The position numbers were made by a program, and so were the translations under genes. Below are positions 1 to 64,000 of a DNA stretch of 64,000 nt, piece after piece; position 1 is the stretch's first letter, and the number at the start of each line of letters is the position of its first letter. Under the pieces are notes generated by a model. It made no database searches. It was not told the DNA's origin and saw only the letters and a program-made list of their open reading frames with translations. The DNA lies in NCBI GenBank assembly GCA_028751875.1, contig CM054167.1:20560912-20624911 (forward strand). The letters are read 5' to 3'. Source of the DNA: Rapana venosa (taxonomy: Eukaryota; Mollusca; Gastropoda; Neogastropoda; Muricidae).

Positions 1-84
1 CCCTCAGAGGCCGAGCAGAACAACGGCACTGGTATCCCGCTGGACAAGATGACCACTGACGCTTTCGGGGAAAGGCTGATCTAG
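1..84 (+). CDS. C-terminal end of an unidentified protein (last exon, partial)
   Basis: Frame 1 is open from the first base of the window and stops at TAG (82-84). It encodes 27 residues, beginning PSEAEQNNGTG and ending TDAFGERLI. The segment is GC-rich and balanced in composition, unlike the T- and GA-rich sequence that follows at once, which is what a coding-to-3'UTR transition looks like. The peptide is hydrophilic and has no recognisable domain, so it reads as a cytoplasmic or disordered C-terminal tail. The rest of the gene lies left of the window. I cannot name the product. The alternative is a chance open frame, but the abrupt composition change argues against that. Confidence 0.5.
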   Translation, partial: PSEAEQNNGTGIPLDKMTTDAFGERLI

Positions 85-486
85 GTTTTTTTTTGCAGCA
101 AAAGTGGGCAGGAGAGAGAGAGAGAGAGAGGAGCCAGGTCATTTTTTTTTTTGGTGAGGGAACGGTGGTCAAGATGGACATTATTTTTCTTTTTTTTAAG
201 TGGTTTGGTCAGTGGGTTGAGTGAGCGTCCGTCATTTTTTGGCGTCAGAGTGTGTGTGTGTCAGAATATTTATTTTTATTGTATTTATTTATTTATTCTT
301 TTATATCGAGGATAATGGAATAAGCACTCATGTGCTTTTTTACAACCAGTCCCCGTCTGTATGCGGTTTTGTAAATTTTGTCATCTGTTTCCACCGGCAC
401 ACAATGGCCTACTCTTTCGAAAATCGAAACAGGATTTAACGTGTGCGCAAGATGTTCTGCGTGCGTTCGAACACGGGGCCTCGGTT

Positions 487-557
<71 letters not shown>

Positions 558-1552
558 TTGTTAGTGAAAGAGTGAAAATTCTGAGAATGGGCGACAGTTT
601 TGTTCTAAGAGAGACAGACAGAGATAGTGGGGGGGGGGGGGGGGGGGGGTTGCAATTTGACAGAGTGAAAGTGCGTAAGAGTGGGAGACATTTTAGTTTC
701 TGAGACAAGAAGAAAGAAACAAAAGAAGAAGAAAAAGCAACAACCCTGAGTTTGCAGTCTGACGGAATACATGGGTATAAGTTCTGAGAGTGGAAGAAAT
801 TTGAATTTCGTAAAGCAGAAAAGCGAAGGAAAAATTCCAGAGTTTGTTGTTGAACAGAGCAAATGGACGTACGTGTTAAGAGTGGAAGAAACTGTAGTTT
901 GTAGGAGATGTCGGGGAGAGAACAAAGAAGCACAATAGCAGCAACAAACGAGAAAACAAGTCAGTACTTTCTGACAATGAAAGATTATCAATTTCTAAGA
1001 GAGGACGATTTTGTCTTTCTGTTTGGTGTTTAGTTTTAAACAAGAGTCTGATTTCTTAAAATGAGGGCGTCTGTTTTTCGAGATTGTAAGAGTCTTTGTT
1101 TTTATGTTTGTGTGATTTATTTTCTTTTTGTTTGTTTGTTTATTATTTGTTGCTTTTTTTTTTTGGGGGGGGGGGGGGAGTGAAAGGTTCTGATTTGTAA
1201 GAGAGAGTCAATGTTATTTATCTGACAGCGGGAAAGTCTACATTTTCTTGGAGTGAGGGATTCTTGACGTGAGAAAATCTTTGATCTCTTTTTTTTTTTT
1301 AGAGTGAGAGGATACAAAACTCCTCAGAATGAAAGAGTTGGACATTTGTGAGAGTGAAAGATTCACATTTCAGAGAGTTGGAGAGTCTGTGATTTCTGAG
1401 AGTGGAACAGTCCGTCATTTTTTGTATTTATTTTTTTTAGAGTGGAAGAATCTGTGATTTCAGCTATCTAGTAATGTGATTATGGAGAAAAGACAGAGAG
1501 TACTTACGCAAGAATGGTGTGATTTTATTTGTCTTTGAAAGTGATACATTAT

Positions 1553-1618
<66 letters not shown>

Positions 1619-1860
1619 TGTCTAATGAGACAGAGACTGGTGCTTCGGTTTTGTGACTAGAGAGACTGGTGTTTTCAGACGAAAAATCGATGGCAGTTTG
1701 CTGGGATACGATATGATTTTGTCAAGAAAGGATTAGTAGTAGATCTTTCCTTAGATTCGTGTAAGGCATTTGATACAGTTGGTTGTAAAGGATCATCAAC
1801 AATAATTACAGTATATGAAATCACAGAAAGGGTTTTTCGTTTTCACTCCGAATGTCTATT
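85..1860. other. 3' UTR / low-complexity flank with GA, GT and poly-G tracts
   Basis: After the stop at 84 the sequence is T-rich and purine-rich, with no coding signal on either strand. It holds a GT array (about 489-553), a poly-G run (630-649), another G run near 1165-1178, and a long GA array (about 1556-1619). Many short phrases of the type GAGAGTGRAAG recur between 550 and 1460, so the interval looks like a decayed GA-rich satellite. A partial SINE sits at 294-488. Confidence 0.5.
294..488 (-). repeat. tRNA-derived SINE, family 1, 5'-truncated copy
   Basis: The segment starting TTTATATCGAGGATAATGG and running to the CTCGGTTTATG at the edge of the GT array matches the body of the full-length copies at 60107-60440 and 60790-61165. 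The tail end comes first on the plus strand, so the element points to the minus strand. The tRNA-like head is missing: the copy stops where the GT microsatellite begins. Confidence 0.75.
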
Positions 1861-1876
1861 CTCATCATCATCATCA

Positions 1877-3517
1877 TCAGACCCGTGACCTTGGCGGTCG
1901 TGGGGGAGACATGAAAGACGATGCCGTGGTAAGCCTCCTCCATCCATCTCGGTCCTCGGCTCTGCGCAGTAGTGCCGAGTCATTCATCCTGGTCCATTCT
2001 CTGATGTTGTCCATCCATGACTTGTTCTGTCTTCCCCTCCTTCTGCCACCTTCGAGTGTTCCCTGCAGTACTGTTTTGGGCAGAGTGTTGTGGCGGGTGA
2101 CGTGGCCGAACCATGTCAGCTTTTTCTTCTTGACGATGGTGAGAAGGGGTTCCTGTGGACCTGCCAGCCGTGTTATTTGACTCTTGACAAATTCGTTGGT
2201 CTTTCGTTCTCTCCAGGATATGCCCAGTAGTTTTCTATGGCATTTTGTTTCGAATGACTGGATTCGCTTTGCTGTTTCAGCAGTCAATGTCCAGGTTTCA
2301 CTTCCGTACAGCAGGATCGACTGAATTAGGGCTTTGTAGAGCTTTAGTTTGATTGGGAAACTGATCTCTTTACTTTTCCATATGGTGGCGAGTTTTGTCA
2401 TGGAAGATGTTGCCATGGCTATTCTGACTTTGATTTCTGTCGTCGATCGCCCGTCCTTTGTGAGTGTAGCGCCGAGGTATTTAAAAGCGTCTACCTCCTC
2501 CAGTTGTTGGCCGTTCATGTAAATTTTAGCGGTGGCATTGCTCGTGCTGTTCACAAGTACTTTACTTTTCTCCGAGCTCACCTCCATCCATATGCTCCAG
2601 CTCTGTTCTCAAGTCTGGTCGTAAGATCTTGCAGCTCTGTGTTACTTCCGCCCATGAGGTCAATGTCATCGGCAAACCGTAAGTTGTTGAGGGGTCTGCC
2701 GCCAATGGAGATGGTAGGGTGGAAGTCATGGAGGGTCTCTCTCATGATGTTTTCCAAGAACAGATTGAACAGGACTGGAGATAACAGGCATCCTTGTCGG
2801 ACCCCAACTGTGGTTTTGAAGGAGTCTCCGACCTGATTGTTCAGAAGGACTGCACTGCTTGCAGTGTTGTATAGTGCTTGAATGGTTTTGCACTAGTCCT
2901 TCTTCAATGCCAAACATTCTGAGGACTGCCACAGGCCTTCGTGCCATACTCTGTCAAAAGCTTCTTGAAGTCGATGAAGTTGTGGAACAGGTCTCTCTGA
3001 TGTTGAAGATGTTTTTCCATCATGATGTGGCAGTTAAAAATCTGTTCGATTGTGCTCCTGCCTGCCCTGAACCCAGCTTGTTCCTCTGCAAGGTGTTCTT
3101 CTGCCTCCTTCTTGAGTCGATTCAAAATAACTTTGAGCATGATCTTGCTGGCGTGGCTGATGAGGCTGATTGTTCTATAGTTTTGGCATTGGCGTAAATT
3201 CCCCTTCTTGGGCAGGGGTATGATGAGTGATTGTGTCCAGTCTGTTGGCCACTGTTTTGTCTCCCAAATCTTCTGACAGATAGCTGTAACATATGTGATG
3301 ACTGTTTCGCCACCATGCTTGAGCAGCTCTGCTGGTATATTGTCTGCTCCTGGGGGACTTTCCTACTGGTAAGCTGCGGATGGCTTCTTCCACTTCTTCC
3401 CTCAGTATAGGTAATGGCGAGGGTGCTCTTGATGTTGCTGCTTTCTTCTTTTATGCTCTTGTCAGGTTGTATTGGGTAGTTGTACAGTTCTTGACAATAT
3501 TCAGACCACCTGTTCAA
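1877..3517 (-). pseudogene. LINE reverse transcriptase, several frameshifts
   Basis: RT sequence is spread over several minus-strand frames: 3517-3122 (SEYCQELYNYPIQ, thumb-proximal linker), 3140-2904 (LNRLKKEAEEHLAEEQAGFRAG then FIDFKKL), 2947-2726, the FADDIDLMG catalytic box (FADD at 2665-2676), and 2587-1877. The last part holds YLGATLTKDG, LLYGSETWTL, LLGISWRERKTNEF and LTWFGHV. The order and spacing are those of an RTE-like polymerase. At least three frame changes make it non-functional. It ends at a stop that overlaps the TGA-repeat tail. Confidence 0.85.
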
Positions 3518-3910
3518 TGCAGCTGAGCTTTCTGTGAGGAGGTTTCCGGAGCTGTCTTCAATGACTGATGATTTGGTTTGAAGTGGTTTTGTGAGTTTCT
3601 TCAGGGTGTCGTATGCTTTTTACTGTTGCCCACTTTCATGTTTTTTTCGATCTCATCACATTGATCACTGATCCACTTCTCTCTGGCCTTTAACATTGAC
3701 TTCTTCACGAGATTGTTGGCCTCCCGGTATTCTTAGGGTTGGAAGACCTGGTTGGTTTCAGTGCTCTTCTTGTATCGCAGAGGTCCAAGATGTCATTGGT
3801 AGTCCATGGCTGGTGTTTATTCCTTGATGACCGAGTACCTCCTCTGCTGTTTCTCGGACTGCCTCATTGAAGTTGTTGGTGAGGTCATTGATGTCATTGT
3901 CCAGGTAGGG

Positions 3911-4926
3911 TTAATGCCGCAAACGTCCGCCAAGCTTAGCTTGGAAGATCTCCTCGACATCTGGATCTTTTAGTTTGTCCACGTCAAATTTGATACGTGG
4001 GTTTGCAGGCTGTTTGTTTTTCTTCAGCTTCATTTTGAATACCAGCAGCACAAGGTCGTAGTCGCTGCCTATGTCAGCTTCAGGATAGGTTTCTGTTCTG
4101 GCTCTGTTGATGCTGGATTTGAAGCGCCGTGGTGTTAAGATAAAATCTATTTGGTTATGGATCTTGCCGTTTGGCGCATGCCAGGTTGTCCTCCTTGACT
4201 GCTTGTGGGGATAGAGGGTATTGGCAATGGTAAGTCTGTGGGTGCAGGCAAACTCCAGCAGACGTAGTCCCCTGTCGTTGGTCTCCCCAGTTTCCAAACT
4301 GACCAACTGTTCCGGCCATTGGTTGTAAGAGTCAGGACCTACTTTGGCGTTAAAATCCCCTTGGATGATGATGATGTCCTTCTTGGGTATTTTCTTAATG
4401 GTCACTTCAAGATCTTCATAAAATTCTTCTACTTCTTCATCTGTATGGTCAGATGATGGTGCATAGATTTGTATGATGGTGATGTTCTTGGGCTTGGCCG
4501 ACACCGGATGCTGATAATCCTGCTGGAAGCCGGTGTACAGCTGATAATGCACCCCACTACTTCCTTTCTGACAATAAATGCCACTCCATGTTGGTGATGT
4601 TTCTCTTGGCCACTGTACCAGATCTTGTTGCCTTCTTCAGTCAATGTCTCACCAAATCCTGTCCATCTCACTTCTCCTAGTCCAATAATGTCCCATTTAT
4701 ATCGGCTAAGCTCATACTCTAGTTCTTTGATTTTTCCACACTGGTAGAGTGTACGGACGTTCCATGTACCAATGGTGATTTGTTCTCTAGGGAGCTTAAG
4801 TAATGTTTTAACTCCAGTAGCTGACTTATCACTTCCACCCTGGTGTTGATCAATGGAAAGCGCGGTCGTTGGTAACCCGGGCCTCGACCGATCCGGTATC
4901 ATTTCGGCTTTGCATTTGTCTTTCAT
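3911..4926 (-). pseudogene. LINE apurinic-like endonuclease domain, frameshifted
   Basis: Two overlapping frames (4926-4429 and 4552-3911) together make one exonuclease/endonuclease/phosphatase-fold domain that would nick target DNA for LINE insertion. Visible motifs in order are TWNVRTLYQ, IIGLGEVRWTG, a GVAFIV strand, IIQIYAPSSDH, GDFNAKVG, NQIDFILT and GSDYDLVL. The usual final SDH is SDY here, so a catalytic-region His is lost. The frame change lies near 4500, between SIR and SAKPKNITI. It is followed downstream, after an unreadable linker (about 3520-3910), by the RT of the same element. Confidence 0.85.
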
Positions 4927-5139
4927 GTTTTTTCTGTGGGCTTAGGATATTCCTTGGTGGCGCCAATCTCCTCTCCAAGTCTCCATATGTTTTGGGTTTT
5001 TTCTATTGGGGTTTCCTCCCCCACATGCAACAGGTTGTACTGGGTTACATGGATACCAGTAGCAGTAGCAGAGAACTTCTCTGACTGAGCAGAGGCCAAA
5101 AAGTCAGTCAATGATACCCCATTGCCGTATACATACAAA

Positions 5140-6630
5140 TTTACTGAGTAGCATCTCCCAGGGAAATACCCTGAACCCTCTTTTATTTATGTTCATAAAT
5201 GTTTTTCTAAATTGTGTTTAATCGTCATTCAAAATATTTGCTTTTGTGGAAAAGTCGCAAAGAAACTCTTTGTGAAAAAAAATTTTCATGAAATGCAGAT
5301 ACTGTAATATAAAAGTCATAATCTAAGGCGAACAAGCGCATAGTGGGGAACATGGGAAATAACTCTTCTAATTCCTTGTTAGCGGCAAATCGTAACGCAA
5401 GTTGTAACATGATTTCTGACGAGGAAAAGGCTTCTGTTGCTTCCTTTGCGAAAACTTTTTCATGGGAATTTCATGTCTCTAAACTATTTTGTTAAGCAAC
5501 TAAACTCTTAGGTTTGATTTTTGTTTTTGTAATAAATTATGCACTTTGATCACAATGCTTTTTAATCACAAAACAGACTGTAACACAACTTGTACAGTTA
5601 TATGAAACATTTGTAAGGTCTCTTTTTGAGTATGGCACCAGCATGTGACAATGCTATCCAAAATGGAAAATGATCATCAGCAGCCCCAGGGTGAGTTCGG
5701 CCTAGAGTCACTAAGCTTTTGAAAGAATATCAGAAATTGCCTTTCACAGGGCAAATGACCTATTTCGATCTGCATTTGCTAAAGGAAAACCTTATCGAGA
5801 CTGAGATTAAAACATTAATTTTTAATATCTACATTTGAATGGTTTTATAAGTATTATCTGGGACTGCCTGTGTACTAATTCACATTGGAGGAAAACAACA
5901 ACACAAGAATGTACATTTAGGGGGGAAAAATTGCTAAAATTCTTCCATATCTAAAAAGAAAAAATTAGTTAACACACAACTGCTAACCCATACAATAAGT
6001 CATGTTGAACGTTAGGCTTAAATATGCTGTACCAGAAACTATTCTCTCAAAACTCAATGCACAAAATCGGGCTGTATAAGTTGTTTTGTTTTCAAGAGAT
6101 GATCAGCTGGCCACATTCTCGTAATCAGCATAATCCTGGCCGCAAAAAATATCCTTCAAAGATTCTGGTTCTTCTCCAAATCTGTGATTTTTAACAAAAT
6201 ACTCTATATTTCACGTCTTTGTGATATTTAATACACAGTATTATTTTAGTTCATGTTTGACGACAGTAATAAAGAAATATTGCGTTCGAGAAAACGCTGT
6301 TTCAGGAAGAGACTGATTCGTCTCACATGACTATGAATTTGGAGCGAGGATTAGTTTGGTACAATCCCTGAGTTTTAGTTTATTCATATGCGCTGTACAT
6401 TCATCTGTATAATTTAATGCAGCCACAATGTCATTCTTCTGTATACAAGGACACAACTCTTGCAGGCTGCCTACCTAAGCTTGTAAACATCGTAATCTTC
6501 AGTTATATTACAACAAACGTAACTTAACATTCAGATAACTACTTTTAAAAGATACCTGCTGTTAGTGCACTGTCGAGAAAAATAACTGTTATCAAGTAAA
6601 TACTGGAGTAAATGTCTTGCCTAAGACGTT
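5140..6630. other. AT-rich intergenic DNA, nothing recognised
   Basis: No open frame with protein-like composition, no tRNA-like box and no tandem array is visible. Short ORFs on both strands (such as 5225-5410 minus) resemble no domain. Confidence 0.4.
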
Positions 6631-6639
6631 TCTAACAAC

Positions 6640-7215
6640 ATGCAAAACAGCTTGTCTACGTTAGGGTCAAAGCAACTTGTCAGGAGTCAAAATAGCTTGT
6701 CTATGTTAGGATCAAAGCAACTTAGGAGGCAAAATAGCTTGTCTACGTTAGGGTCAAAGCAGCTTATGTCAGGAGACAAACAGGAGACAAAACAGCTTGT
6801 CTACGTTAGGGTCAAAGCAACTTATGTCAGGAGTCAAAATAGCTTGTCTATGTTAGGATCAAAGCAACTTAGGAGGCAAAATAGCTTGTCTACGTTAGGG
6901 TCAAAGCAACTTATGTCAGGAGTCAAAATAGCTTGTCTACGTTAGGATCAAAGCAACTTAGGAGGCAAAATAGCTTGTCTACGATTAGGGTCAAAGCAGC
7001 TTATGTCAGGAGACAAACAGGAGACAAAACAGCTTGTCTAGGGTCAAAGCAACTTATGTCAGGAGTCAAAACAGCTTGTCTAGGGTCAAAGCAACTTATG
7101 TCAGGAGTCAAAACAGCTTGTCTAGGGTCAAAGCAACTTATGTCAGGAGGAAAAATAGCTTGCCTACGTTAGGGTCAATGCAACTTATGTCAGGAGTCAA
7201 AATAGCTTGTCAACA
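6640..7215. repeat. Minisatellite built on GTCAAAGCAACTTATGTCAGG
   Basis: Units of roughly 30-60 bp share GTCAAAGCAACTTATGTCAG, the phrase AATAGCTTGTCTACGTTAG and GGAGGCAAAATAGC in mosaic order. About fifteen copies are present. A higher-order block of several units (about 6660-6790) recurs at about 6840-7030. The open frames through it, encoding RVKATYVRSQNSLS-type repeats, are by-products of the array. Confidence 0.9.
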
Positions 7216-7433
7216 CAATTTATTCTGTCCGAGTTAGGTCTGGCAGGAATGGACAGAAATAGGCCTATCAGCTGTTGTCAGATGCCACAGAATTACAGTT
7301 TGACCCTGCTTACAGTTCAAGATCGTAGAATCAAAAGAAAGTTGTCAAAAGCAAGGGGTGAACAAAAAAGTAGTGTTGAGTCTACTTTTGTGGGTGTCCT
7401 TCTCTCTTGCTGTGTTTTCAGTGAAGAGAGGCT

Positions 7434-7491
7434 GTGGAGAGAGAGAGAGAGGGAGGGAGAGACAGAGTGAGAGAGAGAGAGAGAGAGAGAT

Positions 7492-7548
<57 letters not shown>

Positions 7549-7580
7549 TGTGTGTGTGTGTGTGTGTTGTGTGTTCTGAT
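7434..7580. repeat. GA then GT microsatellite
   Basis: A GAGAGA tract (about 7437-7488) passes directly into a GT tract (about 7493-7577) with a few interruptions. Confidence 0.95.
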
Positions 7581-7724
7581 GTCTGGGTGGGGTTCTTTAT
7601 ATCATGTAGAGTACGTTTTATAATTATGTATATTTTCATTCCATTTTATTCCACTACAGCTCAAATATTGAATAACCTCATCATCGTTATGTATTGTATC
7701 AGGACTCCATGACTGTTGAATCAA

Positions 7725-7990
7725 ACCCTTATCACATCACGTCACATTAGCTTTCGTCACATCACATCCTGTAACGATGTATAACGTCACGTCTCAATTC
7801 ATCAGGTCGCATTCTATTACATCACATTACGTTATATCATTACAGTTAATCTCATTAGAAATAATTTACATTATCATACCACATCAAATTTCACTGAAAG
7901 GTGTCACCTTACATTGTCTCCTATCACAGTACATAATATTTCACCATCGTGTTACACTACATTTTGAAGCATTAAATTATATTTCATAAT
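7725..7990. repeat. Degenerate CATCACATCACGT-type simple sequence
   Basis: Short words such as TCACATCAC, GTCACATTA and CATCACATT recur irregularly. No other feature is visible from 7590 to 8560. Confidence 0.4.
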
Positions 7991-8585
7991 ATAATAAGTG
8001 TTATGTTCTGATGCAAGCCCTCATCAGTGCATTCATCACTATGTGTTGTGTACTAAACGTCCATCACCTTCTACTCAAATTCTGAACAATGTCACAACTA
8101 TGAACTATGATCATAATGTTCATTACTGTTACGTCTACTGGAGCATTCCAACATTTTTATGGTTGGATAGCTTTCTTTACTTTTTAACAATGTGTCTTCC
8201 TTATCTTTTAACACTGTCACAAATACAAATGATCGTATTTCATTAGTGTTACGTGGACTTGAAATATTGAAAATATGTATTCGGATGGATAGTCTTCCAT
8301 TGGTTTGTTACTGACTTATGTGGCGCCATTTTGACTTGTTCCTGGGGAGGGGGGTTACGGCACCATTGAAATTATGTGTTTCTTTTTCTCATAGGTTTTT
8401 TTTCTCTGCAGAATACTTGAAGGCATGACATTTTTTCCTTGCAAAGATTTGAGGAGAGGGAGGGGGCTGTTGCTTATCTAAATTGACGGATGTGTTGTGC
8501 TTTGCTACATTTAAATCTACAATTCCCTTGATATGATGTTGATTGTGGAACAAGTGCTTGGATTGCCTGCAGAGACTGTCTTTGG

Positions 8586-8590
8586 TGTGT

Positions 8591-8662
<72 letters not shown>

Positions 8663-8673
8663 CGCACGCGCGC
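8586..8673. repeat. GT microsatellite ending in a CG tract
   Basis: A long GT array changes to GCGCGCGCGC at its right end, giving an alternating purine-pyrimidine stretch of Z-DNA type. Confidence 0.95.
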
Positions 8674-8937
8674 ACCAATGCGGATACATGCTTGCGATTA
8701 TTTAAACGCTCTTGTCTTTAATCCAGCTAGCAGTCTTTTTGTCATGAAACCCACTATGACCGGTTGAGATACAAATGTGATTGGAGAGATGAGGTAAGCT
8801 ACTGTCAGTATTCCTGTTTTCAACATGGCTTTTGTTCACACACATGGAATGACCGTACCGCATTGTAATGTTCATGTGTGCTGTGTTGTTTTTAGGTGTA
8901 TGGCAGTCTGTTGCACTGCATTACTATATTGCACTGC

Positions 8938-9236
8938 AGTAAAGGTCAAGGTGTCCCTTAACCAATGTGTATGTTGGGGGGAGCAAAATGTCAGAGACCT
9001 CAGCTTCTCCAGGGGGCCAGCATATTGAAGGCGGCGCCCATCTCCTCTCCCTCGCTGCTCAGGTGCCTAAAGAGGGCAGGTACCCATTTACAGCTGGGTG
9101 AACTGGGGGACTGACTGTACAGAAGCCAAGGTGAGCGAACGGTCAGCCATTTCAAGAAGTGACCACGCTCAGCGTTTAGCTTGGGGAGAGCAGTGTGCTC
9201 TGACCTGCTGAGCTATCCCGCGTCCCCTTGCGGGAG
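8938..9236 (-). repeat. tRNA-derived SINE, family 2
   Basis: The minus strand starts with a tRNA-like head, GCGGGATAGCTCAGCAGGTC, whose A-box is TAGCTCAGCAGGTCAGAG. It continues to a conserved core containing GGGTACCTGCCCTCT and GGAGATGGGCGCC. The copy at 61255-61562 aligns along the whole length. The B-box is not clear in either copy. Confidence 0.7.
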
Positions 9237-9239
9237 TGT

Positions 9240-9801
9240 AATACTGTACTGCATTGAGTATTAAACTTTGTCACAGTTTCTTGCACTGCTGTGTTGTACT
9301 ATACTGCACTGTTCTGCAAAGCGGGGGGTATGCTTTGCACTGCACTCGACTCTGTTGTGTTCTATTCCACACACGATGTTAAGTGTTCATGTATCATGCT
9401 GTGCACGATATTTTCCAATATGATATAGTTAGTTTATATCAATTCGCAGTATCCTACCTCACACAGCATGAAGCTATGCTATACTTTATACAATATTACG
9501 TTATTACATATTTTTCTTATTGACATGGTGCGTGCTCACAACACTGAGCATAATGAAGAAAGGATTATACTACGTAGTACTTTTTTATGCGTTGGTCCAT
9601 ACCGACACAACTGGCCCAATTTCAACTGTATTATTTGTGATTTAAATCGTCTGGTACTCCATTTTGGCGTTGTTGCTGGGAGGTGGGGGGGGGGGGGGCC
9701 AAACTAATAAGCGTACACCTTAGGAATATTGACTGACTCTCTCCTCTCTCTCTCTCTTCTTCTCTCTCTCTCTCTTCCTCTCTCTCTCTCTCTCTCTCTC
9801 T

Positions 9802-9833
<32 letters not shown>

Positions 9834-10195
9834 CCTCCCTATACTCCCAAGGGGAAAAGGACTATTTGGAACTGTATCAGGCCATACTCTGTAGTGCAAT
9901 AATAGAACAGTAACAATTATTATTGCTATCATCATTATGATCGTTATTACTATTACGTCATATAATTATATTGAACTGACTTTTTTTTCATTACCGCTGC
10001 ACGCTTATGTACACAATTATATCAGATGATTTGGTTTGCTACTGTTAATAATGATATAACTATGACGATGCCATATTTGATTGATGACATTTTTTTCACT
10101 TCGAAAACTTCAGATTATTGATCACGGTCTGATTTTCACTTTGATTTTTTTAAAATTATGATATACATTGCAATTCCAAGACAATGGTCAAATAT
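9240..10195. other. Intergenic DNA with CT/ATCT tract, no gene seen
   Basis: Contains repeated GCACTGCACT-like words (9240-9360), a G run (9684-9696) and a CTCTCT/ATCTATCT tract (about 9738-9832). Nothing protein-like is seen. Confidence 0.4.
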
Positions 10196-10250
10196 GAGTG
10201 AATCGAGCGCTTTGATTTCTCAGTGCAAGATACAGTGCTATATAAATTCC

Positions 10251-10282
<32 letters not shown>
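10196..10282 (+). repeat. SINE family 3, 5'-truncated 3' end with ATT-repeat tail
   Basis: GAGCGCTTTGATTT and the phrase AGTGCTATATAAATTCCAT followed by ATT repeats match the 3' ends of the copies at 22660-23035, 35462-35781 and 62640-63130. Confidence 0.75.
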
Positions 10283-10284
<2 letters not shown>

Positions 10285-10631
10285 CTAAACACCTCAGTAT
10301 ATATAAACGCCTTATATTGTAACATATCTCAGAGACAGTATCACAACTTCAAAAAGAAATTCTATGCCAAAGAAACACGCATTATCGGTGTTTCCTTTTA
10401 ATAATGCCTTACATGATACTTTTTTAAAAATCAGGAAATGATGATCATGATCACTCTCTTTCTATCATCAAAAAGATGAACACCTTTGGTACCTTTCTAT
10501 CACACACTAAGGATCACAACTGTAATGCATGCTGTACTGATTATTTATTTTGTCTGTCATGTCTTCTGTGTCGTTCCTGTCCTGCTGTTCCTACACCGTT
10601 ATTTATTTATTTATCCATCTCATTTTTATCT

Positions 10632-10715
10632 TTTCATTCTTTTATTTCCAGGGTAATGGAATAAGCACTCGTGTGCTTCTTTTCATCCAATACCCGTATG
10701 TTTGCATTTCATTCT
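10632..10715 (-). repeat. SINE family 1, 3'-end fragment
   Basis: TTATTTCCAGGGTAATGG and AATAAGCACTCGTGTGCTT match the 3' end of family 1 in minus orientation. The rest of the element is missing. Confidence 0.65.
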
Positions 10716-10729
10716 GATCATTATCTCTT

Positions 10730-11975
10730 GGCCCAGCCATACCTACATAGGTTCACTCTGTCGCACCTTCAGGTTTAGATGTCCACAGGGAGCTCTTCAG
10801 TGTCAGACTGAATGCCATGAGGCCACCAGCCAGAGAAGCCTTGCGCTGTTACTGGAACACTTTTGGTGGTGTTCAGGGGTGCCTGTTCTGAGCTAACATA
10901 CGCAGGGCGCCACCTACTAAGCCTCCACAAATGACAACAGTGGCTTACTCGCGGAAGCCAGACTGAGAGGGACGTCCACCCAGTGTGTGACTACCACAAA
11001 GTCCCCCCAATCACCTTCTCCCGTGAACCTCCAGTCTCGAAGGCTTTGACAGTCACTCACAAAGTGTACTGGGAATCGAAACCGAGATAGTGAGACCACA
11101 TCAACCGTGGTCATCGAATCAGAGACAATTTTTCTTTGATTGCGTAATGATCAGTGGTAATGAGGATGATGTAATGATGATGATGTTATGGAAGTGCGCT
11201 TGCATCGAGGCTACTTGACAAGGATGTATTCAACGCTTACTATCACATTTCTTGGCGTCAACCGGGCCCGAGAGATACAGACACCTGCCGTGCTGGTCAA
11301 GTAATTTTTAAGCGACACTCTCCCAATCGCATCTGTATATGGTTGAGGCTCGACTGTGTGGTTCCAGTCTTCCCAAATTTGACCCCACAGTAAGCTCACT
11401 TTGAGCAGAAGCTGGCCAGAGCTCAAGAAAACCCTGTGACTCATGGGATTCAAACCCGCGACCTTCTAGCCAGGAACCCATTGCGTTAACCACTGCACCA
11501 TGGTGGTAGGTGTGTTGTACTGAATTTGCAGTGTCTTGTAGAATGAGGTATTACGCTGATGCAACATGACTCCATACCATCTTACCATAATGAAAACCAC
11601 CTGAATTGTTCTTCGCTTCTTGGATAGAGCTGCAAGGTTCACCAATGATGAGAATTTAGTGTATGCCACCGCCACATTTCGACTAAGGGGATTCAGTTGG
11701 GAACTGAACATTCCAATCTTGCCAGGATGCTGAGGATGAACCTCCCTGCTCTTTCCGATTTTCAACTGTCGTGGGTTCTGTGGGTTCTGTTGACGTGCGC
11801 AAGTCTGTAAGCACTCAGGTCTGACTGGTTAAGAGTCTCTTCCGAAAGATTCTCATACATTCAGTTCGATTCTCCTGTCAAACTGGAAAGACAGGGCAAG
11901 GCTGGGAATCGAACCCGAAACCTCACGGTTTGCTGTTAGGCAGATGAACGTCTTAACCGTCCTGCTTCATTCTTC
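10730..11975 (-). repeat. Composite repeat with two tRNA-like modules, copy 1
   Basis: About 1.2 kb matches 16905-18290 in the same order. The first part (10730-11510) ends on the plus strand with the complement of a tRNA-like head. On the minus strand that head reads GGTGCAGTGGTTAACGC (A-box-like) and GGGTTTGAATCCC (B-box-like). A second module (about 11600-11975) ends with another head, GCAGGACGGTTAAGACG, and its own GGTTCGATTCCC. The two copies are perhaps 65-75% alike by eye, so they are old. This may be a dimeric SINE or a longer element carrying SINE-like ends. It has no protein-coding potential. Confidence 0.65.
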
Positions 11976-13130
11976 TCGTACTTTATCATGAATTTACATT
12001 ATATTAATTATTAAGTTTCTTTATGAATACACGTGACATCATTATCTCTCTGGAGACAATAACGTTCATTTATGAATACACGTGACATTATTATCTCTCT
12101 GGAGACAATATAAGTTCATTATGCGTGAGATGATTGATGATCTTTTCTTATTATGGTGTGTCATAATTTTCACTTATTTACACTGTTAAAATGTGTGTTG
12201 GTGATTGTTGATAAATTCTGATGAAATGCACATCACTGATTTACCGATATGTTGTAAGTAACAAATCACACTTTGATAATCATTGGTGCCACATTGGAAA
12301 ACTAAGTGCATTAATCTTAAGGAGTACAATTATATGTCTACAAGATGTGACATATCACAATTTTAAATCCTGTTATATTATGAGGAATGCAATATCAAAT
12401 GTATTTAACAAATGAATGATTTGCTTACAGTCTTTAAAATGCAAATACCATGATGTGTTAATGAATCATGCAAGTATCTATGGATGTTATACCATGTATG
12501 TCTGTCCATGGAAGTATGTTCCATACACTTTGTTGTGGATTTGCAATATAACAGATATAAACCCCATTTTCCTAGACAAGATAGATCCTGAATATGTCTC
12601 TGTTATTGTACTATTTCTTATCATTCTGACTTGATACGTTGTTTTAATCTACTTGTATTACTGGTTACATGCATTTGATTCTATCCTTGCTTGGCTTAGA
12701 TCGATTGTGTGATTTTAGTCACTTTTGGTATTTGTGTGGTTATCTTGAATTTCTATCCTTGTACACTGATACAAACTGACATTTAAAAAAAACCAGAGAC
12801 GTATGTTGAATGAAAAGCTTACTTATGGTGGCAGACTTTAACTAGTCAACAAGATTTAACATCAGAAAACAAAATGTTGGACTCCAACAGTTTACATATA
12901 TCATACAGAAATGGAGAACACTGCAACACCTGCATTGTTCTTCGGTCTTTCTCCCTGCCCCTCCCTGTTGGTGTCCAGTACATGCAAGCCAGACGTTAAT
13001 GATTGTGTTCTTTTGGTGGGGTGATGAGTCCGTTCATATTTAGTGCTTTCTTACAATGTGCACGCAGTCTATGGTTGGTATAAAATGAAGATGTAGGCTT
13101 ACCTTCCCACGTCCAGATTTTCACTTCAAT
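11976..13130. other. AT-rich intergenic DNA with one short tandem duplication
   Basis: A unit of about 50 bp containing TTTATGAATACACGTGACAT and TCTCTCTGGAGACAATA occurs twice (12018-12062 and 12068-12112). The rest shows no gene. Open frames at 12221-12634 have no recognisable domain. Confidence 0.45.
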
Positions 13131-13138
13131 ATGGCCAC

Positions 13139-13400
13139 CGACACGTCATCTTGTGCCCTCTGATCCAATGAGAATATGAGTGCACAGTCCTGCCTCATTA
13201 CAGGGAGACAACCTTGCCAAGCGCCATGACGTCATCTCGTTGCTGCCCAATGGCTGATGACAAGTTGTGCATCAAGCTTAGCTTTCCCTTCCCCTTATCT
13301 AGTGGTCAGAATAGAACAGTCCTTCAGTTGCTGTCCACAGACCCTTCATGGCAAACATTCCTCAAACTGTAGTCACCTGAACTTTGGGGTATAAATAGTC
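13139..13400 (+). promoter_or_regulatory. Candidate RNA polymerase II core and proximal promoter
   Basis: In a compact interval on the plus strand there are a CCAAT box (13165-13169), a palindromic CRE TGACGTCA (13227-13234), a second CCAAT box (13247-13251) and a TATA box TATAAATAG (13390-13398). A CRE half-site CGTCA lies near 13144-13148. The distances are right for transcription starting about 13420-13430. The local sequence is more GC-balanced than its surroundings. The elements are seen directly; that they work together is inferred. Confidence 0.5.
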
Positions 13401-13549
13401 TTGGCTAGATTTCTTCAATAGGATGGTTGATGTGACAGCAAACTTAAGGTTAGCACTGAAAATCATCACCGCTTTTTTTTCCGAATCAGTCCTTTACTAT
13501 CGGTTCGGTCTCCAGCTGTGAGAAGTGAAACGTGCACGCTCACATTGCA

Positions 13550-13642
13550 ATGAGTTTCAAATGCATCTGGTTCTGTTTGTTAGCCATGAGCTTGGTTTCT
13601 TTTGATATTTTCTCTGATGAAGCCAGATTCCTAGTACTATGA
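13550..13642 (+). CDS. Short ORF resembling a signal peptide, possible first exon of a secreted peptide gene
   Basis: The ATG at 13550 opens a 30-codon frame about 125 bp downstream of the likely transcription start. The product starts MSFKCIWFCLLAMSLVSFD, which is a short polar start, a hydrophobic CIWFCLLAMSLV core, and a polar stretch with SDEAR, then stops at TGA. That is the layout of a secretory signal peptide. I see no good splice donor before the stop, so either the ORF is the whole product, or the gene uses a donor I cannot recognise, or this is chance. A GCAATGAG context gives a fair but not perfect Kozak match. No function is assigned. Confidence 0.3.
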   Translation: MSFKCIWFCLLAMSLVSFDIFSDEARFLVL

Positions 13643-13989
13643 TTTCATGTTTCACAGTGAGGCACCTGTCTGGTTGTGTATGTTAATTGTGGTCCATTTG
13701 TGAAGTGATCTGTTGTTGCTTTCGTTAATGTTTTGGGGCGTTGAGGCCCCTAAATGTAGGGCTTCATCAAACTTTGTTTTAGAATAGCTTTTGAACATTT
13801 CAAAATGGCATCCTTTATGGGGTTTTTTCAATCCATGCGCACTAGTAATCAGTCTATTCCGCTTTTTCATATGATAAATTTGGACAGTGTCTAAGTGACA
13901 CTCTCTGTTTGACCGAATTTGTTCAGATATTTGGTGTGATTTGTATTGTTTGACAGTTTGTGTTATGTCTATGGTCACATCCAGTTTGT

Positions 13990-14060
13990 AGTGTGTGTGT
14001 GTTTGTGCGTGCGTGCGTGTGTGTGTGCGCGTGCGTGCGTGTATGCGTGTGCGTGTGCAT
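13990..14060. repeat. GT/GC-rich microsatellite
   Basis: Imperfect GTGTGCGTGCGT tract. The flanking sequence (13650-14890) shows only T-rich and G-rich patches, including TGGTGG repeats near 14425-14445, and no gene. Confidence 0.8.
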
Positions 14061-14892
14061 GGCGTGATCCCGTGCAGACGCACATTACAGAAATTTGAAC
14101 TGCAAATAATAATTCTTCATTTGGAGAAAAAAAAACTGATGCTTTAAAGTGTTTAGTACAATGTTTTTTCATGGATTGTATTTATACATCTGATTATTTC
14201 TTTTGGATGTGCTTTGGGAGGTCTCATCACCGTTGTCTGCAGTGCACTTTTTTTTTATTATCTCCCTTCTTTCCTTTTTTTTAGGGGGGAGGGAGGCTGG
14301 AGGCGGAGGATAGCTTGTATATGTTCTGAGGGTAGGGGTGGCAGGTAGGGGAGGGAGGGGGGTTAAGGAAAACTAATGTTGGTCTCTAATGCAGATTGTA
14401 GGATGTAGGTGCTGTTTTATTGTTGGTGGTGGTGGTGGTGGTGGTTGTTTTTGTTTTGTTTTGATTGTTGTACTGTGTGTGTGCGTTTTTAATCTTGCGC
14501 AAAGAACGTTCTTTTATACTTCATCTAAAAGCTCTAGGCGCGTACAAACTTAGTTACTCAGAGTGATATCCTTCTTTCGGTTTCTGCCCATGAGATATTG
14601 TTTGTGAATCGGTGAATATTCATCCATTGTCTGACGACAATAATAACTCCCCAGTCGTGTGAACACGCACGCGCACGCACACACACACACCACACACTCT
14701 CTCTCTCTCTCTGTCAGCATAGAAAATGTGTCTAAAACTTGTGCCAGAAAATTAGGATCTGGGTGCTGATACTGCTCCTTTGGTGCCCAGATAGATAGAA
14801 CAGTTAGAGCAGTACGCGAGTCTAGTTAACTATGTGAATATGACCTTAGTTGTTTCCCCTTGCAAGCAACGTCGCGGTGTGTGCTATTTTAG

Positions 14893-14916
14893 GACAAGCA
14901 GCGGCAGTAGCAGTAT

Positions 14917-14953
<37 letters not shown>

Positions 14954-15170
14954 TAGCAACAGAAGATGGTGTATGTTCAGTTCTCGTGAAGTCAGGTTGA
15001 TATGACGTCACTTCCAATGTGCACATTTTATACCCTGAAAATGGTAGGCACTTTTATCTTCCACTACAAAAGCTTACATTTTGAATTAAGCAGTTGTCGG
15101 CTTTTGTAGCAGCAGCAGCAGCAGCAGTAGCAGCAGCAGCAGCAGTAGCAGCAGCAGTAGCAGTACAAGA
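14893..15170. repeat. CAG/TAG trinucleotide tracts
   Basis: Two CAG-rich tracts (14896-14960 and 15107-15168) with TAG interruptions lie about 150 bp apart. The minus-strand frame through the second gives alanine runs, but it is broken by context and is not called as a gene. Confidence 0.9.
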
Positions 15171-15902
15171 ATCATTCATTATAATTATTTTTGTCATTAG
15201 ATTAAGTATGAATGAATCATTATTATAATATTTTGTTATTTGATTAAAAACAGTATTACAGGTACTAGAAAATTTCACAAAAGATAAAGAATGGATTTTT
15301 TTTTTACTGTCCTGAAATCTGGGCTTTTTTTTTCTTGGCATGTTCTGGTTTATAGCTGCTTGTACATGTTCTAGACTTTGGTTTAAACATATTCAGTTTT
15401 CAAGAAAAAGTGACTTCAGAGTTGCACAGCAACACAATACATGATTAGAGCAACAGCGAGCTTCTGAGCTTATATTGTGCTCAATCAACATAATATTCTA
15501 AACTAGTATGAGGTTATCATGATTTCATTGACAGTTTAAAACAGTGACAATAATTTTTGTTTTGTTTTGTTTAGATTTTGAATTGATGTATTTGCCTGTC
15601 TTTCTGTTTACTCCTTCTATTCCTAACATTCATTTCTTTATTTGTTCTTACTTTACAATGTATTAGGTTTTGCTCTGAAAAATATAGATTATAATCTATG
15701 TAATGTTAATCATATATGCTCTATATATTTTCCTTGGGTACCGGAAAAAGATTGTGTAAGCTGACTCAGACTGACTGCTATAGTCTTGCACAGTTTTTTC
15801 TTGGTGGCAGAGATCTTGTCATAATTATAAACTAGTCTCATTTGAAGAAGTTTAATCATATACACAATAATCATGGGGGAATGGTACGTGTTTTGTGCAG
15901 AC

Positions 15903-16100
15903 TTTGGAAAACATATATATTGTACACACTCTGTTGGGGGATGAATCATATGACCCTCAGATATATATTGTACACAATCTGTTTAGGGTGAATCATATGA
16001 CCCTCAGATATATATTGTACACAATCTGTTGGGGGTGAATCATATGACCCTCAGATATATATTGTACACAATCTGTTGGGAGTGAATCATATGACCCTCC
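15903..16100. repeat. 47-bp tandem repeat
   Basis: Four units each contain ATATATATTGTACACAATC, then TGTTGGGGGTGAATC, then ATATGACCCTC. A diverged unit preceded by ACTTTGGAAAA reappears at 16561-16612. Confidence 0.9.
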
Positions 16101-16556
16101 ATCACATAGACATATTGTACCAGACATCAATTTGTAATTGTCAATATGTTATCAATCTGCAAGAATAAAAAATAATAATAAAAGAATTTATTTGAAAGCT
16201 GTTTCAGCTATTTAATAAGAAAAATAGACAGATTGAAAGTCGGACAATTCTATAAGAATTACCACAAGCTGAAATGCTAGACTCTAAAAAGTGGAGAAAT
16301 GAGAAACTAGGGAATTTTGCATCCATCGTAATTGGTGGTCACGATGAGGATTTGGGTGTTTTTAGACACGCCTTTAAAGCAAAAGGAAACAAAACTACGT
16401 CTGCCCTTGATCTTTCAATGCAATGTAGAAAAAAAAAGGTTACAGTTTATAATCAACTGAAAGTCGGCAACCTGATCCCCCACCTGCCTAAAATCATTCC
16501 TAGCTGGAAAGCGGGTCAGGTGCAACACGGCTCATTTTGTGGTGGAGGGTCACACA
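16091..16556. repeat. About 450-bp segment with short inverted ends inside the 47-bp array
   Basis: The left edge has ATGACCCTCCATCACATAGA and the right edge has GGTGGAGGGTCACACATG. The two are inverted matches over about 15 bases with two differences. The array unit resumes on the right, so this looks like an insertion. A 95-codon plus-strand ORF (16274-16561) lies inside it but matches no family I know. Confidence 0.35.
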
Positions 16557-16904
16557 TGTAGACTTTGGAAAATAAACATGTATTGTACACAACCTGTTGG
16601 GGGAAAATCATAAATGTGTTATGTAGACTTCGGAAAATAAGTATGTATGATTATCTTAGATTTTGAACTATATTTTGTACCACTGCAGGCCCGAGACCAA
16701 TAAAATCTATTTTGATATACTTTGTGTCGGTGGCTTGTCTGTCTCTGATTTTGGCCAGTGTCTGTATGCTGTGAACATTCCTGGCTTTGTCTTGTCAAGT
16801 GGTTATCATTGACAGAGAGAGTGTGTGTGTGTTTGTCCTTTATTTTATCGTTTATGTGACGTTCCTGAACTACTGTTCCCACAACGCTCATTTCAATCTC
16901 TCCG

Positions 16905-18290
16905 CCCCAGCCAGACCCAGATTCGTTGTACATACCCCATCCCCAGGGTGGGAGGTCCAAGGGGAGTGCATCAATGACAGGTCACCATGGGGCTACCAGC
17001 CAGAGTCGACCTGCACTGCTGCTGGGTCACTTTGGTGGTGGTCAGTGGTGCCTGTTCTGAACTAACATATGCAGGACACCACCTACTAAAACCCCGTGCT
17101 GACGATAGTAGTAGCTCAGTCGCGGAGCCAGACTGAGTGACACGTCTACCTAGGGTGGCAACCGCCACAACGTCCTCCAACAATCTTCTCCTGCAAATCT
17201 CCAACCAGGAAGGCTTTGACACAAACTGACCACAGGCACAGGTAATGTTTGGACAAACTGAAACTGAGGTCAGCATGAGACCTGAGCAACCGGAGTCACC
17301 AAATCAGAGACAAATAATAAATTTTCTTTTAGAGCATGATGATCAATGACAACAAGAGTGACGCAATGATGCTGCTATGGAAGTGCAAATGCTTTGAGAA
17401 TACTTGACAGCACTGTACTCTACGCTTCCCATCATAATATAACACAACAGCATCAACCAGGCCCAAGAGATACAGAAACCTGCAGTGTTGACCAGGTCAT
17501 TAGAGCAACACATTCAAAACCGTACCAGCAAAGTGGATAAAGCTCGACTGTGTGGTCCCAGTTTTCCAAATGAGCCCATAGCAAGCTCAGTCTGAGGAGC
17601 CAGCCAGTCTGAAAAAATGTATATTCCTCTTATGGGATTCAAACCCCCAACCTTCCAGTCCAAGGCTGTAACCACTCCACCAAGACAGCTGGCGTGCGTG
17701 TGTGTGTGACTGTGTGTGTGTGCGTGCATAGGCATGTGTGTGAGTGCAGGCATTTGTGTATATGTGTGTGTACGTGTATACATATAAGTATGTGTGTGCA
17801 CATGCGCGCACAGAGAATTTCAATACAAAAAGAGGGAACACTGCATCCAATCTTCACAGTGGTTGTTGCCATTCACTTTTTCTTTCATTCCTTGGCTAGA
17901 GCTTCAAGATTCACTAATAGTGACACTTTTGCATATGTAACCTATTTTCCCCCACCATTTCGGTAGATGCATTCCAACTTTGAGCATTGTGTCTAAACAT
18001 GACACCTGTGTGCATTCGTTTTTAAAATTTCGTCATCCGTTCCTACTGGTATGTAATGGCCTAAGGCCTACTCTTCCAAAAGGTGGAATGGGTTTTTAAC
18101 ACGTGTCCAAGATGTTCTGCATGTATTCGCACATGGGACCTCAGTTTATAGTCTCAATCGAAGAACTTTGACATTCCGTTTTATTTTCTCGTCAAAGTAG
18201 CAAGATAGTGCAAGGCTGGGAATTGAACCTAGAACCTCTGGGTTTCTTGTTAGGCAGGTGAACGTCTTAACCATCCTGCCATCTTCCTTG
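16905..18290 (-). repeat. Composite repeat with two tRNA-like modules, copy 2
   Basis: Collinear with 10730-11975. Shared landmarks on the plus strand are TTTGGTGGTG, GTGCCTGTTCTGA, CACCACCTACTAA, GAAGGCTTTGAC, TCGACTGTGTGGT and ATGGGATTCAAACCC. The first tRNA-like head is near 17630-17695 and is followed by a GT-rich stretch. The second module (17860-18290) has a family-1 SINE body at 18000-18165. It ends in a head that reads GGCAGGATGGTTAAGACG on the minus strand, with GGTTCAATTCCC as B-box. Confidence 0.65.
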
Positions 18291-18294
18291 ATTT

Positions 18295-20030
18295 TAAGTG
18301 TTTTGGCATTTACACACCCAGTCATAAAGGTCTAAAACAAACACACACAATGCAGAAATATATAATCTTTGTCACATTTTATTGAATGTAACATCACTTT
18401 GTTGTATTTTATAAATCCAACTGCATACACACATATGCAGTGCCTAGTCAAATGAAGGCCCAAACTTGCTTATCATTATTATATATTTCACCTAAAGAGT
18501 CTCAGAAACAAACAATATTAGTACAGCAGTTAGCTCCTCACTATTGAATGTAATAACTGCAGTAAAGACAATCATATCATTTCCCTCAATGCACACACAC
18601 AAACCACTTCACCATTCAAAGTTAATGGTGTACATAGTCGCCAAATCTTGCCTTCCTTTTCCCCCTCTGTCTAGGGTTTGTATCTGCATTTTTTCCCTTT
18701 CTGGGGGAAGAGGGGTGGGGTGGAGATTTCACTTCCTAACGTATGCCTTACAGATTAATATTGGCATAAAAAATCTCCAAATAAAATTCTTTCTTCTTCC
18801 CATACCCCCATCCCATAACAAATGCTTCCAAACAACTAGAGCAACGGCTACTGTAGTGAAAGTAAACAAGGCATGCATTTTAACTACTTATGAATGAGTG
18901 TACACCCCAGTATTCTTGTCTGGGTTTGTTGCCGCTCTAACATCAGATGCTCTTAGCCATACAATGCGTAATCAGTTACTAGAACTTGGCTGGGTGTATT
19001 ATTTCTCCAGTGCGTGTGGCGGAATAACGTTTTTGACTTTTCTATATAACTTTTGATAACTATACCGAGATTTTTTTGTGTGTATTGTACACAATACCTT
19101 GCTTTATTAAAAAAAATAGCGCAAGCTACAAATTATAAACTCAGAAAAATTGAAATAAGGGCGTCCTTCAATTTCAAAGGCATAACATTATCAATTTATC
19201 GACACATTTGGAGACATTTCGAAAACACCAACTTTTGCATTTCTAATCAGGTAACTTGGATCTATGAAAGCTACAGCGTAGCTTTTTTTTTTGGTAATTT
19301 GTTCTCTCTTTTGGTCTCTGTCACAAGCAGATCAGGGAGCACCATCTTTTTTACTTTCTTTTTCGTGAGCGCTTATACGTGTCTCTTCGTATGCCACAAA
19401 AAAATGCTTAATTCCAAAAGCATTTAGGTTGTTTTTTAAAAACCTTTTGGTTCCTTTTTCAAATAGACTTATCCCTAAAGTCGGAATAAGGTTTAGGTGA
19501 GCAGAAACGGTCACAGATGCAACATTTTACCATTGGTGAACTTCAAGACCTCTCTAGCCAAAGGATAAAAAGTAAATGAATAGATAGAGTCATTGATGGT
19601 GCACATTATTCATACCCAGTGAGCTGACGTTGTGCTCGATTCTGCAAATACAAGCTAGTTCTTGTGCATCCCACTGATGCATATTTCATAAACTCTTTTT
19701 GTGAAGTTTTGCCTACTTCAGTCCAGGTAATGCATCAGCTTTCTGCCTTGTTAAATTCTGGTTCACCTCTGGGAAATCGTTTTCACTTAAGTTTAGTCAT
19801 GCTTGAAGTCCTGCTTCACCTTAGTTATACTGTATCTGCAGTTATCTCAGTCTGGTACTGCTATCATGCAATCAGTTCTTTTTTAAGTCTGGTCCTTGTT
19901 GTAGTCTCACTTTTGCCTGGTCCTCCTTGATTTAGCATGGTCCTCACTGACGTCACAGTTCTCACTGAAGTCTGGTCCACCTGCTGACGTCAGCTCTCAC
20001 TTTCTAGTTGAAGTCGTGGTTTTTCATGTT
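18295..20030. other. Intergenic DNA, nothing recognised
   Basis: No gene, array or SINE is evident. ORFs at 18544-18897, 19053-19427 and 19664-19930 have no identifiable domain. From about 19700 the phrase CTGGTTCACC / CTGGTCC with CACT recurs irregularly and may be a decayed prologue to the array that follows. Confidence 0.4.
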
Positions 20031-20039
20031 GAAGTCATG

Positions 20040-21480
20040 TTTTCTTGTTGAATCATGGGTTTTTTTCTTTTTCTTGTCGGAGTCCTGGTTTTTCTTGTTG
20101 GAATTCTTGGTTTTTCTTGGAATTCTTGGTTTTTCTTGTTGGAATTCTTGGTTTTTTCTTGTTTCATTGTTGGAGTCCTAGTTTTTCTTGTTGGAATTCT
20201 TGGTTTTTCTTGGAATTCTTGGTTTTTCTTGTTGGAATTCTTGGTTTTTTCTTGTTTCATTGTTGGAGTCCTAGTTTTTCTTGTTGGAATCCTGGTTTTT
20301 CTCGTTGAAGTCCTGGTTTTTCTTGTTGAAGTCCTGGTTTTTCTTGTTGGAGTCTTGGTTTTTCTTGTTGTTGGAGTCTTGGTTTTTCTTGTTGTTGAAG
20401 TCCTGGTTTTTCTTGTTGTTGGAGTCTTGGTTTTTCTTGTTGTTGAAGTCTTGGTTTTTCTTGTTGTTGAAGTCCTGGTTTTTCTTGTTGTTGAAGTCCT
20501 GGTTTTTCTTGTTGAAGTCCTGGTTTTTCTTGTTGAAGTTCTGTTGTTTTTTTGGTTGAAGTCCTGGTTTTTCTTGTTTTCTTGTTGAAGTCCTGGTTTT
20601 TCTTGTTTTCTGGTTGAAGTCCTGGCTTTTCTTCTTGTTTTCTGGTTGAAGTCCTGGCTTTTCTTCTTGTTTTCTGGTTGAAGTCCTGGTTTTTCTTCTT
20701 GTTTTCTGGTTGAAGTCCTGGCTTTTCTTCTTGTTTTCTGGTTGAAGTCCTGGTTTTTCTTCTTGTTTTCTGGTTGAAGTCCTGGCTTTTCTTCTTGTTT
20801 TCTGGTTGAAGTCCTGGTTTTTCTTCTTGTTTTCTGGTTGAAGTCCTGGTTTTTCTTCTTGTTTTCTGGTTGAAGTCCTGGTTTTTCTTCTTGTTTTCTG
20901 GTTGAAGTCCTGGTTTTTCTTCTTGTTTTCTGGTTGAAGTCCTGGCTTTTCTTCTTGTTTTCTGGTTGAAGTCATTCTTGTTTTCTGGTTGAAGTCATTC
21001 TTGTTTTCTGGTTGAAGTCATTCTTGTTTTCTGGTTGAAGTCCTGGTTTTTCTTCTTGTTTTCTTGTTGAAGTCCTGGTTTTTCTTCTTGTTTTCTTGTT
21101 GAAGTCATTCTTGTTTTCTGGTTGAAGTCCTGGTTTTTCTTCTTGTTTCCTTGTTGAAGTCCTGGTTTTTCTTCTTGTTTTCTTGTTGAAGTCATTCTTG
21201 TTTCCTTGTTGAAGTCCTGGTTTTTCTTCTTGTTTTCTTGTTGAAGTCATTCTTGTTTCCTTGTTGAAGTCCTGGTTTTTCTTCTTGTTTCCTTGTTGAA
21301 GTCCTGGTTTTTCTTCTTGTTTCCTTGTTGAAGTCCTGGTTTTTCTTGTTCTTGAAGTCATGGTTTTTCTTTTTGTTTCCTTGGTGAAGTCCTGGTTTTT
21401 CTTGGTGAAGTCCTGGTTTTTCTTGGTGAAGTCCTGGTTTTTCTTCTTGTTTTCTTGTTGAAGTCATGGTTTTTCTTCTT
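20040..21480. repeat. 32-bp minisatellite built on GAAGTCCTGGTTTTTCTT
   Basis: More than forty units carry GAAGTCCTGGTTTTTCTT, then a variable TTGTTTTCTGGTT or TTGTTGTT. The left part (20040-20560) has shorter units and a duplicated block of about 105 bp. The right part has 32-bp units plus a deleted form, GAAGTCATTCTTGTTTTC. Since 32 is not a multiple of three, one minus-strand frame reads through all three phases and gives a 32-residue composite repeat (QDFNQKTRRK, TSTRKQEEKPG, LQPENKKKN). The array lies directly downstream of a splice acceptor at 21565-21567. Confidence 0.95.
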
Positions 21481-21496
21481 GTAGTCATGGTTTTTT

Positions 21497-21564
21497 TTAG
21501 TATCTTGAATAAAGTCTTTTCTGCAACCACCTTGGATGTCTTGGTTGTCCATGCCGATATTGTT
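21497..21564 (-). CDS. Putative exon E of an unidentified minus-strand gene
   Basis: On the minus strand TTTATTTCCAG is a good acceptor (CAG at 21567-21565), and the sequence after it is coding-like. Joined in the phase that exon D leaves in its most protein-like frame, it reads QQYRHGQPRHPRWLQKRLY and stops at TAA (21497). In the other consistent phase it reads NNIGMDNQDIQGGCRKDF and runs on into the minisatellite to about 21358. Which is right cannot be settled here. Either way the 32-bp array would be in the last exon or its 3' UTR. Confidence 0.35.
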
Positions 21565-21639
21565 CTGGAAATAAACATTTGGAAAAAGGTGAGCAAGCAT
21601 GTGTACGTCTAATTTTTACTCTCTGAACTCGATAACCAA

Positions 21640-21720
21640 ACAAACTGCACACACAATAATGCGCACACACAAAGGCACACACGCACGCATACATAACCCC
21701 CCCACACACACACACACACA
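21640..21720. repeat. CA-rich intronic microsatellite
   Basis: GCACACACAAAGGC, ACACGCACGC and a terminal CACACACAC run lie directly beside the exon D donor. Confidence 0.8.
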
Positions 21721-21726
21721 ACTTAC

Positions 21727-21817
21727 GGATGGTGCCTGTTTCTTTCTCCGGACTGAAGTACTTTGGAAACAGCTGTAGGTACAGGATATGATGAAACTTT
21801 TCCAGCTCACAGGGTAC
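21727..21817 (-). CDS. Putative exon D of the same minus-strand gene
   Basis: Bounded by an acceptor TTATATCAG (CAG at 21820-21818) and a consensus donor GTAAGT (21726-21721). Length is 91 bp. One frame gives VPCELEKFHHILYLQLFP, then KYFSPEKETGTI. It is rich in alternating charged and aliphatic residues and looks like folded protein. A second frame is also open (YPVSWKSFIISCTYSC). I do not recognise the family. Confidence 0.4.
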
Positions 21818-21964
21818 CTGATATAACAAGGACACACCATTTAGTTGAATATAGGATGAAAATAGAAAAAAAAGCAGTAACACAACAAAAATTTGTAACT
21901 GTACAACTGATCAGAAAAGATGAAAACTAAACAATGACTTCGACTAAGCAGACCAATGATTTTC

Positions 21965-22370
21965 TTTAACAGATTAAATTTACATCTATCGTTTTCAAAA
22001 TGGTCACAATTCATCTCATATATTTAAGAGATTAAATTTACAGCTATCGTTTATACAATTGTCATAATTCATCTCACATATTTAAGAGATTAAATTTACA
22101 GCTATCGTTTATAAAATTGTCAATTCATCTCATATTTTACAGATTAAATTTACAGCAATGGGTTATTTAAATAAAATTGTCACAATTCATCTCATAATTT
22201 ATTATTTTACAGATTAAATTTACAGCTATCGTTTATACATTTGTCAGAATTCATCTCTTAGCGTACATTCAGCAGATTAAATTTACAGCTATTTATAAAA
22301 TGATTACAATTCATTTCATACATTTAACAGAATAAATTTACAGCTATACTTTATAAAATCTTCACATTTC
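21965..22370. repeat. About 60-bp tandem repeat, AGATTAAATTTACAGC
   Basis: Seven units contain AGATTAAATTTACAGCTATC, then GTTTATAAAATTGTCACAA and TTCATCTCATA. They diverge progressively. The array lies in the interval between exons C and D. Confidence 0.9.
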
Positions 22371-22649
22371 ATCTCCGACACATTACAATGATCCGATTTG
22401 CCGATTTTTCTAGGTAGAAACTATAACTACTCTAGAAATATTGTCAAGATTCTTCTCAAAGCAAGTGATTTGGATGTAAACTATTCTACCGCCTTTAATG
22501 ATGAATCAATATGACACTGAACAGAATTTCCACATACACAGAAACAGTGTTCATGTAGGGACCTACACATCTTATCCCCACTGCAGGACTCTGGGGTTGT
22601 GTATAGGAATGTGTCAACGTGTGTGAAAAACTTAAACTGTGCTTATTTA

Positions 22650-22977
22650 ATAATAATAAATAATAATAATAATAATAATGTATGGAATTTATATAGCGCT
22701 GAATCTTGTAAAGCAACAAATCAAAGCGCTCAGATTTTATTTCATACCACTTTAAGTCACGGCAGATTTCTCTCCGTGAAATTCGGGCTGCTCTCCCCGG
22801 GGAGAGCGGGAGAACGCGTCGCCACTTAGCGCTGCGCCACCCTTTCACCCTTTATTTTTTCTGCAGCTGTATTTGTTTCCCTATCAGAGTGGCTTTTTTC
22901 TAAGAATTTTGCCAGGGACAACTCTCTTGTTGCCGTGGGTTTTTTTACGTGCGCTAAATAATTACGTGTAACACACG

Positions 22978-23008
<31 letters not shown>

Positions 23009-23040
23009 TAGCGCCCAGACCACCACTCATGGTCTAATGG
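22650..23040 (-). repeat. tRNA-derived SINE, family 3
   Basis: The plus strand begins with the ATA/AAT-repeat tail and ATGTATGGAATTTATATAGCG, and carries CTGCTCTCCCCGGGGAGAGCG, a perfect palindromic core. It ends near CATGGTCTAATGGATG. The copy at 62640-63130 is longer and includes the tRNA-like head, which is missing here. The sequence GGGGAGAGC...GCTCTCCCC can form a strong hairpin. Confidence 0.8.
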
Positions 23041-23101
23041 ATGACCAAACAGCATTTTTTTAAAAGTCGGTAGTTACAAACGAATGCAGAGATTTTCTTA
23101 C

Positions 23102-23190
23102 CTGTCTTGAAAGGGAGGACAACCTGGTTCCACTTGATGCAGGTAGGTGGATGTCAGTAGTGCAATGAATCCTCTCATGATTCTGGCCCC
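23102..23190 (-). CDS. Putative exon C of the same minus-strand gene
   Basis: Acceptor TTGTTTCAG (CAG at 23193-23191), preceded by a fair pyrimidine stretch, and donor CAG/GTAAGA (intron from 23101). Length is 89 bp. Read in phase with exon B it gives GARIMRGFIALLTSTYLHQV, then EPGCPPFQD, an amphipathic helix followed by a loop. A second frame is also open. Phase arithmetic B-C-D-E is consistent for one reading frame throughout, but the exon D frame in that solution is the less protein-like one. An unseen exon between C and D would resolve this. Confidence 0.4.
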
Positions 23191-23991
23191 CTGAAACAAC
23201 AAGCAGCTGCTTTACTTTTCAGTACCATTGAAAATCCGAATTCACTACTACAAGGATTTGATCTAATCATTTTGACAAGAGATAATTTTGAATAGCTATC
23301 TTTATTGATATTTTCTACTTTTTAAAAATCAGAATCAAATAAGACTATAGTGACATTTTGTGGATAAATCAAAGCAATATTTAAAAATCAACTCTAAATG
23401 CACTGATCGTGAAGACTGAGGTGTATTTTTAATTAAGACATGGCATTTTATATATATATATATATAATTTTTAAACTTCCAATTGTTTTCAAATAGAATG
23501 TACTTTGAAAAAAAAGGCTGGTGCAGAAAGGTATTTAGATGATTAAAACCAAGTTAAAATACTAATACTAATGGGATAAAAGATAATGAATCATGTAAAG
23601 ATCTGACCATGTTAATTCTATCTCGGATTTCTAGCCAAGAATGGAAAAAAAACCCTAAAACGGGTAAGCTAGCCAGAGAAAAATCTTTTACTGACAATTT
23701 ATATGACACCTTCAGAAATAGAGCATAAAGCCATGAGATTTTCTGGATTACACATGTTTTCAATAATTCTCAATATTTTGGGACTTAAAATAGTAACGCA
23801 CCTCATTCCAGTAAGCAAGACTGACTCTGCCACTACTAAAAATCACAAGCTCTCTTTCATCGAAATACTAGCCGAAATTGACGTTTCCTGGAAAACGTTA
23901 TTTCATCCTAAATATAAGCTCACAACAAAAATACATAATGTTGCATAATTATGTCCAAAATTAATGTACCTGTGTACTAAAATATACTTAC

Positions 23992-24062
23992 AGTGAAATT
24001 CTTGGCAGAGTGAGTTCCCCTGTCAACAGCCATTATATCCTTGACAAGACCACCAAAACCTT
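23992..24062 (-). CDS. Putative exon B of the same minus-strand gene
   Basis: A perfect donor, ACT/GTAAGTATA (intron from 23991), follows an open frame reading GFGGLVKDIMAVDRGTHSAK, then NFT. The acceptor is uncertain: CACACAG at 24065-24063 lacks a good pyrimidine tract. The residue mix is protein-like but matches no family I can name. Confidence 0.35.
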
Positions 24063-24154
24063 CTGTGTGATCCACATGACAACATTACCACTGTGTCAGG
24101 ACCTCAGAAATAAAGGATAGCATGGAAGAATGGAGAGGCTTTCATTAAAGAATA

Positions 24155-24525
24155 ACAAAGATGACAAGCGTGGTGATTGGAAATTTCCGTTTTCGATCTG
24201 ATGGCCCGGATTCAAAGCCAGGTTCCAGTCACTACCAAAACGCTCATTCAAGGCGATTTTCCCCCCTGGAGTTAACATCAGTGCCAACTCCACTCCAACT
24301 TTAAGTCCTAAGGATGAAATTATAACCTGTGTGTGAATGCATGCAGACATTTTACTCATATTAAAACCTGTTCCACATTTCTTACAAGTCTTAGTATGCC
24401 ATGGGCCATGATGTGCAGGTGGGAATGGTTGACTAAATTTTACAAATCTTCAAGTACATGGAGACTGGATGTAAAAAAAACAACAACACATGAGCACTTA
24501 TTCCATTATTCTCAAAATAAAATTT
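24155..24525 (+). repeat. SINE family 1, diverged copy
   Basis: From GTGGTGATTGG (decayed tRNA head) through CCCTGGAGTTAACATCAGTG and GAGACTGGATGTAAAAAA to GAGCACTTATTCCATTATTC, it follows the family-1 consensus in plus orientation. Confidence 0.7.
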
Positions 24526-24529
24526 AAAA

Positions 24530-25480
24530 AATCTGTCACGAGTACAGTGTAAACTGATTTGCAGGTGGCGATTAGCTCAGAAACCCAACATCACTGCCAC
24601 CATCACCAAGATTGCCTTTGTGTTTCCTATCGCATGGAATTTTCAGGCTTTATTGCTGTTGTAGAGGTTTTGCACTGGTTCAGCTGACATTTTCTCCAGT
24701 TTACTTGGTTTGGGGTTTTCGGCTCTTTTGAGGACAGTTTTTATTATTCGGGTTTCAGAGGGTTTTTTCCATTCTCCCTGCATTAGTTTTAGGTTTGGGT
24801 TTTTTGTTTTTTTTGTGTTTTTTTTAATTTCGTCTTGTGTTTTATGAGGTTTCATTCATTTTATGATTTCTGAAGCTTTATTCACTGGGGTGCTTTTTCG
24901 CATTTTTTCCCCAATACTAAACTTTTGTTAACCAAAGCCAGTACATACATAAATGTCTATCAAATAATCATAGCAAAGATGTCTCAGGATACAAGTTAAT
25001 ACCTGAAATATGCACAACATGAACAACAGAGCAAAGCATCCAACCTTTTTAAAGTGAGGGATTTTAAAGTGGATGAGCTTATTGGGGAGATGTGACCCCT
25101 TTTCCTCCTATAAAGTGAGGAAGCATCCGTTTTATTTTATCTTTATCGCACTTTTCCTTTACGAGTTCCTTTATCTTGTACTTCTGTTTCTTTGGTTTCT
25201 TTTTCTTACTCTTCTAATTCTTTTTCCCAAACAACAGTTTATCTGATCTAAACAAAATGCAAACATTAAGAATGAAGGAATACATATACACACTTTCTCA
25301 TCATTTATGCATCCAGCCATGCATGTAGGTCGATATCCATACAATATCTCAAGCAACACACACATTCTCTCTATCACTCTATCTCTCATACACAAAAATA
25401 ATCTTGGTAACTGCATTTCCCACTTAACCCCATCAATTCATATTTAGCCAATTATCTATTTTGCTAAAGCATTCCCCCTC
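24530..25480. other. Intronic or intergenic DNA, nothing recognised
   Basis: T-rich sequence with TTTTGTTTTTTTTGTG patches. No exon-like interval with good splice sites stands out. Confidence 0.35.
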
Positions 25481-25494
25481 ATCCCTTACAGCCA

Positions 25495-25890
25495 AAACAT
25501 TTTTTCCCATTCCCTACTCTTGCTACAAAATGATGTTTGCACTCATGTTGCAAAAAAACGTTTGCACTCTTGCTACCAAAAACATGTTTTCCCATTACCT
25601 ACTCTTGCTACAAAAACGATGTTTGCACTCTTGCTACCAAAAACATATTTGCCCATTCCCTACTCTTGCTACCAAAAACATGTTTGCGCTCTACAAAAAA
25701 AACCATGTTTTCTTGCTTTTGTACTCTTTGCTACAAAAAAACATGTTTGCCCATTCCCTATTCTTGCTACAAAAAACGTGTTTGCCCATTCCCTATTCTT
25801 GCTACAAAAAACATGTTTTCCCATTCCCTATTCTTGATACAAAAAACGTGTTTGCCCATTCCCTATTCTTGCTACAAAAAACACGTTTCT
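25495..25890. repeat. About 40-bp minisatellite, CCCATTCCCTATTCTTGCTA
   Basis: About ten units combine TTTGCCCATTCCCTA, TTCTTGCTACAAAAAAC and an ATGTTTGCAC variant. Plus-strand open frames here (SCYKKHVFPIPYS-like) are array products. Confidence 0.9.
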
Positions 25891-25899
25891 CATTCACTA

Positions 25900-28000
25900 C
25901 TCACTCAGAGACGACTTCGTCATAACCTCTTATGCCCTTCCTACATACAGCTATCTATCCCGCCCCTTCTGTTCAACATCCTTTCCCCCTAAAACACCCC
26001 AAACTCCTCCACACCTAAAAATTCAAGAAACAAAAAGGTTTGTTTCTGGGTCAAGTCTTTTATCATGATGTCCACCTGCCTTTTGTGTCCACATGTGGGG
26101 CCAGGTTAAGAAACAAAGGTTAGTGTAAAAGTTAGTGTTAGCAATTAGCATTAGTAACTGGGAAAGGGCTTACGGTCAGCTGGCTTGTCTGCCTGTATGC
26201 ATGCATGCATGTGGACACAATGGCACATAGACACAATGGTACCTAACTTTTGACCCATGGTTTGGAAATTTGTTTTAAAATAATAAAATCACCCGTCCTA
26301 TCAACAAGCCATGGCCGTTTCTGTTGCTTTACTGATTGGATTGTTTATGACAAATTTCCATTTCTGGAATCAGCTCAGTGGTTTCTGGAAACCTACTTTA
26401 GTTTTCAAATCCGCAATGGGCGTTTTTCAAAAGAACCAAACGTAAGTTGATGAAGGAACAACCCCAAAGGTGTTTCTTGCTATTTCCCTGTTTACAATTT
26501 TCCAGCCCTAAAATCAGCAATTTCCTGCCTACTGTATTTTGGAAGAAGAAAAATCGTTCTCTTTCCAAAAGAACCCAAGTTGAATTGATGAACAAAGATA
26601 ATTGTAAGCCCCAAATAAAATCACGTGAGAAAAACCTGCTCTTTTATGTGCTATCCTTTTTTCTATCCCCACTTACCTAGCCATACATATCGTACCCCTT
26701 TTCTCTCAAATGACAAAAGAATCTAGTAGATTAAGGGATTAGGCCCAAATAAACCGTACACAAAAATTCTGCTCTTTTATTTCATAGCAGTTTAATTCTA
26801 GTTCCAATCATGTAGCCACACATAACCTGCTTCCCTCTTTCCAATTATCAGTTTCCCTTTGGTACCTATCTTACAAAATCAACTGTTTACCCTTCTCTTC
26901 CCCCAAGAAACTTCTTTACGTATGCATATGCTCACACACACACACAAGAGTAGTCTATTGTGTGCCAGTGGGAATGAATAACATTTTTTGAAACCATATG
27001 CACATGGGGACTAGATGTAAAAAAGCTCACGAGTGCCTATACATTATCCTAGAAATGTAACAACACACACACGCACCATTTTGTCAGGCATCCATTTGTC
27101 CTCTGGTATCAATTCACCCCCCAGTGTACATCACCTTCTTCACTACCTCCCCTTCATTTCACTTTGGCTCGAGTATTAGGCACCATTTGCATCGAAATTT
27201 ATTACCTTGTACCCGTTTCATAGCAACTAGTTCAAACAAAGTGGTCAAATCTGCTCTTCTGAAGTAACCTCAAACTCTTGACCCCCCCCCCCCCCCCCCC
27301 CCCCAACCTTTGGTAGACCAACGAGTTTTATCACAGGTACAGCGAAAACACTTATTTTGTTTGTTGCTTCTTCGTTGATATAGCCTTGGAGTCTATTTTC
27401 GTCTATTACACAGGATTCAATGCATAGTTTTGGCCTTGCTCTGTTGTTCTGAACTTTCAATGACAAAAACCCACCCAACTTAGGTATGGAGAGACAACTT
27501 CTTGAGACTAACTGTGCATGCGCCAAATTAGTTTTTACCTTCTTGGAGACTTTGTCGTCTGCTAGTCTTTGCTCATTTTGTCCACGCACTCACACCTATT
27601 TGAACCTTTATTCTTTTTCTGCACAGGAATGTCTCAAGTTTATCAACATCCTTAATGAGAATACATTCGAAAGACAAACTTGACTTTCAGGTATTTTTAA
27701 GGTGGTGTTTGTCACAGGTAGTCGTTTTGGTCATTTCCAAAAGAATTAAAGGTCTGGGATCTAATAATCCTCAAATTGTTTTTTAAATCCAAATATCCCC
27801 AAATCGAAATTTAGAACAGCAGAAAAATCACTTTCTTCCTGACCGCGCTTTGAGGCAATCTGTGGTGATAATGTTCAATGATTGAAGGTAACTGATAGAA
27901 AAGTTATTGCACCCTAGAAAAGTTAAATTGTCAGGGTGCCAATCACTTAACTTGAGGTAAAACTGGAATAGCACAGAACGAAATGTATTGGGATGATACG
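25900..28000. other. Intergenic DNA with a SINE tail and a poly-C run
   Basis: Holds a family-1 SINE 3' fragment (26960-27056, plus), a poly-C run (27280-27304) and an internal diverged duplication around CTTTTCAAAAGAACC-like words (26415-26440 and 26562-26585). No gene is recognised. Confidence 0.4.
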
Positions 28001-28059
28001 AGTTTCTTCCCTTTGTAAGCATTGTAACTAAGTATATTTGAACTTCTATTTTGTTCACA

Positions 28060-28193
28060 GCATTGTCGGAGAGCTGTGCAAGGCAGCAGTGGCTGCATAC
28101 TTATACAAAATTATTTTTACTCCAGTTACATATGCATTCAACACGCGGAGTAAGAAGTCTCTACTGCTTACCACTCTGAAATGCTTTACAGGT
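28060..28193 (+). other. Exon-like interval on the plus strand, unidentified
   Basis: A good acceptor, TTCTATTTTGTTCACAG, precedes an open stretch reading IVGELCKAAVAAYLYKIIF, then TPVTYAFNTRSKK, and it ends at CAG/GTGTAC. The peptide is membrane-like. It vaguely recalls the last helix of YhhQ/VUT transporters, but the match is too short to call. It could easily be chance. Confidence 0.2.
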
Positions 28194-28700
28194 GTACAGC
28201 CTTCAGTCTGTTATGAGGGTGCCTAACTTGCGTCAGTGCTTGCAGCTCAACTTGTGAAATTAGCGCTACAATTAATTATTTCAGGAATGCTGCACTTTCT
28301 CAATTTTAAAAAATGCTGCATAATATTTCTATCTCATCAACGCTCGCTATTCAAAATATAGTTTACAAACTCTGCATTGCTCAACATTTCAAATTTCTTA
28401 CAACACTTTACAAACACTATGCTGCTCAATATTTTCAAATATCCTTTATCAGTTCGGCAGCCCTGTGAAAGGCTATGAAAACATGCAATGACCTTGACAA
28501 AGACCACAAGCGTAGATGACAACAAAACGTCCCAATTTTGAACGCCATGACCAACACATGGCTGTCTTACAGATCATATATATCTTAAGTAACAAAGCCC
28601 TTCAGGCCTGTGTTCAAGCCCGTTCTTGATCCTACATTTGCTATCCTTTATCCACGAGGTCTAACATAGCAGTAAAGCAAGATGTGTGGATCATACTTAC

Positions 28701-31227
28701 AGTTTTGAGGCCCCGTGTTTGGGAGTACCAGGTGTCTTCAGTGTGGCGGTGTGCTGAAGCACCAAGGGGCTGACATCTCTGGTGTCTTCTGCTTGAAGTA
28801 CCATGGGAATGGTGACATCTCTGGTGTCTTGTGCTTGAAGTACCATGGGAATGGTGACATCTCTGGTGTCTTGTGCTTGAAGTACCATGGGAATGGTGAC
28901 ATCTCTGGTGTCTTGTGCTTGGAGTACCATGGGAATGATGACATCTCTGGTGTCTTGTGCTTGGAGTACCATGGGAATGATGACATCTCTGGTGTTTTGT
29001 GCTTGAAGTACCACGGGAATGATGACATCTCTGGTGTCTTGTGCTTGAAGCCCCATGGGAATGATGACATCTCTGGTGTCTTGTGCTTGAAGCACCAAGG
29101 GGCTGATGACATCTCTAGTGTCTTGTGCTTGAAGTACCATGGGAATGATGACATCTCTGGTTTCTTGTGCTTGAAGTATACCAGGTGTCTTCAGTGTGGC
29201 GGTGTGCTGAAGCACCAAGGGGCTGATGACATCTCTGGTGTCTTGTGCTTGAAGTACCATGGGAATGGTGACATCTCTGGTGTCTTGTGCTTGCAGTACC
29301 ATGGGAATGGTGACATCTCTGGTGTCTTGTGCTTGAAGTACCAAGGGGCTGATGACATCTCTGGTGTCTTGTGCTTGAAGTACCATGGGGATGGTGACAT
29401 CTCTGGTGTCTTGTGCTTAAAGTACCATGGGAATGGTGACATCTTTGGTGTCTTGTGCTTGAAGTACCATGGGAATGGTGACATCTCTGGTGTCTTGTGC
29501 TTGAAGTACCATGGGAATGGTGACATCTCTGGTGTCTTGTGCTTGAAGCACCATGGGAATGATGACATCTCTGGTGTCTTGTGCTTGAAGTACCATGGGA
29601 ATGACGACATCTCTGGTGTCTTGTGCTTGAAGCACCATGGGAATGATGACATCTCTGGTGTCTTGTGCTTGAAGCACCATGGGAATGATGACATCTCTGT
29701 TGTCTTGTGCTTGAATATTAAGGGAATGATGACATCTCTGGTGTCTTGTGCTTGAAGCACCATGGGAATGATGACATCTCTGTTGTCTTGTGCTTGAATA
29801 TTAAGGGAATGATGACATCTCTGGTGTCTTGTGCTTGAATATTAAGGGAATGATGACATCTCTGGTGTCTTGTGCTTGAAGTACCATGGGAATCATGACA
29901 TCTCTGGTTTCTTGTGCTTGAAGTATACCAGGTGTCTTCAGTGTGGCGGTGTGCTGAAGCACCAAGAGGCTGATGACATCTCTGGTGTCTTGTGCTTGAA
30001 GTACCATGGGAATCACATCTCTGGTGTCTTGTGCTTGAAGTACCATGGGAATGGTGACATCTCTGGTGTCTTGTGCTTGAAGTACCATGGGAATGATGAC
30101 ATCTCTGGTGTCTTGTGCTTGAAGTACCATGGGAATGATGACATCTCTGGTGTCTTGTGCTTGAAGTACCATGGGAATGGTGACATGTCTGGTGTCTTGT
30201 GCTTGAAGTACCATGGGAATGATGACATCTCCGGTGTCTTGTGCTTAAAGTACCATTGGAATGATGACATCTCTGGTGTCTTGTGCTTGAAGTACCATGG
30301 GAATGATGACATCTCTGGTGTCTTGTGCTTGAAGTATCATGGGAATGATGACATCTCTGGTGTCTTGCGCTTGAAGTAACCATGGGAATGATGACATCTC
30401 TGGTGTCTTGTGCTTGAAGTACACCAGGTGTCTTCAGTGTGGCGGTGTGCTGAAGCACCAAGGGGCTGATGACATCTCTGGTGTCTTGTGCTTGAAGTAC
30501 CATGGGAATAATGACATCTCTGGTGTCTTGTGCTTGAAGCACCATGGGAATGATGACACCTCTGGTGTCTTGTGCTTGAAGCACCATGGGAATGGCGACA
30601 TCTCTGGTGTCTTGTGCTTGAAGTACCATGGGAATGATGACATCTCTGGTGTCTTGTGCTTGAAGTACCATGGGAATGATGACACCTCTGGTGTCTTGTG
30701 CTTGAAGCACCATGGGAATGGCGACATCTCTGGTGTCTTGTGCTTGAAGCACCATGGGGATGATGACACCTCTGGTGTCTTGTGCTTGAAGTACCATGGG
30801 AATGATGACACCTCTGGTGTCTTGTGCTTGAGGTACCATGGGAATGATGACATCTCTGGTGTCTTGTGCTTGAGTACCAAGGGAATGATGACATCTCGGG
30901 TGTCTTGTGCTTGAAGCACCATGGGAATGATGACATCTCTGGCGTCTTGTGCTTGAAGCACCGTGGGAATGATGACATCTCTGGTGTCTTGTGCTTGAAG
31001 GTCCGTGGGAATGATGGCACCTCTGGTGTCTTGTGCTTGAAGCACCATGGGAATGATGACATCTCTGGTGTCTTGTGCTTGAAGTACCATGGGAATGATG
31101 ACATCTCTGGTGTCTTGTGCTTGAAGTACCATGGGAATGATGACATCTCTGGTGTCTTGTGCTTGAAGTACCAAAACGCTGACTTCCTGGGCGTCTTCTG
31201 TGGAGGTTGTACATTGCTGGCCAGTAC
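28701..31227 (-). repeat. 42-bp minisatellite filling an exon-like interval (putative exon A)
   Basis: About 58 units carry TGACATCTCTGGTGTCTTGTG, then CTTGAAGTACCATGGGAATG. Variants are GCACCA, GGGGCT and a spacer GTGTCTTCAGTGTGGCGGTG that recurs about five times. Unit length 42 keeps frames open: the plus strand gives KYHGNDDISGVLCL, the minus strand FKHKTPEMSSFPWY, VLQAQDTRDVIIPM or TSSTRHQRCHHSHG. On the minus strand the array is bounded by an acceptor, TTGTTCTCAG (31230-31228), and a donor, ACT/GTAAGTATG (intron from 28700). Unique codons at both edges look protein-like (VQPPQKTPRKSAF; TLKTPGTPKHGASK). Units of 41 or 43 bp shift the frame, so no single frame crosses the array. Confidence 0.6.
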
Positions 31228-31261
31228 CTGAGAACAAGGACATGCTTTGTACGTTTGTGTG

Positions 31262-31353
31262 TTGCAGATAGAAAGAAAGAGGGAGAGAGACACAGAGAAA
31301 GAGAGACAGACACAGAGAGACAAACAGAGAAAAAGACAGACAGGACTGACACA

Positions 31354-31387
<34 letters not shown>

Positions 31388-31458
31388 GACTGACACATGA
31401 GAGAGAGATATATATATAGAGAGAGGCAGACAGAGATGAAGGAATATGAGAGAGAGAG

Positions 31459-31541
<83 letters not shown>

Positions 31542-31575
31542 AGTCGGTGAGAGAGACAGAGGGGGAGGCAGGGCT
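31262..31575. repeat. GA and GACA microsatellite block
   Basis: Mixed GAGAGA, GACAGACA, GATAGATA and TATATA tracts. Minus-strand serine/leucine-rich open frames here are low-complexity artefacts. Confidence 0.95.
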
Positions 31576-31577
31576 GA

Positions 31578-31668
31578 GAGACAATGACAATGACAATGAC
31601 AAATTCTTTTATTTCGAGGATAATGAATAAGCACACATGCGCTTTTTTACATCCAGTCCCCGCCCGTT
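31578..31668 (-). repeat. SINE family 1 3' end with TGTCAT-repeat tail
   Basis: The plus strand reads GACAATGACAATGACAAA, then TTCTTTTATTTCGAGGATAA. On the minus strand this is the SINE end AATAAAAGAATTTG followed by TCATTGTCATTGTC and then TCTCTC. The body stops after CCAGTCCCCGCC. Confidence 0.8.
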
Positions 31669-31679
31669 AGGGATACATC

Positions 31680-32173
31680 TTAATAATAATAACCCAATAC
31701 TTATACAGTCTCACAATAAAAACAAGGGGAAATAACCCTTTTCAAAACAGCTCCCCACCAACAACCCTCCCCCCCCCCCCCCAAAGCAAGCAATTAAAAG
31801 AAAATCCTAAGAATACCCCACCCCTACCCCCACCCCCCAAAACCCCCTAACCAAAACAAACAAAAAAAAGAGAAGGAAAAACCAAACCAACAAAAGATGA
31901 TAAAAAAGAGAAAAACAGACAAACAACAACAACAAGAACAAGAGCAACAACAAAGCCAAGAAAAATAACACAACCAAACTTAATAAGTCATAAAGATAAA
32001 CATCTACACATTGTCAAATGGTACACATACTTGTTACATATAATTATAAGATATTGAAATAGGGCACTCATTAAAACTTAAGTACAGAGGCAAGTCCAAT
32101 AAAGTATTGAAAATATAAAAATATGAATCCTTCATCAGGATATACTATGACTATAAGCAGGACGATAAAAGGT

Positions 32174-32204
<31 letters not shown>

Positions 32205-32495
32205 TGTGTGTGTGTGTATTTCAGAGATATTATCCAATATATAAATCCCAAAACAGTATGCGATCCCATCAACACTCATTTTAGATTATACTCGTTTCAA
32301 ATTATATGTCATGATAATGAAATAAATTTAATAACCATACATCCACACAATAAAAACAAACAAACCAAGAAGAAATTTAAAACTATACAGTCGTTTAGGG
32401 AGAGAATATGGGTGGGTGAGTGAGTGAGCGTGTGTGTGTATGTGTGTGTGTGTGTATGTGTGTGTGTGTGTTTGAGCGCGCGGCTGCGCGCGCGC

Positions 32496-32526
<31 letters not shown>

Positions 32527-33348
32527 TGAGTGTGTGTGTGTGGGGGGGGGGGGGGGGGGGGGGGTTGGGGGCTGTTTCAGGGATAATACTAAATATGTAA
32601 TACTCACATAGCACACGATCAACACAAACACTTTTTAATTATGCTCATGCAAATTGAATGTCATGGTAATAAAATAAGTGCAATACCCATACACTCACAT
32701 AATAAAGAGGGGGGAAAAAGCCTATAAAGTCATAAAAAGAACATCTACACATTGTAAGTAATAGAAACAAATTCTTTTTTTCCAGGATAATGAATAAGTA
32801 TTCATGTGCTTTTTTACATCCAGTCCCCGCCCATGGGGTCACATTTAAAAATGCACTCAGTACTCATACTTTCAAGCAGAAGCAAAGGGAAAAAAAAAAT
32901 TTTTAAGAAAAAGAGAGAAGAAGAGAAAACAAACATACAAACAAACAAACAACCCCAGACGAGCAAAAGACAAAACATACCCCAGAAACCCCCCCCCCCC
33001 CCCCCCAAAAAAAAAAAAAAAGCAAGCAAACAAACAAACAAAAAAAGAAAGAAAAAAAAACAAACCAAAAAACAAAACAAAAAACAACAACAACAAAGCA
33101 GACAAAACACCCTTCCAAATAAACAAACAAAAACAAGAAAAAACAACAACATCAAACAAACAAATGAGAAAAAACAAACAAAAACAAACAAACAAACAAA
33201 AAATTTTAAAAAAAATAAAAAACCAGCACCGTTTCCCCCTTCACACACACACACACACACACACACACCAAAACAAAAAACCAACAAGCGAAAAACCCAA
33301 ACAAATCACCAACAAAAAACAAAGTAACAACTACAGCAATAACAACAC

Positions 33349-33416
<68 letters not shown>

Positions 33417-33420
33417 AGCC
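31680..33420. other. A-rich, CAA-rich and microsatellite-rich DNA
   Basis: Contains CAACAACAA tracts, GT arrays (about 32426-32550), long poly-G (32541-32564) and poly-C/poly-A (32990-33020) runs, a CA array (33243-33268), GA arrays (33350-33414), and another family-1 SINE tail (32775-32840, minus). Nothing here codes for a believable protein. Confidence 0.6.
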
Positions 33421-33599
33421 AAACTTATAGATTATAAAATTGAACACCTTCATATTGTAGAATAGTACACATAGTTGTTACACTTGGTAATAAGATATCA
33501 AAATAGGAGGTTCACTGGAGCTCAAGTACAGTCAACAAGTCCAAAATAATATTGAAAATCGAAAGTATGAATATGCCCTTTATTAGAATACACAATAAC

Positions 33600-33607
33600 A
33601 ATAGAAG

Positions 33608-33682
<75 letters not shown>

Positions 33683-33708
33683 TTAATTGCATATCAGTCT
33701 TAGGCCAT

Positions 33709-33752
<44 letters not shown>

Positions 33753-33755
33753 ATG
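33600..33755. repeat. GA microsatellites flanking an element tail
   Basis: Two long GAGAGA arrays (33608-33677 and 33715-33750). The second abuts the GACAATGACAATGACAAA tail of the ORF-family element that starts at about 34860. Confidence 0.95.
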
Positions 33756-34860
33756 ACAATGACAAAGGTTTAATGTGTTAGGCAATTATGCCCATTCACA
33801 TGGGGACAGTGGGGCGAGGACTGGGCACAAAACACATATATAATTAACAACATAATTAGTCAAACCCAAAATGGTCCACATGGCATGAATTCCAAACCAT
33901 GGTTTTGATATTATAACAGAATATTGATATTGTCTATAAATACTGTTGGATATTCCAATCACAGTGTCTTTACGTTAAGTTTGTGTAGAAGTCTTTCACA
34001 CAGTCATCAAGGCACATCTGTAGAAAGCTTTCCTTTTGGTACAGCAGCGGCTCCATCAACCATGCATTGTTTCCGTTCTTGCAGCATGGACCTAGTATTG
34101 TCTACATTTTTTGTAAATTCTTGTAAATATTCCCAGACATCACTGACGGGAACACTATCATCACTGTCTCGCATTTCACTGCTATTTTTCACATGTTCAG
34201 CACACTCCCCCCTTCCTTCCTCAGTCTCATTCATTGCACGTTCTTCCTCACTCTTATTTTCTGCACGCTCTTCTTCAGTCTCATTCTTTGCACGTTCATT
34301 GCCTCCCTTACACCCAGTCCCTTCACCACACACTCTGTCTTTCACTTCATTTTCACAAGTAAAGACATAATCTGTCATTTCTCTCACATCATTACTGCAT
34401 GAAATTGTCACTCTTTGTCTGTCTATATCATGTTCTTTCATATCGATACAGTTTTCATTCTGACAACTGCTTGAAGAGGGAGGGTAATGTTCACCACACT
34501 CAAACACATTGATAGGAGCTTTGCTATCACAGTGACTCCCATCGTAATATAAGCTAGGTGGGGTGGGTAAAAACAGAGAAGAGGGGGATGAAACCTGGTC
34601 ATTATTTGTTCCTTCTTTATTTGTTCTGTAAGCTTCCGCTCTTCTTTTGTCCCTGTTCATCTGAGATGGGCATTTTTTCCTATATGTTGTGCGTTTAACT
34701 GGTGTGACAGGGGAATGGTCGGTGATATTACCTGTCAAACGAAGGATGACAACAGTTTGACGTCCTCTCCCTTCCACCTTGAACGAAGACAGCGTGTGTT
34801 CATGCAGTGCTGCGTTCAACATGCATTCTAGTGTTGCTGGTAGTCCCTACACTGGCATTT
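33745..34860 (-). mobile_element. Unknown ORF-family element, copy 1 (retroposon-like)
   Basis: The minus strand has a start at ATGCCAGTG (34857), an ORF, a 3' region with AATGTGCCC-like words and a tail reading TTTGTCATTGTCATTGTC that runs into TC repeats. The copy at 38500-40105 has the same start, the same motif order and the same type of tail. The tail suggests spread by retroposition. Codon 4 is TAG here (MPV-stop-GLPATLE), so translation of this copy could only begin later, at 34822. Confidence 0.65.
34007..34822 (-). CDS. ORF-family protein, copy 1, N-terminally interrupted
   Basis: A 271-codon open frame. The N-terminal part, LNAALHEHTLSSFKVEGRGR then QTVVILRLTGN, aligns with LGALLQQHCITSWKVCGEGE and QTTVVLRLKAG of copy 2. 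It is followed by a basic stretch PSQMNRDKRRAEAYR, shared as PSQTNRDQRRTEERR. The middle is acidic, with repeats of the type ERAENKSEEERA. The C-terminal end, VPVSDVWEYLQEF, partly matches copy 2. I recognise no domain. A small alpha/beta N-terminal module plus a basic nucleic-acid-binding patch would be compatible with an ORF1-like role, but this is inference. An upstream in-frame TAG separates it from the conserved start. Confidence 0.5.
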   Translation of the reverse strand: MLNAALHEHTLSSFKVEGRGRQTVVILRLTGNITDHSPVTPVKRTTYRKKCPSQMNRDKRRAEAYRTNKEGTNNDQVSSPSSLFLPTPPSLYYDGSHCDSKAPINVFECGEHYPPSSSSCQNENCIDMKEHDIDRQRVTISCSNDVREMTDYVFTCENEVKDRVCGEGTGCKGGNERAKNETEEERAENKSEEERAMNETEEGRGECAEHVKNSSEMRDSDDSVPVSDVWEYLQEFTKNVDNTRSMLQERKQCMVDGAAAVPKGKLSTDVP

Positions 34861-34945
34861 TGAATTTAAACAACTTGCAAACCACAAAAACTCACACACA
34901 GCTGGAGAGAAAGCGTCTTGCTGGCAGCCAAGCAAGGGAAGCCAC

Positions 34946-34946
34946 T

Positions 34947-34992
<46 letters not shown>

Positions 34993-35000
34993 TGTGCGTG

Positions 35001-35048
<48 letters not shown>
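34946..35048. repeat. GA then GT microsatellite
   Basis: GAGAGA (34950-34990) followed by a GT array to 35047, a little upstream of the copy-1 ORF start. Confidence 0.95.
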
Positions 35049-35129
35049 CCAGAGATGGTACTAAATATATAATTCTCAAAACAGTACACGATCACCTTGG
35101 ACACTTATTTTGATTACTCATACCAAAAA

Positions 35130-35308
35130 TATGTTATGATAAAAAAAAAATAAAAAAATAATAATAATAATAATTAAATAAATAAAAAACTCAATACGAT
35201 CAGCTTGGACACATTTTGATTACTCACACAAAAAATATGTTATGATAAAAAAATATAAAATAAAATAAAATAATAATAATTAAATTTTTAAAAAACCTCA
35301 ATACCCGT

Positions 35309-35344
<36 letters not shown>

Positions 35345-35345
35345 C
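35130..35345. repeat. Duplicated A/T-rich segment and GA/G tract
   Basis: A stretch with CACTTATTTTGATTACTCA and AAAAATATGTTATGATAAAA occurs twice (about 35097-35175 and 35206-35280). A GA tract and a short poly-G run follow. Confidence 0.7.
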
Positions 35346-35461
35346 AGTCACAGAGAGAGAATCATATAAGGAGAAGGAAGGTAGGCGGATGGTGGAGAGG
35401 GGTGGGGTGAGGGAGGGCAGTCAGCATGGCCAGTCAAGTGCCGACTACACTAGAGCCTACA

Positions 35462-35781
35462 TCGGATGAGACGATAAACCAGGTCCCGTGTGTTACACAT
35501 AATTATTTAGCGCACGTAAAAAAACCCACGGCAACAAGAGAGTTGTCCCTGGCAAAATTCTTAGAAAAAAGCCACTCTGATAGGGAAAACAAATACAGCT
35601 GCAGAAAAAAAAAAGAAAAAAAAAAAGGGTGAAAGGGTGGCGCAGCGCTAAGTGGCGACGCGTTCTCCCGCTCTCCCTGGGGAGAGCAGCCCGAATTTCA
35701 GGGAGAGAAATCTGAGCGCTTTGATTTGTTGCTTTACAAGATTCAGCGCTATATAAATTCCATACATTATTATTATTATTA
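35462..35781 (+). repeat. SINE family 3 copy inserted in a minisatellite
   Basis: The plus strand runs from GGATGAGACGATAAACCAGG through GGTGGCGCAGCGCTAAGTGG to AGCGCTATATAAATTCCATA and ATTATTATT. The 33-bp unit of the flanking array (ACTACACTAGAGCCTACATC) is present once on the left and seven times on the right, so the SINE interrupts the array. The copy is 5'-truncated and lacks its tRNA head. Confidence 0.85.
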
Positions 35782-36012
35782 AGTGCAGACTACACTAGAG
35801 CCTACATCAAAACAAGTGCAGACTACACTAGAGCCTACATCAAAACAAGTGCCGACTACACTAGAGCCTACATCAAAACAAGTGCAGACTACACTAGAGC
35901 CTACATCAAAACAAGTGCAGACTACACTAGAGCCTACATCAAAACAAGTGCAGACTACACTAGAGCCTACATCAAAACAAGTGCAGACTACACTAGAGCC
36001 TACATCAAAGCA
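35782..36012. repeat. 33-bp minisatellite
   Basis: Seven nearly identical units with GTGCAGACTACACTAGAGCC then TACATCAAAACAA. The unit length is a multiple of three, so both strands stay open (QTTLEPTSKQV / CFDVGSSVVCT). Confidence 0.95.
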
Positions 36013-36014
36013 AC

Positions 36015-37880
36015 CCCTTAAGTGATGAGAGATCGGCAAAGCACCAGCACAGAGAGCCTACAGTTGGAGGCAAAGGTAGAGGAAGAGGGAGATGGGTGGG
36101 GATGGTAAGGAGCAAGAGGTTACAGGTCACCATTTTTTTAAAAATCACCAGCCATTACAATGAGAGATTCGCCCTCCCCTGTCTGCTCTTGCGCTGCTTA
36201 TCTTTTTTCTTTTCCTCAGTCATAAAACATGACAATCACCGCTGTTACCATGTACATTTACTACAGTTTACACACACAAGGTTGCCGATACTATAGTTAT
36301 TTCCCCTAACACTCATTCCCTTCACCAAACCCAATTAGAAAGCGAGGGTCCCTCTCCACCTCACTTAACCGTAATTACTGTGGAAGTAATGCTTGCAAGA
36401 AAGCCAGCTATGGCTGGTGGTATGGATAACATGAGTATACCCAGCATGCAAAATCACCTGTAGGAGATGCTTTACCAATCAAAATTTTTAATTTTTTTCA
36501 ATTCAACAATGCTCAAGACGTCCCTTCAAAAGTGTTGGTGCAAATGTCTAAAGTAGGACTCCACAAGGTAACCTAAGGTGGAAGTCAACTTCACAGAATC
36601 ACTCTTTGCACAGCACCAGGCCAAAAAATATACCAGTCTTCATTTTTTTTTAAACTAAATAAATATCTTAAATAAACGTACATCATTATAAAATTTCATC
36701 TACCCCACAGCTTCAACCTTGTTATAATTATTGCTTGGAGATTTTTTTTTTTTTGGTGGGGGTACAAGTGGTTACGCTTACCACCGTTACCAGCATCAGT
36801 TCACCAGCATCAGTTCATTGTTGTGGCAAACAATGTAAGCTGACAGGAAAGAGTTATTTAAAAAAAAGCCTGACCCCGAGCTCTTTTGTCAGTTCCCTCC
36901 ATTTTTATGTTCACGATCTTTGGTGGTGGTGTTGGGTTTTTTCATGGCGTGTCCACTTTCTGACAGGGCTGGAAAAAAATAGATCTATCTTCCCCTCTTT
37001 TTTTTAAAATGTAGAAACGACCTCAGGAGCTCACAGTTAACACAGATGTTATGGGAGACGCATATTGCTAGTGAAATGAATGAACGTCGCTTCAACACTG
37101 TGTCCCTATAGTTTTTAGAACTGCTGGGCCCCATTCAATGCGACTACGCGCCATTGTAGCACAACCGGTTTAACTGTGGTTTGCTGAACATGGAACTTAA
37201 AAACTCGGAAACAGGAAAATTATAAAATATTCGTTAAACGATACAAATTCTTTCCTGTGTGTAAAAGTGTGCGCGAAGGCAGCCAGCTCGCTCGTGTTGT
37301 TCATTGTTAATGAAACGAACAAAAGATTTGGGATTCAAATTTTACTCAGTTGCTGGTACAGCAGTTGTATTCTACTCATCTCAGTGTTCGTCTGGGCGCT
37401 GTCCCAACATCAGTCACGTGCTAAGGTGTAGTAACTCTTAATATACAAGATTTGGACCAATTATAAACGCGTTCTGATAGACTTGCTGGATACCCTTTGT
37501 CTATCAGTAGCTTATTGGTTCAATAGAACAACTTGGAAAAAAAATATTGTGAGGATTGCACTATGCCATTTAATTCACACAATTTTGTGTGTCTGTGCTG
37601 TTCTTGTCCTTTATTATCTAATTCCATTAAAAAAATTTTTTTTTAAATGACCGCGATTTAAAATGCTAGGGGGGGGGGGGGGGGGGGGGGGGGAATCAGT
37701 GTCTAAGGGTGATAAGTCAGTCGCTAAAGCTATTAGAACACAATGAGTTCTTTTCCTTTCTTTTATTTCCTGTTTTTTTTCCCCCTCAAAGGCGTCACAC
37801 GTGGCTTATCATTGTTCCCCTGTTGTAGCCAATGCTTAGGAGCCAATCTGTTCCCAGAGAGAGAGAAAGAGAGAGAGAGA
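36015..37880. other. Mostly unique DNA, no gene recognised
   Basis: Balanced composition around 36100-37500, but no open frame with a recognisable domain. A poly-G run of about 30 lies at 37670-37693. Confidence 0.4.
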
Positions 37881-37884
37881 ATGA

Positions 37885-38335
37885 ATGAACCATTCTTTAT
37901 TTTTCAAGGGTAACTGAATAAGCATAGGCATACTTTTTTTTTCATCCGGCCCTTGCAACAAAACAAGGGAGAAAAACCCCTAATACAACAACGTCAACTT
38001 GATTTAAAAAAGAAAAATGTATATTAACAATACATAATCCCTAACTGACCTGAGCATAAATGTCAAGGGATACACAGATTATTGCCCTTTCTTCCCAGTT
38101 TGACAAACAAATCGAACTGAATGTCAAAGTCCTGCGGATGAGACTATAAACCGAGGCCCCGTGTTCGAACGCATGCAGAACATCTTGGCACACGTTAAAT
38201 CATGTTCCGCTTTTCGGAAGAGTAGGCCATTGTGTGCCGGTGGAAACATGACAAAATTTACAAAACCGCATACACACGGGGACTGGATGTAAAAAAGTAC
38301 ATGAGTGCTTATTCAATTATCCTCGATATAAAAGA
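37885..38335. repeat. Two SINE family 1 fragments in opposite orientation
   Basis: 37890-37975 (minus) is a diverged tail end. 38130-38335 (plus) runs from GATGAGACTATAAACCGAGG to GAGTGCTTATTCAATTATCC and lacks the tRNA head. Confidence 0.75.
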
Positions 38336-38882
38336 ATAAATAAATAGAAACCAAAATTAAGAAAAGAGATACGCGTTTATAGATACATAATTCTAAAATG
38401 AATTGAACATTAACATGAAAACTGATTATAATTAAGTAAAATGAATAAAGTAAAATAGAGGGGAGATAGCAAGAAGCAACGAGAGAGAGAGAGAGAGAGA
38501 GAGACAGTGACAATGACAATATTTTATTGTAATAAGCTGTTAAAGCCCATTTACAAGGGGACAGTGGGAAGGGGACTGGGCACAAAACACGTATTTTCAG
38601 AAATACAGATGTATCATTTCTACAGCCCAAATGGTCGACATGGCATGGATTCCACGACATGGTGAAGTGTTTTACATTACCATTCAGATGAATTGGTGCC
38701 TAACACTTTCGCCCATTGCTAATGGGGAAAGGGGGGGGGGGGAGGGTAACAACAACCACAAACATCATTTAAACACCGAGTCTGTGACAGGGCTTCCTGT
38801 CCCTACATTCGTCTGATCCGGTAACTCATGCTTTTCCAACACGTGAAAAACCTAACTCACAATATGCCTAACCTCCTGTTTT

Positions 38883-38883
<1 letters not shown>

Positions 38884-38957
<74 letters not shown>

Positions 38958-39130
38958 ATATGCACAACACATATGCATGCACACACGCAAAACAGCACGC
39001 ACGAACACACACACGCACGAACACGCACACACGCACGCACAAACACACGCACGCACACACACATGCAGGAACATACACAACACACACATACACACACGCA
39101 CGCACCCTCCACTCACACACGCACATATAC
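38884..39130. repeat. CT and CA microsatellite within the ORF-family element
   Basis: CTCTCT (38884-38924) followed by CACACA with ACGC interruptions to about 39130. Confidence 0.95.
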
Positions 39131-39569
39131 AGGCAACCACAGTCACTTCTAACACAGAAAAAATCTGATAGCATCCATCATAATGTAAAACATCCAGTCC
39201 AGCACTAATTCTGTCTTTGATTTTGTCACCATCGGCAGGTGTCCACAGCTGCAGCTTGGAATAAATGTCTTTTTCCTCTTGAGTCAGTTGCCTGGTGTTC
39301 TTTTTTGCAAACCAAAAGTAATCAGCAGGGTTGTGAGTGTCATCTGTCCAGATAAACTGAAAAATCATATCTTCACTTTCACAAATGATAATATCAGGTA
39401 TTTCATCAGAGGTATACACATTAAGAAAGTCCTTGTTTCTAGAAACGTCCCTGAGATTTCTCTGCAGGGATCTGTTTCTCAGCCCACCCACATAGTTCTT
39501 TATAGTATCTCCACTGTAGCCTGCATCCCGAATCTGATCTAGATATTCGTCACAGTCCTCCCCCTCCAT
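39130..39569 (-). pseudogene. ORF-family protein, copy 2, C-terminal part after a frameshift
   Basis: The open frame starting EGEDCDEYLDQIRDAGYSGD continues through DEIPDIIICESEDMIFQFIW and DTHNPADYFWFAKKNTR to AGLDVLHYDGCYQIFSVLEV. It then runs into a CA/GT microsatellite that supplies the remaining meaningless residues. The C-terminal segment is compact, rich in aromatics and acids, and looks like a real folded domain of about 140 residues. I recognise no family. One missing base in TGGAGGGGGAGG would account for the break. Confidence 0.5.
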
Positions 39570-40105
39570 GTAATGTCAGGTACAGGCACCTCAACCAGGT
39601 CAATTCCACCTTGTTGTTCAGCCACTGTGTCAGCTTCCAACACTGTGACAGCACCTGAAGCATGGGGATAATCATGTGTGGGAAGCAGGGATTGCGAAGG
39701 CGTGTGGTTTGGAGAGGCTGGGGTGTTGGTGTGTGAGACAGACTGGGTGATGGGGGGTGTTGGCATAAACAAACTTGGCGAAGTTTCGAATGGGAACAAT
39801 GCACTTGCCTTGTCTTCTTGCCTTTCCTCTGTCTGTCTCCTCTCCTCTGCCCGCCTCCTCTCCTCTGCCTGTCTCCTCTCCTCTGTCCTTCGTTGGTCCC
39901 TGTTGGTCTGACTGGGCGGCTTTCTGCGGAAGTACACAGGTGTTTGTTGACCCGCCATGTTCCCATCACTTGAGCCAGCCTTCAGTCGAAGCACAACAGT
40001 CGTTTGCTCGCCTTCTCCACAGACCTTCCATGAGGTGATGCAGTGTTGTTGCAGCAGGGCACCTAGCGTCACTTCCAGCGTTGTTGGTAACCCGACAACT
40101 GGCAT
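39539..40105 (-). CDS. ORF-family protein, copy 2, N-terminal part
   Basis: 189 codons starting MPVVGLPTTLEVTLG. Residues 1-50 form the conserved module with TTVVLRL. Residues 58-75 are the basic PPSQTNRDQRR stretch, followed by EERRQAEERRRAEER, a likely charged helix. A Pro/Thr/Ser-rich linker then leads to VPVPDITW. The frame then breaks in a G-rich run near 39565. The following frame, 39569-39130, continues the protein. Function unknown. The alternative is a host gene family with a retroposed copy. Confidence 0.55.
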   Translation of the reverse strand: MPVVGLPTTLEVTLGALLQQHCITSWKVCGEGEQTTVVLRLKAGSSDGNMAGQQTPVYFRRKPPSQTNRDQRRTEERRQAEERRRAEERRQTEERQEDKASALFPFETSPSLFMPTPPITQSVSHTNTPASPNHTPSQSLLPTHDYPHASGAVTVLEADTVAEQQGGIDLVEVPVPDITWRGRTVTNI

Positions 40106-40656
40106 GGTGCTGGTTTATTTGGCAATTTAAACACAAAATTTACGCAGCAAAATTTCGCCCTGCCTATATCCAAGGGAGATCACCGAAAGAGAGAGAGAGA
40201 GAGTGTGTGCGTGTGCCTGTACCGCTCAAGCCAGGATGTGCTTGTGTGCAGTTTCCCAGAGAGGGAGAGAATAAGAGAGAGGGAGGGTTTTCCTCATTCG
40301 TTTAATGTCTGTTGACTTTAAGGTGATTTGAACACTTACTCTGAAAGAAATATATGGAAAAGAAAACAAATCAACAACAACCCCCCCCCCCAAAAAAAAA
40401 AAAAAAAAAAAAAAAACCACCAAAAATACCCCCACCCCCAAACCAAAACAACAAAAATCCAACAACAACAACAAACAAGCAGCCAAACAAACGAATAAAC
40501 AAAATTGCGATGATGATTATGACAAAAGGGTGTTAAGTAGGTTTTAAGGGATTAGATGGTGTTGATTTTAAAATTGAAGTGAATGTTATGAATAAGCTGA
40601 CAGCCTTGATAGTATAATTATGGTCTTTGTGGTCGGCGGGGTTATATAAACAATAT

Positions 40657-40709
<53 letters not shown>

Positions 40710-40800
40710 ACCCATAAGCTAACTGGCAACATGGAAGCAATATCAATACATATCTAGAATTGATCCCTTTTTCAACTACAGTCTTAAAAGAGAGAGAGAT
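40106..40800. other. Flank with poly-C/poly-A and CT tracts
   Basis: Poly-C then poly-A run (40381-40416), CAACAACAA words, CT array (40662-40706). No gene is seen. Confidence 0.5.
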
Positions 40801-40804
40801 ATTT

Positions 40805-42512
40805 TAATTTTTTTTTCTTTTTTATAGCAAACATTTTACATATATAATACAACATACGCACACAAAGGAACATTAAAGCCATGAGACATTCAACAATCAG
40901 CAACTATGGATAGATGTAAACAAACTCTTCAATGTAAACATAGCAATGAAAAATACTCTAACGAGTTTGCAATATTCTCACAAGTTTGTCAGATTTTCTT
41001 ATACATACGTCTGATCATTTTCGAGTACAATTGGTTCAAATGCACTCCAAGCATTGAGAAAGTCTGTCAATTTACCACTTATTCTTGCATTAAATTTTTC
41101 TATTGCATATCTAGCTTTTAGTTGGTTTTGAAATACAAACAAATTTGGGATTTTGCTAGTCATTTTACACTTAAATATATATAGTTTACCAAACATTAAA
41201 ATAAAATCCAATATATCATTTGTTTCTAGATACTGATCAACTCCAAAAATGACAAGTTCTCGTGACATCTTAAGAGAGTGAATATTATGACATTTTTCAT
41301 TCAACAAGTGTTCAACAGCATTCCAAAAAGAACGTACAAAGTCACAGTTCCATAAAAAATGTTCAATAGAGTCTCGTTCCTTCTGACAAAGTGAACATTG
41401 TGCAGTATCTGTTACACCCATAGCATGAAGAATCACATTAGTAGCAATTATTCTATGTACGATTCTAATTTGTAGCCATTTAAATTGTACATCTCTGGTT
41501 CTGTGTATTTTGCTGAAAATTTTGTCCCATGGTATACATGCATTTATTTTTTCTGACCATTTGGAACAACATTTTGGTTTATTGTTATCGGATGTTAGGA
41601 TTTCATAGTACTTTTTTGCTCCTTTATGTACGCTCAATATACACTTTATTGCACAAAACATACCTCCATGTTGAGTATTATCATCTATATGGATTCCCGT
41701 TTTTTTAACATATTGTTTTATGGCAGATATCCATCCATTGTAGGTGATAAAGTCAATACAAAAGCTTGTATCATTTTAAAAAATTCTTGGTATTTAACAA
41801 ATTCTCCATTTTCTTTAATAAAGTGTTTTATAGAATATACCCCTTTCTTTATCATTTTATCTTGTTTAACTGTAGCGTTTCTACTTTAATATTTTCATTA
41901 TAGAAGATTGGCTCTCAAGAACTCGTACTGGTTACGTGGTATGATTTGAGTACAAAAATTCTATATGCTCTAAATACATGAGCCCAAACGAGTAATACTT
42001 GTATATTTTAAGGTATATGTTGGCCCATAGCATTCTAGGTTTTCAAGAAATGGGTAGGTTTCTATAGCAATATTTTTCCACTTGTGCTCTGTTATTTTAC
42101 TTTTTCTTATCCAGAAAATGTTTAAAGCAAAAATGTATTTTCTAATATCTGGAATGTTAAGTCCACCTTGTTTAATCGTTTTAACTGCTGTTTTCCTGTT
42201 AATTCTATCGTTTTTTCCGTTCCAAACAAACTGAAAGCATAACTTTTGGAGCTTCTGTATAAACTGGTCAGGTGGATCTGGTAGCAGAATCAAGAGATGG
42301 ATTAACTTTGACAGAATAAGAGATTTTAGTACAGCAACTCTTCCAATTGGAGTGATGGTTCGTTTTGCCCAGATTCTAAACATCACTTTTACTTCCGCTA
42401 ACTTATCTTTATAGTTGATATTTTCACAGTCAACTAAATTATCAGTAAACCAAATCCCTAGTATTTTAAATTTAGATGGGTTCGCTTCGTTGAGCAATCT
42501 GCAGAAACACTA
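40805..42512 (-). mobile_element. L1/Tx1-like LINE, 5'-truncated (C-terminal ORF2 only)
   Basis: The minus strand holds the end of a LINE ORF2 in two frames. 42497-41970 has ILGIWFTDN, RTITPIGRVAVLKSL, FVWNGKNDRINR and GGLNIPDIRKY, the region after the RT palm in L1/Tx1 proteins. 41661-40999 has CSLCQKERDSIEHFLWNC, the CCHC-like zf-RVT module, and ends at 40999. An A-rich 3' end lies near 40805-40830. No RT catalytic box is present, so the copy was truncated on insertion. It abuts a DIRS recombinase fragment at 42512-42525. Confidence 0.85.
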
Positions 42513-42521
42513 CTCCATAAG

Positions 42522-42722
42522 TCACACTGGGTAAATCCAAATCTTCACATAGAGGCCCAGTCCCATGTCCCATGTGGGGGCTATACAAACCGTAGGAGGC
42601 CTCTCATTAAACACCCCTCTCATAACTCTGCAACCAAAGGGATGCTGGCCTACCGGTACAGATGTGTGTGGTTCTAGAATGCTAGACATAGCAGAGCGAT
42701 AGACGTTAATAGGGTCCTCCAT
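42522..42722 (-). pseudogene. DIRS tyrosine recombinase, N-terminal fragment
   Basis: The open frame contains INVYRSAMSSIL, VPVGQHPFGCRVMRGVFNER and PPTVCIAPTWDMGLGL. In DIRS recombinases the INxYRSALSS, GxHPLVCRLMKGVFNxRPP and TWDV motifs occur in this order in the SAM-like DNA-binding half. The catalytic half is missing beyond 42522. Confidence 0.75.
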
Positions 42723-43036
42723 GCTAAGCCTCTAAAACAAATTATAGTAAGTAATCCAACAATTCTGCAACAGAAACAGAAGCAGGGCTACCAGCAACAT
42801 CTTGGGAGGTAATCCCCTGAACTTGTTCACTACTGTTGGTACCGGTAGTAGTGTCGAAGGAGGGAAGGTATACAGGAATTGGAAATGTCGGGGCTGGCTT
42901 AGAGCATCTATAGCCTAAGCCTGACTGTCTTGTTGTTGAAACACACGTATCTTTCTAGCTGTGACGCTGAAAGGGAGGCTAAAAGATCTAGCCTAGTTGC
43001 TTGACCAGGAGTCTGCTATTGTATTTCTGATGCCCT

Positions 43037-43400
43037 TCACCTAGACCATAACAAGCGAGACCTGACAGCGTTGACACGTTGACATCGCAGTAGTAAGCCT
43101 ATCTGACAGGCTAAACAGACAGTTTTGGAGATTTCATTCCCTCTTCTTTCACCAGATAAGCTACTGAGGTCTCGTTGCCTATTTGTAAACACACAGCCTT
43201 CCCCTCCAATGTCTGCTGAAATGCTCTCAGTGCATTCCTGAGCGCCAGCCTCTCTGAGAAAATTGATATGGCTGTACTTCTGTCTGGCCATCCACTGACC
43301 CTTGGCCGGCAGGGCCTGTATGCTTGCTCCCCATCCCTCCCCGCATCTATTGACGTCTCTGTTGCCATAATAAGATCGGGTGTCGGGTGCTGGAGCTGTC
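43037..43400 (-). pseudogene. DIRS RNase H domain
   Basis: The frame 43368-43111 reads TETSIDAGRDGEQAYRPC, ISIFSERLALRNALRAFQQ, LEGKAVCLQIGNETSVAYL and VKEEGMKSPKLS. This matches the RNase H block that follows the RT in DIRS elements, with the TDAS start changed to TETS. The neighbouring frame (43699-43037) carries the linker. Degenerate. Confidence 0.7.
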
Positions 43401-43650
43401 ATGGTGTTCTGCTGTCTAGTGTTCTCCAGAACTAGAGCTTCTGTCTGGCTTCGTGAGTATGCTGTCTGCTTCCACATGTTTGTGGTCATTGGTAAATTGA
43501 CCCTAGTGCCTGTCATGGTTCTGACTTGTACCTGGCATACTTTCCTAGAAATGTCAGCAACTTCCTGGCTGTCACAATGGGGAGTTAAGAATATTGCAGG
43601 CAAGCTCCCTGATTGATAAACGTTTGTCTTTCGGCAGACAGACATCATGC

Positions 43651-44160
43651 TCAGTGAATCGCACAGAAGGCAAAGATACAGGAACCTCTGCACTGGCACA
43701 TATTGGAATTTTCCCAGTTAGGCTGAAGCCAAGGTCTTCTAGTACTGTCACCACTGTTCTGGCATTGTTTTCCACTTGCTCTTTTGGTTCTGGAAAGGAT
43801 TAAAAAGTCGTCCAGGTAAAAGACAATCCTGATTGCTTTGGACCTGAGGCTGTGCACGATGGGTTTGGTTACCCTGGGGAACACTCTAGGGGAGAAGGCC
43901 AGACAGAAGGGCAGGGCTGTGTAGCGATATGTCTGTCCTCTCCAGTTGAACTGCGAGAAACGGTGATGGTTCAGATAGTTAGGGACATGAGAATAAGCAT
44001 CCTTCATGTCCAAGCAGACTACACAGTCCCCCCTCTGCAGTAGCTGAAAATCATCTTTGATGGTTGTCATAGAAAAGTGTGGTTCCTTGACGTGGTATTG
44101 GTCTGTTTCCTCTGCTGAAATTGTGCAGAGCCTGTGGAGTTGCAGCCACGAAAACAACAA
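43651..44160 (-). pseudogene. DIRS reverse transcriptase domain
   Basis: Motifs in order: PHFSMTTIKDDFQLL, CVVCLDMKDAYSHVPN, FSQFNWRGQTYRYTALPFCL, AFSPRVFPRVTKP and the catalytic FYLDDFLILS (about 43803-43826). The frame changes soon after, at ASGKQCQNSGD. Upstream, 44437-44051 carries the region before the RT in another frame. It would copy the element's RNA. Broken, so not functional. Confidence 0.85.
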
Positions 44161-44904
44161 GAAACTGCGAAGAAGAAGAAGAGCTCTTCTGGGGGTGAAA
44201 GGACTGAGCTCTACCCTGTCCTTGCCTGCCTGTAGGCTCTAGCTGTCGTGGCTGAGGGCGGTGGTCATAGGTGTGACGACCTGGCCCCTGTAGCTGGCGA
44301 GCCCCATGCCTGAGTGAGCTCTGTACCTCCCTTCTGTTCTTCATGGCCTTGACGACAGAGTCCTGATTCCCAGTGAACACATGTGTCTCTGATGGAGATA
44401 ATGTCTCCAGTGTCATCCTGTCTTGAGAGTCTGCCACTGCACTCAGGCACAGCTGACGTCATTTGTGTACAGGGCAGAGGATTCAGCAGCAAGAATCCAC
44501 AGAACCGACCAGGGCATTGGCCCTGACCTCACTCAGCGGCCAAGAGCACCTCTTCACCTTTCCCTGCACACTAGTCTGCAGTAGATGGGTACAAGGGGAT
44601 AACTTCTCCAGACTTGTGCTTGCAGTAGTCAGAGCCAGACACACTGCCTGTGCTGCTGTTCCAATCCGTGTCTGCTGGGCACTCAGAAAGTCGTCTCTCC
44701 TGCAGGCATTGCCAGCCAGAGGAAACAGTTGGTGGCCGTGACTGTGCAGCAAAAGCCTCCATCTCTTCATGGGCAGTGCACATGGCGGTGACTGTTAGCC
44801 TTCACTGGCTGCCCCGTGTGTGTGCCCAGGGTTGTCAAGGTCACACGGTTGTCAACAGAGAACGTGTCTGCTGTGATGGAACTTTACCCAGGCGGTATTT
44901 CAGT

Positions 44905-46095
44905 GCCACTGGTTGAAACCCTGTAACTCGGGTATGGCCTGGAAGGGGTCAGGGGTACGGTCTTCCATGTCTGACCCATTGATATCCTCACAATAGTTTT
45001 GATCCACTTCTAGACTGGGAGGGGGTGGGGAAATGGAAAGGAGGAATGGGGTGGTTTGGTTTTCTATTTTAAAAAATAATACCTTCTCTGATTTAAAGAT
45101 AAGATAAACACACAACAACCTGCAATATGTATCAAGTTGTAAAATAACAAATATTGGGTGTACAACAGCAATAAACAAAAACAAATGTAAAACAACCATA
45201 GATAATCTTAAGATAAAACAATATTAGACTAATACTGCTAGGTGATAGATCTTTCATCAGACATGTTCTGGAATCTCTCTCTCTTTAATTTTTTTTTTCT
45301 TTAATAATCCAATCCAAACCTGTTGTTCATAGCCATGCCGACCACAGAGGCCATAACAGGGCTGTCAGCTTGCCCAATTTTAAATGTCAGATTTAAAATG
45401 TGCAACAATATACAGACTAAAGCAGGGTATAAAACCCCCTCTACTGTCCTTCCCTTTACCAACACCCTGGCCAGCCATCAGGGTCAACCCAGGACAGGCG
45501 TTTCTCATTAATGTACAAGAGTAATGTCCTTTTGCAACAACAACAAAAAGGAACTGAAGCTCAATGCTGGCTTTTTTTTTCTCTCTCTTTTTTCTCTTAT
45601 TTTTCTTTTCTTTAAATATACAGGTTGAAAAACTATTTGTCACTGAGCCCCAGAGCTGAGAACTGTGGCTGGGAAAGGGGGGGGGGGGGGGGGGGAAGGA
45701 GTGAGAAGAAAGAGGTTGAGCACTGAAAAACAAAAAGAGAGGGCATAATTATAAAGCCTCCTGGCTGAGGGAATAGGGTTGCGCCCCCTCCCTCCCACCC
45801 CCCCCCCCCCCCCCCACTATAGTAGGCAGTGGGAGGAGGGAGGGAAAGGGGAAGCCCTGTATCCACTTACCAACTACTTACAGTTGAGTGGTGTGGAGAC
45901 TGGACCCTGATGTTATCTGGCCCACTGGCTAGCGCTGGCTGGCTGACTTCTGACTTGATGAGGCAAGCAGACTACTAGCCGGGATGGTCCAGTGCTGCTG
46001 GGGGGTAGGCCCAGGCCTATCACTTACCTTGGGCGCTGGGCCTGACAGGGTAAACAGTGATACACATCCAGGCCAACCACAGCTCCGAGATGTCC
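44905..46095. other. Region with poly-G/C and T-rich tracts, no gene
   Basis: Poly-G (45679-45696) and poly-C (45799-45815) runs, CTTTTTTCTCTT words. No coding signal. May include decayed terminal parts of the DIRS element. Confidence 0.4.
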
Positions 46096-46100
46096 AGGCT

Positions 46101-46445
46101 GGGCTGTGTAGTGGGCAGCTGACTTACTGCAAACGATATAGCTGTTTGTGCCGGGATCGTTTGCTGCAGCCCAGCACTCAGGGGGAAAAGCCGAGCCTGA
46201 GTGCTGTTTGCCAATAGCACAATGATACCAAAAGCAACCAGGCCTACAACAGTGCCGATGTGCAGATGCTGAGGCTGGGCCGTGTGCTATGTAGTGTGCT
46301 GGCTTACGCTAAACGATATGGCTGTTTGTGCCGGCATCGTTTGCTGCAGCACAAAGGAGAGTAATACCAAGTCCAAGACTCTGTAGTGGGTTGCTGGCTT
46401 ACGCTAAACGATATGGCTGTCTGTGCCGGGATCGTTTGCTGCAGC
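46101..46445. repeat. Three-copy repeat with a conserved hairpin
   Basis: Copies at 46101-46170, 46275-46348 and 46380-46445 share GTAGTG, GGCTTACGCTAAACGATATG, GCTGTTTGTGCCGGGATCG and TTTGCTGCAGC. Each holds AAACGAT and ATCGTTT as inverted arms. In copy 1 the arms are GCAAACGAT (46129-46137) and ATCGTTTGC (46156-46164) with an 18-nt loop. Conservation is highest across the hairpin. Confidence 0.8.
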
Positions 46446-47490
46446 TCAAAGGAAAATAATAATACCAAGTCCAAGATACAAAAGGTGCCTTCTTCCATCT
46501 AGATCACACACAGGAACATGCATTGATACTTGCTGAGGTAAAAACACAAAAACTCAATAACCTCTGCTTTATCATTTTCTCATGTGATATCTTTTCTTCT
46601 TTTTCTTCCATGAACAATAATTAATAAAATATGATATGCGCACACACACATATGATTCAAATCATTGTGCAAACAATTATCATGAAATGGAAACAATGCA
46701 TATGCCACACCCTGATATCAGTTGCATGTGGAATAGAATCTGAACCCTGACCTTTTCTAGGGGGTTGATGCATCTGCTTGGCCACTAGAATGGTCAGCTG
46801 CTGTACTTGGGAGGCAGACAAACAGCATGCTCTGTATGCAGCTGCTGATTGCCCCCATCCTCAGGCAAAGGATACAATGCTATCCAATAAAGTAGGCACA
46901 TGCAAAACGTTGGAAATATCCGTAATCCTTTTCAAAGTAGGCACATGCAAAACTTTTGGAGATATCCAAAATTCTTTTTATCAACTCGGCGAGAATTGCA
47001 AAAAGCGCCAAATGTCCGCGGGAACACCCTTTTATACGGCTGATAGGGGGATGCTGGCGAGGCTCCGCCCACATAGGGCCTAGCGTGTTCCCTCCTGAAG
47101 ACTGCTTTTTCTTTTTAAGTTCATACAAGGCTCGGTGAGAGAGAGTATTGCAAATACCCAAAGGTGTGAGCTGTTGCACTTACTATGTGCAGAAATTATA
47201 CGACCTGTACAAGCATACATGTATTACTAAAGCCACCAACCTCAAGAGACCTGGGAGACCGACCAAGCGGGCCAACTCCCTCCACCAGCCTGATAACAAA
47301 TCCTCCTCAGAACGATCTTTTTAAACTTTTCTTCTTTTTTTCTTTCCCAGAAGGGGGGGGGGGGGGGGGGGGATGTCCCTGACCCCACCCCTCCCCGTAA
47401 CCAGAAAGCGAATTCACCACACCACCACACCACTCCCGGGATCTCAACAAAAGGAACAAATGCATCGAAAAAGAATGAATGACTCAGTCA
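46446..47490. other. Intergenic DNA with a short tandem duplication
   Basis: AAAGTAGGCACATGCAAAAC, then GGAAATATCC, occurs twice (46890-46925 and 46936-46970). A poly-G run lies at 47357-47372. No gene is recognised. Confidence 0.45.
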
Positions 47491-47496
47491 GTTCTT

Positions 47497-48381
47497 TCAC
47501 ATTGCTTTGGTTATTTCAGCGTCGATGTCCATTTGAATATCGAGTTTCAGTGTCCTGCCGTTCTTAAGTTTCGCCAAAACCTTGCCGTTAGATGACCAGG
47601 CAGCGAGGACGGCTGAGTGCTGACTTGCTTGTCTCAACAGTTTGTAATTGAGTTGGGTCAAGTCCTCTCCCACCGACACCCCAGTTTGCTTCAGCTTGCG
47701 GCGGTCAGCCAGTACTCGATTCCGGACCCTCCGAGAGTGGAACCGAACAATTATCGGCCGCGGTCTTGGCCCTCCTGGTTTCCCCGTGCGGTGCGCGATT
47801 TCTATGTCGGCCTTTGTCACTGGTATCCCGATCTTTTGCGTGAACATTTCCGTGCAGCGTCCAATGCAGTCATCCACCGTCTCCTCTCTCCCCTTAACCT
47901 CCGGAATGCCGTACACTCGAGCATTAAATTGTCGACCATGCTGTTCTTGGTCATTCAAACTCCTCTTGATGTTTTCTTCTTCTCTCACACACTGGTCTAA
48001 TTTCTTTCTCAGATCTTTGTTCTCCTCCCTCAGCGTCTTCACCTCGGCTGCCAGAACGTCTTTCTCACTCCGGAGCTCAAAGACAATACCCTCCAACTGC
48101 TCGATCCGCAGATCCAAACGAGAAGTTATTTTATTTATGTCCTCTCTGGTGGCAACGTTGGCGATTTGTTTTTGTATGTCCGCCAGCATTTCTTGAATGT
48201 CCGCATTGTCCATACTGTCTTGTCTTTCGTCACTGTTGTCCATGTTGTCTTGTCTCAGCTTCTTCTTGTCCTGTCGATGCTTATCTTTTCTCGATTCTGG
48301 GCTAGCGCATGCATCACTGACGGAAGAAGAAGACGATGGCTGCTTACGTTTCTGGGGAGTGTTGCTCGATGGCGCATCCAT
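47497..48381 (-). CDS. L1-type ORF1 protein (coiled coil, RRM, C-terminal domain), isolated copy
   Basis: A 294-codon uninterrupted frame. Residues 1-60 are Ser/Lys-rich and disordered. Residues about 65-145 are a heptad-like coiled coil (IEQLEGIVFELRSEKDVLAA and ENKDLRKKLDQCV). Residues about 150-225 form an RRM with RQFNARVYGIPEVKGREET and IEIAHRTG. The C-terminal domain has RPIIVRFHSRRVRNRVLADR and VGEDLTQLNYKLLRQA. This is the layout of L1/Tx1 ORF1p, a trimeric RNA-binding protein that coats LINE RNA. No RT follows: 3' of the stop lies unrelated poly-G-bearing DNA. The intact frame suggests a young insertion or a retained ORF1-only unit. Confidence 0.8.
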   Translation of the reverse strand: MDAPSSNTPQKRKQPSSSSSVSDACASPESRKDKHRQDKKKLRQDNMDNSDERQDSMDNADIQEMLADIQKQIANVATREDINKITSRLDLRIEQLEGIVFELRSEKDVLAAEVKTLREENKDLRKKLDQCVREEENIKRSLNDQEQHGRQFNARVYGIPEVKGREETVDDCIGRCTEMFTQKIGIPVTKADIEIAHRTGKPGGPRPRPIIVRFHSRRVRNRVLADRRKLKQTGVSVGEDLTQLNYKLLRQASQHSAVLAAWSSNGKVLAKLKNGRTLKLDIQMDIDAEITKAM

Positions 48382-48870
48382 GACACAGCCCCTACACAGT
48401 CTTTGCTATTTTTTAAATGTCACCTCGCTCAGTAGCAGTCAACACCAAACTTTGGTCGCACTTCTCTCTCCACCATTCCCCCCGTCTCCCCCAGAGCTCG
48501 ATGATTATTGATAGATGATTATTGATAGAATTTTCCCAGTTCCTCGCCGCCCACAGGTTATTATTCTCATAACATTCTTAGTGAATTTCTGCAAACCGTT
48601 CTGCCATCCGTGGAGCCTTCATGTTCGGTTACATCCCAGCATTGCCTTTGCTTTTGCACAGTACGTCCCAAACACCAGACTATTAGTGTTACCAGGTATC
48701 TCCCCCAAAATCAACAGCAAAGAAAAAAATGTATGCACTAGCTATCTGCTGTGCTCAGGCTTGCTATTTTGGTAAGCTGTCTTTCGCTCATCCCTTTACT
48801 GTACAAAGCAGATGCTGTCAACACTGCGCTAATACATCAAAGTTCAGCAGATATTTTAATTTAATTCATT
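48382..48870. other. Probable 5' flank of the ORF1 copy
   Basis: No coding signal. A duplicated GATTATTGATAGA lies near 48501-48530. This may be LINE 5' UTR. Confidence 0.3.
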
Positions 48871-48874
48871 TATT

Positions 48875-49206
48875 TTATTCTTTTATTTCGAGGATAATGG
48901 AATAAGCACTCCTGTACTTTTTTCATCTAGTCCCCGAGTGTATGCAGGTTTTTTTTAAAATTTTGTTATCCCTTCCCACTAGCACACAATGACCTACTCT
49001 TCCGAAAAGCGGAACTGGTTTTAACGTGTGCGCAAGATATTCTGCTGCGCGCGTTCGCACACAGGACCTCGGTTTATAGTCTCATCTGAAGAACTTTTGG
49101 GGAGAGTGGAGTCGGCACTGATGCTAACTCCAGAGGAAAAATCCTCTTCAACGAGAATCGAACGGGGTCAGCATATCACGAATATATCACTCTAACCACC
49201 AGGCTA

Positions 49207-49248
<42 letters not shown>

Positions 49249-49252
49249 AGAG
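48875..49252 (-). repeat. SINE family 1, near full length, followed by a long poly-C run
   Basis: From CTTTTATTTCGAGGATAATGG to CACTCTAACCACCAGGCTATC on the plus strand, with the tRNA-like head on the minus strand and GATTCTCGTTGAAGAGG after the B-box region. A poly-C tract (about 49208-49249) directly abuts the head. Confidence 0.85.
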
Positions 49253-49267
49253 AGAGAGAGAGAGAGA

Positions 49268-49563
49268 GCCTCAGCTTCTGCCTTCTTTAGGTGGCTTGTT
49301 TAGTCTAGTGTAATGGTATAGTGACGTGTAGAATGACGTCAAACCCATAATACGTCATTGTGAAACTTTTCAGGGCAGTGTCGGAAGTTTTTGAAAATTG
49401 TACATCATGCTAAAGAGGATGTGGGGGGGGGGATTGGGAAGGGGGAGAGATCTACGGAGAACGAAGGACAAGAAACAAGTGACAGAATTAAATTAAAAAA
49501 AGACACAGAGAGAGGAAATGACAAGATAAGCAGGGCTCAGAGAGAGAAAGAGAGCGAGTAAGT

Positions 49564-49635
<72 letters not shown>

Positions 49636-49820
49636 GATCTAGGGGAAGAACGAAGGACAAGCAAGTGGCAGAATGAAATAAAAAAAAGACACAGAGAGAG
49701 GAAATGACAAGATAAGCAGGGTTCAGAGAGAGAGAGAGAGAGAGAGAGACAATGACAAATTATTTTATTTCGATGATAATGAATAAGACCCATGTGCTTT
49801 TTTTTGCATCCAGTCCCCGC

Positions 49821-49878
<58 letters not shown>

Positions 49879-50128
49879 TTGCCTTCTTTCGGTGGCTTGT
49901 TTAGTATAGTGTAATGGTATAGTGACGTGTAGAATGACGTCAAACCCATAATACGTCATTGTGAAACTTTTCAGGACAGTGTCCAAGTTTTTGAAAATTG
50001 TACGTCATGCCAAAGAGGGGGGGGGGGGGGGGGGGGGGGTAAAATCTACGGAGAACGAAGGACAAACAACAAGTGACAGAATGAAATTTTAAAAAAGACA
50101 CAGAGAGGAAATGACAAGATAAGCAGGG

Positions 50129-50168
<40 letters not shown>

Positions 50169-50275
50169 AGACAGAGAGAGACAGAGAGAGAATGACAATG
50201 ACAAATTATTTTATTTCGAGGATAATGAATAACCACCTATGTGCTTTTTTTGCATCCAGTCCCCGCCTGAGAGAG
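49268..50275. repeat. Local tandem duplication carrying ACGT/CRE-like sites, GA arrays and SINE tails
   Basis: The segment 49270-49545 recurs at 49876-50133, and its right part again at 49640-49730. Shared landmarks are GGTGGCTTGTTTAGT, GTAATGGTATAGTGACGTG, AATGACGTCAAACCC, ATACGTCATTGTG, GGAGAACGAAGGACAA and GGAAATGACAAGATAAGCAG. Family-1 SINE tails follow at 49747-49825 and 50192-50272 (both minus), each next to GA arrays. No coding potential. Confidence 0.8.
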
Positions 50276-50291
50276 AGAGAGCGACAGACAC

Positions 50292-50337
<46 letters not shown>

Positions 50338-50855
50338 ATTGTGTGTGTGTGTGTGTGAGTATGCATCGTAGTTGAAACGTATGACGTGATCTAGATTGCT
50401 GTACAACATTGTCTATGCATAGATCTATCCACGCGTGTTAAACACCGCTTTAAAGTCTCACCCAAAAGGGCAATTCAACGGGGAGAGAATTTCATCGTAC
50501 CTAACTTAACGCTTTGTTCCACAAGAGAGCATCTCTATTCCTCTGCTCGTGGCTGTTGCGACTGAAGTATGATGACCTTAAGTGAGTCAGTAGAACCAGA
50601 CATTGATAGTGCTGGTATCATCAGGCTTTCTTCAGCTTAATTAAAACCCTGAAGGGGAGGGCGGTTACGGGGTGGGTGGGGAGGTTGTTCATTGGTTGGG
50701 GAGAGGGAGATAGAAAATTTAATGTTAGTGCGTTTGTTTGATAAGCTGAATGGAGGATACAACTAACAATAAAAACAATAACGTTGAGCTATACATACCA
50801 AACAAAACAAAAAAGCCAAGGAAAAAAGTAAACTTAAAGTAGGATAACTGTCAGA

Positions 50856-50887
<32 letters not shown>

Positions 50888-50945
50888 TGAGAGGCAAAAA
50901 ATCATCATATATAAAAACAAAAATTAATTGGAGCAAGAAAAATGC
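50276..50945. other. GA/GT tracts and unique DNA, no gene
   Basis: GA (50276-50334), GT (50341-50357 and 50859-50886) tracts. Nothing else is seen. Confidence 0.45.
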
Positions 50946-51359
50946 AGTCCAGTGGACCTCTGATATAAGAACACCGCAGGGGCAAGCATTCTGGTGTCCT
51001 TATAAGCGAGGGTCCTTATAAGCATAACCTCGGTTATAAGGTCAGTTGTGGAAGTGTGTGTTCTTATAACTGAAGAAAGAAGAAAATAGCGTGGACAAGC
51101 TAAAAAGAGTTGTATATCGGCCTCTAATGGTCTGTGTGTGTGTGTGTGTGTGTGTGCGTGCGTGCATACGTGTGTGTGTGTGTGTTTGTGTGTGTGTGTC
51201 CACGGCAACTTCTTGCTTGTTTATGCGTCAATGCAATGGAACTTGCTAGTTGGGTTGAAAAGTTGAATATCTCGATGCAATCTCGTTTACGTTTTTGGTG
51301 TATTGCAAACAAAAACATGAATTCAATTCAAATAACACTAGAACGTATGTAACAGTAGC

Positions 51360-51477
<118 letters not shown>

Positions 51478-51811
51478 ACATTTTGACAAAATAACTTAAC
51501 AAATACGTGTGTGTATTCCAATTCTGCTTTTAATTTGGCACCGTCAGTCATAAAAAATAGGAAAAACAAGTTTATACACGGACACTTGCACATGTATACC
51601 ACAAACAAATGTAAGTTACAAACAGAAACATGTTGCCTAACATAGCATGATTCCGAGGTGCAGACATGCTGTTGCCACGCATGTACACTAACACAAACCA
51701 AATACAATGTATTGAAGTTTAGGTGTGAAATGCCATGAACAGAACCTCATTGTACACTACTGTAACTTTTTTCAAGCTTTTGAAAGTAATTGACTCAAAT
51801 CAACACACACA

Positions 51812-51850
<39 letters not shown>

Positions 51851-51916
51851 TGGCTCATGCTAGAGCACCATTCCCATCTAATGTCAAGCGTTGACTTTAC
51901 TTATTGAAGTTCATAA

Positions 51917-54169
51917 TCAGAATTCCGTGAAGGGCACTTCACTTACACTAACAACCCGTTCAAAATGACCGCAAAGGTTGCGCAAATACACCCTTTCCTG
52001 GCCGATTTCAACTCCAGGAATTGAGAACAGTGGCATGTGCGGTATCCATTGTCTAATGGTCTCACTCACAGCTGTATACACAACAACTGGAGTTTGAAGC
52101 AACGTTGCAGCTGCATAGATCTCTGCGTCTGAACCCCAGGTGTTCAGTTCCAGATTGTTTCTTGCGACATACTGCCCAAGATCCTCCCCAACGTAAGCAG
52201 CAAATTTGGTGTGATTTTTCAGCATAAAATCTACAGTAATTGCTCTTACTTGTTCGTGATGGGCTTGTGTCCCACAAATGTCCAAACTGATAGCTCTATA
52301 CAAACAGTTCCCATCGCCAACGATGGTGTTGACTTCTAGTGGCTTCCCCAGATCTACATTGCTTTTCCTCTCTGGCAAATCAAATGGCTCTGGCAAACCT
52401 AACCTTTGGGCTTGCTGTTTGCGCCAAGAACTGCTCGTGGGACTGAAAATTTGTCGTGGTCCTGGTTCGAACCCCACAATACGCACTGTTTGCGTGTCTT
52501 CCTTCCCATCTTTGCTGAGGTCATGCACTGATCTATGCATCTGTTTACCATCTGTTGGCACTCTGCTCTCTTCACTCTCACCTGACTTCCCCTTTCTTGC
52601 ATCACCTGACATCTCTGATTCATCCGACATCTGCCCTCCATCACCCGACATCTCCCCTGCATCACCTGACTTCCCCTTTCCTGCATCACCCGACATGTCC
52701 TCTGCATCACCTGACTTCCCCTTTCCTGCATCACCCGACATGTCCTCTGCATCACCTGACTTCCCCTTTCCTGCATCACCCGACATGTCCTCTGCATCAC
52801 CTGACTTTCCCTTTCTACTACCGGTGTCTGCTTTCCCCGGGACCCCATTCTCAGTCCTAAAAAAGTCAGTAATGTGTGTCTGCCTTTTTGCCTCTGCCAC
52901 GTGCTTTTCCAGCAAAGCAGTGAACACATAAAACGAGTCTAGGACATCATCAGCACAACCCGATCGCAAACAGTACGCATTGATTTTCTCAACACAGTCT
53001 AATGCAGCCCTGCTTGAAATCGATGGCATCTCTTCCCCGCAGTCATCCTCTCCACCTGATGCCTCTTCAATGACTGTTTCTGGGGCTGTTGATGTCGAAG
53101 GGGATGGTACCGTCGGAGGACTTGTTGGCTCTGAGGTTATGACATCATCATCGACGCCGAAGTACTCAGAAGGGGAAATGTTAAATTCCTCGAACAGGCG
53201 TGCCAGAAGAGGTTCCTGCTTCTCAGTATCCTCAGTGTCTTGTGAGCTGTTGCTGTCGTCTCCATCTTTGTTGCTGTCGCCTCCGTCTTTGTTGCTGTCG
53301 CCTCCGTCTGTAGCTTCAGACATGCAAAAGCCTGCACTCCGGAAGCTGTTGATTGTTGAAGGGGACACTTTGTCCCATGACTGTTTCAGGAGGGAGGCTG
53401 CTCCGAGCAGACTGAACTGGAAGTCCTCTGTTTTTCCACCAGCATCGATGTGTGCCAGCAGCTTTGAGACCATCGCCGTTCGGTAGTGTACCTTCATGTT
53501 GCGAATGATGCCAACATCAAGTGGCTGGAGCTTTGAAGTGGCATTAGCGGGGAGAAAAAGTACTTTGGTTGCTTTGAGTTCTGGAATGTTGTGGCTTGCA
53601 CAATTGTCGAGCACCACAAGCACTTTCCGATTCTGTGTTCCATTTCTCTGTCAAATGAGACCAGCCATTCTATGAAAATCTCACTTGTCATCCATGCCTT
53701 GGCGTTTGCTTTGTAGGCAACAGGCACCTTTACTCCGCGGAAGCATCTTGGCTTCATGAACTTGCCGATGGTTAGAAGGGGTAGTTTCTCCGTGCCATCC
53801 ATGTTGCAGCAAAGCAGCACCGTAATTCTGTCTTTTGATTTTTTTCCACCATGGCACTTTTCCCCTTTGAATGCCAATGTTTTGTTGGGGAGGAGCCTCC
53901 AGAAAAGGGCTGTCTCATCAAGGTTGAAGACATCTTTTTGTTCAAAATCTTTCAATGTGGGTTTCAAGACCCCCTCCACCCATGAATCAGTCACTTCTTC
54001 GTTGACAGCTGCTCTCTCTCCACTCACAGTCTTGAACACGACGCCGTGCCTCTTCTTCCACCGATGCAGCCACCCCTCGCTACACGTCCAGTCACCAAGT
54101 CCATGGGCCAGCGCCAGCTCGCTTACCTTGACTTTCAACATGGGCCCACTGATGGGGACATTTTGTGAC
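51917..54169 (-). pseudogene. Transposase exon 2: CENP-B/DDE_1 transposase fused to an OTU cysteine protease, one frameshift
   Basis: Part 1 (54169-about 53645): CENP-B second HTH (LKVKVSELALAHG, CSEGWLHRWKKRHGV), then DDE_1 with FNLDETALFWRLLP (first Asp) and KDRITVLLCCNMDGTEKLP. A missing base near 53645-53655, after FDRE, shifts the frame. Part 2 (53623-51917) resumes at VLVVLDNCASHN (second Asp), LPANATSKLQPLDVGIIRNM (third Asp), then an acidic linker with 15-residue repeats (KGKSGDAEDMSGDAG). It ends with an OTU-like domain: VGDGNCLYRAISL (catalytic Asp and Cys, 52286-52318), YVARNNLELNTWGSDAEIYA, TPVVVYTAV and RNLCGHFERVV (candidate His, codon at 51965-51967). Pogo elements normally end after the DDE domain and an acidic tail. 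OTU proteases cleave ubiquitin chains; that role here is inferred. Confidence 0.85.
52598..52822 (-). repeat. 45-bp in-frame tandem repeats in the transposase-OTU linker
   Basis: Three to four near-identical units encode GKGKSGDAEDMSGDA, followed by diverged units (GEMSGDGGQMSDESEMSGD). Their near identity shows recent expansion. Confidence 0.9.
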
Positions 54170-54867
54170 CTGCACACATCATTGCTGGGCAATAATATTA
54201 ACACCGATCAGTCTATTTTGGTTAGGCAAAAAAAAAAAAATGTTTCTGGTAACCCGACCAACCCTAGTCTGAACCCCTCGACCCTAAATTTTGTTTTGGC
54301 TGCTGGGAAAAAATACAAAAACATGGCCATTTTCGGCTTTTTTGTGTGTGTGCGCCTGGCGTCTGGGATATTGTGCGCCATCGCGGACTCAAGATTAGAA
54401 TTGTTTGTATGGCATGGTGATCAAGCTTCTATAGCTACCTTTTCAATAGAAAATAGGTTTCACAGAGCATCATTTCTCTTTTCTATGTTCTTAGGTATAT
54501 GCTAGGAATAGGGTGGGGTGGCAGTAAAAAAAATAAAAAGAAAAGAAAAACAAAATCAAAAAAAAAACTTTCCAACCTACCTACCCTAATTTTTTGCCAT
54601 GTTACCAGAAACACACACACACACACATACACACACACACACGCACCCACCCACGCACACACACACACATGGGGTGGGGTTGGGGGGCGGGGCGATTTTA
54701 CCGTTTGTCAGGCCGGGAAGGGTTGGGGGGGAGGGGTTCCAAGTCCAGCGACAGCCGATTTTTGCACCCTCACGATCGCTCCAATTCAATTGGGGGCAGA
54801 GGGTGGGCGAGGTCTGGATTCCCCCTTCCCCTCTCGAAAGAAAAATGATCTGCCAATTGAGAGAGAG

Positions 54868-54913
<46 letters not shown>

Positions 54914-54916
54914 CAC
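54170..54916 (-). other. Intron of the transposase gene with nested microsatellites
   Basis: GTGAGC at the 5' end and TGTGCAG at the 3' end. The 747-bp interval holds a GA array (about 54863-54910), a CA array (about 54608-54669), G-rich stretches and A-rich runs near 54230 and 54525-54570, and no exon-like segment. Confidence 0.7.
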
Positions 54917-55185
54917 CTTTTCACAGAAAACCACTCCAACAAAGCAGTGTCAACAGTGCCATGCCCGGAGCCTCTTGCACACTTTCTGGAAATATCATTC
55001 TTGCCGCTTTCAAACTGCCCAATGTATTTGGCTTTTTCTCTTACAATATTGAGCAAAGTCGTCCTGGGAACTTTCATTTCATCAGCGATGAGACTTTTGC
55101 TTTTGTGAGGGCTCCGCTCGACCTCCCTGATAATTTCTACTTTTTGTTTGAGAGACAATGCTTTTCTCTTACGCTCCGCCATCAT
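54917..55185 (-). CDS. Pogo-like transposase exon 1: CENP-B N-terminal helix-turn-helix
   Basis: Starts at ATG (55185), two Met codons in a row, and reads MMAERKRKALSLKQKVEIIR, then KSLIADEMKVPRTTLLNIV. This is the psq/CENP-B N-terminal HTH that binds the transposon ends. It closes with VDTALLEWFSVKR at a consensus donor, AAAAG/GTGAGC (intron from 54916). Length is 269 bp, leaving phase 2. Joining to exon 2 completes the Arg codon and yields WFSVKRSQNVPISGPMLK, the normal continuation into the second CENP-B DNA-binding helix set. The phase match and motif continuity make the intron convincing. Confidence 0.8.
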
Positions 55186-55189
55186 GCCT

Positions 55190-55668
55190 TTCTGGTGTTG
55201 GAAGGGTGAACAGTGAAGGTTCGGGGGATAGGGATGTTAGGACACTGGCACTCCACACTCAACCGAATGATGTGAGGCCACGCAGGGGTGTTATGGTAAC
55301 ACAATTTATTGTTTCATCTACACACAACACACACCTGAAACAAAGATAAAACTCAGGTAACTACTCTATCCATATTTAACTAGGCACATCATTGATGAAA
55401 GGCACACACAGCAAAATAGCTATATTGTCGTCCAGCCGAATGTAAGAAAACCAAATTCCTTTCATCACTCACACCAAAATACCAAGTTAATCCTAGGGAA
55501 CCAATAGAGAGTATACAGTTGTAAACCATAAAACCAAAGACTACAAAATAACTAGGAAAATCCTTTCCTCAATACTCTCAACTGACATTATGATAATGTC
55601 AACAGAACTTAGTCTATACTAAGATCTTTCATAACATTGGTCCCTATTATATCCCATGGATATTGTAG

Positions 55669-55746
<78 letters not shown>

Positions 55747-57400
55747 AATCTAGTGTCACACAACCCCATACAAATTAACCGCTTTTGACACCAATGACTA
55801 ACCATACACCAGTCACACCTACATATCAAGACTGCCTACCTTCACTGGGCAATTTCTATAAGGGCCTAGCTAGGCCTAGTCCTGTACTGCATTCAAGTCT
55901 AACCTTTCAAGTCTTCAAGTTCAACTCTTTGAGCAGTCAACTCTTTATCTCAATTCAACTTTGCTATATGGTATTCTATCCCAGTAGCTCTGTTACCAAA
56001 TCCACATTATTTTGATCAGTGCAATTTACAAACTTCATCTCAACATGATACCCACATCAAATGATTACTTGCTCATAAAATTCCATTTCTCACATGAACA
56101 TCCAATTATGGAATAAATCCAAGATCACACAATTAAATAGTAAAAGTCTCATGACTTTAGCCAATATTCATGTGTAAAGCAACTACACACACTTTCACTG
56201 AACTAGTCACAATATTCGATCAATAGCAAAATTCCGCTAGTACACACAAATAAGATTTACTTATCAAATCAGCATTTTCCTTAATAAATCTCTTTAAGAA
56301 ACAACTTATATCAAAAAGAGAAATTCTCACTTACAGCTCAAGCAGGAGAACAAAACTTCTGTTTCCTTCTAAGTCATTCTGTCGTTTCACCACACACAGC
56401 CTAACTCAAGAAGAAAGTTGCCTCGGACAGCCAGCAAGAGAAAGACTTTAAAATGCCATGTACACCCTATCATATCGGTTCAGTTGCAGGACTACTAATT
56501 CCAACTGACCAATGAATACATTTGGAAACTGAGACGAACAAATCCTAACCACACATCAAACCAGCTGACAAACAAATTTAAATCAACCAATGTAGTCTCT
56601 GCATGACAAATCTGCTGGTTCAGTAGAGGAGATGGGGGGTGGGGGGGTAATAGAGAGGGAAAAGGGGGATGCTATTCAACAAGAGGCCTACAAACAAGTC
56701 TGTTGAATAAGACTAGCTGCAGCAAGCTCTGAAGTGCTTATTACATCACTGTTCCACTGGACATTCTAGGCTACGACAAGGACTCAGGCCATGAATAGAG
56801 AGGACTCCAATGTAGCTGAGCCACCAGCTCTAATAAAAGGATAGGCCTACATTGAGAACACTTAGCTGCAACCATGGCAAGGAGTTGCTCACAGAGACAT
56901 GTTGGACACTTAAGGTGAGAGAAGGTGCCACAGTACCCATGCCTCACTTGTTTACTAGGCCTCCCAAGTCCACTGAGACACTCATGACACCTAAGCTAAG
57001 ACAGTTCACACATGGATTGGTTGCCAATGCTCCAAACTCACTGATGGAGACATGCTGGACACCAAAGGGAAGAAAAGGGCTGTCAACACAGACCCCAATG
57101 GGCCTCCCTAGCTAAAGTCTCAAGTGGGATTAAAAGAATCATCAGCCCACAACCACAGGCATCCAAACAGACTGAGAAGTTGTTTGTTTGGACACAACAC
57201 TGTAACACTGTTAGGTTGTCAAAGAAACCTAACTCTGTCTTTGGAATTGCTGAACTAAGCAAATCATGAAGTCTAGCCAAGTTGAACAGTTCTTTTTAGA
57301 AGAGGGGGGGGGGAAGGAGAGGGTAAGGAAAGGGGGGTTGTAGTTCAAAGTTATAGTGCGCAAAGTGCACACTATAACACTGGAAGAAAATTTCTTGGAA
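55190..57400. other. 5' region of the pogo-like element, no second gene seen
   Basis: Contains a GA array (55672-55741) and AT-rich DNA. An imperfect duplication of about 150 bp (56895-56965 and 57040-57110) is marked by GAGACATGTTGGACACT / GAGACATGCTGGACACC and GGCCTCCC. No additional ORF with a domain is seen. Confidence 0.45.
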
Positions 57401-57434
57401 GTGACTCATACCGGTAACAAAACGAGCATAACTT

Positions 57435-57757
57435 CTACTTTCAGTTCTTACATCCGAGGGGAGGTCGTGTCGGGAACAAGCAAATGGAGTTCTTACAAGC
57501 GAGGGTTCTTGATCTTTTAACGGAATAATCTGACTTCCTGAAATGATAATTCCTACTTTCGGTTCTTATATCCGAGGGAAGTTCGTGTGGGGACCTTGCA
57601 AGTGCTGTCCATATAGGCGATGGTTCCTATATCAGAGGGTTCTTTTATGCGAGTTTTAATAAGTGATCACAAAGAACAACTTTGGCAGGGACATGCTTTT
57701 GGGTGTTCCTATAAGCGATGGTTCTTATATCGGAGGTCCTTATAAGTGGGGTCCACT
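57435..57757. repeat. Right subterminal motif array of the pogo-like element
   Basis: Repeated words in one direction: TTCTTACATCCGAGG, TTCTTACAAGCGAGG, TTCTTATATCCGAGGG, TCCTATATCAGAGGG, TCCTATAAGCGATGG, TTCTTATATCGGAGG and CCTTATAAGTGGGG. The left end (50950-51070) has the same words in the opposite sense. These are likely transposase-binding sites. Confidence 0.75.
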
Positions 57758-57784
57758 ATACATATTTTGGCATTTTTTGTTGTT

Positions 57785-58175
57785 GCTGTTCCTTGGTTAG
57801 AGCTCCCAGGTTCACCAAAGGCAAGATTTTGCGTATGCAACTATTTTTGGTGTCCACATTCCAACTTTGGGGATGATGTCTAAACATAACACCAGCACGC
57901 ATGCATTTTCTAAATGTTGTCATCTTTTGCGACCAGCATGTAATGACCTACTCTTCCAAAAAGGTGGAACGGGTTTTAATGTGTGCGCAAGATGTTTTGC
58001 ATACATTCACACACACGAACTCAGTTTACAGTCTCATCCAAAGGAATTTCAGGGGAGCAGAGTCAGTACTGATGTTAACTCCTGGGAAAAGTTCCCTCAA
58101 ACAGATGCATCAGTGGAAGCTTGAACCTGGACCATCAGATTGTGAGTGCAGTGCTCTAACCACAAGGCTAACTAG
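57785..58175 (-). repeat. SINE family 1, diverged, with a family-like 3' extension
   Basis: CCTTGGTTAGAGCTCCCAGG and TTCACCAAAGGCAAG (also in the composite repeats and at 60005-60040) precede a family-1 body with CTACTCTTCCAAAAAGGTGG and GATGTTAACTCCTGGG. It ends in a decayed head near CTCTAACCACAAGGCTAAC. Confidence 0.7.
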
Positions 58176-58179
58176 TAAC

Positions 58180-59230
58180 CTGTCCCCCATATCAATATTT
58201 AACGGTGTAGTTTTTATTATCATACACATGTCACGCTCTTCGAGCATTATTGTTTGTGATGAAGAGTGCACTATAAGCCCTAAGGTTTTGTATTGACTGC
58301 AAATTGGTGGTAGCGTTACCACACAATCATGCTGTCTGTGTGAGAGCTCTAAGTTATCTGTTTGAGATGATAAAGTATTTGAACTTGAATTCTGTTAACC
58401 TTTTTAATAGCTGCCTCAATCATTCTTCATCGAACACTCAGACAGCAACTTGTCTTTCATATGAGCAAAAATGCAATGCACTGCCATTAAGCGCCTGACA
58501 AGTCAGGCCCAGCGCTTCCAACTTAGGCATAGGAGGGAATTGTTATCTTTTAAGTCTTTCTGGAAAAAAAGAAGGCAGAAAATAGACAAGAAGGAGGTGA
58601 CAGAAAGAAAAAGAATAAGGCAGAAACAAAGAGAGGAATAGAAAAGGGAATTCCTAGCACAAAATTTCCACCAGGTGAGGATGCTATTTATACTGACAGG
58701 CCCCAGGCATTCCCAAGGACAGGAAGTCTTCATGTCAAAACAGAATTTCTGACATTCAATTATCATTAATTTTTATCATAATAATCACCATAAAAACTCA
58801 TTATTGAGTACTTATCCTACAATAGTCCAAAATGAATGTACTATACCATCAAATGATTCAAAGTAAAAACTCACACACAGTCACATTGTGTTTCACTCAC
58901 TCACACACACACAGTCATCCCCCCCCCCCCCCCCCCCCACACACACAAACACACATGAAAGACAACACTCCCAGTCTCTGTCAGAGTCCCAACTGGCAAC
59001 GAATTCTCTCATATTAAAAAAAAAGCTTCTGTTCATCATTCCACGATCTTCAAAGTACACTGCCTAAAGCAGCACATCCACCAAGACCATAGTGCCAGTC
59101 TCCAGCACATCTGTGTGTAGAATCACAATTCAGGACAACCCGCATGAAGAGAGACAGTTCCGAAAGATGAGGAATCAACTCAGGCAATGTCACTGCCCAA
59201 GAGATTCCACTGTCGAGCTGTGCTGGTCTC
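58180..59230 (-). other. 3' flank / probable 3' UTR of POLR1H
   Basis: Downstream of the POLR1H stop on the minus strand. Holds a CA tract with a poly-C run (58895-58955) and no coding signal. Confidence 0.4.
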
Positions 59231-59234
59231 AAGG

Positions 59235-59259
59235 CTAAGAGAATTCCGTCTCCACTGCC
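59235..59259 (-). CDS. POLR1H: POLR1H (RPA12), last coding exon
   Basis: Acceptor TTCTTTGCAG (CAG at 59262-59260). The exon supplies one base to finish the Lys codon, then AVETEFS and TAG (59237-59235). RPA12 proteins end a few residues after the last zinc-ribbon cysteine pair with a short acidic tail, so KCKAVETEFS-stop has the expected length and charge. The weak point is the upstream donor, a GTCGGT. The assignment rests on phase and length. Confidence 0.5.
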
Positions 59260-59394
59260 CTGCAAAGAACATTAACATTTGTTCAGATTTTTGTCCTAAA
59301 GAGAGAATGAGAGAGAAGGGGGGGGGGGGGGAAAGAGAGAGAGAGAGGAAGGGTGGGGAGAGAGAGAGAGAGTTTTGGGGGGGGTTGTTTTTTT

Positions 59395-59478
59395 TTAAAT
59401 TTCTTTTTATATCGAGGATAATGGAATAAGCACTCATGTGCTTTTTCACATCCAGTCTCCGTGTGTATGCAGTTTTGT
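59395..59478 (-). repeat. SINE family 1 3' fragment in a POLR1H intron
   Basis: TTTTTATATCGAGGATAATGG through TTTTTCACATCCAGTCTCCG. G-rich and GA tracts (59320-59385) lie beside it. Confidence 0.75.
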
Positions 59479-59587
59479 GTCTGTGTGTGTATGTGTATGA
59501 AAGTCAAAGTCCAATTTATATAAATTTCCAGATGGTACATGGAATAAGCAATACATTAACTTTTTTTCATCAAGCCATTCAAACATG

Positions 59588-59775
59588 CACACACACACAA
59601 ACAAATGCACGCATGCATGCATGCTTGCACACACACTTCTGTGCACACACAAACACTACTTCTGTGCACACACACACACACACACTACCTCTGTGTGCAC
59701 ACACACACACTCACACACACAATGCGTAATGCAAATGCAATTCTCTCTCTCTCACACACACACACACACATCGAC
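59588..59775. repeat. CA-rich microsatellites in a POLR1H intron
   Basis: Several CACACA runs with GCATGCATGC and ACTTCTGTGC interruptions, ending about 30 bp from the zinc-ribbon exon. Confidence 0.9.
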
Positions 59776-59801
59776 AGAAGGAGTATCTGAAAGCTACCGA
59801 C

Positions 59802-59911
59802 TTGCACTTGAGACAACAGTAGAAGACAGTCTGTCCTTCATCCGCAGAGCGAGTCTGTCTGGTGGAGTAGGTCATCTCGTCATGACCGCATTCCTGACAC
59901 CTGCGCTCAAC
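59802..59911 (-). CDS. POLR1H: POLR1H (RPA12), zinc-ribbon exon
   Basis: Acceptor GTGTTCAG (CAG at 59914-59912), then VERRCQECGHDEMTYSTRQT and RSADEGQTVFYCCLKCK. This is the TFIIS-type zinc ribbon of RNA polymerase I subunit A12.2: CxxC pairs CQEC and CLKC bracket the acidic hairpin RSADEGQT. In Pol I this domain reaches the active site and supports RNA cleavage and termination. Length is 110 bp, from phase 0 to phase 2. The donor after AA is GTCGGT, which is atypical. GTGCAAG, six bases earlier, is an alternative but would cut the last Cys pair. RSADEGQTVFY separates this from TFIIS and from the Pol II and Pol III homologues. Confidence 0.92.
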
Positions 59912-60106
59912 CTGAACACAACACATTCACAGCATTACATATCCTATTGTCTTCAGGACATTCAAAGTTTCTTTTTTTTATTGGGGGGGGTGGGGGGGGT
60001 GGCTGTTCCCTGGCTAAGGCTCTGAGGTTCACCATTAGTGAGATATTGGACACACACACACACACACATGTACACACACACACACACACACACGCATACA
60101 CACATG

Positions 60107-60440
60107 GGGGGTGGGATAGCCCAGTGGTTAGAGTAATGTATTCGTGATGTACTGACCCAGGTTTTGATTCTCATTCAAGAAGATTTTTTCCCCTGGAGTT
60201 AACATCAGTGCTGATTCCACTCTCCCCAAATGTTCTTCGGATGAGACTATAAACTGAGGTACCGTGTGCGAACACACAGAGAACATCTTGCACACATTAA
60301 AACCTGTTCCGCTTTTCAGAAGAGTAGGCCATTGTGTGCCGGTGGGAACGGATGACAAAACTTACAAAAACTGCATACAGACTGGGACTGGATGAAAAAA
60401 GCACATGAGTGCTTATTCCATTATCCTTGAAATAAAAGAA
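60107..60440 (+). repeat. tRNA-derived SINE, family 1, full length
   Basis: Head: GGTGGGATAGCCCAGTGG, then TTAGAG (A-box) and CCAGGTTTTGATTC (B-box). Body: CCCTGGAGTTAACATCAGTG, GATGAGACTATAAACTGAGG, CATTGTGTGCCGGTGGGAAC. End: GGGACTGGATGAAAAAAGCA and CTTATTCCATTATCCTTG, then AATAAAAGAATAAA and CA repeats. It lies in a POLR1H intron. Confidence 0.9.
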
Positions 60441-60576
60441 TAAAACACACACACACACTGTATACACACACTCTCTCTCTCTCTCTCTGTGACCTGAAAA
60501 TACTGCAAGTACAGCCTGTAAACATCAACAGATCTATACAGATAGATCTATCTATCTGTGGATTCTAAGTGTTCAC

Positions 60577-60674
60577 CTTCGGGCCAATGGGGGCGTCCAG
60601 CAGGGCATCCTGGTCTGTCAGCTCTCTTGGCCTGTTCAACACAATGACCGTCTTCTTTCCCTGAGTGAAGTACG
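60577..60674 (-). CDS. POLR1H: POLR1H (RPA12), linker exon
   Basis: Acceptor GCTGATTTCAG (CAG at 60677-60675) and donor AAG/GTGAAC (intron from 60576). It encodes YFTQGKKTVIVLNRPRELTD, then QDALLDAPIGPK, and joins in phase to VERRCQEC. It corresponds to the variable linker between the N-terminal and C-terminal zinc ribbons of RPA12 (in human, the stretch before VVDRRCPRC). Length is 98 bp, taking one base from the preceding exon. The exon(s) with the start codon and N-terminal zinc ribbon are not visible up to 64000, so they probably lie further right. Confidence 0.8.
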
Positions 60675-60789
60675 CTGAAATCAGCACGGCAGACTCATTA
60701 GCAAGAAAATCCCCTGTAACTTGTCAGTGTGTGTGTGTGTGTGTATGTATATATAAAACATATGTGTGTGTGTTTTTAAATATTTTTTT

Positions 60790-61165
60790 TATTTTATTCA
60801 ATTATATTGAGGATAACAAAATAAGCACTTATGTGCTTTTTTACATCCAGTTCCCGTCTGTATGCAGTTTTGTAAATTTTGTCATCTGTTCCCACCGGAA
60901 CACAATGGCCTACTCTTAGTCATCTGTTCCCACCGGAACACAATGGCCTACTCTTACGAAAAGCGGAACAGGATTTAATGTGTACGCAAGATGTTCCTCC
61001 TGCGTTCGCACACGGGGCCCCGGTTTATAGTCTCATCCAAAGGACTTTTGGGGAGAGTGGAGTCTGTACTGATGTTAACTCCAGAGGAAAATATCCCCTT
61101 GAACGGGAATCGAACCCGGGTCGTCAGATTGCGAGCGCAATTTTCTAACCACTAGGCTATCCCGC
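60790..61165 (-). repeat. tRNA-derived SINE, family 1, full length with internal duplication
   Basis: On the minus strand the head GCGGGATAGCCTAGTGGTTA and B-box GGTTCGATTCCC are the best preserved in the window. The phrase GTCATCTGTTCCCACCGGAA to CCTACTCTTA is repeated in tandem (60880-60917 and 60918-60955). Confidence 0.92.
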
Positions 61166-61254
61166 ATATGTGTGTGTGTGTGTGAGATTCTATTCACACC
61201 CCCCTCCCCACTCTTATGACATATGACAGACTTCTTGTTTTGATGACAGTGTAA

Positions 61255-61562
61255 CTTACGTAACAGTAGTTCCATAACCTATGCGGATGTTGGGGTGCAA
61301 GGTGTCAAGAGACCTCGGTTTCTCATGGGTCCAGCATGTTGAGGGCAGCGCCCATCTCCTCTCCCTCGCTTTTTTTTTTTTTTTACCTTCCCTGACCCTT
61401 AAGAGGGCCGGTACCCATTTACCGCTGTGTGAACTGGAGGACTTTACTGAACTTCTGAAGCCAAGGCACACACACAGATACCCAATGAGGTAACCCCGCT
61501 CAGTGCTGCTTAACCTTTGCTTGGAAAGAGCAAGAACTCTGACCACTGAGCTATCTGTCCCC
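61255..61562 (-). repeat. tRNA-derived SINE, family 2, second copy
   Basis: The minus-strand head is GGGGACAGATAGCTCAGTGG, then TCAGAG. Core words GGTACCGGCCCTCTT and GGAGATGGGCGCTGCC match the copy at 8938-9236. Confidence 0.75.
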
Positions 61563-61564
61563 AT

Positions 61565-62635
61565 GACAATGGACTATATTGCATTTAACTGTTGCTCATT
61601 TCAATGCATTATGTAAACATGGAAGGCTTGTGACAGGACTAACACCATTCAATATCAATCATTTCAATGCCACAGAAAACGATTAAAGTTGTTATCACTA
61701 CAATATCAGTGGGCACCTTGATTTAACACTGTGTTAAGAGGCTCAACATTTGGGGGGTGGGGGGTGGGGGGGGAATAGTGTGTCAATGGTTCAGAGGCTG
61801 AGTATACAGAGTGCTGTAACATCAATCAACAAGTTTCCGCATTTGTGGCTATTGAATTTGATAAGGGGAAAGCAAAATCAGCAATATCCGTTTGTTTTTT
61901 GTTGTTGGGTTTGTTGTTTTTTTGGTTTTGCTTTGTTGTTGTTGGGGCTGTTTTGTTTGGTTGTTTTGTTGTTGTTGTTTTTTTGGGGGGTTGCCTGTTG
62001 AATTTGATGGGAAAAAGAATCTTTATAAATTATACCATTTATATGTATCTGACTCCCGGAGCACAAATTATACACACATATCTTCTTAGCTAAAGACTGA
62101 CTGAAATTCAGGTGGGTCAAAACATGACATGATAAGACATTAACTTATAAAAAATCAGTAAAAATAAAGAGAACGGGAAAAAAAGTAAGATCTCTTCCAA
62201 AAGCATTCTGATAAAGTGATAGAGGCCATTTCCTCTGTGGGTGAAACAATCATGAATACATGTTTTTTTAGGTGCCTGTTGCCAGTGTTGGGGTGTTGCC
62301 CCAGTGTTGGTGTGTCACTCTCACGTGAAAGTACACACACACACAGTCACACAGTGACACACACACATGACACAGTGACACACACTGACACACAAACACA
62401 CTTACAAACAACACACAAGCACACACACACACTTACAAACACACACACAAGCACACACACACACACACACGCACACACAATCACAATTAATAATGCAGTC
62501 AAACCACCTCTGCTTCCACATGTCACAGGAATGTCTTGGTTAACATGAGAAAAGGCAGTGATAAGCTTTTTGTTGACAGTAAATCTATAAAAAATAAATA
62601 AATAAATAAAATAAAATGTGGATTGAGCATTTTAT
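61565..62635. other. Intronic or intergenic DNA with GTTGTT and CA tracts
   Basis: G-rich (61750-61775), TTGTTGTTGTT (61895-61985) and CA (62330-62480) tracts. Nothing resembling a POLR1H N-terminal zinc-ribbon exon is seen. Confidence 0.45.
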
Positions 62636-62639
62636 CAAA

Positions 62640-63130
62640 ATAATAATAATAATAATGTATGGAATTTATATAGCGCTGAATCTTGTAAAGCAACAAATCA
62701 AAGCGCTCAGATTTCATTTCATACCACTTTAAGTCACGGCAGATTTCTCTCCGTGAAATTCAGGCTGCTCTCCCCGGGGAGAGCGGGAGAGCGCGTCGCC
62801 ACAAGCGCTGCGCCACCCTTTTTTTTTTTTTTTTTAATGTCTGCAACTGTATTTTGTTTCCGTGGCTTTTTTCTAAGAATTTTGCCAGGGACAACTATCT
62901 TGTTGCCGTGGTTTTTTTTACGTGCGCTAAATAATTACGTGTAACACCCGGGACCTTGGTTTATCGTCTCATCCAAAAGACTAGCACCCAGACCACCACT
63001 CATGGTCTAATGGATGGGGGAAAAATTTCCGGTCCAAACGGGGTACGAACCGCCGCACACTTCAGACCCTTTTCACTTCAGGACTTTTCACTTTCTAGAC
63101 AGGCGCGTTACCTCTAGACCACCGATCCAC
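62640..63130 (-). repeat. tRNA-derived SINE, family 3, full length
   Basis: The minus-strand head is GGTGGATCGGTGGTCTAGAG, then GTAACGCG (A-box). A GGCGGTTCGTACCCCG B-box follows after an inserted GTGAAAAGTCCTGAAGTG stretch. The body holds CCATTAGACCATGAGTGG, GGCAACAAGATAGTTGTCCC and the GCTCTCCCCGGGGAGAGC palindrome. It ends in GCGCTATATAAATTCCATAC and ATT repeats. Confidence 0.88.
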
Positions 63131-63134
63131 CAAG

Positions 63135-64000
63135 AGATATATTTTCAAAAGTGATTAATTAATTTGTTGATTGCATCTACTGATCTAGCACTACTCTTTT
63201 TTATGTAAACACAGATCCTGTGTTTGTGTGTGTTTGTTTTTGTTTTGTTTTTGTTTAACGTCCATTCACTACTAAGTGATAAGGACACACCCGCATTCAA
63301 ACCAATATTCTCTCTCTCTCTCTCTCTTATGTATGAATATAATTTATATATACACAATGAACTACAGCAGAGGTCTTACTGGAGAAGAATATATAACCTC
63401 AGCAACTGATGTTATGAACTACTAAGAGTCATATAAAACTTCTTGAACAGTGGCATATTTTTATGCATACATCTCTATTCTTCTCCTTTTAAACAGGTCA
63501 ATAACTGAATAAGGATTGGGCAATCAAACAATAAATGGTGGATTGAAAGGGATTGAGAACACAACATGTCACATTTTTAGAATATTTGGTATTCCATGCA
63601 TTTAGAGATTTAGCCTCAGTTTATATATATATATGTATGTATATATATTCAAAAATCCATTTTCCGTCAGCAAGATATATTTTCAAAGTGTGTTTTCTTC
63701 ATTTTGGAATGCATACAATTCATCAGTTTAACATTAATTTCATGTGACAACAATGCGAGATTGGAATCAAATGTTTCAATGCTACAATCACTGAATCAGA
63801 GGAACCTTGTTTTGCTAAAGAAACGACTAGCTCATTCCAATAAATTCCACAGTGAGAAGGGACCCAGCATAAAGTTATTTGGATGTCTCTGCTTGTAATA
63901 GGATGTATCCATAATTTAATCTCAAATACATCTTTTCTTATGTTCCCCTGCTACTGCTAGTTCTTTAGTGCTTTCAATACTGCTTTTGAGTCAACACAAA
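63135..64000. other. AT-rich DNA, nothing recognised
   Basis: Only a CT tract (63309-63326) and TATATA patches (63622-63650) are seen. ORFs here have no recognisable domain. Confidence 0.4.

Follow-up and report, generated by a model that had tools for sequence, protein, structure and literature searches.

A decayed pogo-superfamily transposon of Rapana venosa with a C-terminal OTU-type domain and its fused relatives in other gastropods

Does a single mobile element of Rapana venosa join a pogo-type transposase to an OTU-type cysteine protease, and what would such a protease do for it? The question was raised by an earlier note on the window, the whole 64,000-nucleotide stretch of contig CM054167.1 (assembly GCA_028751875.1) analysed here, which read the fusion at 51917–55185. 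That interval was too small, since alignments with three other copies demonstrated an element spanning 50950 to 57758. The features of the element are the following.

50950..57758, minus strand: whole element, a copy of family A (alignments with L036, L037/L038 and L041)
50950..50975, plus strand: TIR on the 3' side of the gene, CAGTGGACCTCTGATATAAGAACACC (termini read)
51917..54169, minus strand: exon 2 with HTH_Tnp_Tc5, DDE_1, linker, OTU and stop codon (frameshift near 53625)
51944..52447, minus strand: OTU module with the conserved pre-OTU segment PTxxxWRxxQ...LGLP (Pfam; alignment of 7 sequences)
51965..51967, minus strand: predicted catalytic His codon in HFER (invariant in 7/7 aligned; kept in family A to E copies)
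52304..52306, minus strand: predicted catalytic Cys codon in GDGNC (invariant in 7/7 aligned; kept in L036, L044, L045 and L049)
52578..52815, minus strand: tandem repeats of 45 bp that encode the GKSGDAEDMSGDA stretch of the linker (number differs in other copies)
53345..53835, minus strand: DDE_1 catalytic domain, DD29D (Pfam, both frames)
54170..54916, minus strand: intron of 747 bp, GT...AG (sequence read; P0013 spans both exons uninterrupted)
54917..55185, minus strand: exon 1 with start codon and CENP-B_N helix-turn-helix (Pfam 2.3e-10; splice site read)
55196..57379, no strand assigned: insertion of 2184 bp with TG...CA ends and a CTGG 4-bp duplication, solo-LTR-like (not the element's own)
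57721..57758, minus strand: TIR on the 5' side of the gene, CAGTGGACC, 15 extra bases and TCCGATATAAGAAC (termini read)

Pfam analysis revealed CENP-B_N in ORF 54913-55185 (2.3e-10), HTH_Tnp_Tc5 (7.8e-10) and DDE_1 (2.4e-21) in ORF 53494-54204, and both of the domains proposed earlier, DDE_1 (1.8e-16) and OTU (PF02338; 2.7e-12, 47.8 bits against a cut-off of 23.3), at significant scores in ORF 51917-53623. The motifs named for that proposal, NLDET, LDNCASH, QPLDVG, VGDGNCLYRAIS and CGHFERV, could all be read in the sequence. In read-through numbering, the catalytic Asp residues of DDE_1 were D174, D277 and D307, the last two separated by 29 residues. The OTU Asp and Cys of DGNC and the downstream His were the same in all seven sequences aligned, a comparison of sequence only. 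The nearest solved structures by sequence were OTUD5 (3pfy, 2e-11 with the single sequence; 3tmo, 5.9e-17 with a profile), OTUD1 and OTUD3; these are stand-alone OTU proteins, whereas the window OTU forms the end of a transposase and has its own pre-OTU segment and HFER motif.

The reading of one minus-strand gene was borne out for the strand and the domains, but not for a single uninterrupted frame, which is broken by the 747-bp intron and by the frameshift near 53625. The database protein P0013 aligns to exons 1 and 2 as a single unbroken protein; the frameshift lies in exon 2, and therefore the whole protein cannot be made from the window copy. Alignments of the window with L036, L037/L038 and L041 ran from 50950 to 57763-57765, where TA and a few bases came last. 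The 26 bases of CAGTGGACCTCTGATATAAGAACACC preceded by TA occurred 74 times in the genome, while the reversed control occurred 0 times. The two ends of the window element pair in two blocks, one end bearing the 15 extra bases; the first base of CAGTGGACC is mutated in this copy, which has TA at one flank and TC at the other. The 2184-bp insert, with junctions read in the sequence, was missing in L036, L038 and L041 when the copies were aligned. It lies upstream of the ATG at a distance of 10 bp, at the opposite end of the gene from the OTU, and the OTU as a part of this 2.2-kb insert was thus rejected. The window copy is a decayed pogo-superfamily cut-and-paste transposon with a C-terminal OTU-type domain.

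Membership in the pogo superfamily was judged by a CENP-B_N or HTH_Tnp_Tc5 domain or both, by a DDE_1 domain with a DDxD triad with at least 29 residues between the last two Asp, by a TA duplication and by a TIR of at most 40 bp, the last holding in most families. Both HTH domains, DDE_1 with the 29-residue spacing and TA on both sides of three copies were found. The window element thus has CENP-B_N with HTH_Tnp_Tc5, DD29D, the TA duplication and a TIR below 40 bp in common with the superfamily (pogoR/Tigger; PMC7386202), from which it differs by a C-terminal linker, about 300 residues long in the window copy, and by an OTU domain. The label "Pogo/Tigger-like" holds for the superfamily, but "Tigger-like" is loose, as several of the named close relatives among the best 120 of 1107 matches were TIGD4- or TIGD6-like; TIGD4/TIGD6-type genes are placed in the pogoR family (PMC7386202). 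A domesticated pogo gene would have no TIR or TSD and a single conserved locus, whereas TIRs, TA duplications and four dispersed copies were seen here.

Three further family A copies in the 2.28-Gb Rapana venosa genome had the same ends and TA duplications on both sides, and the OTU therefore lies within the mobile unit. In four copies it sits between the TIRs of the same element, contrary to a separate host gene joined only at this locus, the case which the earlier note had set against its own reading; common termini and TA duplications across copies likewise exclude a host gene lying beside a transposon. All four copies bear lesions. The search for other genomic copies, also proposed earlier, revealed DDE-adjacent OTU sequences in several other families besides the four family A copies, and the genome holds at least five deeply diverged DDE + OTU families. 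Locus counts from the genome searches refer to best-scoring candidates, for which alone scores were available. Among these candidates, 17 DDE loci had 38% or more identity to the window exon, and 14 of them were followed by a same-strand OTU within 8 kb downstream; this was so at 2 of the 59 less similar loci (<38%). At none of the 76 did an OTU lie upstream, or on the opposite strand, within the same distance of 8 kb. The 14 positive loci include the pair L044/L047, alignable over 7.6 kb and past the element limits, and the duplication-like pair L039/L040. Chance juxtaposition was rejected, as 59 OTU loci in 2.28 Gb would give approximately 1e-4 expected per DDE locus.

Among the same best-scoring candidates, 43 of the 59 OTU loci had no upstream DDE match, and 16 of those 43 aligned with family B. 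Against L042, six of these 16 loci had one common breakpoint pair and four had another. The Cys motif was found in nine of ten inspected family B derivatives, in OTU frames of 58-297 aa with no common start; these derivatives therefore resemble ordinary internal deletions, and a stand-alone OTU protein made from them was dropped as a candidate. One OTU locus without an upstream DDE match, L016, carried a TIR and tail sequence of the family A type.

Fused DDE-OTU proteins were also present in Babylonia areolata, Littorina saxatilis and Batillaria attramentaria, which contradicts an OTU joined only at the window locus. P0013 (887 aa) carries CENP-B_N, Tc5, DDE_1 and OTU, and P0012 and P0019 of Batillaria carry the first three together with a second OTU type. 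P0004 (833 aa) is without the CENP-B_N exon, the exon is partial in P0018 of Littorina, and the Babylonia gene models P0001/P0002 start inside the DDE. A broad transposase tree was built from 122 rows, namely the window, P0001, P0004 and 119 others from the best 120 of 1107 matches, and 28 of these rows were chosen for a smaller tree. In the 28-row tree, the seven OTU fusions all sat in one 13-row clade (98/98), and a clade of the seven fusions alone was rejected (p-AU 0.035). No OTU match was found in three of the 13 members, P0015-P0017, nor in the long tails of P0014, P0020 and P0021; the OTU is therefore not present in every relative. Used as a protein query, the Littorina OTU retrieved nothing but itself, though relatives of 60% identity exist, so that absence from such protein searches means little. 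The identity of the fused element, a pogo-type transposase with an OTU, is almost certain, and the fusion is a property of a gastropod transposon lineage, not of the window locus alone.

Transposase-OTU fusions as such are already known from Ginger1; none was found described for pogo in a limited literature search, which agrees with the earlier statement that no pogo-family transposase with an OTU had been described. In Ginger1, a single polypeptide joins a DDE-type transposase to an OTU (or Ulp1) domain at its C-terminus, and the OTU has been recorded in elements of Hydra, Aplysia and pea aphid (PMC2836005). The window element resembles Ginger1 in the C-terminal OTU of the transposase polypeptide and in the relationship of this OTU to that of the probably Ginger1-like P0010. 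The Ginger1 enzyme, however, is Gypsy-integrase-like (rve) (PMC2836005), whereas the window element combines DDE_1 with a CENP-B/Tc5 HTH and has short TIRs and TA as its target; none of the three window ORFs matched rve in Pfam at E values up to 1. Helitron, Mutator and Ginger1 elements are reported to carry protease or deubiquitinase domains (PMC2836005). Helitrons with OTU or VTD domains likewise encode their own deubiquitinase but are rolling-circle Rep/helicase elements, unlike the DDE_1 transposon of the window; VTD activity has been measured, and transposon OTU domains are described there as not tested for activity (PMC9741609). For pogo-derived proteins, the available text of PMC7386202 mentions extra domains only for domesticated CENPB, POGK and POGZ, and its main text, as far as available, does not use the word "protease".

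The two OTU types are 21-36% identical, which is still significant. At the second residue after the catalytic His, OTU1 has Glu, while OTU2 of P0012 and P0019 has Asp; Asp or Asn is usual there in OTUs. For L054 (C33), an OTU2 locus of the Rapana venosa genome, the 2.2 kb examined upstream gave no DDE match. The OTU data joined P0012 and P0019 (100/100) and rejected P0012 with the window group (p-AU 0.0001), whereas the transposase data rejected a clade of P0012 and P0019 (p-AU 0.0009). This conflict of the trees suggests that the second OTU type reached the Batillaria proteins through module exchange. An old divergence of one OTU, without replacement or exchange, would fit the still significant identity of the two types, and P0012 and P0019 are two sequences only, both of them gene models; the opposed verdicts of the two data sets make this reading unlikely. 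P0010, an rve + OTU protein that is probably Ginger1-like, was 41% identical to the window across the whole OTU module including the pre-OTU segment. We tentatively propose, at slightly less than even probability, that a portable pre-OTU and OTU module has moved between Ginger1-like integrase elements and pogo, and that in the pogo clade of gastropods it was swapped for the second OTU type. If so, unrelated transposases would repeatedly have acquired one and the same means of countering the ubiquitin system of the host.

Whether the OTU is of use to the element was approached through divergent families inside one genome. Between the window and L045 of family B, synonymous and replacement changes were 90.7/111 and 116.3/393 in the OTU, and 148/188 and 161/670 in the DDE. 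Between families, dN was 0.35-0.63 in the OTU against 0.29-0.55 in the transposase core, with synonymous sites saturated or nearly so, and copies of families A, B, C and E retained the OTU Asp, Cys and His despite this saturation; at least one key residue was lost in copies of families D and F (L043, L039 and L046). As OTU replacement change was nearly as low as that of the core while synonymous change was saturated, the OTU has been kept, under purifying selection almost as strong as on the core. Within families, the replacement/synonymous ratio ranged from 0.24 to 1.41 (1.0-1.4 for the OTU in three family B pairs), as expected of decaying copies, and gave no support for present selection. 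Such ratios, in several pairs about 1 or higher, the clade members without an OTU, and the family B deletion derivatives that retain or lose OTU parts with seeming disregard of the reading frame would all suit a captured piece of a gene that travels as a neutral passenger, of no use to the element. This is improbable in view of the between-family dN and of the catalytic residues persisting in four families, and the OTU is very probably a selected working part of the transposon. An account without any mobile unit, be it host domestication, chance neighbourhood or a fused gene model, could point to the Babylonia and Batillaria proteins being database gene models and to the insert and missing TA of the window copy; it is scarcely credible against dispersed copies with order and strand fixed, and for the window family the common termini and TA duplications exclude it.

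As a working part, the OTU suggests that these elements may fight or exploit the ubiquitin system of the cell during movement. The CENP-B/Tc5 HTH would bind the element ends, the DDD site would cut and join, and the long repetitive linker would keep the OTU, a predicted deubiquitinase, beside the transposase-DNA complex, where it could strip ubiquitin in cis. The likeliest substrate, at slightly less than even probability, may be the transposase complex itself, shielded from ubiquitin-dependent removal. Next, and somewhat unlikely, are proteins of chromatin or of repair at the cut site. The earlier note had named protection of the transposase and modification of chromatin as possible roles. 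The rival built on them, of the same likelihood, has identical anatomy and differs in the substrate alone: the OTU would act on the host, deubiquitinating histones or DNA-repair proteins at excision or insertion sites so that repair favours the element. The nearest structures, OTUD5, OTUD1 and OTUD3, and the tethering of the OTU to a transposase with DNA-binding domains are in line with it, as is the suggestion that Ginger1 may use its OTU and Ulp1 domains to activate repair factors (PMC2836005); for helitron deubiquitinases, in contrast, prevention of the degradation of transposition-required proteins has been suggested (PMC9741609), which speaks against this rival.

The pogo superfamily, which now joins the transposons that carry protease or deubiquitinase domains, is also the origin of the CENPB, POGZ and TIGD genes (PMC7386202). 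The system is tractable, with a two-exon gene, clear ends, at least one complete database protein (P0013) and OTU-less relatives (P0015-P0017); the need for deubiquitination in transposition is therefore directly testable.

The window copy, a member of element family A (50950-57758, minus strand), carries a two-exon gene in which the transposase and OTU regions are joined. Its parts and the other features of the window were located as follows.

1880-4941, minus strand: frames resembling a LINE remnant, with RVT_1 in 2907-3362 and Exo_endo_phos_2 in 3914-4636
28771-31173: a 42-bp unit repeated in tandem about 58 times, with long open stretches in several frames
41002-41775, minus strand: zf-RVT domain, probably a second non-LTR remnant
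54169-51917, minus strand: exon 2, coding for HTH_Tnp_Tc5 and DDE_1, followed by a linker that contains 45-bp repeats and, at the C-terminus, the OTU domain
54916-54170, minus strand: GT-AG intron of 747 bp
55185-54917, minus strand: exon 1, coding for the CENP-B_N helix-turn-helix
55196-57379: solo-LTR-like insert of 2184 bp with TG...CA ends and a 4-bp duplication (CTGG), 10 bp upstream of the OTU-transposase ATG

The window transposase has a DDD triad, with 29 residues separating its last two aspartates, and its OTU domain contains GDGNC and, late, HFER. A frameshift was present near 53625 in exon 2, and therefore the whole protein could not be made from this copy.

The genome of the window (2.28 Gb in 2004 contigs, the window lying at C34:20560912-20624911) contained three further family A copies, L036 on contig C2, L037/L038 on C1 and L041 on C14, which were aligned to the window. 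Homology began at 50950 in all three and stopped at 57763-57765. The termini read CAGTGGACC... with TA on both sides in these three loci, while the window copy had TC in place of one TA and an altered last base at the right end. HTH, DDE and OTU sequences all lay between the shared ends in four of four copies; therefore, the OTU is inside the transposon. The lesions comprised at least a frameshift in the DDE region of the window copy, a stop in that of L036, a broken DDE frame, an OTU stop and approximately 5 kb separating linker from OTU in L037/L038, and several frame breaks in L041. The 2184-bp insert was absent from all three other copies in the alignment.

Searching with TA plus the left end (28 bases) revealed 74 genome places, compared to 0 for the reversed control; the nearest outside the window was C34:20627303. 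Of these, 4 were less than 10 kb from an OTU match and 70 lay farther from any, so non-autonomous relatives, moved by this transposase, probably exist.

Among the best candidates scored, the window OTU query gave 81 genome matches and the exon-2 query 89, which were merged by position into 59 OTU and 76 DDE loci. Of the DDE loci, 17 reached at least 38% identity to that of the window; at 14 of these a same-strand OTU followed within 8 kb downstream (the remaining three being two on C23 and one on C7), as it did at 2 of the 59 less similar loci. At none of the 76 was an OTU seen in the 8 kb upstream or on the opposite strand. Family B has its own ends, related to those of family A (TACAGTAGAACTCGGTTATAAGG...), and its loci L044 and L045 matched the 833-amino-acid fused protein P0004 at 94–99% over most of their pieces. 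DDE and OTU were also paired in families C (L049), D (L039, L043), E (L048, L050) and F (L046). Synonymous change separating families A to E, the set compared, was saturated or nearly so; the DDE-OTU fusion is a lineage, not one event.

Between families A to E, OTU dN was 0.35–0.63 (window against B, 0.377), near to and slightly higher than that of the DDE core (0.29–0.55; window against B, 0.290), whereas both kinds of site would approach saturation if the OTU were a passenger. Within families, the replacement/synonymous ratio was 0.24–1.41, as expected for copies decaying after insertion. Family A, B, C and E copies retained the His together with either GDGNC or the Asp and Cys of that motif, and at least one of the three residues was gone from the D and F copies that were seen. 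The family B derivatives with internal deletions were L009-L012, L014, L017, L018, L020-L022, L025-L028, L032 and L034, eight of which gave a pooled ratio of 0.55. Six shared a breakpoint pair that removed most of the HTH exon and DDE and kept the OTU; four shared a different pair, which spared the HTH exon and the part of the OTU that begins at GDGNC. This recurrence is curious, and the open frames of the derivatives gave no hint of a stand-alone protein.

The named fused proteins in the database were all from sea snails, namely Babylonia areolata LOC143286474 (P0001, P0002), Littorina saxatilis (P0018) and Batillaria attramentaria (P0012, P0019), which are caenogastropods. P0004 and P0013 are further fused proteins. 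P0013 was complete from CENP-B_N through OTU and matched both window exons as a single unbroken protein; its 3424-bp source contig may represent a spliced transcript.

A transposase tree of 28 rows, chosen from 122, revealed one 13-row clade (98/98) that took in all seven OTU fusions included. Its other members were three proteins with long tails in which no OTU was recognised and three that lacked the domain; the 15 rows outside had no OTU match. A quick tree of the 122 rows gave the same clade with support of 99. The OTUs were of two types. OTU1 (window, P0001-P0009, P0013, P0018 and the THAP gene model P0011) formed one clade, with P0010, which bears an integrase domain (rve), outside it and OTU2 on the far side (97/96 in one tree, 95/93 in another). 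P0011, from Nucella lapillus, joins a THAP domain to a degenerate copy of the window-type OTU (GDSNC, no HFER), either by exon capture or by annotation error. Among the proteins, OTU2 was carried by the two from Batillaria. In the window genome, an OTU2-type domain 53% identical to that of P0012 was seen at L054:2248-2598, with no DDE match in the 2.2 kb examined upstream; it may belong to either a host gene or another element.

A clade of P0012 and P0019 was rejected by the transposase data (p-AU 0.0009), and the OTU data united them (100/100) and rejected placing P0012 in the window group (p-AU 0.0001). The simplest reading of these two gene models, the only ones known, is that the OTU was replaced or exchanged. 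Among OTU1 carriers, P0018 adjoined family A weakly in the OTU tree (82/86), a grouping rejected by the transposase data (p-AU 0.0009); the A-plus-B grouping of the transposase was not rejected by the OTU data (p-AU 0.08). Forcing the five OTU1 fusions into one transposase clade was not rejected (p-AU 0.107), while the seven fusions alone as a clade were (p-AU 0.035). A single acquisition of the OTU, followed by losses and swaps, fits these trees; the OTU may also have been acquired more than once.

For Ginger1, PMC2836005 already describes a single polypeptide in which a DDE transposase carries an OTU at its C-terminus. The main text of a pogo survey (PMC7386202) covers the DNA-binding and DDE parts, with extra domains for domesticated genes, and lacks the word 'protease'. 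In the limited set of open papers searched, none on pogo, Tigger or Tc1 fused to an OTU or deubiquitinase was listed, and the related hits included the Ginger and helitron papers. The OTU fusion is a known trick, one that we did not find reported for the pogo superfamily.

In the proposed mechanism, the HTH would bind the element ends, the DDD enzyme would perform cutting and joining, and the OTU would be held beside the complex on the long repetitive linker. The solved OTUs nearest in sequence were OTUD5, OTUD1 and OTUD3, and the family and residues of the domain suggest that it would remove ubiquitin. Action on chromatin or repair is our second guess, and a repair role is proposed by the authors for Ginger1 (PMC2836005). 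Our first guess is that the substrate may be the transposase itself; for helitron deubiquitinases, protection from degradation is proposed by the authors in PMC9741609.
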